Shown here piece by piece: positions 1-64,000 of a stretch of DNA of 64,000 nucleotides. Each line of letters opens with the position of its first letter. The first letter of the stretch is position 1. A model generated the notes under the pieces. It was not told the origin of the DNA and searched no databases. It saw only the letters and a program-made list of their open reading frames with translations. Where the stretch lies: the NCBI GenBank assembly GCA_944989445.1, contig CALYLW010000341.1, forward strand, positions 400,246 through 464,245, written 5' to 3'. The stretch is from Ampullaceana balthica (Eukaryota > Mollusca > Gastropoda > Lymnaeidae). The position numbers and the translations under genes are program-made.

Positions 1-1050
1 TGTCAATGGAATGCTGCAGTAAACCCCTTTAGAATTATTTGACGTGAGATTGAAGGATATAATTTTATTTTATTTTTTTCAAAAAACGTACGATACGTTT
101 GTGAGTTATATTTATTTTTTTAAAGTTAACCTTAAGGTATATTGAAAATGTGAAACATATTGTTTTCAAAAGATATAAAATGTATTCAAATAGTAAATCT
201 ACTTACGATCAAAAGTAAGCTATCTGATAACAACACAAAATTCAACTATGTCAAAACTTCCAACTAACAATACTAAGCTGCTTTTAGCCTAAGATTGGGA
301 AAATTTGTTTATGCACTTCGTATCAGCATTACAAAATGATAAATTGTCGATTATATTTACGGCTCTTTTAGACATCATATGTAGCAGCATAGTTGCGTTG
401 CTGTATAAAACTATTTTCGGTAGTCTGTCTCACACTGCGCCATTTTAAACTTTGAAGAAAAAAGGGAGGGCGGAGGGGGGTTAGGTGGAAAATTTCTATG
501 CTTCAATATTTTAGGTTTCTAAAGCAATTTTTTAATGTTAATTACGTTTTAAAAAAATTATCATAATATATTAGAAAATATTTTTAAATATTATTTTGTT
601 AACTCTCTAAAAAGGTGTGTGGTCGAATTTTGAATTAATAAAGTCTTTTTGCTGACTCGATTCATGTATTTTTAATCGTCCAATCATATCAAATGTGGTA
701 TCAATGGAAAGCTATCGGTAATTCATATTAAGATAAATATGACTTACCGACAAGTCAAAATTTACCCAACCCTGCTATCATCGTTATTTCCGTTAAAAGA
801 TTGTATTTTTATTGCCTACATAGAGGGTCTCCGCCTTTCTCACGCATCAAACTTGACATTCCTTTCAATTAACCAATGATTTTGATTGGTTACAGCTGTG
901 GAAATATCGTAGTTTTTTTTTCTTTTTCTAGGTCAAACAACTTTATTTTACTTAGGACCTAACAATCGCCACTACAGTATTCATTGTACTTTATTTTTAT
1001 TTCCGTAATAATTTTAAAAAACAACACATAATGCTATTATTTTTATAATA
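1..1050. other. AT-rich intergenic stretch, nothing recognised
   Basis: This stretch is AT-rich with stop codons in every frame and no long open frame. I see no conserved motif, RNA gene or clear repeat boundary in it. Confidence 0.5.
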
Positions 1051-1052
1051 AA

Positions 1053-1172
1053 CCTTCCGCGGACCCCCTGACGTTGTTCAGGGACCCCCAAATCAATTTT
1101 AATTTTCCACGGACCCCCTGAACGGTTCCGCGGACCCCTGGGGGTCCGTAGGGACCACTTTGGGAACCACTG
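1053..1172. mobile_element. hAT-like element, terminal fragment
   Basis: The sequence repeats short blocks of the form GCGGACCCCCTG and ends GGGAACCACTG at 1162-1172. Read on the other strand this gives CAGTGGTTCCC, the kind of terminus seen on hAT elements with CAG ends. No matching left end or target duplication was found, so it is a fragment. Confidence 0.35.
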
Positions 1173-1929
1173 CCCTAAAATATCAGGTCGCAGCTGCGTC
1201 TATTCTTAAAGCTTGAATTCGCTTCCTTTATAAATATTTTAAACAACCAATCAATTTCGCTTCTTTATTACTATGTTATTTATGAAACAAATTGTTCTTA
1301 TATAATGTATCTTATTTCTCGATATAAATTATACAGTCGTTAAAAAAAAATTTAATCCATTAATTTGAAAATTAAAATAATAGGTGTTGGCTACACTCTT
1401 GTTGCCTTAAAATGGTAGAATCATTTAGATTTTGCAGTGGGTTTAGATACTGTAAGTCAGGAGTTCCAAAGTCCAGCCCGCTGGTCAAAACCGGCCCGCG
1501 ATGCAATTTTCACTGGCCCGCGGCCTCATCTGAAATAATTAATTGCCTGAGTTTATATTTTTATAATTTACGAGCAACAAAGCCCGTCCAAGGACGTTCC
1601 GCCACCGTTCGGTGGCGTGTTGTAACTCCCCTCCAACAGCCGTCTCGACCGGCATTACATGTGCATCGCGTCAAAAATACTATTCATTATAGTTAAAATA
1701 AATAACTCGTAAAAACAGAGCTTTTTGCTATAAATCCCAACGCGCATAACTCAAAATAAAGTCTTGGAAGAAATACTGCACCTAAAATAACTCGTTTTGA
1801 GCGTCCGCGTAAATGGCGTAAACGTGTTCAATATGATTGGCTGTAGGAGTCATATGTGTTTGAGGGATCAATCGCTATTGATGATCGGACGGAACGGACA
1901 GAAAAGACAGAAACTTGCCTTTTATTATA

Positions 1930-2207
1930 TAGGATAATTTGCTATGTATGTTCGTTCATAGCGCTATTTGCGCACCGCTAAAAATAACCTTTAAAAAAAT
2001 TACTGCACCAAAAATAACCCTTTTCGAAAGTCCGCATAAAGATGTTCAATATGGAAATGAAATTTAATTTTCATCTCTTGACTTTACATTTTCTGATTAT
2101 TTACTCTACGGCTTTTAGGCAAAAGGGACAATAACAAAAACTTTACAATTTCAGCTTAAATATATTTATTTTGAAAACTTCCGTCATTTGTGACGGGTAA
2201 TATACTA
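1930..2207 (+). mobile_element. Helitron-like 3' end fragment
   Basis: The segment ends with a perfect 6-bp stem, CCGTCA (2181-2186) and TGACGG (2191-2196), a few bases before a CTA. A subterminal hairpin before CTRR is the 3' signature of Helitrons. The same terminus occurs on the minus strand at 14893, where it ends in CTAA. Here the last base is replaced by the start of the next element. The text 'ttactgcacc' in this segment recurs in the better-preserved copies at 6434 and 6966. Confidence 0.45.
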
Positions 2208-2410
2208 TCTATATATATAATTCTCTTCATGGTGGGACCATGCGAGGCAAGCTGCAAGTATGTGCAATCGAGCATGACGAATGACCCTCGCTGGGATCAA
2301 CTAAACACATTTAACGTTTGGCAAGCAAAGGTAGTGGTGGTGTGGGGCATGTCTTGAGACCAGCAATGATTTTTACATTTACTTTCGATGTTCCTGCACA
2401 GTGTGTATGT

Positions 2411-2480
2411 ATTTCGTAGTGTATTAGTTATTACATCCGCCTGACATGCGAAGGTCTTAGGTTCAAGCCAAAGCGGCAAC
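2411..2480 (+). repeat. tRNA-Val-like segment (SINE head)
   Basis: The sequence follows a metazoan tRNA-Val layout: an A-box-like 'tagtgtattagttatta', an anticodon arm with loop CTGACAT (anticodon GAC, Val), and a B-box GGTTCAAGCC. The acceptor stem does not pair well, so this is not a working tRNA gene. A related copy lies at 4114-4186 with similar upstream sequence, which fits a tRNA-derived SINE rather than two independent tRNA pseudogenes. Confidence 0.5.
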
Positions 2481-2566
2481 ATATGTTTTTTTTTATTTTT
2501 AAAAATGTTAATGAGTGTTCTTTCCCCCTCTTTCTTAGCAAACATAAACACTGCTTCGCATGTTAC

Positions 2567-2932
2567 GGAAATAAATAGAAGTAAAAAAAAAGATTTTTAA
2601 AAATCAGGGTTCTATAAGCGGACTAAAAAGAAGAAAATAAATTTTTAAAATTTAAAATTTAAAATAAGTACTATGATGTAATATGACTAAAAACGTGGGG
2701 CGGGCGCTTCTCGGGCTTTACTAATTCAATTCACTCATTTTCTTACTCGTCATTTGTAAACCCTAATCATTTTAGCCAAACGCATAAAAAGCGCCCGCCC
2801 ACGTTTTTAGTCATATTACATCATAGTACTTATTTTAAATTTAAAAAAATTATTTTCTTATTTTTAGTCCGCTTATAAAAACGTGGTTTTAAAAAATATT
2901 TTCTTTTAACTTCTATTTATTTTATTCTTTTT
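2567..2932. mobile_element. Foldback element with ~145-bp inverted arms
   Basis: The arm at 2567-2711 matches the reverse complement of 2789-2932 almost throughout, including the blocks GCGGACTAAAAA and CTAAAAACGTGG, and encloses about 80 bp. Such a structure would fold into a very stable hairpin. A second copy at 39664-40585 has the same arms but is split by a solo LTR. No coding capacity is visible. Confidence 0.75.
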
Positions 2933-3162
2933 AGTTTAAGTGTATGCTATGGTGAGTTTTGAAGTATTGATTATGTTCAAATATAATACGCATTGCCCGA
3001 CAAACATATACAGACTGGAAATAACTGATCTCCCCTTGATGTTAAACATGGTTTTTATGGTCGGGGTTGGTGTGAACTCGGCGGCAGAATGTATTGTAAA
3101 CAAGAGCAGAAGGATAATACATAGTTTTATATATTGATAAACTAAAAATTTCAAAAATGTAA

Positions 3163-3325
3163 TAACGGTACATTCGATCGATCTGAAATTTGGATACAAT
3201 GCATTGTCATCCAAGATCTATCTGTGGTAAAATGTTGAGATCTCTAGGACCATCAGAAGTGGTTTAATTTTACGTAGGCAGATTTGAAAAATTGTGGACA
3301 GACAGGAACGAAAGCAAGTTAAAAA
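3163..3325 (+). repeat. 150-bp dispersed module, copy 1
   Basis: This conserved non-coding module runs from 'acggtacattcgat' through 'gatctatctgtggtaaaat' and 'ctctaggaccatca' to 'ggacagacaggaacgaaag'. Other + copies are at 3555, 40785, 40985 and 52960, with diverged minus copies near 15090-15300 and 42480-42690. It sits inside Helitron-type elements in several cases, so it is probably internal Helitron sequence. Confidence 0.7.
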
Positions 3326-3554
3326 TCCTTTTTTACCTTTATTTATTTTATTCTTTTTAGTCCACTAATAAAAACGTGTTTTTTTAAAAATCTTTTTTTA
3401 CCTCTATTTATTTTACCATACACCTCATCAGCGCCCGCCCAACGTTTAATAACAAAGCGATGAGGTCACGGGTAGAAATCGACATGTGAAATTGACTTAG
3501 GGCAGGCGGGTACAGATGTTTATATTAAGATATACAAAGAAATGCATTAATTTA

Positions 3555-3716
3555 ATTACAGTACATTCGATCAATCTGAAATTTTGATACAATGTATTGT
3601 CATCCAAGATCTATCTGTGGTAAAATTTTGAGATCTCTAGGACCATCGAAAGTGGTTTAATTTTACGTTGGCAGATTTAAAAAATTGTGGACAGACAGGA
3701 ACGAAAGCAAGTTAAT
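3555..3716 (+). repeat. 150-bp dispersed module, copy 2
   Basis: It is nearly identical to the module at 3163-3325, differing by scattered substitutions. The two lie about 390 bp apart in direct orientation, and the same pairing recurs at 40785/40985. A block of foldback plus two modules was therefore copied as a unit. Confidence 0.7.
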
Positions 3717-4113
3717 AAAAACGTGGTTAAAAAAGCTTAGTTCAATGTTATATCAATTCCTTCCCCAGGTACCTGTCTGTTTCTATTGGTCGCATATTTC
3801 GTTCATGGACGAAGTTGTTGCTCTCCAACTTGGCTTCATGGCTGTAATATTTGTTTATATATTGTCTCGATGTCCGAAATACTTACTAAAAATGCTTCGG
3901 TGGTCCCCCAACGTTCCCTCGCGTCGTTCCAATTTGTTCGTGCTACTTTTTGTGTCTGTTCTCCCCTCTCCTTTTTTTGCACTATCTATGAGCAGGTCTG
4001 CGGCGTATGCTACGCCGCGGGGCGTCTAGAACGGTTGGAAAGCGAAGGTAGTGGAGGGGTGACCAACAATGGTCCTTGCGTTTCACTTGCATTGTTCCTT
4101 CATAGAAAACGTG

Positions 4114-4186
4114 AGATTCGTAGTGTACTGGTTATCACGTCCGCCTTATGCGGGGAAGGTCCTGGGTTCAAGCCCACAGCGAATAT
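4114..4186 (+). repeat. tRNA-Val-like segment (SINE head), second copy
   Basis: It contains 'cgtagtgtactggttatcac' as the A-box region and GGGTTCAAGCCC as the B-box and T-arm, close to metazoan tRNA-Val. The anticodon loop is changed and the acceptor ends do not pair. The preceding 80 bp (from 4028) resemble those before 2411, so both belong to one dispersed unit. Confidence 0.55.
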
Positions 4187-4235
4187 ATTGTTGTTGTTTT
4201 TTTAATGTATTTTTGTGCCCGTTCTTTTACCCCTT

Positions 4236-4300
4236 AATTGTATAGCATACGCCGCAGACTTGCTGATCATAGACAGTGCAAAGAACGGTTGAGGGGGTGA
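4236..4300 (-). mobile_element. Helitron-like end, inverted fragment
   Basis: The reverse complement carries 'caagtctgcggcgtatgcta' preceded by 'ttgcactgtctatgatcag', matching the sequence just upstream of the Helitron ends at 4029, 4755 and 7421. The terminal hairpin itself is lost in this copy. Confidence 0.4.
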
Positions 4301-4687
4301 GAGTACAGACACAAAAATCTGCATTAAGTAAATAAAAAAAATAGTGAGTAAACGTGAAGACAAGCACACTGAGGTTGTTGTTACCCACCTCCCATTTAAT
4401 ACTACCATACCTTAAACATAAACTGTGATTGGCCGACCGTAGCGCGGGTTAGTCATATTTGGGGTTGTTAATTGCGTGTTTTTTTTTGTTTTTTTTTAAA
4501 CCGATTATCGATTGTGCAACTCTGATTTTAAACCGGTTATCGTTTTATAGCTGACTTCATAGAAGTTTTGGGTGTCCCGAAGTTCTCCTGCAAATGTCTC
4601 GAAACCAAAAATGAGTTGGCACCCCCCCCCCAAACCGACGTTCATTTGCGTTGTTTTAATTTCTAGTGCTGTTGTTTGTGTCCGTTC

Positions 4688-4755
4688 TGTCTCCACTTTC
4701 TTTGCACTCTCCATTAGCAAGTCTGTGGCGTATGCTACGCCGCGGGGCGTGTAGT
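4688..4755 (+). mobile_element. Helitron 3' end, partial copy
   Basis: It matches the 3' end at 3954-4029: a 'tttgcactctccattagcaa' block, then the hairpin ACGCC/GGCGT. The final CTAG is altered to GTAG. It is probably the 3' remnant of another copy. Confidence 0.5.
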
Positions 4756-4952
4756 TATATATATTTTTATATATACAAGAAAACACCACCTTTTTACTGT
4801 TTAAAATACGTAAAGCGAGGGCGAAACCGTAGAGGATAGAAGAAAAAATAGTTTTGTAATGATAGAATATAAGGAATACATTCGAAATATTAAATAAAAA
4901 ACAACAATAATCTAATAGATCATTTTTCTATTTGACACTTTCTAATTCTCAA

Positions 4953-5166
4953 GGCGGCTGATTAGCGAAGTCAATAGTGCGCTCGTCTCACAAGCTGACG
5001 GGCGTGGGATCGATTCCACGTTAAAGCCACTATAAAAAGGTTGATGAATGACTTACGCTAAGAAAGTCCTCCGCTGACCTGGAGAGGGATGGGCGCCGCC
5101 GGGTCTATCAAGCCCGAGAAAGTTCTAATGGTTATAACAACCACGAGGTTATGGGGCTAAAAAAAA
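4953..5166 (+). repeat. tRNA-derived SINE
   Basis: The head (4953-5031) has a tRNA fold layout with an anticodon-arm-like 'ctcgtctcacaagctgacgg' and a B-box GGGATCGATTCC. It is followed by a body ('ctggagagggatgggcgccg' and 'ggttataacaaccacgaggt') and a short A-rich tail (about 5159-5170). Head, body and A-rich tail in this order are typical of SINEs. It is not a functional tRNA gene because the acceptor arms do not pair properly. Confidence 0.6.
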
Positions 5167-5189
5167 GTAATTAAAACTTTAAAAATATA

Positions 5190-5345
5190 AAAAATTCTCA
5201 ATCATCTCGTCTGGCATTCGGGCCTGGAATATTTTGTCTGAACAAACCAGGAAAACATCAACATTTAAAACCCAAATAAAATGCAAGACTCGACGAAAGC
5301 CATAGATAAGCGTAGGTCGAAATTATCTTTGTTACTTTTTTTGGT
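5190..5345 (+). mobile_element. LINE 3' tail, truncated copy
   Basis: The sequence matches the C-terminal end of a LINE ORF2 plus its 3' UTR found at 13000-13150, 24930-25050 and 26885-27100. Shared text includes the 'tctggcattcgggcctggaa' region (Leu-Pro-Ser-Gly-Ile-Arg type motif) and 'agataagcgtagg'. 5' truncation of this kind is expected of non-LTR elements. Confidence 0.55.
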
Positions 5346-5419
5346 GTTATATATAGTCTAATATTGACGCACCCTAAACATTTGAATGAGTAACGTGTAT
5401 AGAGTATTATGCAGGATTC

Positions 5420-5830
5420 AGGTATTTTTAAAGAGGGCGGGTTTGAGCGAAAGAATAGAGAAATAAATTGAACGGAAGGGAAGGTTTTTTTTTCGAGGAC
5501 TTAAGGGGGATGGGGCGCGAGTGAGGTGTGGGTGGAGGCGGAGCGTTAAGGGGAGGTAATCACGTAATTTTTTTATTTATTAAAATTAGGTAATTATATC
5601 CCATTGATCATGTTTTTATGCAATTTATAAACACCTCCCATAACAAAATGAAAGGGATAAAAAATACCCAATTTTCATAATACAATTTGTTCGCGATTAT
5701 CTTCCCTTATCCCCCCATCAATACCCAGCCCCCGCCCCCATGCGTCCTAACCCTTCAGGAAAAAAAACCGCCCCCTCAATTTATTGCTCTCGTCACCTGC
5801 TAAGCCCCTCCCCCTTACCTCTGAAATAAT
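5420..5830. repeat. Imperfect inverted repeat (MITE-like)
   Basis: The left end ('gggcgggtttgagcgaaag' then 'aaataaattgaacgg') is loosely matched by the reverse complement of the right end near 5750-5830. The centre is AT-rich and the arms G-rich on opposite strands. It lies just upstream of the gene A promoter block. No target duplication is clear. Confidence 0.3.
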
Positions 5831-5869
5831 ATCTATAACCTGCGTCACATACTACCAAAGAAACAGATG

Positions 5870-6251
5870 GAGATTTCATTATTTCGATTAGGTCTTAGGT
5901 GAATGAGCAATAGGGAGTCCTCTCCTTACTGCAGTGAATTTTATGTCCGTCCACTTACTGCATCAGCCGACAAAAATAGGACATTCCACACATACCTGCA
6001 ATGTTTTATTGTCAGTCTGAGTCTAATTTTAGGTTTATTTAACCCGTCGGTATCTCATTTGGACAGGCCCCCTCACAAATGAGATGGGACCTCACAAATG
6101 AGATGGGCCCTTACAAAGGCGGTGGCATGTGTGTATGTCAATAAAAAAACAATCAAGTGATAATTTCTTGGGTCTGACTGAGGGTTGATCGGTTTTAGTT
6201 AGAATTACACCACGATGTTATATCGCCACGTGTGTCTCTGGGTGTGGACAA
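5870..6251 (+). promoter_or_regulatory. Gene A upstream region, paralogous to that of gene B
   Basis: The block from about 5870 can be aligned with 16985-17309 upstream of gene B. Conserved pieces include 'atttcgattaggtct' against 'atttcggttagttcc', a tract with 'cctcacaaatgagatggga', 'gtgtgtatgtcaataa', and 'ctgactgagggttgatc'. This shows that the tandem duplication covered the promoter as well as the exons. There is no perfect kappa-B site here. The nearest match is GGGAGTCCTC at about 5915, one base off consensus. Confidence 0.6.
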
Positions 6252-6258
6252 TATATAA
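6252..6258 (+). promoter_or_regulatory. TATA box of gene A
   Basis: TATATAA lies about 30 bp before a block ('ccactgagagatattc') that is nearly identical in gene B, where TATATAA is at 17310-17316. The conserved spacing supports a real core promoter with transcription starting near 6282. Confidence 0.65.
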
Positions 6259-6281
6259 TTGTTTAGTAGAGCCACTGAGAG

Positions 6282-6389
6282 ATATTCCTCCGCCACGATA
6301 TCTCGGCCTGCGAAAGAACTTCCACTCACAGGAGAAGCACATTGAAATAATATTTTAAAAGATATATAAAAAATTATTTTTCTTCAAAG
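6282..6389 (+). other. Gene A non-coding first exon (5' UTR)
   Basis: It begins about 30 bp after the TATA box and carries 'ccgccacgatatctcggcct', conserved in gene B as 'ccgccacgatacctcggcct'. The proposed donor at 6390 is AAAG|GTTGGT, aligned with the much stronger AAAG|GTATGT of gene B. The exon has no long open frame. The weak donor in gene A makes its exact end uncertain. Confidence 0.5.
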
Positions 6390-6433
6390 GTTGGTATAGC
6401 CTTTAATTTTTATATTATTATTATGATTATCTA

Positions 6434-6965
6434 TCTATATATATAATTCTCTTCGTGGTCGGACCCTGCAAGACACCAAGCTGCACGTATGTTCAACAGA
6501 TACTAATTTTAGAAAGAAGCGCACCAAATTACTGCACCAATGCATCAAAAGGTGTGCAAATTAAATATGCGCTGTACAAAAAAAATTATATGACGTCATT
6601 GTTTTCGCTGATATTTTAATTTTGAAAAAAGGGAACAATGTAAAAAGTTATAAAATACTTTGTGTACATTTCAGAAAGTTTAATATTTCGTAGTGATCAA
6701 ACAAGGACAAGTTAGTTGGGATTTTGAAAAATGTGGGCGCTGTAGGCGCCCTAAAAAGTGCATTTTTTCAAAATAAATAGATTTCAGCTGAACACTTCCG
6801 TCATTTTTTACGGGTGATACGCCGCGGGTCTCTCCAGAGTTCCTTCTTTTCATTCACTCACAGTCGTTTGCCCAAATCCACCCCATTTTGACAACTGTGT
6901 CTTTCAGGAAGTCTTCATCCGTCACTAAATCATTAGCGGCGTATGCTACGCCGCGGGTCAGCTAG
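6434..6965 (+). mobile_element. Non-autonomous Helitron, first unit of a tandem pair
   Basis: The left end TCTATATATATAATTCTC follows an A. The right end has the stem GCGTATGCTACGC-type hairpin region, then CTAG at 6962-6965. An internal second hairpin-type end ('ttccgtcattttttacggg', 6798-6816) resembles the 3' end of the copy at 14893, as if two alternative 3' termini lie in series. The element sits about 45 bp inside the first intron of gene A. Confidence 0.7.
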
Positions 6966-7421
6966 TATATATAATTCTCTTCGTGGTCGGACCCTGCGAG
7001 GCAACAAGAAGCTGCATGTGCAACAGATACTAATTTTAGAAAGCAGCGCACCAAATTACTGCACCAATGCATCAAAAGGTGTGCAAATTAAATATGCGCT
7101 GTAAAAAAATATATATGACGTCATTGTTGTCGCTGATATTTTAATTTTGTAAAAAGGGAACAATGTAAAAAGAGGATTTGATGATGGTTAATTATAACAT
7201 CAAAAGACAAAGGGGGCGCCATAGGCGCCCTACAACCCCTATTATAAAATACTGTGTGTGCATTTCAGAAAGTTTAATATTTCGTATTGATCAAAAAGGA
7301 CAAGTTAGTTGGGCTTTTGAAAAAGGTCGGCGCCGTAGGCGCCCTAAAAAAGTGCATTAAAGGGGTAAAAGAACTCTCCATGAACAAGTCTGCGGCGTAT
7401 GCTACGCCACGGGGCGTCTAG
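6966..7421 (+). mobile_element. Non-autonomous Helitron, second unit of the pair
   Basis: It starts TATATATAATTCTC immediately after the CTAG of the first unit, lacking only the leading TCTA, and shares its first ~230 bp with that unit. It ends with a hairpin and CTAG at 7418-7421, followed by T. The outer flanks of the pair are A and T, as expected for Helitron insertion. The two units form a head-to-tail dimer. Confidence 0.7.
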
Positions 7422-8840
7422 TTATTAAAATATTATTACTATATTATTATTATCATTATTATAAAATTCAAGTTGAGCAAACGTATCTGCATATTTTGAT
7501 TTGGTTACATTCTTCTTGCTATTCGAGTTATGGTGACACATCTTGCTGCTAGAAACTGTTCTTCTTTTCTAGACGTTTACCTTTTCAATATTTATCCGCA
7601 CCGTACAATTTAAAGATCACTAAAGTGTACAAATTGGATCGCAATACCATAATGGCTTAACTTGCATAAATTAGTAACCCAACAACTTCTCATTAGGTGC
7701 ACATTGCACTGCACAAGTTAGTTTTTTTGCTGATGTTTGTATGATCTATAGAACAATTAAGTTCAAACTATCTTTAAAAAATGGGTAAATAATTAAAGTG
7801 CATCTTTTCCCTCAGAGAAGTGCAACTGTCAAGGATTATCAAAGAAATTTTTTTTACAAACTATACCTCATTCATGGAAAACAGCTCATCCTAACTAAAG
7901 TTACTTCAAGTTTTTTTAAAAATATAAATAATTTTTATAGAGCATTAAAAAATGTGACTTTATATTTGTAAAACCTATACTGTAGTGTAGTGAACCCATC
8001 TACCAAGTAAAGCATAGATAGATAAACAAGAAGAAATCCAAGAGAACTGCAAGACTCTGTACTGGGAAATTTTCAACACTGACAAGAGTAAAAATCCAAT
8101 TGACACGGGTTCCAATATCCGTGAAGACAGGGATTTGTTCCCGGGGACAAGGGTGTTCCTGAGTCCACCCAGTTCCGAATGAGAACCCGACACTAGTTTG
8201 AAAAAAAAACGTGGTTGGGAATAGCGAGGACCTTTCACAGCCATGGCCTGTAAACGTTACGTCACTTGCCATAAGACCGGCAGAATGTGGATGAGCGTCT
8301 GTATAGATAAGACAAGATATTTCAAAACCATTAGTATAAAAAAATTTTTAAACAACTAGAAACACTAGAGGATAAACAAGCAAAGAGCGCAATATTAATA
8401 ATATACATGGCATGGAATTCTAAATTGGAAATTCATTCCAATATTGATCTAATACATTACTTGTGTAGGGATACTGCTGGCTAACATTTGATTGTCAACT
8501 TCCTTTGTGAGCTTACATTCAAAGGAGGGAAGATTTATTTATTTTTTATGTCTCTGAAAAAACTTCGAGAGAAATTGAAAATAATATTACACTAATATTT
8601 CCGCCCGCTGCACATGGTACAGAATGTATTTCAAAAACCCCACGCCTGTCTCCTTCCACTTGCGTGCTGCTACTTTGTAGTAGTGCACCTTGATAATGGA
8701 TATTTAGGTCACCTTCTTTCAATAAACTTAAAATTGTAATTGTTTTTGTTTTTGTAAAACTACAAATGATCCCAAACCACTGCTTTGTAATATTATTTTT
8801 TACTCACTGCTAAACAATTATTTTGCTTTTAAAAAAACAG
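7422..8840 (+). other. Remainder of gene A first intron
   Basis: It begins with an ATT-rich microsatellite (about 7425-7460) and is otherwise AT-rich. Open frames on the minus strand near 7975-8272 have no domain and no paralogue and are taken as chance. The last bases, a T-rich stretch then 'aaaaaaacag' (8831-8840), form a 3' splice site directly before the ATG, as in gene B. Confidence 0.5.
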
Positions 8841-8961
8841 ATGGCCTCCAATTTCATCATTGCCGCTCTGCTTGTAGTCGCAATGGTAGCGAATCTAAAT
8901 GATAGTCTAACTGTCCCGGTTAATGGAGAAGATGGCAGCGAGTTTCAGGACGTGACTACAG
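8841..8961 (+). CDS. Gene A coding exon 1: signal peptide and acidic pro-segment
   Basis: This exon encodes 40 residues plus the first base of codon 41. The start codon follows a splice acceptor (cag|ATGGCC) exactly as in gene B, which fixes the start. Residues 1-22 are a signal peptide with core FIIAALLVVAMVA and a likely cut after NLNDS. Residues 23-40 form an acidic pro-segment ending GSEFQDVTT, which is identical in gene B. Overall 30 of 40 residues match gene B. The exon ends ACAG|GTGAGT, a consensus donor. I do not recognise the family. It is a small secreted precursor, and an immune or other bioactive peptide role is only an inference from layout. The donor is repeated 27 times in the intron that follows. 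Confidence 0.75.
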
Positions 8962-9983
8962 GTGAGTTGTACATGAAACCATGGGAGGACTACAGGACTA
9001 CAGGTGAGTTGTACATGTAACCATCATGGGGGGACTACAGGACTACAGGTAAGTTGTACATGTAACCATGGGAGGACTACAGGACTACAGGTGAGTTGTG
9101 CATGTAACCATGGGAGGACTACAGGTGAGTTGTACATGTAACCATGGGAGGACTACACGACTACAGGTGAGTTGTACATATAACCATGGGAGGACTACAG
9201 GTGAGTTGTACATGTAACCATGGGAGGACTACAGATAAGTTGTACATGTAACCATGGGAGGACTACACGACTACAGGTGAGTTGTGCATGTAACCAAGGG
9301 AGGACTACACGACTGCAGGTGAGTTGTACATGTAACCATGGGAGGACTAAAGGTGAGTTGTACATGTAACCATGGGAGGACTACAGTTGAGTTGTACATG
9401 TAACCATGGGGGGACTACAGGTGAGTTGTACATGTAACCATGGGAGGACTACACGACTACAGATGAGTTGCACATGTAATCATGGGAGGACTACACGACT
9501 ACAGGTGAGTTGTACCTGTAACCATGGGAGGACTACAGGTGAGTTGTACATATAATCATGGGAGGACTATAGGTGAATTGTACATGTAACCATGGGGGGA
9601 CTACAGGACTACAGGTGAGTTGTACATATAATCATGGGAGGACTACAGGTGAGTTGTACATGTAAACATGGGAGGACTACAGGACTACAGGTGAGTTGTA
9701 AATATAATCATGTGAGGACTACAGGTGAGTTGCACATGTAACCATGGGAGGACTACAGGACTACTGGTGAGTTGTACATGTAACCATTGGAGGACTACAG
9801 GTGAGTTGCACATGTAGCCAAGGGAGGACTACAGGTGAGTTGCACATGTAACCATGGGAGGACTACACTACAGGTGAGTTGTACATGTAACCATTGGAGG
9901 ACTACAGGTGAGTTGCACATGTAACCAAGGGAGGACTACAGGTGAGTTGCACATGTAACTATGGGAGGACTACAGGACTACAG
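8962..9983 (+). repeat. Minisatellite of 27 copies of the exon-1 splice donor (34/42 bp unit)
   Basis: The unit begins GTGAGTTGTACATGTAACCA and ends GGACTACAG, so each junction recreates ACTACAG|GTGAGT, the donor of exon 1. I count 27 units. The longer ones carry an extra 8-bp GACTACAG or GACTACAC. Twenty-two units keep exact GTGAGT, one has GTAAGT and one GTGAAT. Three have lost the GT. The array starts exactly at the functional donor and therefore probably arose from it. Gene B has two degenerate units at the same position. Confidence 0.9.
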
Positions 9984-10046
9984 GTTTTTTTTTAATAACG
10001 CCAAGGAATGTAAGCTCAGCCACTCAGTTGTTATATTTGATTCATG

Positions 10047-11780
10047 TTTAAAATGTTCCAGCTGTATAAGTTTTACCGCCTATAAAATGTTCCAGCTGTA
10101 TAAGTTTTACCGCCTATAAAATGTTCCCGCTGTATAAGTTTTACCGCCTATAAAATGTTCCAGCTGTATAAGTTTTACCGCCATAAAATGTTCCAGCTGT
10201 ATAAGTTTTACCGCCTATAAAATGTTCCACCTGTATAAGTTTTACCGCCTATAAAATGTTCAAGCGGTTCACGTTTTACCGCCTATAAAATGTTCCAGCG
10301 GTATAAGTTTTACCGCCTATAAAATGTTCCAGCGGTATAAGTTTTACCGCCTATAAAATGTTCCAGCGGTATAAGTTTAACCGCCTATAAAATGTTCCAG
10401 CGGTATAAGTTTAACCGCCTATAAAATGTTCCAGCGGTATAAGTTTAACCGCCTATAAAATGTTCCAGCGGTATAAGTTTTACCGCCTATAAAATGTTCC
10501 AGCGGTATAAGTTTAACCGCCTATAAAATGTTCCAGCTGTATAAGTTTAACCGCCTATAAAATGTTCCAGCTGTATAAGTTTAACCGCCTATAAAATGTT
10601 CCAGCTGTATAAGTTTAACCGCCTATAAAATGTTCCAGCGGTATAAGTTTAACCGCCTATAAAATGTTCCAGCGCTATAAGTTTAACCGCCTATAAAATG
10701 TTCAAGCGGTTCACGTTTTACCGCCTATAAAATGTTCAAGCGGTTCACGTTTTACCGCCTATAAAATGTTCCAGCGGTATAAGTTTAACCGCCTATAAAA
10801 TGTTCAAGCGGTTCACGTTTTACCGCCTATAAAATGTTCCAGCGGTATAAGTTTAACCGCCTATAAAATGTTCAAGCGGTTCACGTTTTACCGCCTATAA
10901 AATGTTCCAGCTGTATAAGTTTTACCGCCTATAAAATGTTCCAGCGGTATAAGTTTAACCGCCTATAAAATGTTCCAGCTGTATAAGTTTTACCGCCTAT
11001 AAAATGTTCCAGAGGTATAAGTTTTACCGCCTATAAAATGTTCCAGTGGTATAAGTTTAACCGCCTATAAAATGTTCCAGCTGTATAAGTTTTACCGCCT
11101 ATAAAATGTTCCAGCTGTATAAGTTTTACCGCCTATAAAATGTTCCAGCGGTATAAGTTTTACCGCCTATAAAATGTTCCAGCTGTATAAGTTTAACCGC
11201 CTATAAAATGTTCCAGCTGTATAAGTTTAACCGCCTATAAAATGTTCCAGCTGTATAAGTTTAACCGCCTATAAAATGTTCCAGCGGTATAAGTTTAACC
11301 GCCTATAAAATGTTCCAGCGGTATAAGTTTAACCGCCTATAAAATGTTCCAGCTGTATAAGTTTAACCGCCTATAAAATGTTCCAGCGGTATAAGTTTAA
11401 CCGCCTATAAAATGTTCCAGCTGTATAAGTTTAACCGCCTATAAAATGTTCCAGCTGTATAAGTTTAACCGCCTATAAAATGTTCCAGCGCTATAAGTTT
11501 TACCGCCTATAAAATGTTCCAGCGGTTTAAGTTTTACCGCCTATAGAATGTTCCAGCGGTTTAAGTTCTACCGCCTTTAAAATGTTCCAGCGGTTTAAGT
11601 TTTACCGCCTATAGAATGTTCCAGCGGTTTAAGTTTTACCGCCTTTAAAATGTTCCAGCGGTTTAAGTTTTACCGCCTATAGAATGTTCCAGCGGTTTAA
11701 GTTTTACCGCCTATAAAATGTTCCAACGGTTTAAGTTTTACCGCCTATAGAATGTTCTAGCAGTATAAGTTTTACCGCCT
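10047..11780 (+). repeat. Minisatellite, ~34-bp hairpin-forming unit, ~50 copies, gene A intron 1
   Basis: The unit contains TATAAAATGTTCCAGCGG followed by TATAAGTTTTACCGCC. In units with GCGGTA the text GCGGTA-TAAGTTT-TACCGC makes a 6-bp stem with a 7-base loop. Variants with GCTGTA or GCGCTA weaken it. Alternating variants (tttaac or ttttac, ggttcacg) form local higher-order patterns. The units at the 3' end (from about 11510) differ, with 'ggtttaag' and 'tatagaatg'. Confidence 0.9.
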
Positions 11781-11949
11781 TCAAAGTACGCCATTCCCTT
11801 ATTGAGTCACAGAATTAAATTGAATTTGAAGCCTCCTAAACTTTAAACAAAAAACAGATCTTGTTTGCAAAGTTTTTACAAAAATAAGTAAAAACGATTC
11901 AAATTCATGTCAGGTGTAAAGAGTGTTAAATTATTTTTTTTTCTTTTAG

Positions 11950-13150
11950 CGCTTTTTGTGTGCTAATCAGATAGATGCAAAATTACTAGACTTCCCAAAA
12001 GCATTTGACAAAGCTCACCACTTTGGTTTACCTAAGAAGCTTTTAATTACATGTACTTTGGAATCTCGGGTCCCAAACATCATTGGATGCAAGACTTGCT
12101 TTTGTGTGGAGAGCAAATTGGTATTATTAATGGATCTTTATCAACACAAAAAACGGTAAAGCTAGGATTTGCACAAGGAACTTTCTTAGGTCCCCTAATG
12201 TTTTTAATTAATATAAATGATTTACCCTACATCATCTCAACAGGAGCAAAAGTTAGGTTACTATCTGACGATCGTATAATCTTTAGAACAATTGAATCAG
12301 AAAAAGATAGCAAATTATTACAAAAAGATTTATCAAAGTGTCAACTCTTAAGAGTAACACAGAAAAAGAAATAAATACAATCAAAATGATTCATTCGTGG
12401 AACACAACTAATCCAAACTAACAATGCAAAATAAATGGTAAATTATCAACGAATCCCCCATGCCTAAGATGGAATTTTTAAAAATCAAAAAAATACCTCA
12501 GGCTTTATAAAAAGAAACTTTTACAGATGTAATAAGAATGTAAAACTAAAATGCCATCTTACTTTGCCGAGACCTATACTAGAATATGCATCTTCTATAT
12601 GGGACCCATCCAGCAAAGAAATCATTGATAAACTAAATTGAATTTTTTTTTAAAAGCTACCATATTCATTACAGGAGAATGTTTAAAACTATAAATATAA
12701 TAATACCATTAGTTAAATCTGGAAACTTTGAAATGCTAGAGGATAGAAGACAAGAGATCAAAGTAGTAATAATACATATGGCAATAATTGTGTGTGTTTG
12801 TGTGTGTGTGTGTGTTTGTGTGCGTGTGTGTGTGTGTTTGTGTGTGTGTTTGTGTGTGTGTGTGTTTGTGTATTTCTAAGTTAGAATTCATTGCTCTGTG
12901 TATTTTTACTGTTTTGCTCTTTGTTATTCTATCCTCTGAGATAGACAGGTATCAAAAAACTTCTCTTTTACCGTATGCAAGAACAAACACATTCAAAGTT
13001 TCGGCATTGCCGTCCGGAATTCGAAAGTGGAATGGGTGTCCTCAGGAAATCAGGAAGACCAACACTCTTTCTTTTGAAAACTGTAATAAAAGTGCAAGAC
13101 AAGACATAAACAATGGATAAGCGTAGGACGCAATAATCTTTTGTACCAAA
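11950..13150 (+). pseudogene. Jockey/CR1-like LINE reverse transcriptase remnant
   Basis: The translation shows LLDFPKAFDKAHH (the LDFSKAFDKVPH motif of LINE RTs). It then shows GFAQGTFLGPLMFLININDL (the GVPQGSVLGPLLFLIYINDL motif) and LLSDDRIIFRTI (the FADD catalytic box, here SDD). Farther on comes a C-terminal motif like ALPSGIRKWNGCPQEI. The pieces lie in different frames with stops and are split by a TG microsatellite, so this is a 5'-truncated, decayed copy. It lies inside intron 1 of gene A in the same orientation. Confidence 0.75.
12788..12873. repeat. (TG)n microsatellite
   Basis: A run of TG dinucleotides is broken by occasional TTTG, inside the LINE remnant. The Cys/Val-rich open frames across it are an artefact of the repeat. 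Confidence 0.9.
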
Positions 13151-13392
13151 GGAGCGTCTGTAAAAAAAAGTTGTTTCCTTTTGAGAAGTGCACATTTTTA
13201 TTAGAAATACAATGCTTGTACGCTAAAATTATATTTGCGTCTCTTAAAATATAGATCACCCATTGATACTTTTACCGCTTGACTTAATTGTAATGAGAAA
13301 AACAAATTAAAACTTATAATACGGTTAATACGTTTTTGTTAGATTGTATGTAAAATACTGTTAAATGAAATCAATTTTACCAAGTCTTTTAA

Positions 13393-13680
13393 GGGGCCGT
13401 CCATAAAGTACGTCACGCTCCATAATGGGGGGGGGGAGGGGGTGTAAGAAAGTGTGACAGTTTGTGATAGGGGCGAGGGGGCCATATGTGACGTCACGGT
13501 GTTTTATATTAAACTTTAATTATTTTGTTAATAAAAATTTTTTTTTCGAAAGTGTGACGTACTTTACGGGGGGGGGGAGGGGGGTGTTTCTAAGATTTGT
13601 GACAGTTTGTGACAGGTGGGAGTGGGGTGGGGGGGTAAAAATTGTCAAAATCAGCGTGACATACTTAATGGTTGGACCAT
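13393..13680. mobile_element. MITE with GGGGCCGTCCATAAA-type inverted ends
   Basis: The left end GGGGCCGTCCATAAAGTACG is matched by the reverse complement of the right end, which contains CCATTAAGTATGTCACGC. The interior is G-rich with repeated 'gtgacagtttgtgac'. Related ends occur at 30525-33200 and from 63724. The element ends only about 33 bp before the acceptor of gene A exon 2, and so is close to that exon's branch-point region. Confidence 0.65.
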
Positions 13681-13713
13681 TATACATTTTAAAAATAAAA
13701 TGTTCTTTTCCAG

Positions 13714-13847
13714 ACGCCCCGGTAGATGGTGATGATATTCAAAATAATAGCGAAAAAAGTCTCAATCTTAACACCGCGTTGACATCTCTGTGGGCCAGGG
13801 AAGTTCCACTACACATGTTACCACTTCTCTTAGGAAAGTTTGGCTGG
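13714..13847 (+). CDS. Gene A coding exon 2: pro-segment end and C-terminal peptide
   Basis: The acceptor is TTCTTTTCCAG|AC. The split codon completes to Asp and opens DAPVDGDD, aligned with EAPVDGED in gene B. Then follow SEKSLNLN, a hydrophobic stretch and LPLLLGKFGW. The exon ends at GGCTGG|GTGAGT, exactly aligned with GGCTAA|GTAAGT in gene B, in phase 0. Without splicing, reading continues to a TAG at 13869-13871, adding VSIMIEK. With splicing to the candidate exon at 15838 the precursor is about 100 residues, close to the 104 of gene B. There are no Cys residues and no dibasic cleavage sites. The function is unknown. Confidence 0.7.
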
Positions 13848-13871
13848 GTGAGTATCATGATAGAAAAGTAG

Positions 13872-14892
13872 TTGTCATTTAAAATAAATATACAAAAACA
13901 TAGTGAGACTGCTACAAAATGCATTTTAAAATTATTATTATTATTATTATAATTATTATTTTAATGTCTCATATACGGGGTATTGGTGGAAGCATTGCAA
14001 TGTGCACAAAATCTAAATATAGACGAATATCGACGTTTTACACCTTCCTTAATCGGAAAAACCCAATTTTGCAATCTTGTTTGTATGTGTGTGTCTCTCT
14101 GAACACGGCAGCTTGAGTACCATTTCATTTAGGTGGACCAAGTGTCATTCTTAAGTATAAGTCATTGTACGTATATATTTCCATAAACTTTTGAGCGATT
14201 TCTGGGTACCGGAAGTGGTACTTTACTTCACTGGAAGTGCAACCTCAAACCTTACTGTTTCATACGAATATATACTAAGAAGAAGTTTAAGGGAGTTCAC
14301 TCCCGCTTTTATTTTTCCCCTCATATCAGTCTATTATGAGTTTGAAAGATCATCTACCTTGTTATTGTAACTAATAACGTCTTTACCGCGTACTTCAATT
14401 TGCCATGTTTTAACAGTCAATTAAAATAATTTATTTTTTATAAACAATTTATATGTTTCGGTTATCAATTATATACAAGACGCTACGTTTATACATTAAT
14501 ACTTTCTGCGTTTATCGATTATGTCAATTCCTTTATGTCGCCGAATCCTAATATCTTGAGCTCTGTATAGGGTCAAAGTTACAAAGAATATCGTTTATCT
14601 CGCCGGCCACAGCACAGTAGATCAGCAGTAACATGAAATCTACCCGCTGGTAACTTATAGTAAACCTCTCTAGGGTGAAGGCCGTCAACTTAGCGGATAA
14701 TATGACAACACGCACGAATTGAAATAAAGGTTAACTGGTTCAGATAAAACCGGAATCAATCTGGACCGGGCCTAGTCTTAAGACTGCTTTATAAACAAAT
14801 TTCTCAAGCACTAAGGTTTATACTGATTAACAGGTTTACATTGATTAGCACACATCAAATAGATATGGAAATTTTTAGCAATTATTAATTTA
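13872..14892. other. Gene A intron 2, 5' part
   Basis: It contains an ATT/TTA microsatellite at about 13930-13962 and otherwise AT-rich unique sequence. No conserved exon was found here. Confidence 0.4.
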
Positions 14893-15780
14893 TTAGCGTA
14901 TCACCCGTCAAAAATGACGGAAGTTTTCAGCTGAAATCTATTTATTTTGACCACCTTTTATATGAAAAATTAATTTTTCTGAAATGTACACAAAGTATTT
15001 TATAATAGGGGTTGTAGGGTACCTACGGCGCCCCCTTTGTTTTTTTATTTTATAATTAACCATCATCAAATCCTCTTTTTAAATCCTTTATATTAACTCG
15101 TGATGTCTGTTTGAACCTTGCTTGCTTGCTTGCTTGATTGTTGCCAAAACTTTGGATCGATTTTTAACCCACTTCCTCGTAAGCTAGCGATCTGACATTT
15201 TGCAGGCAGACTTGTGCCGATGATAAAAACGATGTCTCAAAATTTCAGATCGATCGCATGTACTGTAATTAAATTATTGAATTTTTAGATTATTTTATTT
15301 ATCTCTATGTATCATGTTAAATTTTTGAGATAGTGTCGCGGTGCCTATTACATTGAACGACCTTTCCTGTCGCGCAATAAGGTGCGTATTTTATTGACAA
15401 CACTTTTTATAAACATATTCCTGATCGGTGAGCATTATATTAAACACGTTTTACGAGACATAACTACAATTTTGTATTTTTTATGGTCTTGCGCTGCGTA
15501 TTATAATGAACATTCTTTTAGTTACGTCTAGTACATAAAGGATTTTTAGTGAAAAACTTGGTTTTTTTACGTTTTTTTAAAATTACATTGTGTTCCCTTT
15601 TCCAAAATTAAAATATGAGCTGAAACAATGACGTCATATAATTTTTTTTACAGCGCATCTTTAATTTGCACACCTTTTGATGCATTGGTGCAGTAATTTG
15701 GCGCACTGCTTTCTAAAATTAGTAGCGTTACATCCACACATACATACATACATATAGACGACGGGAATTATGTATATTAA
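14893..15780 (-). mobile_element. Non-autonomous Helitron, minus strand, in gene A intron 2
   Basis: On the minus strand the 3' end is the stem CCGTCA/TGACGG followed by GTGATACG and CTAA (plus coordinates 14893-14896), then T. The 5' part matches the copies at 6434 and 6966, including 'cagcgcaccaaattactgca'-type text and 'gcatcaaaaggtgtgcaaat'. It also contains a diverged copy of the 150-bp module (about 15090-15300). The 5' terminus near 15780 is degenerate. Confidence 0.65.
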
Positions 15781-15837
15781 TATTGATGATTGCCGCCATA
15801 ATGGAGTGTTAATACTATTTTATTATTATTTTTGCAG

Positions 15838-15885
15838 GGAGGATTTGTCCCGGGGCAAAACCAGACAACAAGGAGTCTGTTTTGA
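15838..15885 (+). CDS. Gene A candidate coding exon 3
   Basis: A strong acceptor (a T/A-rich tract with 'ttattatttttgcag') ends at 15837. In phase 0, as required by the exon 2 donor, the reading frame gives GGFVPGQNQTTRSLF and a TGA at 15883-15885. That brings the precursor to about 100 residues. No paralogous exon exists in gene B, where the stop falls in exon 2 and exon 3 is untranslated. The evidence is therefore only the splice signal, the phase and the length. A poly(A) signal candidate is AATAAA at 16513-16518. Confidence 0.4.
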   Translation, partial: GGFVPGQNQTTRSLF

Positions 15886-16637
15886 AGGCTTTTTATTCCC
15901 GCCCCCCCCCCAACCAAAAAAAAGTGTTTTTTTTATCCCTAACTGAGTTTTGTATTACAGTAATCGCTGTATTTCCCAGTTAGAATTTAATGTTATGTGT
16001 ATTATTTACTATTTTGCTCTTGATTCTTCTTCTCCTAGTGTTTCTAGTTAAAGGAATGGTGTCATATTTAACAATGTTTATTAGAATATTGTGTGTCGTA
16101 GACAACTAGACATAAACTAAACTCTAAAACAGATCCCCTTATTAAATTGATCTATGACTATTACAACGGAAAACTTTTTGTGTTTTTTTCTTTCTTTGTG
16201 AACTGTTCTCCATTTTAACATCACGTGTGTGACCATTCGCCATATTAACTATACACTCTTTTAGCTTTCTTTTCAATGACATGTCTTCCTGTAAAATATC
16301 ACTTCTTTATTTTACCATTGACAATGGACACCATACTAATTCACTAACATTTCAATCATGATAATCGTTGTGGGATAAGGTATGAACGTATCTCTTTATT
16401 AAACCGTAGCTCAATTCAAACAATTCAATTATTATTATATTTTTCTTGTACAATCTTATGTCTTAACCATAAAACTGTCGCGTCCAAATAATTTGCATGG
16501 CCAGATAAAGATAATAAACATAAAGGACATGAGTTGAGACGTTTTTATTACAAAATTTTAACGTGAAGGGTGAAATTGAAATCTTGACTGAATTAAATAG
16601 ATGATGCCAGGCTCAACATCACTGGTTTGATACGTAT
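15886..16637. other. Possible gene A 3' UTR and intergenic sequence
   Basis: It holds C- and A-rich runs and a short stretch (about 15965-16045) resembling the LINE remnant near 12880-12950. AATAAA is at 16513. No further coding region is seen. Confidence 0.35.
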
Positions 16638-16966
16638 CATATCACCCTCCATCCACTGCCACTGTTGTCATATCACCCTCCATCTAAAGCCACTGTTGTC
16701 ATATCAACCTCCATCCACTGCCACTGTTGTCATATCACACTCCATCTAAAGCCACTGTTGTCATATCACACTCCATCTAAAGCCACTGTTGTCATATCAC
16801 CTTCCATCCACTGCCACTGTTGTCATATCACCTTCCATCCACTGCCACTGTTGTCATATCACCCTCCATCCACTGCCACTGTTGTCATATCACCCTCCAT
16901 CCATTGCCACTGTTGTCATATCACCATCCATCCACTGCCACTGTTGTCATATCACCCTCCACACTC
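16638..16966 (+). repeat. Minisatellite, 31-bp unit, ~11 copies, upstream of gene B
   Basis: The unit contains CATATCACCCTCCATCCACT and GCCACTGTTGT, with variant units that replace 'ccactg' by 'taaagc'. The array ends about 20 bp before the start of the promoter block shared with gene A, so it marks the edge of the duplicated segment. Confidence 0.9.
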
Positions 16967-16984
16967 GCAAGACATCGAATGGTA

Positions 16985-17309
16985 GGACATTTCAATATTT
17001 CGGTTAGTTCCGAGGTGAAGGGGCACTAACGACCCGTCACCTTACTAAAAGAACATCAATGGGACTTTCCCCACCTGTCCACGCTAGCTGACGTCAACCT
17101 CGGTCTGGTGTTAGTTTTATTACCCAGTCAGTATCACGCGCACGGACCACCTCACAAAGGAGCAGGGACATCACATAGGAGGTGGACATGAGTGTATGTC
17201 AATAGCAGACAGTCCTGTGATAGGTACTTGGGGGCTGATTGAGGGCTGGTCTGTTTGACTTGAATAACACCAGGGCGTAATCACCAGGTTTGTCTCTGGA
17301 TATGGGCAG
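16985..17309 (+). promoter_or_regulatory. Gene B upstream region
   Basis: It can be aligned with the gene A upstream block at 5870-6251. Shared features are the 'cctcacaaaggagcaggga' tract, 'gtgtatgtcaatagc', 'gctgattgagggctggtc' and the TATA region. The similarity falls off upstream at the 31-bp minisatellite. Confidence 0.6.
17061..17070 (+). promoter_or_regulatory. Perfect kappa-B consensus upstream of gene B
   Basis: GGGACTTTCC fits the Rel/NF-kappa-B consensus GGGRNYYYCC at all positions and lies about 240 bp upstream of the TATA box. It is absent at the aligned position of gene A. A single 10-bp match can occur by chance. It gains weight only from the promoter context. Confidence 0.35.
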
Positions 17310-17316
17310 TATATAA
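17310..17316 (+). promoter_or_regulatory. TATA box of gene B
   Basis: TATATAA is followed after about 18 bp by the conserved 'cccactgagagatattc' block, matching gene A in sequence and spacing. Transcription is expected to start near 17340. Confidence 0.65.
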
Positions 17317-17339
17317 TGGTTTGTAGAACCCACTGAGAG

Positions 17340-17434
17340 ATATTCTCCGCCACGATACCTCGGCCTGCGATAGACGAGACCTTCAGTTCAAAAAAGAAGC
17401 GGAATTAAATTTTTAAAAAAAAATTTCCATAAAG
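17340..17434 (+). other. Gene B non-coding first exon (5' UTR)
   Basis: It begins about 30 bp after the TATA box, contains 'ccgccacgatacctcggcct' (conserved in gene A), and ends CATAAAG|GTATGT, a good donor. The following intron is only about 510 bp and ends 'catgaacag' directly before the ATG. Confidence 0.55.
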
Positions 17435-17944
17435 GTATGTCCAATTTAAAAAAAACACAATATTTTAAACGAATTGGATAAACTTATTCTGATTATTTTG
17501 TATTTCTCTCTTTTTTTTAAAATTTTTTATTTTATTTTAGAGATTACTGGGATGGACCAGATTAATGGCAATAAAATGGCCCACATATTTAGTAATTTTT
17601 ATTGTTAAAGTGAGTGGTAATTCTCATGGCTAATTTTGATATCAACATACTTTTTCTCAGGGTGTTTTATTTACTTCTAGGTATTAACATTATTTATAAG
17701 TTCGTAAAAAATATAAATGGAAAAAAATAATGTTGTAATATTATTGGTGCTGTTGCATTTTGTATTTCGAAATATCCATATCTGTCTGCTGCCACTCCTA
17801 TACCCCAACTTAGTCTTTAGTGCACCTTTACTATGGATGTTTAGCTCATCTTCAAATATTTTCCCAAAATATATTACATCTTTGATAATAGTATGTTTTT
17901 ACTCGCTTCTAAAGATTTGTATCTCATTGTTGCTTCATGAACAG

Positions 17945-18065
17945 ATGGCCTCCCACTTTATCATTGCTGCTCTGCTTGTTGTCGCACTGGTGGTGAATAT
18001 TGCTTACAGTCTACCTGTCCCGGCTGAAGGGGAAGAGGGTAGCGAGTTTCAGGACGTCACTACAG
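17945..18065 (+). CDS. Gene B coding exon 1: signal peptide and acidic pro-segment
   Basis: It has the same architecture as gene A exon 1: an acceptor 'aacag' immediately before ATGGCC, 40 codons plus one base, and an ACAG|GTGAGT donor. Residues 1-22 are a signal peptide with core FIIAALLVVALVVNIA and a likely cut after AYS. Residues 23-40 begin LPVPAEGEEG and end EFQDVTT. An upstream in-frame ATG at 17717 would add residues, but it lies in the intron and is not conserved. The exon belongs to an unrecognised family of secreted precursors. With the acidic pro-segment, it fits a peptide that is processed after secretion. Confidence 0.8.
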
Positions 18066-18152
18066 GTGAGTTGCACATGTAACCATGAACGGACTGCACG
18101 ACTACAGATAAGTTGTGAATAAAATCACGGAAGGTCTACACGTCTAATTCAG
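18066..18152 (+). repeat. Two degenerate splice-donor units at gene B intron 1
   Basis: Directly after exon 1 come a 42-bp unit (GTGAGTTGCACATGTAACCA to CGACTACAG) and a 45-bp decayed unit starting ATAAGTTGTGAATAAAATCA. They match the 34/42-bp repeat of gene A intron 1. Gene B thus shows either the seed state before expansion or the result of contraction. Confidence 0.75.
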
Positions 18153-18773
18153 GTATCAAAAGTTTCGAGTTTCAAGTGTTTGTTATACTTTACAAACTAT
18201 ACTTTCAAACTATACTTTCAAACTAGGACTTTATAAGAATCCTAATTAATACTACATTTACTCGACTTCAGGATACGCTATTGGATATTTATTTACATCT
18301 CAGAGATAAACCAAAAACATAGACTCCTACCCGTCCTACACCACATTTAAATTTCCATTAAAAATACAATTTTGTATTTTAAAAAAAAGACTAAAACTAT
18401 TTATACTTCTAAATTAAATTACGTCCCCAACTAACGTCAGGCTCAAACTGATGGTGCACAGGTGTGGAAAATCATTTTAAAAAGTTATTTCTGTTTGGTT
18501 TCTTAGAATAGGTGTTACCTTGATAATTGAGTGTATTAGTATTAAGTCGTACAATCGTTCGCCATTGCACTCACTAAAATTATGTTTGCTTCCCTTTAAC
18601 TTAGAGTTGCTTCCCTTGCTATCCCCCATCCCCCACCCATAAATCAATTTCTCTTTTTAACAAAATGCAACTTTTTCAAGTAAATGTTAGACGTTATTTG
18701 AATAGTAATACTCTTAAACCATTTAAATTTTGCCTAGTCTTAATAACATCATTTTTAAATTGCTCGTCTCTAG
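18153..18773 (+). other. Remainder of gene B intron 1
   Basis: AT-rich intron sequence ends in an acceptor (ctcgtctctag at 18763-18773). No other feature is seen. Confidence 0.5.
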
Positions 18774-18967
18774 AAGCTCCAGTAGACGGTGAAGATAATC
18801 TCAAGATTAGCGGGAAGAGTCTCAACCTCAACAGCCTGACGACCATTCTATTGCTCAGGAATATATTAGGCAACACCAACACCGGAATTAACACCGGTAC
18901 CGGAATATTGTCAGGAATCAACACGCAGAGTCTGCTTACTTTATACCTGCTCGGGCGTGTTGGCTAA
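18774..18967 (+). CDS. Gene B coding exon 2: pro-segment end, cationic C-terminal half and stop
   Basis: The split codon gives Glu, opening EAPVDGED, then ISGKSLNLN as in gene A. After Asp49 there is no Asp or Glu to the end, while two Lys and two Arg remain. The region is rich in Leu, Ile, Thr, Asn and Gly, with an NTG-repeat segment (GNTNTGINTGTG) absent from gene A. It ends LYLLGRVG and a stop at 18965-18967. A Gly just before the stop can be an amidation donor. The full precursor is 104 residues with no Cys. A secreted hydrophobic cationic peptide with an acidic pro-piece is consistent with an antimicrobial or neuropeptide-like role, but no family match is claimed. Confidence 0.75.
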
Positions 18968-20850
18968 GTAAGTAAATTAACACGCAGTTGTCATTGTGTC
19001 TGTGGCCTGTGGCAGGGTTCACTCTAACACCCAGTTATCATTGTGTCTGTGGCCTGTGGCAGGGTTCACCCTAACACCCAGTTATCATTGTGTCTGTGGC
19101 CTGTGGCAGGGTTCACTCTAACACCCAGTTATCATTGTGTCTGTGGCCTGTGGCAGGGTTCACTCTAACACCCAGTTATCATTGTGTCTGTGGCCTGTGG
19201 CAGGGTTCACCCTAACACCCAGTTATCATTGTGTCTGTGGCCTGTGGCAGGGTTCACTCTAACACCCAGTTATCATTGTGTCTGTGGCCTGTGGCAGGGT
19301 TCACTCTAACACCCAGTTATCATTGTGTCTGTGGCCTGTGGCAGGGTTCACTCTAACACCCAGTTATCATTGTGTCTGTGGCCTGTGGCAGGGTTCACCC
19401 TAACACCCAGTTATCATTGTGTCTGTGGCCTGTGGCAGGGTTCACTCTAACACCCAGTTATCATTGTGTCTGTGGCAGGGTTCACTCTAACACGCAGTTA
19501 TTATTGTGTCTGTGGCAGGGTTCACTCTAACACCCAGTTATCATTGTGTCTGTGGCAGGGTTCACTCTAACACCCAGTTATCATTGTGTCTGTGGCAGGG
19601 TTCACTCTAACACGCAGTTATTATTGTGTCTGTGGCAGGGTTCATTCTAACACCCAGTTATCATTGTGTCTGTGGCAGGGTTCACTCTAACACCCAGTTA
19701 TCATTGTGTCTGTGGCAGGGTTCACTCTAACACCCAGTTATCATTGTGTCTGTGGCAGGGTTCACTCTAACACGCAGTTATCATTGTGTCTGTGGCAGGG
19801 TTCATTCTAACACGCAGTTATCATTGTATCTGTGGCAGGGTTCACTCTAACACGCAGTTATCATTGTGTCTGTAGCAGGGTTCACTCTAACACCCAGTTA
19901 TCATTGTGTCTGTGGCAGGGTTCATTCTAACACGCAGTTATCATTGTGTCTGTGGCAGGGTTCATTCTAACACGCAGTTATCATTGTGTCTGTGGCAGGG
20001 TTCACTCTAACACGCAGTTATCATTGTGTCTGTGGCAGGGTTCATTCTAACACGCAGTTATCATTGTGTCTGTGGCAGGGTTCATTCTAACACGCAGTTA
20101 TCATTGTATCTGTGGCAGGGTTCACTCTAACACGCAGTTATCATTGTGTCTGTGGCAGGGTTCATTCTAACACGCAGTTATCATTGTATCTGTGGCAGGG
20201 TTCACTCTAACACGCAGTTATCATTGTGTCTGTGGCAGGGTTCACTCTAACACGCAGTTATCATTGTGTCTGTGGCAGGGTTCACTCTAACACGCAGTTA
20301 TCATTGTGTCTGTGGCAGGGTTCATTCTAACACGCAGTTATCATTGTGTCTGTGGCAGGGTTCACTCTAACACCCAGTTATCATTGTGTCTGTGGCAGGG
20401 TTCACTCTAACACGCAGTTATCATTGTGTCTGTGGCAGGGTTCACTCTAACACGCAGTTACCATTGTGTCTGTGGCAGGGTTCATTCTAACACGCAGTTA
20501 TCATTGTATCTGTGGCAGGGTTCACTCTAACACGCAGTTATCATTGTGTCTGTGGCAGGGTTCATTCTAACACGCAGTTATCATTGTATCTGTGGCAGGG
20601 TTCACTCTAACACCCAGTTATCATTGTGTCTGTGGCAGGGTTCACTCTAACACGCAGTTATCATTGTGTCTGTGGCAGGGTTCACTCTAACACGCAGTTA
20701 CCATTGTGTCTGTGGCAGGGTTCATTCTAACACGCAGTTATCATTGTATCTGTGGCAGGGTTCACTCTAACACGCAGTTATCATTGTGTCTGTGGCAGGG
20801 TTCATTCTAACACCCAGTTATCATTGTGTCTGTGTCAGGGTTCACTCTCA
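18968..20850 (+). repeat. Minisatellite, 47-bp then 40-bp unit, ~45 copies, gene B intron 2
   Basis: The array starts at the splice donor that follows the stop codon (TAA|GTAAGT). The first ~10 units are 47 bp and contain GTGTCTGTGGCCTGTGGCAG. From about 19455 the units are 40 bp, having lost the 7-bp CCTGTGG. Each unit carries TCTGTGGCAG|GG, which looks like a weak 3' splice site. Variants (cacccag or cacgcag, cactc or cattc) recur in blocks of three or more units. Confidence 0.9.
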
Positions 20851-20860
20851 GTATGGTACT

Positions 20861-21133
20861 TGGGGTGTACCGGATTTTGGCTCCGGCTCAGGCAAATCCG
20901 GCCGTTCTTACAAATCTAGCTCCGGCTTCGGCTCCGGCAGAATTACACTTTATAAATCCGGCTGGCTGGTAGAGACATTTAAAAAAAATATATATCTAAT
21001 AGCTCCGGCAAATCCGGAATCCCGACATTTTTACAAATCCGTCTCCGGATCCGCCTCCGGTCGGATTACGATTCTTAAATCCTGCCAAATCCGACTCAGG
21101 CCGGATTTTAAAATTTGAATCCGGTACACCCCT
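20861..21133. mobile_element. MITE with GGGGTGTACCGGATT inverted ends
   Basis: The left end TGGGGTGTACCGGATT and right end AATCCGGTACACCCCT are inverted repeats. The interior repeats 'ctccgg' and 'aaatccgg' many times. No clear target duplication was found. It is in gene B intron 2. Confidence 0.7.
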
Positions 21134-21140
21134 AATAAGT

Positions 21141-21324
21141 CAGAGGCGTCACTAGGGTTAATGTCACCCAATACGGCTTACCCATAGACCTCCTCCGAGT
21201 CTGCCAGAGCCAAATAACGGGAAAAAACAGAATTTTACGTGTTGGTGTCCCTCCTTGTGACGGCGTCACCCGGTGTGGTCCGCACCTCACCCCATCCCCA
21301 CCCCATCCCTTTAGTGACACCTCT
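21141..21324. mobile_element. Small hAT-type MITE with 8-bp target duplication
   Basis: The ends are CAGAGGCGTCACTA and, inverted, AGAGGTGTCACTA. The flanks TAATAAGT (21133-21140) and AAATAAGT (21325-21332) match at 7 of 8 positions, the target length typical of hAT elements. It lies directly beside the preceding MITE in gene B intron 2. Confidence 0.65.
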
Positions 21325-21578
21325 AAATAAGTTTGGGAATGGCAATTATTTTATCTGTATCAGTAGAGATATTTAATAAACACGTCATCACCATTTTAAA
21401 AAAATATTTTTTTAATTTAAAAGTAGCAAGCATTTAAATTGTTACAATACAAACTAACAGTGTGCTAATTTCTAGGGGGGAAAAAGACATATTTAGACGC
21501 ATCCCCTATCTCAGATGATAAAACATTTTATAAACCAAGCAATAACTCAAACTAACATAAACTTTCTCTTTTTTTCAG

Positions 21579-21685
21579 ATCAAACTAACCACATTCTGAC
21601 ACGTCAACACCATTTTTTTTATTTGTACTCGTAGTTGTCTTGTTTTACTGTCTGTTAAAATAATAAATTCATATTTTATTTCATA
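21579..21685 (+). other. Gene B terminal exon (3' UTR) with poly(A) signal
   Basis: A strong acceptor (ctttctctttttttcag, ending 21578) precedes this segment, and AATAAA lies at 21662-21667. In phase 0 the first codons would be IKLTTF then TGA, but gene B already stops at the end of exon 2, so the exon should be untranslated. Cleavage probably occurs about 15-25 bp after the signal. Confidence 0.55.
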
Positions 21686-21852
21686 AATTTCTGTTATATT
21701 ATTTCGCATATTTTAAGGCGTTACGTCATGTGACGTATGGTTGTATCGAGTAAAACTGGTGAAAGAGGCGGGGAGGGGGGATATGTTATGACTTTTGATT
21801 TAAAATATTTATGTTGCTTATTTTTTTTAAAAAAATATTTAAAAAATAATTT

Positions 21853-24421
21853 CGTAGTCCTAAACAGTTTTCTGTAAGAATTTGTGGAGACTATAAAGCT
21901 ACACTGAATAAGCAAATAGAGCTAAATAGGTACCCTATTCCTAACATTGAGGATATTTCTTTGAAGTTAGCAGGAGGAGACAAATTCACTGAATTAGACT
22001 TTAGTCATGCTTACACTCAACTAGAACTTCATCCAGATTCAAAAGTCTATACGACAATAAACACACATAAGGGACTATACCAATATGAAAGACTATGTTT
22101 TGGGATATCATCCAGCCCTGGAATTTTCCAAGCTGTCATGGACAGTATTTTTCAGGACATTCCAAATGTTTGTGTTTACTTTGACAATTTATACATAACT
22201 GGTAAGAATGACACTGAACATCTTCAAACACTTGATAAAGTCTTGAAAATAGTCGGTGAAAAAGGTTTAAAAATAAACAAAGATAAATGTCAATTCATGC
22301 TGACAGATATTAGTTTTCTGGGTTATAAATTGAGCAAGCAAGGTCTCAGACCTCAACCTGAGAAAACAAAAGCCATTAAAGAAGCACCCAAACCTAAAAA
22401 TACCCAACAGCTAAGAGCTTTTTTGGGCTTGATAAATTACTATGCAAAGTTCATAGGGAATATGTCTGATAAACTATCACCACTGTACAAGCTGCTGCAG
22501 AAAAATGCAACTTGGCACTGGGGTAAACAACAAGATGCTGCTTTTAATGCAGCAAAAGAAGCTTTGTCTTCCGACACCTTGCTAACTCACTATGACCCAG
22601 GGAAAAGACTTATCTTAACATGTGATGCTTCACCAGATGGTGTAGGAGCAGTTTTATCTCACATAGATGAAAATTGTGACAGACCCATTGCTTTTGCCAG
22701 TAGATCTTTGAACCAGGCTGAGAAAAATTATTCTCAGTTAGATAGGGAAGGCTTAGGCATCATTTTTGGTGTTAAGAAATTTCACAAGTTTCTGTTTGGT
22801 AGGGAGTTCACCATCTTTACAGATCATAAGCCATTACTAGGTTTGTTTGGGGAAAACAAACCCCTGCCTGAGCATGCCTCACCAAGGGTGCAAAGGTGGG
22901 CTATCACACTAGCCGCATACAATTATGAATTGAAATACAAACCTGGATCTGAGAATAGTGCAGATGGTCTTAGTCGTTTACCTTTAAAAAACCAAAGCCT
23001 TAGCTATGTACCAGAAGATGTATTTGTTCTTTTCACTATCATGGATAACTCCAATATAAATGTGAATGATGTTAAGAGAGAAACACAAAAAGATGAGTGC
23101 TTGATAAAAGTATATGAGTACTGTAAGAATGGTTGGCCTGAAGAGTCAGTGAATGATGATTTAAGGCCATATAAAATAAGAAAAATAGAGTTAAGTCTAG
23201 AAGATGGATGTGTGCTATGGGGGTCAAGGGTTATTATACCCTAAAATGTTACAAAAAGAAGTTTTAAGAACTTTACATGATACACATCTTGGTTCTTCCA
23301 AAATGAAGAGTCTTGCACGATCGTGGTTCTGGTGGCCACATATGGATGCTGATATTGAAAGATATGTAAAGCTTTGTTCAAGCTGTGCACAACATTCAAA
23401 TCAACCAGCTACAGCACCTTTGCAAAACTGGGATTGGCCAATCGAACCATGGAAACGTATCCATGTAGATTTTGCAGGACCCTTCATGAACAAAATGTTC
23501 TTAATTGTTATTGATTCACATTCTAAGTGGTTAGAAGTTAAAATCATGAACACAATCACTGCAAGTGATACCATTATAGAACTTAAGGAAATATTTTCAA
23601 CCCATGGGTTACCTGATCAAATTGTTTCAGATAATGGGCCTAGTTTCACTGCTCATGAATTTAAACTGTTTTGTATAGCAAATGGTATTGAGCATATAAC
23701 CACATCACCCTATCATCCTGCTGGGAATGGTTTGGCTGAAAGAGCGGTAGGCATATTCAAAACCGCTATGGTAAAAATGGGTACAGGTAACAAATTTTCT
23801 CTCAGGGAAAGAGTTAACAGGTTCTTAGCCAAATACCGCACAACTCCTCATATAACAACAGGTGTTGCACCATGCGAATTGCTGTGTGGTAGAAAAATTA
23901 AAACTCACCTAGACCTACTACATCCAACTGTTCAAAGGTCTGTTTCCCAACATCAACATACACAAAAATTAAATCATGACAAAACATCCATTGAGAGAGA
24001 GTTTGGGGTTAATGATAATGTGTATCTGAGAAATTATGGGAGAGGGGAAAAATGGATACCAGGTCAAATTGTTCAATGTACAGGACCTGTGTCTTATAAA
24101 GTAAAAACAAATAATGGACTTATTGTCCGTAGACATGCAGACCAGTTAAAAATAACTTGTGCAGATAATGAGTGCGAATCTGTCAATCCCACCAGATCTG
24201 ACCGGTTCACACCAACTCAGTTTGTTCCACAACCAATGTCTGTTGCTATGAGTGAACCAAGTATTCTAGAGTCAGAAAATGTAAATTCTGGAATTAAGGA
24301 TTTAGATCCTAGACTCCCTGAGCTAGAGAGTCCAGATGGTCAGAATCTTGAGTCACCAAATCAACAGCCACTGAGAAGGTCAAACAGGACAATCAAAGTC
24401 CCAGATAAGTTAAATCTTTGA
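21853..24421 (+). pseudogene. Ty3/Gypsy retrotransposon pol (RT, RNase H, integrase), truncated and frameshifted
   Basis: Reading starts inside RT (VRICGDYKATLN) without gag or protease. RT motifs follow, but the catalytic box reads VYFDNLYITG where YLDD is expected, so the second Asp is Asn. RNase H (LTCDASPDGVGAVLSH, FTIFTDHKPL) follows. A one-base frame change near 23240 separates the halves. Integrase has an HHCC zinc finger (HLGSSK to CSSCAQ) and a DDE core with Asp in VDFAGPF, Asp in SDNGPSF and Glu in NGLAERAV. The protein ends RRSNRTIKVPDKLNL. The copy is defective, lies about 170 bp after gene B, and shares its orientation. Confidence 0.9.
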
Positions 24422-24442
24422 TTTTAAAAGTTAAGAGGACTT

Positions 24443-24770
24443 TGACATATCATTGTTTTGTATTTAATTATGTTGTAGCATATGTTGCATTTGTTGTAAG
24501 GATTTAATCTACCAAATGATTCAAATTCATATAATGTTCATGTTACAATATATTTAGTGATTCATTAGATTGTTTAACATTTCAGAAGGAATGCATATAT
24601 ATAGTGTTTTGTATTGACTTTTGAAGTGTTATTAATTGAAAAGGGATCATTATTCATAATTCAGTATCCAAAACGGAACTCAACATGTAAGGGACATCAC
24701 TCAAACATTATAAGACTAATACTAAAAACAGAGATTGAGCTCCCCCAAGAGTAAAGCTTAATATATTACA
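24443..24770 (+). mobile_element. Candidate 3' LTR of the Gypsy copy
   Basis: A purine-rich stretch (aaaagttaagaggac) directly precedes TGACATATCATTG, and a plausible end is ATATATTACA at 24770, giving TG...CA ends and about 328 bp. No second LTR is in the window, so neither end can be confirmed by comparison. Confidence 0.35.
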
Positions 24771-24837
24771 GTAAACTTTATATTAAATAAGAGAACAACA
24801 AAAGAGATGATAGTGGACTTGTAGGTGTCACTTGAAG

Positions 24838-25150
24838 AATTAATTCTAATTTAGAAATACAAAACAAAGAGAACTTAATACAACCCTCAGATAGTCCAGA
24901 TAGACATAAGGATAAAAACACTTTTCTTATTAGGTATGCAAGAACAAACACATACACATTATCGTTCTTCCCGTCCGGAATTCGGGCGTGAAATCGGTTG
25001 CCTGATGAAACCAGGAAAACCAAAACGTAATTCAAACAGTCTGATAACCAGCGAACTTCAGTACAAATCACTAACTGTTAATGTTCAAGATTCATATTCG
25101 AACATAAGAAAGTTAAGAGACGAGAATTTAATAGACGATCCTTGATAAAA
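24838..25150 (+). mobile_element. LINE 3' tail, truncated copy
   Basis: It carries the 'tatgcaagaacaaacacata' and 'cgtccggaattcgggcg' blocks seen at 12975-13025, followed by the same type of 3' region. No intact reading frame remains. Confidence 0.55.
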
Positions 25151-26467
25151 TTTAAAAACTATTTAGGCCAGATCAAAAATATATTTAAGTTTGTGTTAAT
25201 TCTTTTTCTTTCTAGTCTTTCTCGATGAATCATACAATACGTAAATATCATGCTTTGCTCGCGGACCACTAAAGTTGAGAACCACTGGTGTAGAGAATGC
25301 ACTAAGGGAGACAATAACAACATAGCTTTTGACTTACTAAAAATTAAAAATAAGAGTAAACTACCTTGTTCTAAACATGTCTTATTTGAAACGTTTACAT
25401 CCAAATGATTCAATTTCGTATTATTTCTTTAAAACTTTTATGGAATAGTCAAACTTTTCTCAAAATTGTTATAATATGTTTTAAATTGTAGTTTAATGTT
25501 CTCACAGTGTCATTAATTTTACTTTCATCACCACTGTTCCTATTTTTGTCCATGACCAAAGCGTTTGAATCCGGAAGTTCCCATGACCTTTGAACTATTA
25601 ATAGTTAGTGATTTTCAAATTTTGCCTTACAGAAGTTATAGGAGAAAGAACTTGATTTTTTCGATGTTTATGAATCATGAAGAATCTGTAAATATTCAGT
25701 AGAAGTCCCAATTTTTTGAAGAGAAAAATGGATTTACACGTGCAGTTAATCAGGTATGTCAATAATCAAATCAATTTGCAAATTCAATTTGTATTAGTAC
25801 TGTGATTGAGATTACTGAATTACTGTCATTTGTCATTAGTAAAAGTAAAAGTAAAACTAAAACTAAAACTCAGTATCATTAGTCTTAGAGTTTAGAGTCT
25901 TAGTAACTTAACTTAGACTTAGTATAATTATAATTCTACATACTACAAAAACAATACATGGCATACTACAAACTATACAATAATTGACATTTTATTAGGC
26001 CTATCAATTAATTAAATTCAATTAGTTAGTGGAACAATACGAGTAGCCTATTTTTTTGTTTTGACTTAGACTTAGGCGGGTAGGCAAGGGCAAATCCAAT
26101 GCTACTCAAACTCACAGTGGTGCTCTGCGGACTTGTGCCAGTCTGTGGGCCATCTGCAACTGGTCCACAGTAGTTATCAAGAAATGACAGAAAAAATAAT
26201 TATAATTTTTATAATCCTACATTTGCAACCATTAATTAATACTTACCCTATATAGAATATGAATATATGTCAATTATGTGCAGTAAGTAGTAAGCACATA
26301 AAATGAAAAAAACAAAGACAAAGGTAAGCGTTATTCGCACGGTTTTGGCAGTGTGAATAATGTCCAACATTATCCGCACGGTAAACCGTATTTGCATAGT
26401 AATAGTAGTAAAGCATAGTCATAAGTATAAAGTATTGTAAATTAAAATCATTAGTATTAGTTATTAG
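25151..26467. other. AT-rich stretch with a hAT terminal scrap
   Basis: A scrap ending GTTGAGAACCACTG at 25286 resembles a hAT terminus. There are short direct repeats 'aaaactaaaact' at about 25840-25870. I see no gene. Confidence 0.4.
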
Positions 26468-26900
26468 TAGGGCTGTTAACGATTAATTTAAATTTAATCG
26501 TTAAATTTTGAAAAATTAATAATTAATTAATCGTTAATTTCGATTAAAGCCAAAAATTAAAATCTATGATGTCATAAGTAACATTTATTAAACGTTCTTG
26601 TTGAAAATCCAGATAACACTGGAATGTCTCCTTTATATGTCATCTTTTAACCAACTGCGCAAAAAGACAAGTGTGTTGACATTATTTGGTTGAAGTGATG
26701 AGCGGGTCTAATTGACAATTTGAATCAGTCAAGTTGAACAATCATTCACATGGAACTGAGGTAACTGGTATGCACAAAACGGTCTTGACAAGGACTGACA
26801 TTATCAGATATCTTTGTTCATTAAGTTTCCACCATTGTAGAGGGTTAATGGATTCAGGAACGTTCATCTCCATTTTGTAATGCAGTGATTCATCAGAAGA
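26468..26900. mobile_element. hAT-type element, partial copy (TAGGGCTG end)
   Basis: It starts TAGGGCTGTTAACGATTAAT and matches 28035-28330 through the 'tggaatgtctcctttatatg' and 'gtttccaccattgt' blocks, then stops where a LINE tail begins. A third related copy is at 32407-33069. Confidence 0.6.
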
Positions 26901-27100
26901 GCGCGTGCCACTTGATCACCCTAGCAAATGAACAAACATATACAAATCCCTCTCCCTCCCTTCTGGAATTTAGGTGGGTTATGGGTTTCTTCAACAAACC
27001 ACTGCAACACATTTTCCACATTCAAAACTCTAATAAAAATGCAAAATCAGGCATAAACCATTCTGCATAAGTCAGAGACACAACAATCACTGGTAGTATA
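26885..27100 (+). mobile_element. LINE 3' tail, truncated copy
   Basis: It shares the 'gcaaatgaacaaacatata' and 'ccttctggaattta' positions and the 'aataaaaatgcaaaatcag' tail with the copies at 5190 and 13000. It joins directly to the partial hAT copy. Confidence 0.5.
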
Positions 27101-27384
27101 GAAGAGAATAAGCATAAGTTAATGCAATACATAAGATAATACATTGTGTAAGCAATAGATATGTGTGGTAATCGGTTTAGGGCTATTACTTCTAAAGGCA
27201 TTCATCATTCTTTTTTATTTAAAAAAAGTTTCAATGGACTCAGAGTAATTGGTGTACTTAGTATTAGGCTTAAAATTTAAAAGTGAGGAACTGTAAAAAT
27301 TTCTAGTGAATATGAGAAGCACCAGAACTTACAAAATATCACACAACTTACAGCAATTGTTCATCAATTTGATTTATCAAATTA

Positions 27385-27801
27385 CCGTATTTTCACGCAT
27401 ATTCCCCGCGGGTTATACCAGATTTTACAAACCCCGCAACCCCCATGCGGGGTATCTCCGTGGGCGGGGTATCTGAATTTTTTTTTACTGAATAATGCAT
27501 CAATGGAACTATTACTTGCAAAACACAAATATAAAATTAGATTCTGTATAACTTCTGGTCAGTTTGTTCACAATCTACCTTTAATCGTTTGATATTACGT
27601 AATTGATTTTATAACGTGGTGAGCGATAATGAGAGAGTGAGAGTGGTTCAGCGTGATATGACTTCTCAAATGTGGTGGGATAGTGTGGGTTATAAGCGTG
27701 GGCGGGGTATACCTCAATTCTTTTACAGGATCTAAAAATTATGCGGGGTATATGCGTGGACGGGTTATCTGCGAGTGCGGGGAATATGCGTGAAAATACT
27801 G
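27385..27801. mobile_element. Tc1/mariner-type MITE with TA duplication
   Basis: The inverted ends C[C/A]GTATTTTCACGCAT continue for about 25 bp (to CCCCGC) with one mismatch, flanked by TA on both sides. Internally 'gcggggtat' recurs several times. No transposase is present. A TA target and CAGTA-like ends fit the Tc1/mariner group. Confidence 0.75.
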
Positions 27802-28034
27802 TACATTGAATTTGAAATCAATTATTTACCATCCATGTAATATGGATTATGGTATTCCACTTAGCATGGGAAGAATTTAATTGGAATTGGTGATACACAA
27901 GTTTCATCAAGAGTCAAAATCATTTGTTAGAAAATAATAATACTATTAGTTAAAACTATACCTGAAAGCGCCTTTAGACTTGAGAAGCTGTTATCTATAA
28001 CTGTAGAGAAATTAAGGAACTGTTCTGTTTATGG

Positions 28035-28953
28035 TGGGGCTGTTAACGATTAATTTTAATTTAATAGTTAACTTTTGAAAAATCATCGATAAATCTATAG
28101 TTATTTTCGATTAAAGCCTAAAATAAAAATGTATGATGTCATAAGTAACATTTATTAATCGTCCTTATCCAAAATCAAAATAACAGTGGAATGTCTCCTT
28201 TATATGTCATCTTTTAACCAACTACACAGACAGACAAGTTTCTTGAGTTTCCACCATTGTTGAGAGGCAACAGATTCAGGTACTTTCATCTCCATTTTCT
28301 AACGATGTAATTCATCAGAAGAGCTGTCGTCATTTTCTGTGTCTGAGTCAGACTCCATTAGCTTAATACGCTTTTCATTTGGTTCACATAGAATTTCATT
28401 GTCAATGTCACCACTATCAGTTGTTTCATTGTCAATGTCACCACCATCAGTTGTTTCATTGTCAATGTCAACACCATCAGTTGTTTCATTGTCAATGTCA
28501 CCACCATCAGTTGTTTCATTGTCAATGTCACCACCAACCTTTGCAACTGTCTCCATGTGCTTATCGTGAACATCAACTTCTATTTGTTGCTCAGTATGTG
28601 ACCAGGTTCGTTATTTTGTAGCGTGGATTAAGGGCTGTTGCAACCTGTAGTATTTCAATACTTGTCATAGCTGTTACACGTTCATTGAAGTCATTAATAG
28701 ATGCTGCCTTGAATCTATCTATGTAACCTGGATCATCATCACGTACAGTCATGAGTTTTGTCAGTGATGATAGTAGCAATATGCAACTACATGAAAAAAT
28801 AATCTAGCTCACCAAGCAGAACCGTGGCCTGACAGAATAAGTCCAAAACTTTGACATATTCCGAAATCTTCTTCCATTTCAAATCTTTCAGTGATGGGTC
28901 GATAAATCGTTTTAAAAAAAAGAAATGATTAATCATTAAATTTTACAGCCCTA
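28035..28953 (-). mobile_element. hAT element remnant (ZBED-like), minus strand
   Basis: The ends TGGGGCTG and CAGCCCTA are inverted repeats. The flanks GTTTATGG and GTTTATAC agree at 6 of 8 positions, a decayed 8-bp duplication. The minus strand carries pieces of a hAT transposase. The subterminal regions are rich in 'ttaatcgttaa' type inverted motifs. Confidence 0.65.
28299..28890 (-). pseudogene. hAT transposase fragment (ZBED-like) with acidic repeats
   Basis: On the minus strand, pieces read WKKISEYVKVLDLFCQAT, then after breaks a segment with LQVATALNPRYK (the ALDPRYK motif of hAT transposases). An acidic linker with about five copies of the 10-residue GGDIDNETTD follows, then SDTENDDSSSDE. 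The 30-bp DNA repeat at 28390-28545 underlies the linker. Stops and frame changes show it is dead. It is not a host gene. Confidence 0.65.
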
Positions 28954-30524
28954 GTTTATACCCAACTCCAAACTGAAAAGATTTGTGTCAGCTGTGAGAG
29001 TTTTGATTTTGCTTTAGCTTTTCAACTTAGATTCAAAATATTTCAAAATCTACTCCTGGTCTCCCTGTTGAAAGTTTGTCTATCAACTCTATACATGTAT
29101 TTTCCCTCTTAGACTTTCAAATTCTTAAATATTTTTTCTATCAATAATTTATCAAGATTTAGTTGTTTTTCTAGTATATAATAGAAACTATGTTGTTGTT
29201 TTTTATTTCTGAAATTTACTTTTAAATGTCTCAAACTAAATTCTGGCTATTGCAAAAACCACATTCTGATCATGTTACACTTCTTGTCCCTTTACTCACA
29301 GGCCTAAGTGGTAAGTATATATATTTCTTGAATATAAAATTAATTTAAAAAAAAAGCATTACTGTATTTTAAAATTCCTCAGTCTAAAGTTTGAGGGCCA
29401 TAAGAAAGGGTTACGAAAGTTAAAAGAACAGGAGCAGTGGCACCTCCATAAAAACTCAGCAAGGGGCCCATTTATTATTAAAGTGTTACTTTAGCTGATC
29501 CCAACCACTAACTTAGGAGACATTTAATTCAATGACTGAAATACCTGTTGTCTTTCAGGGCTTTTCATTTTGTGTAATAAGTCACAATTTTATTTTTTTA
29601 CTTCTTAAGTTCTACATTTTATTGAGTTATTGTAACATATGAGAAATCCTTTTTTTCCATTGACTATGGCAAAAAGGCTTTGTCCAAACTATTATTAGAG
29701 GGTACTTGATTTTCAGTACATTTGTTTTGAAGGAGTGTTAGATTTTAATGAAATTTGTTGCCTGTTTGGCTTGTAAAATAAAGCCATATCAGTGAAAAAA
29801 TAAAGCCATTTCAATTTTTTTTAAAAATAAAGCCATGTCAATAAAAAGAAATAACAATGACAAAAATTGAGCCATTTCAATTAAAAAATAAAGTAGTTGG
29901 AATGGAAAAATATAGACAATGAAATGACAGTTCAAAAACTTTGTGTGCTGATTCTTTCTTGCTTGCCTGGCATCGTTTTGAATAGAAGACTTCATTGCAC
30001 TTTTGATTTTACCTAAGTCTAAATAAATTTAAGATATTAAGATTTGTTTTGAGGGAATATTACAAGGCCATGCAGCATGCACATTCATATGACATTACAA
30101 GTTAGCATGTTGGTATTTCTCCAAGTTTACTCTATCATTACTTCTAATTATACACTGACATACACATGACATCATAATTTAGTCTGAAACTAATAGTACA
30201 GTTGATACTTACTTATACTCTTTTTAAAATGTCCTAACGGCTTTAAATGACATAGGTTAAAATAAAAAATTCATGTCCTGATGCAGATTTAATGGATGCG
30301 ACTTGCTGTTCAAGCATTTTGTCTTTATCATTGTTTGGTTTCAAGATACCAGGGTTTGGCCTCTAGACTAACCCGACATGTACTGTCATACATGTCAGCG
30401 TTTTGTTGGTTCTCATGTCAGTGTCACTATCGCTCTTGACAAGCCCTTCGTTGTATCTCATTTGTACTTTTAACTTCCAAGATACCACCAGGACATTTGT
30501 ATGAGAAGTCTTTTTTTATGGGTC
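28954..30524. other. AT-rich stretch, nothing recognised
   Basis: There are several short repeats of 'aaataaagccat' at about 29775-29895 and no coding signal. The minus-strand open frame at 29789-29995 is a by-product of that repeat. Confidence 0.4.
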
Positions 30525-31476
30525 AGGGGTCGTCCATAAATGACGTCACGCGATTTTGTCCGATTTTTTACCCCCCCCCCTCATCACATGTCGTCACAAA
30601 AAACTTAGACCCCCCTCTAAAAAATACGTCACAAATCTTTGACAAAAAAAAATAAAATAAAACAACCTTATTTTCTATTTGAAAATAAGTATGTTTCAAA
30701 TCACTTTTATTGTCATTTAAGTATTTATTATTTATTTAGTGAAGATCTACCTTGTAATATCGTAACCCGCGTGAAACATTTTTTAAAAACGTTTAACCGG
30801 CCTTCAGAAAACGAACTGTGTTAACACCCTTAGATTATATTTTATTTTAATGCATACAAAAATTAAACGAAACATTGACTATTAATTATCACGGTTAACG
30901 TCTTTGTTTAGAAAAAAAATATATTTAAAAATAACATTTTTAAAATGTATTTTTTAAAAATCCCTCAATTGACTGACGGGCATCCCGTAAAAAAGAGGTC
31001 GGCGAACAGAGGTAAATAACCTCATCTGGGGTCAAAAAGGGAATTCTTGGGGGTAATGCAGACTCATTTGGGAAATATAACATCCACTACAATCCACCAA
31101 GTACATTAAAATACGTCATGTATACGTGTACGCTTGGAACATATGCCCATTATTGAACCGGTTCCTTCCAGAAAATGCATTTTTAAAAAAAATTGACATC
31201 TATGTAGCTTTCTTACCTACGTACTCTAGGAAGACACCTAAATCTACCCTACTTTCATTTATATTGACACAAGTGACAATAATCTTAATCCACATTACTT
31301 GTCTGTATCACGCATCCTTTCTGTGATATTTAAAATTAATGCCTTAAAAACAGAGCTAAGAAGAAAAGTTGTTTTGTGCTCCTCTCGAATTGCGATGTCA
31401 AGAATTTGATGCATTCAATAAAGTTAATGAATACTTGACTAATTTTAAATGGGCTCATTTACCATTATATCTAGAA

Positions 31477-31647
31477 CAGTGCTTCTCAAACTTTTAAGTA
31501 TGGCGGACGGCAGTAATTTTTTCCATTGCAGTAGGGACCGGTGCAGTATTTTCCCTGCACTGACAATTTTTTCTGTCCTTTGCGGACCGGCAGCGGATGG
31601 CCCACGGACCGGCACCGGTCCGCGGACCACCACTTTGAGAAGCACTT
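31477..31647. mobile_element. hAT MITE with perfect 8-bp target duplication
   Basis: The ends CAGTGCTTCTCAAA and TTTGAGAAGCACT are inverted repeats and the flanks are ATCTAGAA at 31469-31476 and 31648-31655. The interior is rich in 'gcggaccggc'. Open frames across it on both strands are chance. Confidence 0.85.
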
Positions 31648-32406
31648 ATCTAGAAGTCTAGAATGGCCAGAGGCGTTTGACCAGACCAATCGAACAATTA
31701 TTTCAAACTTAAAACGTTTTTAATTCTATTAAATAGATTCCCTCCCCCCCTCCCCTTTTAAAGAAAAAAGATATACCCTGCCGTTTTGATTTAAAATATC
31801 TACATATAATTCAAACAATTATATCAAACTTAAAACGTTTATAATTCTATCAAATAGATCCCCCCCCCCTTTTAAAAAGAAAAATGATATTTCGTGTCAT
31901 TTTGACTTAAAATATCTACACATAATCCTATTCAGATCATTTTTAGACACTTGTTATGCTTGCAAAACTCACCTGTAGCATTTTCGGGGGGGGGGCTAAC
32001 GACGCTCCCCCAAATCCCCGAGTCATGTGAGCAGGACCTATAATCTGGGGGTGGGGGGGGGGTAATGCACACATAAACTTGTATATTTTGGGGTAACGGG
32101 CAAAAAGTTCGACGACTCCTGCCATGAGAGAACCAAACGGAGCTGCGGTTACATCAAAAATGCTTTGATGTCAACATCAAACGACGCAGTGTAACAATTT
32201 CATATATATCTTGTGGATTCTCAAACTTAAGGATTATAATTGTATTTAATTTTCGTGTCTTGATAGCTTACGCCAACCAGCGTCTGATGACCTACCGACC
32301 GGCTCATAGAGAAGCACTGATTTAAAAAATAAAAAATAAAGGAAAACAAAAAGTCATTAAATAAATTGTAAGCGACCAAATATTTCAGTGGAAGTTTTAT
32401 TTAAAG

Positions 32407-33069
32407 TAGGGCTGCGGAAAATAACTATTAATTTCTCGATTAATCGTTAATTTTTTTTATCGATTAAAATTATTTTAATCGATAAAAATTCGATTAAAAT
32501 TAAAGAAAATTTATTTTTTTTTAAAATTAATTAATAATAATTTATATATTTTTTGCGTACAAACTTCTCCCGCGTAATATTATAATTTATTTAATTTCTT
32601 TATGTGGACCGGCAGAAGTCAACTAAAAAATGGCTGAAAGCATCAGCACAGTTAAATTTAAACATATAACTGAGAGGTTGAGCAAAAATGTTGTTTTCAA
32701 GTTAACTTCGGATGGCAAAGTCGAAGATGGTGAAAAAGTTTACTGTGTTCACTGCCATAAACAATTCTCTTTTAATGGATCAAATGCATCGCTGACGTTC
32801 CACTTTCAGCACAAACATCCGATCCAGTATCAACACATTGTAATAAAATTTAGTGCAAAATATTCTTAATTTTCAATGTCTGTAGGACAGGGGAAATAAC
32901 TCAATTAAATAAAAAAGTCATTTACCTGATTTTGTTACTGCTCTTGAAATTTTGAGTTTAATGACGTCATATATTTTTAATTTTTGGCTTTCATCGAAAT
33001 TAACGATTACTTAATCGTTAATTTTTCAAAAGTTAACGATTAAATTTAAATTAATCGATAACAGCCCTA
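32407..33069 (+). mobile_element. hAT-type element with TAGGGCTG ends and a BED-finger ORF
   Basis: The ends TAGGGCTG and CAGCCCTA are flanked by ATTTAAAG (32399-32406) and GTTTAAAG (33070-33077). The related element from 63724 lacks this insert and shows the empty site, which confirms the boundaries. The subterminal sequences are rich in 'ttaatcgataaa' type inverted motifs. It is too short to be autonomous. Confidence 0.85.
32630..32869 (+). CDS. BED-type zinc finger ORF inside hAT element (79 aa)
   Basis: The 79-residue frame contains YCVHCHKQFSFNGSNASLTF followed by HFQHKH, giving the C-x2-C ... H-x-H/H-x3-H spacing of BED fingers, which bind DNA at the N-terminus of hAT transposases. The catalytic part is missing. 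The frame ends soon after the finger, so it is a truncated transposase or a small DNA-binding relic. It starts at an ATG with clean reading. Expression is not known. Confidence 0.6.
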   Translation: MAESISTVKFKHITERLSKNVVFKLTSDGKVEDGEKVYCVHCHKQFSFNGSNASLTFHFQHKHPIQYQHIVIKFSAKYS

Positions 33070-33479
33070 GTTTAAAGTTACCCTTTTGATGTGACGTCAC
33101 ATTTCTTCAACCCCCTCCCTCCCCATCGTCACGCATTGTCATAAAAGTGTGACCCCCCCCCTTCTCCCCATGTGCGTGACGTCATTTATGGACGGCCCCT
33201 TACTCTGCCAAAAGCTAAAACCGTTGTTTTAAACTTTCAGGTAATTGTTCATACACATTTATTAATCAGTAAATAAGATTTAAAATTTGAACTATCTTTT
33301 GGCTTAAAACATGCTCGTTGTAATTCTAAATATTGTATATCAATCATTATCAATTTTTTATCTTCATTTCATTAAATGTGATATTTGTTTTGAAGTTTTG
33401 AAGAATCTGATTTCCATATAAATATTGAGATTGGCCAATAAGTGCATCGGTTTACATGTAACCAATGTTTCCTCTAAGG

Positions 33480-35971
33480 CAGGGGTTCCTAACCAGTGGT
33501 GCATGCAACCCCAAGGGGTGCATGAGGAGGTTCCAGGGGGTGCATGAACGATTCAGAGAAGAAGAAAAAAAAGAAAAAGAGGAAGAAAAAAAAGAAGAAG
33601 GAATAAAATGAAAGAAAAACTGATAATCTTAAAATGTAAACCATAAGCAAGGCATGCCGCGTCAAAGGGCGGCCATAGACAATCTTTTTGATAGCTAGAT
33701 ACTCGTTCGCGCATGTCGAAAATTGACGGAAAACTTTTTCGCAAAATTAACTGTTAGCTCTACGTGTTCCTCGGGATTTCGTGTTTTACGTCACAGTTTT
33801 CTAAAAATAATTTAATTTTGTCATCAAATACGGCTTCTGGTGACCCTCTCACTGTTTTGAGCGGATGTAAACGTTGGGATTTTTTTCCCTTCACTTTTAT
33901 TGCTCGGTACCCTGCAAAGGTCTTAAAAACTTTAATTGTAAGCCAATATTCGTCATTGAAACCTAAAATCTTGAGTTGAGCATCCAATTCAGGTTATTAA
34001 AAACATCAACTTCGTCAGTTAAACATTTGCCTGTGACTGGTACGACTTTACGATTGTCATCACCCCCTCAAAATCGTTGATAAATTAAAAGAGAGAGGGA
34101 GAGATGGAACACAAAAGCCTCAGTGTTTCCTCTGGAAACATCCTGTGCAATGACAACATGAAGCCTGTTAGACTCCGAGAGCGCTTGGAGAAAGTCCAAT
34201 TCCAAGGACAGTGTTGATGTCTTCAAGCAGAAGAGAGCTCGCTTCTTGACCTCAGGTACCTTGCCCAAGCTTGGATTTTCTTTGTCACAGAAACCTGCAC
34301 TGGAGGCATCATTTAAGGTTGCATATCTTATTGCAAAGAACAAGAAGCCCCACACCATTGGAGAAACTTTGGTGAAGCCTTGTGCTCTGGAGATGGTGGA
34401 ACTGATGTGTGGTCACCAGCAAAGGAATCAGGTTGAGAAAGTCCCATTGTCCAATGACGCTATTCATTCCAGGATTAGTGACAGGGCTGCAGACATTCTG
34501 AATCAAGTCATGTGCAAGATGAGAAGCAGTACTTTTCAATTTAGCATGCAGCTGGATGAATCAACTGATGTAGCACAATGCAGTCATATTCTTGTATTTG
34601 TGAGATATGTTCACAATGGATTGATGAAGATGAAATTTCTCTTTTGTAAGCCACCCCTAGCTACTACCAAAGCTGCTGATGTGCTGCAGCTAGTCAGGGC
34701 ATTCTTCACTGAAAACCATTTTGACTGGACTTCAAGAATTTCTTTAATTTGCACAGATGCTGCTCCCTCCATGCACGGTAATAAGTCAGGATTTTCAGCA
34801 CTGGTAAAGAAAGAAGTTCCAGATATTGTCACTACCTACTGTATCTTTCATCGTCAGGTCCTGGCATGCAAAACTCTACCTCCAACCTTGAAGTCAGTTC
34901 TTTCTACTGCAGTCCAAGTTGTAAAAATTATCCGCTCACATGCCTTGAACCACTGCCTCTTCAAGTTGTTCTGTGACGAGGCTGGCTCTGAGCATGAAGC
35001 TCTGCTCTACCACACTGAGATGTGCTGGTTGTCCAGGGGACGGATACTTTTTCGGTTAGTAGAACTGAGAGTGGAGATTGCCATTTTCTTGAGAGAAAAA
35101 GAGAGTGACCTTGCTGACAAGTTTGAATGTCCAAATTTCATTCATTACTTGGCATACCTGGCTGACATCTTCTCCATCTTAAATGAGTTGAACACACCTC
35201 TCCAAGGACCTGCTGTGACTGTAATGGATGCTACTGTGAGATTGTAAGCCTTCCTTAACAAACTGCCACTATTCCAACGACGACTAGAAAAGTCCAACTT
35301 GGCCAACTTTCCACTCTTGGATGAAGCTGTAATATCTGGTGCAGAAGGAAGCACCGAGGGATCACTGCCTGAAAACATCAAAGGGGGGATTTCAGAGCAC
35401 CTTTCAACATTGCAAAGGGCCTTTGATGGGTATTTCTGTCAAGAAATTTCTAGGAAAGACCTTTGGATTTGCAATCCTTTTCTCTGTGACTTGGACAACA
35501 TTGATGACAGTGACCTTGCTAAAGATGACCTGATTGATTTGAGAACCAGAGAAGTACTGAGGAGTGCCTTCAGTTGCAATACCTTGATTGAATTTTGGTG
35601 CGCCCAGCTAGATTCCTACCCACAACTAGCCAAGAGGGAAGTACTGACACTCCTTACATTTCCCACAACCTATCTCCGTGAAGCAGGATTCTCCACACCT
35701 TTGAGATTAAAACCAAGGAAAGGAATAAGTTGAATGCAGAGGATGACATGAGAGTTGCTTTGTCCAAAACAGTCCCCAGATTTAAATCGCTGATTGATCA
35801 TAAGAAGCAGCAGATCTCTCACTAAATTCCTTGTTGCCTATGGTCAAAACTGTTGTGTTTCTAAAATAAACATAGTTTATTATGCATTTTCTGCAAGTTT
35901 CACGAGGGGGTGCATGAACTTTTTTGGGCATCTGAAGGGGTGCATGGACCCCAAAAGGTTAAGAACCACTG
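33480..35971 (+). mobile_element. hAT transposon, 2.5 kb, with perfect 8-bp target duplication
   Basis: The ends are CAGGGGTTCCTAACC and, inverted, CAGTGGTTCTTAACC, followed on each side by GCATG-rich subterminal repeats. The flanks are CTCTAAGG at 33472-33479 and 35972-35979, a perfect 8-bp duplication as hAT elements make. The interior carries a decayed transposase on the + strand. Confidence 0.92.
34078..35824 (+). pseudogene. hAT transposase of the ZBED5/FAM200-like type, broken
   Basis: The order of motifs is that of this transposase type. A decayed finger remnant (NMKPVRLRERL) is followed by LGFSLSQKPALEASFKVAYL and by QLDESTDV with the first catalytic Asp. Next come CTDAAPSMHGNKSGF with the second Asp, CIFHRQVLACKTLP, and a C-terminal dimerisation region FPTTYLREAGFS. 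There, Glu in the C/R-E-x-x-FS motif is the third acidic residue. The longest frame is 34246-35247, ending in an in-frame TAA, after which the same frame continues from 35248. A shift near 35725 moves the last 35 residues to another frame. It is not a functional gene as it stands. Confidence 0.88.
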
Positions 35972-36170
35972 CTCTAAGGTTCGTTAGTTCGGTGCAAAAT
36001 TACAAACTCGTGTGCAAAGTTGCACATCATCTATTATCAGTACACATTTTTACACCCCACAAACACATATAATTATTATCCTTCTCAAAATTTGCTTCAC
36101 TGTAAATATAACTGCGGCCTTGGTAAGATCTACGGGGCCGCGCATTTTCAGGGGAACATTGCATGTAACC

Positions 36171-39100
36171 CACAAGAGAACTCTATAAATGCACTAATTC
36201 CCTGCACATTTTGCACTGTGATACTTGCCAGCTATGGCGGATTAAGGTGGGTGCGCTGATCGGGCTAAAGCCAGGGGCCCCCAATGATTTAAGGCCACCA
36301 AACGTATTGTATAATAAGGGTGGCTCGACCGGGCCCCAGGTGGAATTGCAGCGAGGGGCCCCGTGCCATCTTCACCCACACATGTAGGCCTATGTGGAAT
36401 TATTGCCCACCCCACCCCAAAAAATCTACACATACCCGGATTAATAGAGTGAAAAAAAAAGTTTCTATTTATGCCCTATTAAATAATGCACCCATCATTG
36501 TTTTTCTAATTTCTACGCTGCCTGGTTTGTTGTCCTATCCTCATGCATATTCGTCATATCCGGAAGAAAGTCATGGTTATTAGCTCATTTGACTTTGTAA
36601 GTAGAACTTAGACAACTAATCTTGCTTCTCATATTGGCACAACCCTGGACCTCGTAGATTTTTAAAGTGTGATGCTACACGACATTAAATCGGAGTCTTG
36701 TCTGACAGATGTGAATAATCAAATGAGAACGATCGTTCTCTAAATTTAAACTATATCAAAATGAACCAAGGAGCACTATGCGTCGCTAGAGCTTAAGGAA
36801 CTTTACAAATATTTCCCCAATATGGATACACCTTCTATCATTGACCATTATATACAAGCTTGGCCATCAAAGTTGTTAATTGAACCATAGTGTTAATCGA
36901 CTGTTGATAGCTTGATGGTGAAACTTACCATCACTATATGCAAATTAAAAATATATGTGGTGGATCACATATGTAAAGAGTTTTATTTATTAGCGCCTAT
37001 GGGGGTCCCCTGTTTTTAACAACCAGGCTTCGCCCAAACATAAACCGGCGTCACATTTTATTCACATATTTAGTCATAAAAATACCCATCTTTATAAGCA
37101 AAATGTTCTTTGTCCGAGATTGTCTTTAACTCATGGTTTTTGTGGTCGGAAAAGGAGGTTTGGTGGGGGGGGGGATTGTTCGAGTTGACAAATTATTTTC
37201 TAAATTTTCAGTGGCGGAATTATTCGCCCAAATACAGTTTTCTCTCCATGGGGGAGGGCGTCAAAAATTGTTGTTGCGCCCCTGGCGGCGCTAACTTGAG
37301 GTTCGCCCCTGCACACTGGCAGAGGTTATTGACACTCGCGAGACATCGCCTGGTGAACCCAATGAACAAACCTCAGAGTCCGTTACAAATCGGAGGTTAT
37401 TATAACTCGTTGTCCTTGTCGGTTGCAATTTCGAGCGACTGTTTTGAGTCTTCGAAAATAAATTACCGCTTTTTTTTAGGGTTCTATTCATAAGGTTTGT
37501 CAATTCTCAGCCTGGAAAACGTCAAATCTTATTGCGTAATTTTTTGTTTAAAGACAATCGTTTGTAGGGCAATTTTTTGGTCATGAGAATCAATATTTCA
37601 TAATGAATTTGTAAACACGTCTTTGTCTGGCCAAGTCCACAAAGCGAACACAAATTAACGAAAAGTTGACATAAATCTGTTGAGATGAGTACTCACAGAA
37701 CATCCGGATTTTTATAGACAATTTAATGAAACTGGTCCGACTGAATACCCCGATTATTTCTATTAACTGCAATTGATATATTTCCACCAAAATTATGACA
37801 ATGCCAAGACTTAAATGTGAGTATACGTTACACCAGTGTCGGGCCTCTTTGGAGTGAATTGTGTCTTATGGTTGTGTCTTCTTATCAGGGTGTGGCGTGT
37901 GCAGTGCATCTTATAAGACTTGACTGACTGTGTCCTTGTGTTTTATCTATATTACTTAAGTTTTATTTTTGGAAAAAGGGGGGGGGCATATAGGGTATTG
38001 TTTTAGGATCCCTGAGACAATTCTGATTATGTCACGCGATGCACGGTTTACAGGTCAACCTAATGGGCTCAGTGGCTTCACGTGTACTTTAAAAGGGTAA
38101 GAGAGGTAAAGGACTTGTCCTTGGTAAAGGAATTATTTTTTATTGTAGTTTTCACGTGGCGTTGACGTAATTTTGTTTCGTGTAAAACAAATACAAAGAC
38201 AAACAACTGCAATGGATTACCGGTAGTTTATACACACACACACACACGAATGTTAAAACTGCCCATTAGAGTTTGACGCTTCTGGTGGGGGCAATGGGTG
38301 GGAAAAGTGCCTGAGAAATTGTGACAGATGACATGTGGCATTGATCACGTGAGAATGACGTAAGTGTTCAATATTATGTTATTCTTTCAATAAATTTATT
38401 TAAAAAAAGATGTACCCACGTTCACTTGAATGAATACTATTTCGTTGAATTTTAAAAATAAGATATTTATTGCTGGTATGAATTTAATTTACGGAGAATG
38501 GTGTTGAGAAATTCCTCTAGCTCTAGCACCATCGTTTCCACTTTAACGGGGATCTTGGACTCAGTGGTTTTATCATGGGCCGAATCAAAGATGCAGCCTT
38601 CCCGAGGTTATTTTAAGGTTTGCTTCACAACCCTGTTTGATCCGATTTGCTGGCGTTGAAGTCTGGATGTTTATACACGTACTATATTTGATCAGTTCAC
38701 CTTGCAGACTGTGGAATCTCCACCGCGTCACGGGTCCTTCACTCAAAAGGAAGGAGACCAGTTCTATTTCTTTCTTTAATAATTTTAAAAAATGTGTTCT
38801 TATAATTTCTATAGACGGCAGTGCAAATGGTATTAGCACGGATAGACATTGTGGCACTGGGCCAGCAACGGCTCCGGATTCCAGTTATCTGTCAATCTGT
38901 CCCATCACGGTCTCCACTCTGCTTGTCATAGACAAAAACTTGGGGAAATAAGGCTCGAGGGTTTGTGAAAGAAGTTAATCCTCTGTTAACACCCCCCCCT
39001 GGGGGGCCTACCCCCACCACTCACCCCTAATTGTTAAGGCGGTTTGTTTGGTGGCTTCGTCCAGTTTGTCATCGAATATTTGTTTGTTAGAAAATTTGAA

Positions 39101-39663
39101 ATGACATATACGCAAGAATGTCGTAGACAATGACATTTCTCGTGTTAGAATATGTCAGCAATTAAAATGTTGATTTATCTACTGTCGCTGAATAACTCTG
39201 GTTGAACTGGTTTTCAGTAACAACCAATGGAATGGCTTTTTTATTTTAAAAAAATTGTTGTAAATAATTTTTGTTTTTGTTTTTAAATAGTTTACCCCAT
39301 TACTTCTATTGCATGGTGATAACGGAACGACTCGAATAGGTTTCTTGCAACTAAATATTACATACTAATAATTAACTACTACCAACTCTTGTAATTAGTG
39401 ACTCCGATGACTTACATTTGTGAGCTAGTGAATTCGTACGTATCATTTCGGATCACACCTATTCTCATTCTCTATTTTTCGCGCTTTACACATTGCGAAT
39501 TTCAATGCCTGTTCCATTGAACCCACTGTCTGAATTGTATACAACCAGTTGGTCTTGTTTAACGTCAGCGAACATAAGTCAGTTCAAGTGAAGCGTTCAC
39601 ATTTCTGTTTAGGTTGATTTCCTCAGCGAAATCATTGCGCTTAGGGATAAAAAAAATTTAAAA
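36171..39663. other. Intergenic stretch without a supported gene
   Basis: It contains G/C-rich fragments (36230-36440, with 'ggattaaggtgggtgcgctg' and a later 'cccggattaatag') that look like another degraded inverted-repeat element. It also has a short CA run at 38233-38250 and otherwise unique AT-rich sequence. Open frames at 37110 and 38637 lack domains. Confidence 0.4.
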
Positions 39664-40585
39664 AATAATGGTAAAAAAAATGATTTTTAAAAACCACGTT
39701 TTTATAAGTGGACTAAAAAGAAGAAATTAATTTAAAACTTATAAGTTCAAGTACTTCGATTTAATATGACTAAAAACGTGGGGCGGGCGCTTATGAGGTT
39801 TAACATTTGCGGTTCACTCATTCTCTCACTTATAGATCTCTCTTTTGCGTTTTAAATTAGAAATCGTTAATTTTTATACCAAACACCCGCCCCACGTTTT
39901 TAGTCATTGTTAAGTCTCTATGTTTAGGTGGATTGTACCTTGCTCTCCGCTACACACAACATACACAAGAGATGACACAAGTCTGTGTAACGATGCAATG
40001 TTTATTCTACTATAAACAACTGTACAACTGGCTGTCTTGCCTTGACATAAAATACATCTATATATAACGGGCTGTATGCGTCAAGCATGCCCTCGGTCCG
40101 ACCCGACCGCTTCTGGGCGACGTTAAACTCAACTCCGTTTTACTGCAACCCTGCAGCTCCCCGGTCTACCCTGACCGGTCTGACCGCACAACACTGTGCG
40201 AACTACACAGCTTTCTGCAACACACTGCCCTCGTCTCGACTACTCTCTTATAAACCCCCCAACTGGTCTCAACTGACCCTGGCGTGTCCTCTGGTCATGT
40301 CCCTGACATATCCCGTGTGACCAGAAGTTCACTCAGACATCACTAGACATTATTCCCGTGATAGGAGTTCATCCCCGTCAACAACGCCTTGACCCGACTC
40401 CAACACTGGCTCACAACAATCTCACAACAATCTCACAACAATCATTCGCAGTGATTCTCATACTCTGACAGTCATATTAAATCGAAGTACTCGAACTTAT
40501 AAGTTTTAAACTATTTTCTTCTTTTTAGTCCACATACAAAAACGTGTTTTTAAAAAATCATTTTTTTACCTTTAATTATTTTATT
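39664..40585. mobile_element. Foldback element, second copy, split by a solo LTR
   Basis: The left arm (39664-39791) and right arm (39885-39907 continuing at 40471-40585) match those at 2567-2932, including 'gtggactaaaaagaagaaa' and 'gactaaaaacgtggggcg'. The right arm is interrupted by the LTR at 39908-40470. Confidence 0.75.
39908..40470. mobile_element. Solo LTR with 5-bp target duplication
   Basis: It starts TGTTAAGTCTCTATG and ends ACTCTGACA, giving TG...CA, with GTCAT on both sides (39903-39907 and 40471-40475). The interrupted foldback arm reads straight through once the insert is ignored. A TATA-like 'tatatataac' lies at about 40057. The length of 563 bp fits an LTR. No internal retroelement sequence is present, as expected after LTR-LTR recombination. 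Confidence 0.88.
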
Positions 40586-40784
40586 CTTTTTAGTCCAAAA
40601 ATAAAAACATGGTTTTTAAAAATATTTTTACCTCTATTTTTTTTACCAAACACCTCATCAGCGCCCGCCAAACGTTTAATAACAAAGCGATGAGGTCAAG
40701 GGATGAACTCGCCACGTGAAATGAAACTACGGTAGGCGGGTACAGATGCTTATATAAAGATAAACTAAGAAATGCATTAATTTA

Positions 40785-41150
40785 ATTACGGTACATTCAA
40801 TCGATCTGAAATTTTGATACAATGTATTGTCATCCAAGATCTATCTGTGGTAAAAATTTTGAGCTCTCTAGGACCATCAAAAGTGGTTTAATTTTACGTT
40901 GGCAAATTTGAAAAATTGCGGACAGACAGACACGAAAGCAAGTATGTAATAAAATATAGATAAACTAAAAAGTTCATTAATTTAATAACGGTATATTCGA
41001 GCGATCTGAAATTTTGATACAATGCATTGTCATCCAAGATCTATCTGTGGTAAAATTTTGAGATCTCTAGGACCATAAGAAGTGGTTTAAGTTTACGTTG
41101 GCAGATTTGAAAAATTGTTGGACAAACACACAGGAACGAAAGCGAGTTAA
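40785..41150 (+). repeat. Two 150-bp dispersed modules (copies 3 and 4)
   Basis: Two direct copies (40785-40945 and 40985-41150) of the module described at 3163 follow the foldback, repeating the arrangement of the 2567-3716 block. Confidence 0.7.
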
Positions 41151-41504
41151 TAAAAAGTGGTTTAAAACGTCTAAATTTTGGATTAACGATTAATGACTAG
41201 CGAATTTCTTTCCATCATTGGTATTTCGGAAATCAAGAGGAAATGAAGGTAAAAAGTACGCAGCTCTGCTGGTTACAGTGTCAATATAGAACGTTCATTA
41301 CTTTAACCATGTACTTAAATATGTTGGTGTGTTTGCGTAGTTGGTTATCTGATGACATTTGAACGAGAAAAGGCGGTGCTGTTATGTTGAATAAAGCGCA
41401 TAGGTGTCCATTTCTGACACTAAAGATGTTTTTTTTTCATTATGCTCTAATTTTGTAAAAGTTCTCTGTTAAAATTAAAATAATCGTTACCAGCCCTGGT
41501 TTAA

Positions 41505-41745
41505 AGTGAGTCTGATACTAGCTGTGGCACCTCACTACTAAAATGACCTGTTTCTCGTTTGTAATGAATCTGTCTGATACTGTGCCACCTCACTACTAAA
41601 ATGACCTGTTTCTCGTTTGTAGTGAATATGTCTGATACTGTGCCACGTCACCCCTAAATGACCCGTTTCTCGTTTGTAGTGAATTTGTCTTATACTGTGC
41701 CACCTCACTACTAAAATGACCTGCTTCTCCTTTAAAATAAACCTG
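41505..41745 (+). repeat. Minisatellite, ~58-bp unit, 4 copies
   Basis: The unit contains 'cacctcactactaaaatgac' and 'ctgtttctcgtttgta'. The minus-strand open frame across it reflects the repeat. Confidence 0.8.
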
Positions 41746-41954
41746 ATTCTGTATCTCACAACTCACTCATTACTGTAAACTTGAGAGACGAGCCAACTTT
41801 CCTGGTGGCACTCTTGTCTGGAACACCAGTCAGGTTGAGGTGGGGGCTGGGAGACGTCTGACGATGGACAGCCAGTTTTAGTTTCACCAATATAGACACA
41901 ATGCATATAAAACTGAAGTTAGCTTTTTGGCTGATTTCTCCGGTCGGTTAAGTT

Positions 41955-42058
41955 ACTGCCAGAATGCATTATGGGCTCAGAGACAGAGTGCATTATGGGC
42001 TCAGAGACAGAGTGCATTATGGGCTCAGAGACAGAGTGCATTATGGGCTCAGAGACTG
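41955..42058 (+). repeat. Minisatellite, 24-bp unit, 4 copies
   Basis: The unit carries GCATTATGGGCTCAGAGACA followed by GAGT, nearly perfect across copies. Confidence 0.85.
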
Positions 42059-42479
42059 CCATGTTGAATTAATTATGGCCATGCAACAATCTGAATAATA
42101 TACACATCAAATATCAACAAAAGAAGTCTTAGGCAAAGATCGTTGAAAAGAAATCCTGTAACCGTCGCTTGGGATTTCAATTGGTAATAAATACGACGGT
42201 CGCCTTTTCATGTTGGCTTGAATTAGATTTGGGCTGAAAAGTGCAATGTTGTGTCATAATTCTTTCAAAGTTGGCCTTCACTTCACACCAGTGGCGTTTC
42301 CTTTATTGGGAAGGCGTTGGTGGGGGGGGGGATAGAGCGGGTAGCGAAAATGAGTATAATTTTGTTGATGACCTAGCTTCAAATTAAAAAACAAAGTTTT
42401 TTTTATCGAGTCATAAGTTATTTTAGATGAATTAACCTTACTATTGGGGGTGGAGCCATACGTTGTTATTAAATTACTT
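42059..42479. other. Unique sequence, nothing recognised
   Basis: There is no coding signal. A G-run lies near 42320. Confidence 0.35.
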
Positions 42480-42690
42480 ATATTAACTTCGAAATCTTGT
42501 CTCTCTGTCTGTCGTCATCTCTTCGTCGGGCGGAAAAACAAAAGTCAAAAATGACCCAATTCCCGTAATGCCATCGAGCTGAAATTCTGCACATAGACTT
42601 GTGTCAGCTAACAATGTATCGTATCAACATTTCAGATCGATCAAACGTACCGTAATTAAATTAATGCATTTTTAGTTTATCTCTATACGA
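42480..42690 (-). repeat. Diverged 150-bp module with Helitron-type context
   Basis: The minus strand resembles the module at 3163 ('gatcgatctgaaatgttgat' type text and 'aattaaattacggtac'). It is followed on the plus strand by 'gtttatctctatacgacat', as at 15290-15310. Confidence 0.5.
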
Positions 42691-43284
42691 CATATGTAAT
42701 TCAATATCACGGTTTGTTATTGTTTTTTTCACGTGACAGTTCAGTTCGCGCGTTGACGCCACATCGTCGATGTACCGGCGTGCTTTTGTTTACATTTTAC
42801 GTGTCACGCTGAGCTCGGTCCAGCGATCGGTGACCAGACCTCCCCCCCCCGGGGTTATAAAGCAAAGGGGAGTTAAGACAGATTCAGTATGTAAATGTTT
42901 GTCGCGTTTGAACATAATCAATACTGTTAGTTATGTCTCATATATAAGGGATTTATAGTCAAAAACTTTGTTTTTACGTGTTTGTTTTTTTAGTTAGTTA
43001 AATGCGTTATTTTTCTTATGTGTAAATCATGTGGTTTAAAGAGATGTAAACAAAAATACTTCTTAATGTCGCGCTGCTTTGTCTTTGAAAATTCTGGTTG
43101 GAGAATTGTGTTTTGTTCGTCACGGTGTTTTCTCGTTATGTGGGAGGGGGATGAAGTATATAACTGGGTGCACACATAATTGTGACTTTATGGTGCCAGC
43201 ACGTAGCCCTGTGTTATTTGCCTCTCACAATAACGGTCAATCGGATCTTGAGGTCAACAATTGAGTGAATGATGTTTACATGTT
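42691..43284. other. Sequence upstream of the 35-bp array, no gene supported
   Basis: Short open frames at 42770 and 43079 have no homologous partner in the window and no recognisable domain. Confidence 0.35.
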
Positions 43285-44262
43285 CGAACACAATTGTTTG
43301 TTTACTCGGACCTTGTTGAACTACACAATTGTTTGTTTACTCGGACCTTGTTCAACTACACAATTGTTTGTTTACTCGGACCTTGTTGAACTACACAATT
43401 GTTTGTTTACTCGGACCTTGTTCAACTACACAATTGTTTGTTTACTCGGACCTTATTGAACTACACAATTGTTTGTTTACTCGGACCTTGTTCAACTACA
43501 CAATTGTTTGTTTACTCGGACCTTGTTCAACTACACAATTGTTTGTTTACTCGGACCTTGTTCAACTACACAATTGTTTGTTTACTCGGACCTTGTTGAA
43601 CTACACAATTGTTTGTTTACTCGGACCTTGTTGAACTACACAATTGTTTGTTTACTCGGACCTTGTTGAACTACACAATTGTTTGTTTACTCGGACCTTG
43701 TTCAACTACACAATTGTTTGTTTACTCGGACCTTGTTCAACTACACAATTGTTTGTTTACTCGGACCTTGTTCAACTACACAATTGTTTGTTTACTCGGA
43801 CCTTGTTCAATTACACAATTGTTTGTTTACTAGGACCTTGTTCAACTACACAATTGTTTGTTTACTCGGACCTTGTTCAACTACACAATTGTTTGTTTAC
43901 TCGGACCTTGTTCAACTACACAATTGTTTGTTTACTCGGACCTTGTTAATACACAATTGTTTGTTTACTGGACCTTGTTCAACTACACAATTGTTTGTTT
44001 ACTCGGACCTTGTTCAACTACACAATTGTTTGTTTACTCGGACCTTGTTCAACTACACAATTGTTTGTTTACTCGGACCTTGTTGAACTACACAATTGTT
44101 TGTTTACTCGGACCTTGTTCAACTACACAATTGTTTGTTTACTCGGACCTTGTTCAACTACACAATTGTTTGTTTACTCGGACCTTGTTCAACTACACAA
44201 TTGTTTGTTTACTCGGACCTTGTTCAACTACACAATTGTTTGTTTACTAGGACCTTGTTGAA
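43285..44262 (+). repeat. Minisatellite, 35-bp unit, ~28 copies
   Basis: The unit contains TTGTTTGTTTACTCGGACCT then TGTT(C/G)AACTACACAA. A C/G difference alternates between units in local patterns, and two units near 43950 carry small deletions. Because the unit has no stop in the + frames, overlapping frames stay open for up to 135 codons. They are not genes. Confidence 0.93.
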
Positions 44263-44764
44263 CTAAAACGGGAGGGGGTGCGTGCGGTGAATTAAGGCGA
44301 ACAGTGTGGACAGTGCACTTGTGTTGAACTAAGAAGACAGTGGACTTTGTTTATGCATTAGTTCCGCCAAGTAATGTTTCACTACCAGCTGGCGCCAGTG
44401 TGTTCTTTGCTGGCGGACTTGTTGGTTGTGGTACCGGGCCTGTATCGGATAGATTTTATTATTTGACAAAGTCTAATCACAATTTTTTTCTTCTAATTGG
44501 TGATAGTAAACTTCAATCTTTTTAAATATATTCACAAGTTTGTAGAGATGCTTAAGTAAAATTTTAAAATTAACGAACTGTTTCTGATGGGGGAAAATCA
44601 TTAGACTGTGTGAGGTGGTCTCTCATATCTAATGTATTTAAAATCAACTTCCATTTCGCGATTCGACAACGACCCAGGGACCATCCGTTTTAGAATCTCT
44701 TACTCTTAGTAAAATGACGACATTCTTACTATAAAATGGGCAGAAAATGAAGCATCTGGACTTC
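44263..44764. other. Spacer between two arrays
   Basis: No coding signal is seen. The frame at 44340-44525 is short and lacks a domain. Confidence 0.35.
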
Positions 44765-46700
44765 ACATCTCTCTAACATCTAACTGCCACATTCTCTCTA
44801 ACGTTTAACTGCCACATTCTCTCTAACATTTAACTGCCACATTCTCTCTAACGTCTAACTGCCACATTCTCTCTAACATCTAACTGTCACATTCTCTCTA
44901 ACATCTAACTGCCACATTCTCTCTAACGTCTAACTGCCACATTCTCTCTAACGTCTAACTGCCACATTCTCTCTAACATCTAACTGTCACATTCTCTCTA
45001 ACGTCTAACTGCCACATTCTCTCTAACGTCTAACTGCCACATTCTCTCTAACGTCTAACTGCCACATTCTCTCTAACATCTAACTGTCACATTCTCTCTA
45101 ACGTCTAACTGCCACATTCTCTCTAACGTTTAACTGCCACATTCTCTCTAACGTCTAACTGCCACATTCTCTCTAACGTCTAACTGCCACATTCTCTCTA
45201 ACGTCTAACTGCCACATTCTCTCTAACGTCTAACTGCCACATTCTCTCTAACGTTTAACTGCCACATTCTCTCTAACGTCTAACTGCCACATTCTCTCTA
45301 ACGTCTAACTGCCACATTCTCTCTAACGTCTAACTGCCACATTCTCTCTAACGTCTAACTGTCACATTCTCTCTAACGTCTAACTGCCACATTCTCTCTA
45401 ACGTCTAACTGCCACATTCTCTCTAACGTCTAACTGCCACATTCTCTCTAACGTCTAACTGCCACATTCTCTCTAACGTCTAACTGCCACATTCTCTCTA
45501 ACGTCTAACTGCCACATTCTCTCTAACGTCTAACTGCCACATTCTCTCTAACGTCTAACTGCCACATTCTCTCTAACGTCTAACTGCCACATTCTCTCTA
45601 ACGTCTAACTGCCACATTCTCTCTAACGTCTAACTGCCACATTCTCTCTAACGTCTAACTGCCACATTCTCTCTAACGTCTAACTGCCACATTCTCTCTA
45701 ACGTCTAACTGCCACATTCTCTCTAACGTCTAACTGCCACATTCTCTCTAACGTTTAACTGCCACATTCTCTCTAACGTTTAACTGCCACATTCTCTCTA
45801 ACGTCTAACTGCCACATTCTCTCTAACGTCTAACTGCCACATTCTCTCTAACGTCTAACTGCCACATTCTCTCTAACGTCTAACTGCCACATTCTCTCTA
45901 ACGTCTAACTGCCACATTCTCTCTAACGTCTAACTGCCACATTCTCTCTAACGTCTAACTGCCACATTCTCTCTAACGTCTAACTGCCACATTCTCTCTA
46001 ACGTCTAACTGTCACATTCTCTCTAACGTCTAACTGCCACATTCTCTCTAACGTCTAACTGCCACATTCTCTCTAACGTCTAACTGCCACATTCTCTCTA
46101 ACGTCTAACTGCCACATTCTCTCTAACGTTTAACTGCCACATTCTCTCTAACGTCTAACTGCCACATTCTCTCTAACGTTTAACTGCCACATTCTCTCTA
46201 ACGTCTAACTGCCACATTCTCTCTAACGTTTAACTGCCACATTCTCTCTAACGTCTAACTGCCACATTCTCTCTAACGTTTAACTGCCACATTCTCTCTA
46301 ACGTCTAACTGCCACATTCTCTCTAACGTCTAACTGCCACATTCTCTCTAACGTTTAACTGCCACATTCTCTCTAACGTTTAACTGCCACATTCTCTCTA
46401 ACGTCTAACTGCCACATTCTCTCTAACGTTTAACTGCCACATTCTCTCTAACGTCTAACTGCCACATTCTCTCTAACGTCTAACTGCCACATTCTCTCTA
46501 ACGTCTAACTGCCACATTCTCTCTAACGTCTAACTGCCACATTCTCTCTAACGTCTAACTGCCACATTCTCTCTAACGTCTAACTGCCACATTCTCTCTA
46601 ACGTTCTAACTGCCACATTCTCTCTAACGTCTAACTGCCACATTCTCTCTAACGTTTAACTGCCACATTCTCTCTGGCGTCTAACTGCCACATTCTCTCC
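44765..46700 (+). repeat. Minisatellite, 25-bp unit, ~77 copies
   Basis: The unit is ACATTCTCTCTAACGTCTAA then CTGCC. Variants acatc, acgtt and ctgtc are concentrated at the 5' end, and acgtt clusters toward the 3' end, while the middle is nearly uniform. That suggests recent expansion from the centre. Confidence 0.95.
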
Positions 46701-46809
46701 CCAGTGGTCAACTTTCAGTGTCACGTGGTAACAGTCGTTCTCGCTAGTGGACATTCAGTCTCAGTACTCAGCATTCAATGCCACGTATCAAATTTCATGA
46801 ACATTCGCG

Positions 46810-47100
46810 ACTTATCAACATGCAATCTCACCTATCAACATTCACTCTCACCTATCAATATTCACTCACATCTATCAACATTCACTTTCCCAACTATCAA
46901 CATTCACTCCCATCTATCAACATTCACTCCCACCTATCAACATTCACTCCCATCTATCAACATTCACTCCCATCTATCAACATTCACTCCCATCTATCAA
47001 CATTCACTCCCATCTATCAACATTCACTCCCATCTATCAACATTCACTCCCATCTATCAACACTCACTCCCATCTATCAACATTCACTCTCACCTATCAG
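46810..47100 (+). repeat. Minisatellite, 20-bp unit, ~14 copies
   Basis: The unit is CATCTATCAACATTCACTCC with c/t changes at a few positions. His/Ser/Thr-rich frames across it arise from the repeat. Confidence 0.9.
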
Positions 47101-47103
47101 CAT

Positions 47104-47263
47104 TAATGTTCCCTCTAAGGTTTGTTGGTCTTTGTGCAAAGTACACAAAACATCACACACAGCATCAATTGTTTGTGTAATATTTTTAAAAATTTACTCC
47201 GTGGTAGTTCTAAATTGTTGCGCGGCATCTGTTAGATATCTGCGCAGCTGAAAGGGAACATGT
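47104..47263. mobile_element. MITE with ATGTTCCCTCTAAG ends
   Basis: The left end 'atgttccctctaagg' and right end 'aaagggaacatg' are inverted. Inside, 'tgcgcggc' and 'gcgcagct' recur as in the copies at 57388 and 59653. The ends resemble those of Zaphod-like hAT MITEs, by recall only. Confidence 0.55.
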
Positions 47264-47562
47264 ATGAACATTGACACCACGTATCAGCATTCAGTTGGTG
47301 TGAGACCAGCTGGTAGTTTAACTGAAGACACCTTTTCTTTTCTTATTTAAAAAAAAATATGGCTCCCTGTTGTAAATAACCGACTAAAAGAACCCCGGTA
47401 TGGTCACCTTGAAAGCACTCTCTCCCCTGCCCCCATATCAGTTATGAGAAACAATAAAGCGGCAATGATATATGACGGCCCCCTCCCCCCTGGTGGCAAC
47501 AGTGCCTCGCCACGCCATCCCGAGCCGGCACAGTCCGACCACAGCACTTACCTGAGGACCTG

Positions 47563-47750
47563 TATAAAGCAATCTTAGGCCAACACTTCCTTTAGTCAGA
47601 CGCCTGTGGAACTATTGTCATCTCATCACGTCTCTCTCTCCCACCAGAACCCTGCCGTCCACATTGGGCAGTTCTGAAATCATGAGCACATTCGTATGAA
47701 ACTGTTGGATTATTTCTGAAATTGTTTTCTGTATTTTGTTGTATCAGAAG
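47563..47750 (+). promoter_or_regulatory. Candidate promoter and first exon of an unseen gene
   Basis: TATAAA (47563-47568) is followed about 30 bp later by an initiator-like 'tttagtcagacg', then a stretch with only tiny frames, and GAAG|GTAAGT at 47751, a consensus donor. The layout is the same as the non-coding first exons of genes A and B, but the sequence is not related and I found no downstream exon. It is a weak candidate. Confidence 0.3.
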
Positions 47751-49224
47751 GTAAGTAGTTGCCTTCCATAAAAAAAAATGTTTTCACGATTGGGTTGTGA
47801 CGATAATAGCGACTACAATCAGAATGATGCCATGAGTATTTGGAGATTTGTTACCTCAGTTACCGTACTTTATCGAAACAAATCGGAATTTTTAGTTAAA
47901 AGAAAAGTGTATCTATGAGTTTGTTTAAAAATAAAAAGACCACATTTAAAACCGAACTTGTAAAAGAGGGAGAAGAGAGTGAATAAGCCTGAAAGAGAAA
48001 GAGAAATGAAGCGATATTTAGAAGATCCATGAACATCGAGCATAAAAATTCACCTTAAGTTTGAAATGTTAGGTATGCACACCATGTCGTCTACTAAAGT
48101 GTGCAATAACTCGGACAATTTATGAGTGATTTATTAAAAGTTTTAATTTCCTGCTTTTCTTATCAATTATTGTTCTCGCATCCTCTTGAGCGGTTTGACT
48201 TTCTTGCTTGTCGCATTTTAAAACTTGTAGCCTTCGTTCTAACCAAGCTCGATAATCAAGCATACTTAGGAAATATCTCATCAACGATAATCAAGCATAC
48301 CTTTAAAACGTTTCGTCAACGTGATAACCAAGCATACTTTTAAAATATTTCATCAACTTGATAATCAAGCATATCTTTAAAATATTTCAGCAACTTGAAA
48401 ATCAAGGATGCCTTTAAAAACAACTTGATAATGAAACACAACTGTAGAATATTGCATCGAATATTTTGTCGTATGTTTGGAAGCTAACGTGATGTCAGCG
48501 TTTTGTGCAGTCAAATGATTTGGTGCAGAACGAACAGAAACATCTGCAACGACCTCTAACGGAACACAGAGACTCGTTATTGTACAATCATGTGCACAGT
48601 AATTGTTAGTTTGGCGGAATTTAGGCTCTTTATTTAAACTTACACAACCATGTACACATTAATAGTTGGGTTGGTAAATTTAGGTTCAAATGAAAACTAA
48701 GACTCACTATCTAAACAAACGTGTACAAATCACACGTTCTGTTGGAAAACCAATGCTCTGAATCCAAACAATCGTGTACAACCTTGTTGGTTTAGTTGTG
48801 GTTGTTTCCACAGAAAGGAGTCACGTGATGGCTTCGAAAAGGAAGCGTACTTTACCGAGCAGATGTACCACCAATTTAAAAATTGGTTAATTTTTCATGA
48901 TAAAAGCCTTCTAGTTCAATGGGCATAATCATGAACCAAGCGTTCAAATCTGTACACTTTCAACTCTATTCTGTGTGGAAATGGATGGGAGTTGGCGATG
49001 GCACAAATGGCTATTTTTGGAGCGACTTTTTTTGTTGTTGAAATGTAGCTATAAATGTCTTCAGTAAGGTCACGGAAGTATAGCTGGGTCACGCTGTCAA
49101 TGGGTGGAGATATTTCGTTAAATGTCTGCCGCTCTGTGGACTATTATCCCAGTTTTAAACTATGAGGTTAGTTAGGAACTTAACTTACTGAGTTCATTGC
49201 AGGACTACTGACATATATTTTGAT
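47751..49224. other. No supported gene; small direct repeats
   Basis: Around 48235-48430 a ~42-bp motif with 'gataatcaagcata' and 'tttaaaatatttca' occurs about five times, imperfectly. Later stretches repeat 'acaatcgtgtac' type text. No coding region can be supported. Confidence 0.4.
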
Positions 49225-49690
49225 CCTAAATGGTCTTTGGCCAAATCGCATGGCTGAATTGATGGCAAATATTGTAATTCCAGAACGGTTCTTGGCCAAA
49301 TCGCATAGCAGAATTGCTGGCAAGTATTGTAATTCTAGAACGGTTCTTGGCCAAATCGGATAGCAAAATTGCTGGCAAATATTGTAATTCTAGAATGGTT
49401 CTTGGCCAAATCGCATAGCAGAATTGATGGCATATATTGTAATTCTTGAAGGATACTTGCCGAAGTCTCTTGGCAGAATTACTGACATAAATTGTAATTA
49501 TTGAAGGATACTTGGCGAAATCTCTTGGCAGAATTACTGATATATATTGTGATTCTGGAAAGATACCTGGCCACATTTTATCGAAGAATTACAGGCATAT
49601 ATTGAAATTCTTGAAGATTCTCAAACGTCATGCCAGAATTACTGGCAAATATTGTAATTCTCGGCGAATACTTGGCCAAAATATCATGGT
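49225..49690 (+). repeat. Minisatellite, ~55-bp unit, ~8 diverged copies
   Basis: The unit contains TTCTTGGCCAAATCGCATAG, CAGAATTGCTGGCAAATATT and GTAATTCTAGAACGG. Copies diverge toward the 3' end. The minus-strand 116-codon frame is a product of the array. Confidence 0.85.
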
Positions 49691-50249
49691 ACCATTAAAC
49701 CGATTGCATGAAACGACATCGTGCCGAGACTCTTCCGGGAACTTATCTACAACCAAAGGAGCTCTGCCCCTACATGTTAACCAGGCGTAATTGGCTCACT
49801 GATATGTCGTACAGAACTGGAACTGTTAGAGAGAGAGATAACTTAGAAGTCTTTCCCCGTAACACGGTTTGCGTGTTCCCGTGGGCGTGGGAGGGGTGAG
49901 GTAGAACGTGACAAAACCTGCGTCACGAACCGTGAAACGTGATCCAACTGTGACTCGCGGCTTGAGCCATTCCCTGCGAACAACGCGTCATAATTTAAAT
50001 ACCGGTCAACACTGGTGTTACGTAGTATGGTGTTTGCCAGGCTATTAGTTATTATCTGATGTTACCTAATACTGACATCCACAGGGCCATTATCTAACAA
50101 TATTTCTAAATGATGAGTTACTTAGATTTAACTTAATATTAATGCACGGAGAAGTGTCTTTTTCATGGTTGTCCTTGTTTTAAAATTTTAATCATAGTTT
50201 TTTTTTATCCCCTAAACTAAACTAAATACATATTCTGAAGGCCCCGAGA
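49691..50249. other. Unique sequence, nothing recognised
   Basis: No domain-bearing frame or repeat was found. Confidence 0.35.
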
Positions 50250-50795
50250 CTAGTCTCTTAAGGCCTTGGCTAATACCTGGGCAACCTGCTCCATCTGCTG
50301 AGCAGTGCCATACAACATTTTCTTAACGTGGGACTCTTTTGCCTCCCTAACCTCCCCGGCTATGTCTAGCGCGGGACATGACGTCAGCAGGTGTAAGAGT
50401 GTCTCAGACGCTAGGCTACAATGACGGCAGTTCGAGTCCCTGTTGTGGTCTAGCCTGTTAAAGTACGAGTTGTTTGGGCAGTGCTCTGTTCTCATCTGAG
50501 TCACTAAACTCTGGTGTTTGCGACTCAGGTTGCACCACTGGTCTGTGCAACTTGGCCTGGGCATGTTAGCGAAAACCCTTCTGGCAGTCGTGTTGTCAGC
50601 CCACTCCTGGTACCACTTGTTCCTGAAGTGGTCCATTAGCCAGGTTTTAGCCCCGAGATAAGTGTCCGGGACGTCTGGTAGGGCTGGGCCACCCCTGCTT
50701 TTGCCAGGGAGTCTGCATTTTCATTGCCGTCAACATTCACATGGCTCAGGATCCACTGCACTGTCACCTTACCCCCAAGTATTTCAAGCTAACTC
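50250..50795 (-). pseudogene. LINE ORF2 C-terminus with RNase H end
   Basis: On the minus strand the part nearest 50795 reads WILSHVNVDGNENADSLAKA, the C-terminal RNase H motif of I/Jockey-type LINEs (GHxGxxGNExADxLAK). After a frame change the 128-residue frame 50250-50636 follows with LVTQMRTEHCPNNSYFNRL and CRHCSLASETLLHLLTSCPA, the conserved tail with its CCHC-like finger. It ends at a stop at 50250. The copy is truncated and frameshifted. It is a different LINE lineage from the one at 11950. Confidence 0.8.
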
Positions 50796-52959
50796 CCCTA
50801 ATAAACTTTCGAAATGTTTGTCTAAAGAGTCGATTGGGTCAGTTTGAATATCTGCGTTATTTTGATTTTTTTTAAACGCAATTTCCCATAGGAAAAATTG
50901 CGTTTATATATTTGAAATGTCTACCGCTTGATCCTGCAACTCCTCCTTAACCATACCAGATAGAGGGTTCTGGTCTTTTGCAAATATGTTAAGGAGGTCT
51001 CAATGATGCGCAAAGGCAAACAAAAAAAAATACCGAAAGGTTTACTGGATTTCCTGGAAAATAAAAAGAAACCCGAAAAAATATCAGTATTTTGTCAATT
51101 TCTTGCCAACCATAACAGCTATCGGGTTGAAACCAACGCCAAACGATAGCTAATCATATTTAGAACAATACTAGGGAAAGAATTTTTGAAAAATCTCTTT
51201 TCGTTCGACTCCCGTAATTTTAGCAGCAATTGTTTTGTTTACTTTCATGATTATTGATTTGAAATGACTTTTAATGTAATCTAGAATGATAGTTAATGGG
51301 GTTTTCCCGCTTTGTGAATGCTTATGTTAGACTGTTGTGTGGTGCGCATTATATTGACACAGTATTGGTGTGGTGTAGCGTGAGGGGATATGACGTCACA
51401 TTGTGTTTACTTTCAGAATTACTGATTTGAAATGACTTTTAATGTAATCTAGAATGATTTCCCTTGAATAAAAAAAAAGGAAATTCTTTGTTGGAAATTG
51501 CGTTTAAATACTCATTCGAGTTTTTATGACTTGTTTTATTATTGACCAGTTGTAACTATGATCTTTGACTATGGTCAACTCAATGTGTATGTGTGAAATT
51601 TGTTAAAATTCAATCTCGTAGGAAGCTGATCTATAGGGGTCCTAGTCGCCGCTCGGTAACATTTGCCTCTTATTACAATGAGTAACGTTTTTTTGGCGGC
51701 ATACAGAGTTTTTGTTTTCTGGGTAGGGTTGCCAAACATTTCCCTCGCCCCGTGTGCCCCGAACCCTAGCTACGCCCCTGGTCATATCTCATTAAATTTT
51801 GATTTTTCATTATTTCTGGGAACGATAGTTGGAATGAAATATGGGTTACAATGTAAAATCTATTTTTAGTTAATACCTATTTCTCCGGGACTGTATGGAC
51901 CAATTCCTTTGACATTCTTGCTATGTTCCTGAAACCGGTTTGATGGCGAACAGTGAAGTCCATTATACACCTGTTGGTGGTTTTGAATACACATTTATAA
52001 AATAACGTCATCTACCGAGTGAACCTATCTTAATTTTAACTCTGCGTCGCTTCTACAGTCAGACTGATATTTAGTTCTTCTGTAGTGGGTAAGACTTACA
52101 GTATAGAGAGCAATACCATGAGTCTATTGGTAGCCTGGTCCATTGAATCATACCTAAAGAGGGGGGGGGTAAATGAACCATTCGTGCATGGATTCTTCCA
52201 TTTCAATTCTAAGCCAGGAGATACGCGAAGGTTAAGTGAGTGTAGTGGAATTTTTTTTTCCAAATTTAGCGTCGTGTCCTTGAGGTTATGGGACCTTTTG
52301 GCTATGAGACCTTGTAGCTCTAATCGGGACCAACTCGTTTGTGTGGGTCAGTGTCGGGGCTGTGCAGTTCTCTTATTGGTATGTGCGCCCGTAATGAGCA
52401 GTGATGAATTAACGCCAAGGCCATCGGGCCGCGTGCCCTTTCAAGTCCGCCGTCTAAGAGATCACATCGACTAAAAAGAGCCCAAGCCTAATTGGGGCCC
52501 TACGACTGAGATTCATGAATTTTTACAATCCCCCTACACCCCTTTTTTCAAATAACATCACTTCCGCTTCGATAACTTCGCTATGCATCATGAATTTCCG
52601 CCTCCCCTACCATAGCTTATTATATTTTAGTTGCAACGATTGGATTTTCCCCCTCCAATAATTCACTATATGAAGGGTATTAGCTAATCGTCTCTTTGTT
52701 GTTGTTGTTTGTTTTTTTTTGGGGGGGGATATTAAAATAAGTAAAATGTAAAAAAGAATCTTTTTTTAAAAGGACACGCTTTTATTTACAAACATTTACA
52801 GACTGAAACGCGCTGATCTCCCCTGCCCTTGATGTAAACACGGGAATTTGGTAAACGAAGGCTGGAGTGAAACCAGTGTGCCTTGGAGGTCAACTCTAGC
52901 AGACGACTATACATTCTAAATAGTGATAAATAGAGATAAACTAAAAATTGATTAATTTA
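50796..52959. other. Intergenic stretch, no gene supported
   Basis: Two similar segments (about 51240-51300 and 51410-51480, both with 'gatttgaaatgacttttaat') form an old direct repeat. The 129-codon frame at 52085-52474 has no domain. Around 52785-52870 the text resembles the Helitron-associated block at 3001-3080. Confidence 0.4.
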
Positions 52960-53090
52960 ATTACGGTACATTCGATCGATCTGAAATTTTTATACAATGC
53001 ATTGTCATCCAAGATCTATCTGTGGTAAAATTTTGAGATCTCTAGGACCATCAGAAGTGGTTTAATTTTACGTTTCAAGATTTGAAGGAA
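52960..53090 (+). repeat. 150-bp dispersed module, copy 5
   Basis: It is nearly identical to the modules at 3163, 3555, 40785 and 40985 up to 'ggtttaattttacg', after which it diverges. Confidence 0.7.
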
Positions 53091-53869
53091 GGATGGATGG
53101 ATACAACATACAAACAGTGTGACTTAAATAAATGCGTGTAAAAAATGAAAATTCGACGCGAAAATTTATCTATTTTGTATGAGTCTTAATTTTTACTTTA
53201 TATTTATTTATTTCAATTACCATTCGCAATCTTGCGATTTTGAGATGTGTAGCATTATTATGGGACGACGTTATATTAGTGTGAACATTCCAGGGCAGCA
53301 AGCTGTGCCACCACAATATGATATAGGATATGTGATATGTCGAGCTAATTAAACATGTATTCACTGTTTTTAGGATAGCTAGTGTGTGCATGATGCATCT
53401 TGAGAACTTGTAGTATATTGTAATTGTCGCTTTTAAAGGCCGATGTATGTTTTGAATTAGCCCTTGGAACGCCCACGTGTGCGATCACGTGCTGGCACTT
53501 TGTTAACAGTTCTGCTCCACTTATCTTCTTATGTTCAGGTTATCGAACTCTTAGCGGCAGGTTTTTCTGTGCCAGTTAATGTTCTTCACCTGGGACAGAA
53601 TGCGAATCAACTGAAGGTCAAATTACAAATACACCCTTTTTTTTTAAAGTTATTTTTCTTGAATAGTTTTTTAACATACTTTTTGTTTAGTTAATATTTT
53701 GAGTCTATTTGGGTTATTTTATGAGTTTGGTGTGGAGAATTATTTAGTTGTCGGTGTAAATTTGGAGAATTAGACTTGGGGGAGGGGGGTTGGCATAGGT
53801 ATATACAAATGTGGAGATCTAGACTTTAAGGAATAACGTATTAGTCTGAAAATGTATCTGAGATGGAGT
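53091..53869. other. Unique sequence upstream of the 83-bp array
   Basis: No supported gene. The short frame at 53464-53694 ends in a T-rich tract and has no domain. Confidence 0.35.
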
Positions 53870-55260
53870 AGCTGTGCAGGTGTCAAAAGCTGAGTTGGTA
53901 TAGATGTGATGGTGTATATTGTGATCGTATTGATTATTGTTAGATGGAGTAGCTGTGCAGAGTCAATAGCTGTAGTGGTATAGATGTGATGGTGTATATG
54001 TGATCGTATTGATAATTTATCTGAGATGGAGTAGCTGTGCAGGTGTCAAAAGCTGTGGTGGTATAGATGTGATGGTGTATATGTGATCGTATTGATAACT
54101 TATCTGAGATGAGTAGCTGTGCAGGTGTCAAATAGCTGTAGTGGTATAGATGTGATGGTGTATATGTGTGATCGTATTGATAATTTATCTGAGATGGAGT
54201 AGCTGTGCAGGTGTCAAAAGCTGTGGTGGTATAGATGTGATGGTGTATATGTGATCGTATTGATGTATTTATCTGAGATGGAGTAGCTGTGCAGGTGTCA
54301 AATAGCTGTGGTGGTATAGATGTGATGGTGTATGTGTGATCGTATTGATGTAATTTATCCGAGATGGAGTAGCTGTGCAGGTGTCAATAGCTGTAGTGGT
54401 ATAGATGTGATGGTGTATATGTGATCGTATTGATAATTTATCTGAGATGGAGTAGCTGTGCAGGTGTCAAAAGCTGTGGTGGTATAGATGTGATGGTGTA
54501 TATGTGATCGTATTGATAATTTATCTGAGATGGAGTAGCTGTGCAGGTGTCAAATAGCTATGGTGGTATATATGTGATGGTGTATATGTGATCGTATTGA
54601 TAATTTATCTGAGATGGAGTAGCTGTGCAGGTGTCAAAGCTGTGGTGGTATAGATGTGATGTTGTATATGTGATCGTATTGATAATTTATCTGAGATGGA
54701 GTAGCTGTGCAGGTGTCAAAAGCTGTGGTGGTATAGATGTGATGGTGTATATGTGATCGTATTGATAATTTATCTGAGATGGAGTAGCTGTGCAGGTGTC
54801 AAAAGCTGTGGTGGTATAGATTTGATGGTGTATATGTGATCGTATTGATAATTTATCTGAGATGGAGTAGCTGTGCAGGTGTCAAAAGCTGTGGTGGTAT
54901 AGATGTGATGGTGTATATGTGATCGTATTGATAATTTATCTGAGATGGAGTAGCTGTGCAGGTGTCAAAAGCTGTGGTGGTATAGATGTGATGGTGTATA
55001 TGTGATCGTATTGATAATTTATCTGAGATGGAGTAGCTGTGCAGGTGTCAAAAGCTGTGGTGGTATAGATTTGATGGTGTATATGTGATCGTATTGATAA
55101 TTTATCTGAGATGGAGTAGCTGTGCATGTGTCAAAATCTGTGGTGGTATAGATGTGATGGTGTATATGTGATCGTAATGATAACTTATCTGAGATGGAGT
55201 AGCTGTGCAGGTGTCAAAAGCTGTGGTGGTATAGATGTGATGGTGTATGTGTGATCGTAT
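53870..55260 (+). repeat. Minisatellite, ~83-bp unit, ~17 copies
   Basis: The unit contains ATCTGAGATGGAGTAGCTGT, GCAGGTGTCAAAAGCTGTGG and TGTATATGTGATCGTATTGA. Small indels vary unit length, mostly in the first third, and later units are nearly uniform. Confidence 0.93.
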
Positions 55261-57387
55261 AGATGTATTGTTAATGCGTGTGCAAGAGTCAATAGATGTA
55301 ATGGTATATAGCTATGCAGGCGTTAATATGAGTGATCATATAGCTGTGTGCAATGCACCTGTTAGGATGAAACATTTTAATAGTGTGTTTATTTATCATC
55401 AATGTTTTAATGAGTTTCCGGTCAAACATAACGGTCAATCATACCGGTCAAAGTTCGAGAGCGTCAGTCCCACATCATGCCCATCATTACCATCACTTTT
55501 GTCGACGTACCACTCATAAACAAGCACAGTTTGTTTTGTTTGGGATTCTTTAAAAGTACGTAACTTAAATGCACGTATTGTCAACTGACTAGCACATGGG
55601 AAATTGTTCGCATCGCCACCACTTTTTATCGTGTTGTTTCAAGCCGCCATCGTTTTGTGAATTATTTCTAGCGACATGATCAACTCTACTTTTAAATCGA
55701 AACCTAATGGCTTGGGGGAACCCCTTTCAGGGGTGGGGGGTTTGCTGTCTGCAAGCTTGACTGGGCCACCAATGCCAGCTGGAGTGCCTGTCTGATTTTG
55801 AGACCGTGCTATGAGCTGCCCTGTCTTCCAGTTCCAGTCCTGAGGTTAAGGTCAGGGTGTCGAGTACCCATTTGACAGCTTGTCTGGGTATTGGGAGGTG
55901 GGTATTGGGAGGTGGCTATCGGGAGGTGGCTATCGGGAGGTGGCTATCGGGAGGTGGGTATTAGGAGGGACGTAAACGTTTCCCCGTTCTCAGTGTGTGA
56001 TATGTCGGGACACTGGTGGCTTGTCCTGTATAACCCTGGTATTGATTGATTACGTCACAAGGACTACTGGAACACACCGCGGCAGACTGCTTGTCGTAAA
56101 CCGTCTGGCTGAGGTCTGTGATTGGCAGTCTGTCATCAACAAAATGGGGGGGGGGTGGGGTGACCGCTTGCTACATTCCTTTCGACTGGTTAGGGTTAGG
56201 GGTTAGTTGGCAACCATCCTCATAAAACCACAACCCTCACCGGGTATCCTCCCTCACCGGGTCTCCTCTGTCACCGGACCGCCTCCCTCACCAGACCATC
56301 AGGTCTTCGAGGGGCCCGCTTGTGTTATTTTGGTTACGTCACTACACTTTAATCACAAAACAAATTACCGACACGTCAATTGTGAACAAAGAACTGGACG
56401 AGGATTCAAGTTTCGGGTAGAGTTTTCAATGAGTTTGTAAGCTTGTTACGACACGGGTTTCAAGAGGTGCTCTATTTGTGACAGAAAAGTATTAGCTAAT
56501 TGTGACAAAAGAATGTGACTCTCTATTTGTGACAGACGAATGTTACTCTATTTGTGACAGAAAAAAGTGGCTCGCTATTTGAATTTCCCATGATGTCACT
56601 CAGCCGAATCGGGTGCGATAGGTTCTGGACGGACCGCCTTACATCTGGTTCGGTTATTATCAAATTGTTTTATAGGCAGCGCTGCTGGCTACCCAACTGT
56701 GACAGTTCTTGAAGTAACCGGGTGGGGAGGGCGGATAAAGGGAGGATCTCCGTGTAACCATGTATGTGGAGGGTGTGTGGGCGGGTAGGGGCCCTGGACG
56801 AGGAGCTCTTACCGAATGTTATGTGTAGGTGTATAAGTATAGGGTTGAAAAGTACCAGCCATTTCTTCTGCTTTGCACAGCGAACCTAGCCCAGGGCTTA
56901 GATTGGATTCTAACATTGGACATAACAGCCTGCGATATCTTGACCACGTTAACTTGAACCGAGTGTGTAGTGATATTATTACACGACACGTCGTTTAATG
57001 CCGGCCCACCATTGGCTGTGTGTGCCGTCTCTGTGTGTCACTTCGTTCTGGAAATAAAACTAAGCACTGTAACTGTAACCGTTATTAGACTTATGGCCAT
57101 CCCCCCTGACCTTATAGGGACGTATGTTATCGGGTACCTAACTATGGCCACGGCAGGACTCTGGACTTATCTGGGTATTCGGTAGAGCGTTCATCTCGGG
57201 CTCAGATCGCTGTCAAAGTTGCTATTCTAACAGCCACCTTATTGTCATCATCGTAAGCTGAACGATAAATTCCGTGGAGGTCCTCCGGAAATGGCAGACC
57301 TTGTGATATTTGTTGGGGAGAGATCCACCAGTGAGAGTGTAATGATGGACATGTAAGTGATCTATAATATTTAGCTTAGCCATAACC
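55261..57387. other. Intergenic stretch with minor repeats
   Basis: It holds a short array of 'tcgggaggtggcta' (about 55890-55965, 4-5 copies) and three copies of 'ctatttgtgacagaa' (about 56470-56570). Frames at 55247, 55997, 56207 and 56970 have no recognisable domains. Confidence 0.4.
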
Positions 57388-57580
57388 AATGTTCCCTCTA
57401 AGCCTGTGCGGCTGCGCATTTATCTGACTGACGCCGCGCAGCAAATTTTGATAAGGATAATATAGTATCTATGCTGGAGGGGCGTACAATTTTGGACAAA
57501 CATGGGCAACTTTCCTCTCAATTTTTTTTTAAAATTTTATTTTGCACACGGACCAACAACATTTTAGAGGGTACAGAGGC
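57388..57580. mobile_element. MITE with CCAATGTTCCCTCTAAG ends, degenerate
   Basis: The left end matches the copy at 59653. The right end 'cattttagagggtac' is a decayed version of 'ccttagagggaacattg'. A 'gccgcgcagcaaattttg' block is shared as well. Confidence 0.5.
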
Positions 57581-58538
57581 CATAACCCCAGTGGTACTAT
57601 CCCTAAGTAATTGTCATAGAGGTCTACCACAGGAATGTGCAGCCCGCAGCCTGTACCGCATGGGAGTGATGTATGTTATGCCATGTATTGTTTATGTCAC
57701 ACGGTGCCTCTTGTGAATGCACGTTAATACTGGCTCACAATACAGCCCCCCCCCTGTTGAATGGACCGCTGCTGCGGGAGGCGGGTGACTAATGTACTCC
57801 GTCATGGGATGTGTTTAACACACACAAAAATGTAAATAATGTGTGGCACAAAGGGGACGGTGCGCAATAATAGTCTAGTCTAGATAACTAGAGGGTGTGT
57901 CATGCCAAGTTTGGGTCGGCGGTAAAACCACTGTGTCCGGTGGCCGTTGATTTCCATTCAGTCTTATCTAAAACATGCGATGTGTTGAGTGCGATTGAAT
58001 AGGCTTTTTGTTTGAAATCGCAATCCTCACTGCACCTTTACATTAATTTATTCCAAACACTGTTTTCACCGTTGTATAATGGCATTGTTGATTCCCAAAC
58101 AACGGGCCCGCACTTCCGACAGTAGATCAACGTCACGTTGACCGTGAGTCAGTCTGAGGCCGGTGTGACATAGCATGGGTTAGTGCTGACCCCTTGACCT
58201 CTTTATATGTCCGAAATCCCCGAAGACGACCACAAATCATCTAATAAAAAAGGGACCCCCCCCCCTTTTTTTTTCGCCCGCCCCTTCCTACGCAAAAGCC
58301 TGATTTCAGTTATTAAATATTTATAACATTATTTTACGAAGCAAGTTAATTGAAGTAATCTTTGTTGCTCTTTATAAAATCCTATCGTTGCGTTCAAGAT
58401 TAAATTCTTTTCGGACCTTCTTGGGTGAAAGTATGTTGAAATGACGTCATCGGGAAGGGTGTGTCTTGTCAGATAACTCTCATCCTGCTGTGAACAAAAA
58501 TTACCTGAGATAAGTAACCGACAAGCACGGAGGATGAA
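57581..58538. other. No supported gene
   Basis: C- and T-runs near 58255-58275 and unique sequence otherwise. Confidence 0.35.
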
Positions 58539-58695
58539 TATGACATAGTATATTTATTTATGTACAGTATACATATGACATAGTATATTTATTTATGTAT
58601 GTACAGTATACATATGACATAGTATATTTATTTATGTACAGTATACATATGACATAGTATATTTATTTATGTATGTACAGTATACATATGACATA
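58539..58695 (+). repeat. Minisatellite, 35/39-bp alternating unit, 4 copies
   Basis: The unit is 'atgacatagtatatttattt' then 'atgtacagtatacat'. Alternate units carry an extra 4-bp 'atgt', giving a two-unit higher-order period. Confidence 0.85.
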
Positions 58696-59652
58696 ACTTT
58701 AGTGTAGGGACAAAGCAGTTTTCTTGAACTTTCTGTCCATTAGAATTTAAGGGGGGAAAAGGGGAGGGGGGGGGAGAGAATGCGGTTACCTTTTAGCGTG
58801 CGGTCTACCTGCCTGTGCCTACAGAAATAAGTGATCAAATGGTTGGCAGTGTTGGTGTCGTTGTCACCTGGATAATTGTCAGGTGAGTAATAACGGCAGA
58901 CGTCTTAATGCACGCTAAACCGGCCCCTAAAATGCCACCCGGGGGTGGACTAGTAAAAAAACGTCATCATAGAATGTCTATAAATCACTATACATATTAT
59001 ACTGTCGGAGTCGGAGGACAATTTTCTTTTTTATCTAGCGTCCTTTTCAGGTGTCCCCATCTCACGGCCTGGTGTTTAATTGTGGTAGTGGGGTGCTTAT
59101 TGAATCTTGACCAGAAGAACCGCTGTGTACGTAGTAGAGGTATTGTGATTTGTAAACATCGTTATGTTAATAAGTAACACTTTGTCACTGTCTCGAGTCT
59201 TACTGCATTCATTGAACAAAACTCTACCGCTCTGCCTGTGTTAGTCCACTGAAGTCATGTTGGCCGCTAACGGTTGCTCGCATTGTGTGTGCGTGTCCTA
59301 TAGCCAATAGTAAAATATAGTTACCGTGCGCTTAGAGTTAGAGGCTACGAGTTATAGTTATAGGGTATCCGTGACGGTTTGTATGGGTAAAGTCTGCGGC
59401 GTTCGGCGTTAACTGGTGCCAGTTGTGCTCACCACGCGAAGCGAGGCTCCGCCCATTGGGGAATCCCCTCAAAAGTTCCTTTATCGACGTTTTGTTAAAT
59501 TATGGCGGAGGGCTGGGAGGGGGCCACGAATTATACCATTACTATACCTCCACCCATGGTTTTTTTAAAAATTATATTTGAAAACAGATCAATAAACTGT
59601 TAATCATCTAGTTTTATTGTTGTAAATAATGTAAATCACTCATCCTCCCCAC
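58696..59652. other. No supported gene
   Basis: A G-run near 58750-58775. The frame at 58908-59177 lacks a domain. Confidence 0.35.
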
Positions 59653-59837
59653 CAATGTTCCCTTTAAGCTGCGCGGGTGCGCGGCCGCGCAGAGATTTGT
59701 CCAACACCGCTCAGCAGTTAAGAATTACCGCGCAACAAATTTTCTAAAATATTGCACAAAAAAATGGATGCTGGGCAACTTTGCACACGAGTTTTATTAC
59801 TTTGCACAGGGACAAACGAACCTTAGAGGGAACATTG
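59653..59837. mobile_element. MITE with CAATGTTCCCT ends, best copy
   Basis: The left CAATGTTCCCTTTAAG and right CTTAGAGGGAACATTG are inverted repeats. The interior repeats 'gcgcggccgcgcag' and 'tttgcacacg'. Related copies are at 33461, 47104 and 57388. Confidence 0.7.
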
Positions 59838-61797
59838 CTCCCCACCCCCATGATCTTTTATTTAAATGAAACTACTACTACTATAGACTATAACCCTCAG
59901 CGCTCAAGAAAACATCATACCAGGTCATATAAGCCAGGTGTATTTGCCAAGCAGCCATCATCGATAGTCTTACTTCATCGAACCCTCTGAAACCGAAATA
60001 TCGCATGTCTCTGGGAGTTAGGACTACACTTGTTCGGGAATCCCTGCGCTCACGATATTTAACCTCTGTTATTCTGGGTGCTAGAACCTTCATAAAGGCA
60101 TCAGAACCACCCCGAAATTCCTTTTGGCATAGAGACTTAAGACATCGTCCACAAGGATGTTCAGAAATGGACCAACTCAATTGCTCCGTGGTTCATGCCT
60201 TGTAATGGGGATTGCATCCCTACCAAGCTTTTGATCATAGTCATAGCCTGTACTCTTTTATTGTTCACTCACTTCAGCACCTCTCTCTCTTCATTCATGA
60301 AATCTCTCCGTCTTCTTATCGTTTGTATTTTATGCCCAATGACCATTCGGTATGTATGAATATCTGGCAGTTGAAATCAACATCATCATCATACAAAATA
60401 GTTTTCTTGTTTGTTCAACAGCACGCTCCGTTTAGTACTATGTACTCTTTTTTTGTATGACCTTCATTAAACTATTGGGAAATATTGGTCCCTTGACATG
60501 ACTGGAACATGAATTTTGACAGTGACAGGGCATCGTCTGGTTGATCCTTGTTGTCTATTAGACAGTACAAATTTCTAATTCTATTTTTTAGTTTTTATTT
60601 CACCATTGACCATTGGTGTATTCATCTGTCTGTGATAATCGTTATATTTTCAACATTAAAATGAAACCTTATGGTAGAATTAGAATGTGGTCGTTGTTTA
60701 AGCACAAGTGAAATCGAAACTCAGGGGTCAGAGGTCAGGCGCGGGGATATCTAAATTATGTTTTTAAATACGATTATAAACGTCAACCCAGGGTTTTAGG
60801 AATGGGAAATCCCCGCTGTCTCGATGACTCATGGCTAGGAAATGCCGATCTTTGGAATCGATCACCGTCTTTTTTTTTAAACACAGTTTCTACCTGAGTT
60901 TTCCTATGGTAATCGATTACGGCTATCAGTAGCGGGGACCTAGATAGATAATACAGCACACATTGAGACGCGAACCAGCTCCGCTCAGCGTGGGCCGTGT
61001 TCAGCACACTCTCGACCGTCCTTCTATCAGCACGGTCTCAGTCAGTTTTTTGTTCTGTTTATTCTCAACTGTCAACTGGATTTCAATAATTGGCCCGGGA
61101 AATATGTCACGTTTTCACTTCAGGTATGGAATAGATTTAAAGTTAAACTCGTCAATCATCTTAAAATTATTGAATGTCTACTACAATGATTCTAATTATT
61201 TCTCATTAATCAATGTCATTATTTGTGGAAAGTGTTAAATCGTAAAGGCGCCTACGCCCAGAGTTTCATTGTCCGGCCATCTTAAATGCATTCATTTTAA
61301 AGACCATTCTTATCATAGACACTTAAACCCGTTGCTTAAACTAAACTCGTGTCAGCAAGAAGCATCATGCAAATAGCCGATAAAAAAACGCTAAGTAAAT
61401 AACACGTTACCTTGGCCATAAAATGGTTTCATCAATTGGTATAGTATGATAAAAGTATACTCGACGCGTGAGTGATTGGTACAATATAATAGAAACGCTA
61501 TGGTGAGCTCGGCTCAATCACGCCAAAACAGAAAGCAATAACTGCGATTAATGGGAGTCTTAAATATTAGCGCAGGTGCGTTTTTTGGTCTGAAATAGCT
61601 GCGCAAAAATATTTTTTTTAAAAATCAAAATTGAGAGGTAGAATCCCACAAACACTTGGGTTTAGAAAAGGCCTTTGTCTTCTAGCCCTCCGCCCCCCTC
61701 CACCCACCACCATACACAGACACACCAAGCCGAGCTGGTCGGGAACTTCCCATTTTCTTAAGTTCCTTGGGAAAACACGACCACAAGTAAGTAACGT
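59838..61797. other. No supported gene
   Basis: Frames at 59881-60205 and 60963-61238 show no domains. A possible exon end TTCAG|GTATGG lies near 61123, after an ATG at about 61104, but nothing supports it further. Confidence 0.35.
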
Positions 61798-62250
61798 CTT
61801 TAGGACAACCCAAATCAGTGCTACAGACACCACGACCACAAGTAACATCTTTAGGACAACCCAAATCAGTGCTACAGACACCACCACCACAAGTAACGTC
61901 TTTAGGACAACCCAAATCAGTGCTACAGACACCACCACCACAAGTAACGTCTTTAGGACAACCCAAATCAGTGCTACAGACACCACCACCACAAGTAACG
62001 TCTTTAGGACAACCCAAATCAGTGCTACAGACACCACCACCACAAGTAACGTCTTTAGGACAACTCAAATCAGTGCTACAGACACCACCACCACAAGTAA
62101 CGTCTTTAGGACAACCCAAATCAGTGCTACAGACACCACGACCACAAGTAACGTCTTTAGGACAACCCAAATCAGTGCTACAGACACCACGACCACAAGT
62201 AACGTCTTTAGGACAACCCAAATCAGTGCTACAGACACCACGACCACGCT
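61798..62250 (+). repeat. Minisatellite, 51-bp unit, ~9 copies
   Basis: The unit contains AGTAACGTCTTTAGGACAAC, CCAAATCAGTGCTACAGACA and CCACCACCACA. At 51 bp it is a multiple of three, so several frames on both strands stay open across it. The + frame 61631-62347 reads 17-residue repeats with NVFRTTQISATDTTTTS. I see no independent coding evidence. Confidence 0.93.
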
Positions 62251-62506
62251 TTACCAAAAGTTGAATATTAATCTAATTTTTTTTCAGGGTTGTCGCACTA
62301 GTGGTGGAGAGGGGGTGTCAGAACTAATTTGCCATCTTATAGTATAGAGTGTATTACCTGAATTCATTTCTTGTCATGTACACCAGGTCGCAGATGGGCC
62401 CTTCACCAATCCCGGCCTACATTGTTTATTGGTAGGCCGTTAGTGAAGTCATTAGCGTTGTAATGTATCATTATCATGGGAACGTTGGTTGAAAGGCACA
62501 GGGTGT

Positions 62507-63722
62507 AACAATATCACCTACTGACATGTAGCAATATCACCTACTGACATGTAGCAATATCACCTACTGACATGTAGCAATATCACCTACTGACATGTAG
62601 CAATATCACCTACTGACATGTAGCAATATCACCTACTGACATGTAGCAATATCACCTACTGACATGTAGCAATATCACCTACTGACATGTAACAATATCA
62701 CCTACTAACATGTAGCAATATCACCTACTGACATGTAGTCATGTAGCAATATCACCTACTGACATGTAGCAATATCACCTACTGACATGTAGCAATATCA
62801 CCTACTGACATGTAGCAATATTACCTACTGACATGTAGCAATATTACCTACTGACATGTAGCAATATTACCTACTGACATGTAGCAATATCACCTACTGA
62901 CATGTAGCAATATCATCTACTGATATGTAGCAATATCACCTACTGACATGTAGCAATATTACCTACTGACATGTAGCAATATCACCTACTGACATGTAGC
63001 AATATTACCTACTGACATGTAGCAATATTACCTACTGACATGTAGCAATATCACCTACTGACATGTAGCAATATCACCTACTGACATGTAGCAATATCAC
63101 CTACTGACATGTAGCAATATCACCTACTGACATGTAGCAATATCACCTACTGACATGTAACAATATCACCTACTAACATGTAGCAATATCACCTACTGAC
63201 ATGTAGTCATGTAGCAATATCACCTACTGACATGTAGCAATATCACCTACTGACATGTAGCAATATCACCTACTGACATGTAGCAATATTACCTACTGAC
63301 ATGTAGCAATATTACCTACTGACATGTAGCAATATTACCTACTGACATGTAGCAATATCACCTACTGACATGTAGCAATATCACCTACTGACATGTAGCA
63401 ATATTACCTACTGACATGTAGCAATATCACCTACTGACATGTAGCAATATTACCTACTGACATGTAGCAATATTACCTACTGACATGTAGCAATATTACC
63501 TACTGACATGTAGCAATATTACCTACTGACATGTAGCAATATTACCTACTGACATGTAGCAATATTACCTACTGACATGTAGCAATATTACCTACTGACA
63601 TGTAGCAATATCACCTACTGACATGTAGCAATATCACCTACTGACATGTATCAATATTACCTACTGACCTGTTGTAATAGTACCTACTGACTTGTGGTAA
63701 TATCACCTACTGACATGTAGTA
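62507..63722 (+). repeat. Minisatellite, 23-bp unit, ~52 copies, with internal duplication
   Basis: The unit is TGACATGTAGCAATATCACC then TAC, with C/T variants (atcacc or attacc). A rare variant cluster (gtaacaatatc, ctaacatg, tagtcatgtag) occurs at about 62685-62750 and again about 470 bp later at 63155-63220, so a block of roughly 20 units was duplicated. Confidence 0.95.
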
Positions 63723-63723
63723 A

Positions 63724-64000
63724 GGGGCCGTCCATAAATGACGTCACGCACCTAAAAGGGGAGGGGGTCACACTTTTGTGACGATGCGTGACGAGGGGGA
63801 GGGAGGGGGGGGTTGAAGAAATGTGACGTCACATCAAAAGGGTAACTTTAAATAAAACTTCCACTGAAATATTTGGTCGCTTACAATTTTTTTTTAAAAT
63901 CAGTGCTTCTCAATGTGCCGGTCGGTATGCCATCAGAGGCTGGTTTGCGTAAGCTATCAAGAAATTAAAATTAAATCTAATTATAATCCTTAAGTTTGAT
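63724..64000 (+). mobile_element. Element with GGGGCCGTCCATAAATGACG end, cut by the window edge
   Basis: It starts AGGGGCCGTCCATAAATGAC and matches, inverted, the right part of the element at 30525-33200. It includes the 'aatatttggtcgcttacaat' block and an internal CAGTGCTTCTCAATGTGCCG. It lacks the hAT insertion found at 32407-33069. Confidence 0.7.

Follow-up and report, generated by a model that had tools for sequence, protein, structure and literature searches.

Gene A of the gastropod Ampullaceana balthica carries, directly after its first exon, a minisatellite of 27 tandem units, every one of which opens with a donor-like 5' splice site. The array is most plausibly a tolerated "mirage," in which donor 1 would be used and the other donor copies would be removed together with the intron. 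The window, meaning the whole stretch of 64,000 nt that was analyzed, is C341:400246-464245, and positions below are those of the window unless a contig is named. The region read around it spans contig positions 280001 to 474000 (194 kb, minus 245 bases), and the genome searched comprises 1.10 Gb in 3363 contigs.

A donor-bearing minisatellite at an exon end

Exon 1 of gene A (8841 to 8961, plus strand) runs for 121 nt from the ATG to a phase-1 G and was delimited by its translation and by six paralogous exons on the same contig. The translation begins with a signal-peptide-like start, MASNFIIAALLVVAMVANLNDSLTVPVNGEDGSEFQDVTT, and an AG stands immediately 5' of the ATG. The minisatellite occupies 8962 to 9983 on the same strand, with donor 27 at 9942. 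The sequence-only reading had reported 27 copies in this interval, and both the count and the coordinates hold: 27 units were obtained by splitting the array and counting donors, in agreement with TRF, which recovered it with a 34-bp period, 25.3 copies, and a score of 938. The units are 34 or 42 nt long, except for one of 45 nt and one of 39 nt. The last ~8 nt of exon 1 are repeated ahead of every donor-like site, and the 8 nt common to the end of exon 1 and the end of the first unit read GACTACAG. The unit thus consists of a short exon end and its intron flank, as had been proposed.

GT was found at positions +1/+2 in 24 of the 27 units, GTGAGT in 22 (with GTAAGT in one more), CAG/GTGAGT in 20, and ACAG/GTGAGT in 19. 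The earlier statement that 22 units retain the exact GTGAGT after ACAG was therefore correct for the hexamer but not for its context, which is present in just 19. Donor 1 (8962 to 8967, plus strand; ACAG/GTGAGT) matches the phase of exon 2. Its computed pairing with the U1 5' end, -12.7 kcal/mol, is unsurpassed in the array and is equalled by 18 other donors (19/27 in total), compared with a mean of -2.5 kcal/mol for 3000 GT sites taken from the whole 194-kb region, arrays included. A transcript of gene A would accordingly present the predicted run of near-equal donors. Chance is no candidate for the origin of the array. The make-up of the unit shows that the minisatellite arose through tandem duplication of the boundary between exon 1 and intron 1. 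Short direct repeats (ACTACAG) probably seeded this duplication, and the array may then have expanded and contracted by slippage or unequal exchange.

Other minisatellites in the region lack such donors. In the 194-kb string, TRF gave 23 merged minisatellite rows (period of 12 to 100, at least 5 copies), and strong donors (MAG/GTRAGT) were present in five of them, all from the P2, P3, and A arrays and all on the gene strand; none was found in the other 18 rows. A second minisatellite in intron 1 of gene A (10049 to 11780, plus strand; 34 bp x 51 by TRF) is unrelated to the donor array and contains no strong donor. It is matched by a related single stretch 3' of the array in P2 (BLAST and alignment), and for this reason its expansion probably took place in gene A. 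Positions 43288 to 63720 of the window hold dense long minisatellites (e.g., 77 x 25 bp, 17 x 83 bp, and 26 x 46 bp; TRF), none with a strong donor. The window also contains a Ty3-like retroelement at 21850 to 24418, in which two overlapping open frames carry Pfam domains for reverse transcriptase, RNase H, and integrase, and long open frames at 34162 to 35730 that resemble a transposase-derived protein by eye, with no Pfam family for the 361-aa frame. No RNA families above the gathering score and no tRNAs were found within the window.

The minisatellite of human 6-16/IFI6 (G1P3) is reportedly a subject of the work of Turri et al. (1995). The donor-array arrangement, of which the sequence-only reading knew no described case, is already known, the accessible portions of earlier reports describing it for human 6-16/IFI6 and for the amphioxus "mirages" (PMC4526556, PMC3087553, PMC3902484); what is new is its breadth across the genome. 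As in the accessible account of 6-16, the gene A minisatellite carries a donor consensus directly at the exon end. Mirages, as the available text of the amphioxus papers presents them, are minisatellite-like tandem duplications of exon-intron boundaries with unstable length, described in cephalochordate hosts for Adh3, the globins BflGb6 and BflGb9, troponin C, and PGBD5, and the edges of the BflGb6 cluster escape homogenization (PMC3087553, PMC3902484). Gene A is similar in that its units span the boundary, with exon and intron parts, in that many but not all of them keep the splice signal, and in that a unit length of 34 or 42 nt falls within the 10 to 72 bp given for the Adh3 mirage in that text. 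It differs in size, with 27 units in gene A and as many as 53 among its paralogues compared with the 6 and 3 units stated there for two haplotypes of BflGb6, and in that the arrays run through a tandem gene family. Copy number ranges from 2 to 53 among the paralogues of the one haplotype analyzed here, and the amphioxus mirages are reported in the same text to be length-unstable.

A further parallel comes from human segmental duplications, in which internal tandem repeats are reported to change gene structure (PMC2812944, available excerpt). The likeness lies in minisatellite expansion within recent paralogues and in an altered exon-intron structure. Those repeats differ in having units of ~30 bp, four copies on average, and a location within coding sequence in half of the cases, and a long donor array is not described for them in that excerpt (PMC2812944). 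No genome-wide account of donor arrays was found in a literature search of titles and open-licence papers.

The array across a tandem gene family

Within the 194 kb, exon 1 is present seven times on the same strand, at contig positions 289333 (P1), 323544 (P0), 337815 (P2), 377865 (P3), 395515 (P4), 409086 (A), and 418190 (B), and a DNA search of the genome placed all of the matches listed on the contig of gene A. GTGAG directly follows exon 1 in all seven copies. An anchor search counted 7 units in P1, 53 in P2, 50 in P3, 5 in P4, 27 in A, and 2 in B; the first unit of P1 (74 nt) seems to contain one additional diverged unit, and in P0 one unit is followed by an insertion and then by a remnant of the array's last part. 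The 3' edge can still be made out in P1, P0, P2, P3, and A, and the exon end shared between exon and unit, 8 nt in A, measures 7 to 9 nt in P2, P3, P4, and B. Because traces of the array occur in all seven copies, we infer that it predates the tandem duplication of the family and would be older than the gene copies. The upstream flank of P4 (G000:C341 395364-395514) is only 46 to 58% identical to those of the other copies, so that the original context of its first exon may be gone.

Exon 2 of gene A is predicted, from the frame and from the paralogues, at 13714 to 13871 (plus strand; acceptor TTTTCCAG/ACGCCCCGG; DAPVDGDDIQNNSEKSLNLNTALTSLWAREVPLHMLPLLLGKFGWVSIMIEK), including the stop. Paralogue B, which also falls within the window, shows the two-unit form of the array: its exon 1 (17945 to 18065, plus strand) is followed at 18066 to 18113 (to the end of the second donor, plus strand) by an intact donor 1 at 18066 and a second donor at 18108 that reads ATAAGT, and its exon 2 with the stop lies at 18774 to 18967 (plus strand). 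Joining of exons 1 and 2 gave 104 codons to the stop in P1, 95 in P0, 92 in A, 104 in B, and 73 in P2; the exon 2 remnant of P3 is frame-shifted relative to the family and that of P4 has an early stop. Exon 2 is therefore truncated or frame-shifted in the two copies with the largest arrays (P2 and P3), but P4, with 5 units, is also damaged, so that array size and damage are only loosely linked.

The ratio dN/dS for exon 1, computed over ten pairs of 120-nt exons with P3 and P4 omitted for their other lengths, ranged from 0.24 to 2.30, and from 0.31 to 0.59 for A against the others. Coding constraint thus appears likely for gene A, though not for every pair. Pfam returned only matches below the cut-off for genes A, B, and P1, and the P1 protein had no match at an E value of 10 or lower in a large protein set (8 candidates).

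The units have remained more alike than the DNA around them. The units of A differ among themselves by 8.2% and from those of P2 by 8.1% (first and last two units omitted), and the between-minus-within difference for the three long arrays, 0.0035, is small yet higher than the highest of 500 permutations (0.0015). Identity among the copies is 78 to 93% in exon 1, 46 to 83% in the 5' flank (80 nt, seven copies), and 52 to 74% in the 3' flank (up to 180 nt, five copies). For A and P2 the values are 70% in the 5' flank, 72% in the 3' flank, and 84% in exon 1, with units at about 92%. This pattern is explained if arrays exchange sequence, and also if the unit as a whole is constrained, in which case a function of some kind would be indicated. 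By eye, the units at the edges are the more divergent ones, which is expected under exchange.

Predicted use of the donors in gene A

Several properties make donor 1 the donor most likely to be used: it comes first, no unit has a better computed U1 pairing, its phase suits exon 2, and the exon that it ends is short and would measure 121 nt if the putative acceptor AG before the ATG is used. The fit to exon 2 extends to the family, since exon 2 begins in phase 1 in all five copies (of seven) that were joined. The other 26 donor copies would leave with the intron. Among the four options raised by the sequence-only reading (a decoy array for U1 snRNP, slowed splicing, exon-1 length variants, or simple tolerance), tolerance is the best supported.

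It is unlikely that the array instead provides exon-1 length variants, with donors 1 and 2 and some of the more distal ones partly used as in 6-16/IFI6. When exon 1 was joined to exon 2 at each donor of gene A, the frame was open for donors 1 and 2 only. Donor 2 (9004 to 9009, plus strand) is the sole extra donor of this kind, adding 42 nt or 14 codons (GELYMKPWEDYRTT); its frame stays open since ATGAAACC stands in unit 1, without the TAA, where most units read ATGTAACC. Through donor 2, the one variant that could yield an altered protein, the length variants suggested earlier are conceivable, but donors 3 to 27 include a stop in 25 of 25 cases, so that transcripts using them should be unproductive. 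Exon 1 read through unit 1 also meets an in-frame stop in all six paralogues, leaving gene A alone open. In human 6-16, three mRNAs are reported to result from the use of two downstream repeats as donors (PMC4526556, accessible portion); gene A differs from the situation portrayed there in that all of its extra donors but one bring a stop. For the amphioxus mirages, RT-PCR suggests regular splicing in the parts of the reports that are available (PMC3087553, PMC3902484). A coding repeat was rejected as well, as units of 34 and 42 nt, mostly with TAA in frame or a frame shift, cannot form a peptide repeat.

A regulatory device, in which U1 snRNP sites recruit or hold U1, slow or strengthen the removal of intron 1, and tune output by copy number, would account for the equal pairing of 19 donors, for the retention of the array, at least as a relic, in 7/7 copies, and for units that are more alike between A and P2 than their flanks are. 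It is nevertheless decidedly improbable. The nine bases of the donor window (-3 to +6) were compared, with the first and last units omitted, with the 34 cyclic 9-base windows of the unit. Mismatches numbered 9 in the 25 units of A (mean, 10.3; rank 12), 13 in the 51 units of P2 (mean, 20.1; rank 8), and 11 in the 48 units of P3 (mean, 11.9; rank 21), or 33 against 42.4 when the three arrays were pooled (rank 8 of 34). The donor window is thus slightly below average in variability in each of the three long arrays, and weak selection on the donors is possible; conservation of the donor bases does not clearly exceed that of the remainder of the unit, and a function of the extra donors is therefore not supported. 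Copy number varies from 2 to 53 among paralogues, and the two largest arrays stand in copies with a damaged exon 2. The start of the array (8950 to 9250, 301 nt) has no special RNA fold (z score of +1.21, with an equal or better fold in 87 of 100 shuffles), and such a fold was rejected as an explanation. A U1 decoy maintained by selection is not supported, given donor columns that vary nearly as much as the remaining columns of the unit and paralogues with similar first exons and very different unit counts.

Recursive removal, in which donor 1 is spliced to a unit end and the donor is recreated, leaving a final mRNA identical to the donor-1 product, is highly improbable, for although GT opens and AG closes most units, ACAG/GTGAGT boundaries occur in 19 of the 27, and the units of another array, L067, resemble small introns with a pyrimidine-rich end, the gene A units have no pyrimidine tract before the AG (by eye) and are just 34 to 45 nt long.

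Donor arrays at exon ends across the genome

The gene A array is probably one of many in the genome. Triples of the donor word CAGGTGAGT spaced 15 to 45 nt apart number 3123 in the genome, against 956 for the reversed word, and single matches number 10431 against 7010. Such whole-genome counts were rejected as weak proof of enrichment, since giant arrays can dominate them; the control TGAATGGAC has more single matches (10151) than its donor partner CAGGTAAGT (7775). One giant array of this control lies at G000:C1:2877083-2883531, with steps that are mostly multiples of ~27 nt.

The places listed were therefore clustered into distinct loci (first 100 listed per word, gap of up to 250 nt, same strand), and a locus with at least three matches was counted as an array. 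Among the matches listed, arrays made up 6 of 26 loci for CAGGTGAGT and 5 of 24 for CAGGTAAGT, compared with 2 of 88 for the control TGAGTGGAC, 2 of 78 for CAGTGGAGT, and 1 of 7 for TGAATGGAC. The last count was made by eye, and this control is nearly uninformative, as one giant array fills its listed matches on the plus strand. Pooled, again among the matches listed, 11 of 50 donor loci and 5 of 173 control loci are arrays (odds ratio, 9.5; Fisher p = 4.9e-5); a stricter count, with the giant array split in three (TGAATGGAC 3/9), gave 11/50 against 7/175 (odds ratio, 6.8; p = 2.2e-4). The sample, built from word matches, comes from the first contigs, with two donor words and three controls, and the stretches covered are unequal, being 2 to 4 Mb of C1 for the donor words and C1 to C3 for two of the controls. 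The single-word matches listed reach C1:2.08 Mb on the minus strand and C1:2.84 Mb on the plus strand, and an array at C1:2095196 lies outside them. This small locus sample would favor exon ends as preferred birthplaces of minisatellites in this genome, at seven- to ninefold odds.

The 330 nt 5' of 18 arrays were examined, namely all 13 distinct arrays among the listed CAGGTGAGT triples and 5 from CAGGTAAGT. In five of the 18, an identified protein match ends 0 to 5 residues from the first donor: an LHX9-type homeodomain exon (PDB 2dmq, E = 9.9e-24; Pfam, 1.3e-11), two B4GALT-type exons (Pfam, 3.5e-18 and 3e-14; PDB matches too), and two ABCA-type exons (PDB, E = 2.6e-21, with no Pfam match, and E = 3.4e-21). 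In five more (L042, L052, L059, L060, and L066), an open frame of unassigned family runs up to the array. Pfam gave no match for the first four of these frames and a PDB search none for that of L066; an SLCO-like identity of the L052 frame was not confirmed, with no match in Pfam and a single one in PDB (E = 0.77), an antibody chain. A candidate exon ends ~60 nt before the array in one case (L067, at C1:1789600-1790180), whose units begin with GTAAGT, end in the pyrimidine-rich TTCCTTTACCCTCAG, and each resemble a small intron. No exon was evident within the 330 nt in the remaining seven (L022, L051, L053, L054, L058, L065, and L069). The part shared by exon and first unit spans 3 to 21 nt in the seven arrays measured from the identified-exon and open-frame groups.

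Five further exons, not selected for arrays, end inside the L062 and L063 pieces, and their kinds of gene were assigned by eye. An array lies at the donor in two of these five. One is a B4GALT-type exon with a 69-bp x 2.9 array containing ~30 nt of the exon, and the other is an ABCA-type exon in L062 (C1:6640000-6648000; reverse strand, ~5744 to 7186) with a 28-bp x 51 array ~12 nt past its end. The remaining three have none at the donor: one is of B4GALT type and two are of ABCA type, for which the closest arrays lie ~165 and ~265 nt farther along.

A tentative reading of these arrays is that 5' splice sites have been preferred birthplaces of minisatellites in this lineage, the arrays persisting as splicing stops at the first donor. 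As part of that reading, boundary duplication might perhaps be favored there, for example, by a transcription-linked DNA structure or by short CAG/GT repeats. The gene A feature itself, as its letters and those of its paralogues indicate, is a mirage of unusual length within a tandem gene family. The paralogues form a natural series of 2, 5, 7, 27, 50, and 53 units after similar exons, with exon 2 damaged in three, and this series bears on the old question of what decides which donor is spliced when many are equal. A true excess of donor words in arrays would make exon ends a genome-wide source of minisatellites, and it would turn mirages, which the available text of earlier reports describes for single amphioxus genes (PMC3087553, PMC3902484), into a genome-scale feature with a testable origin.
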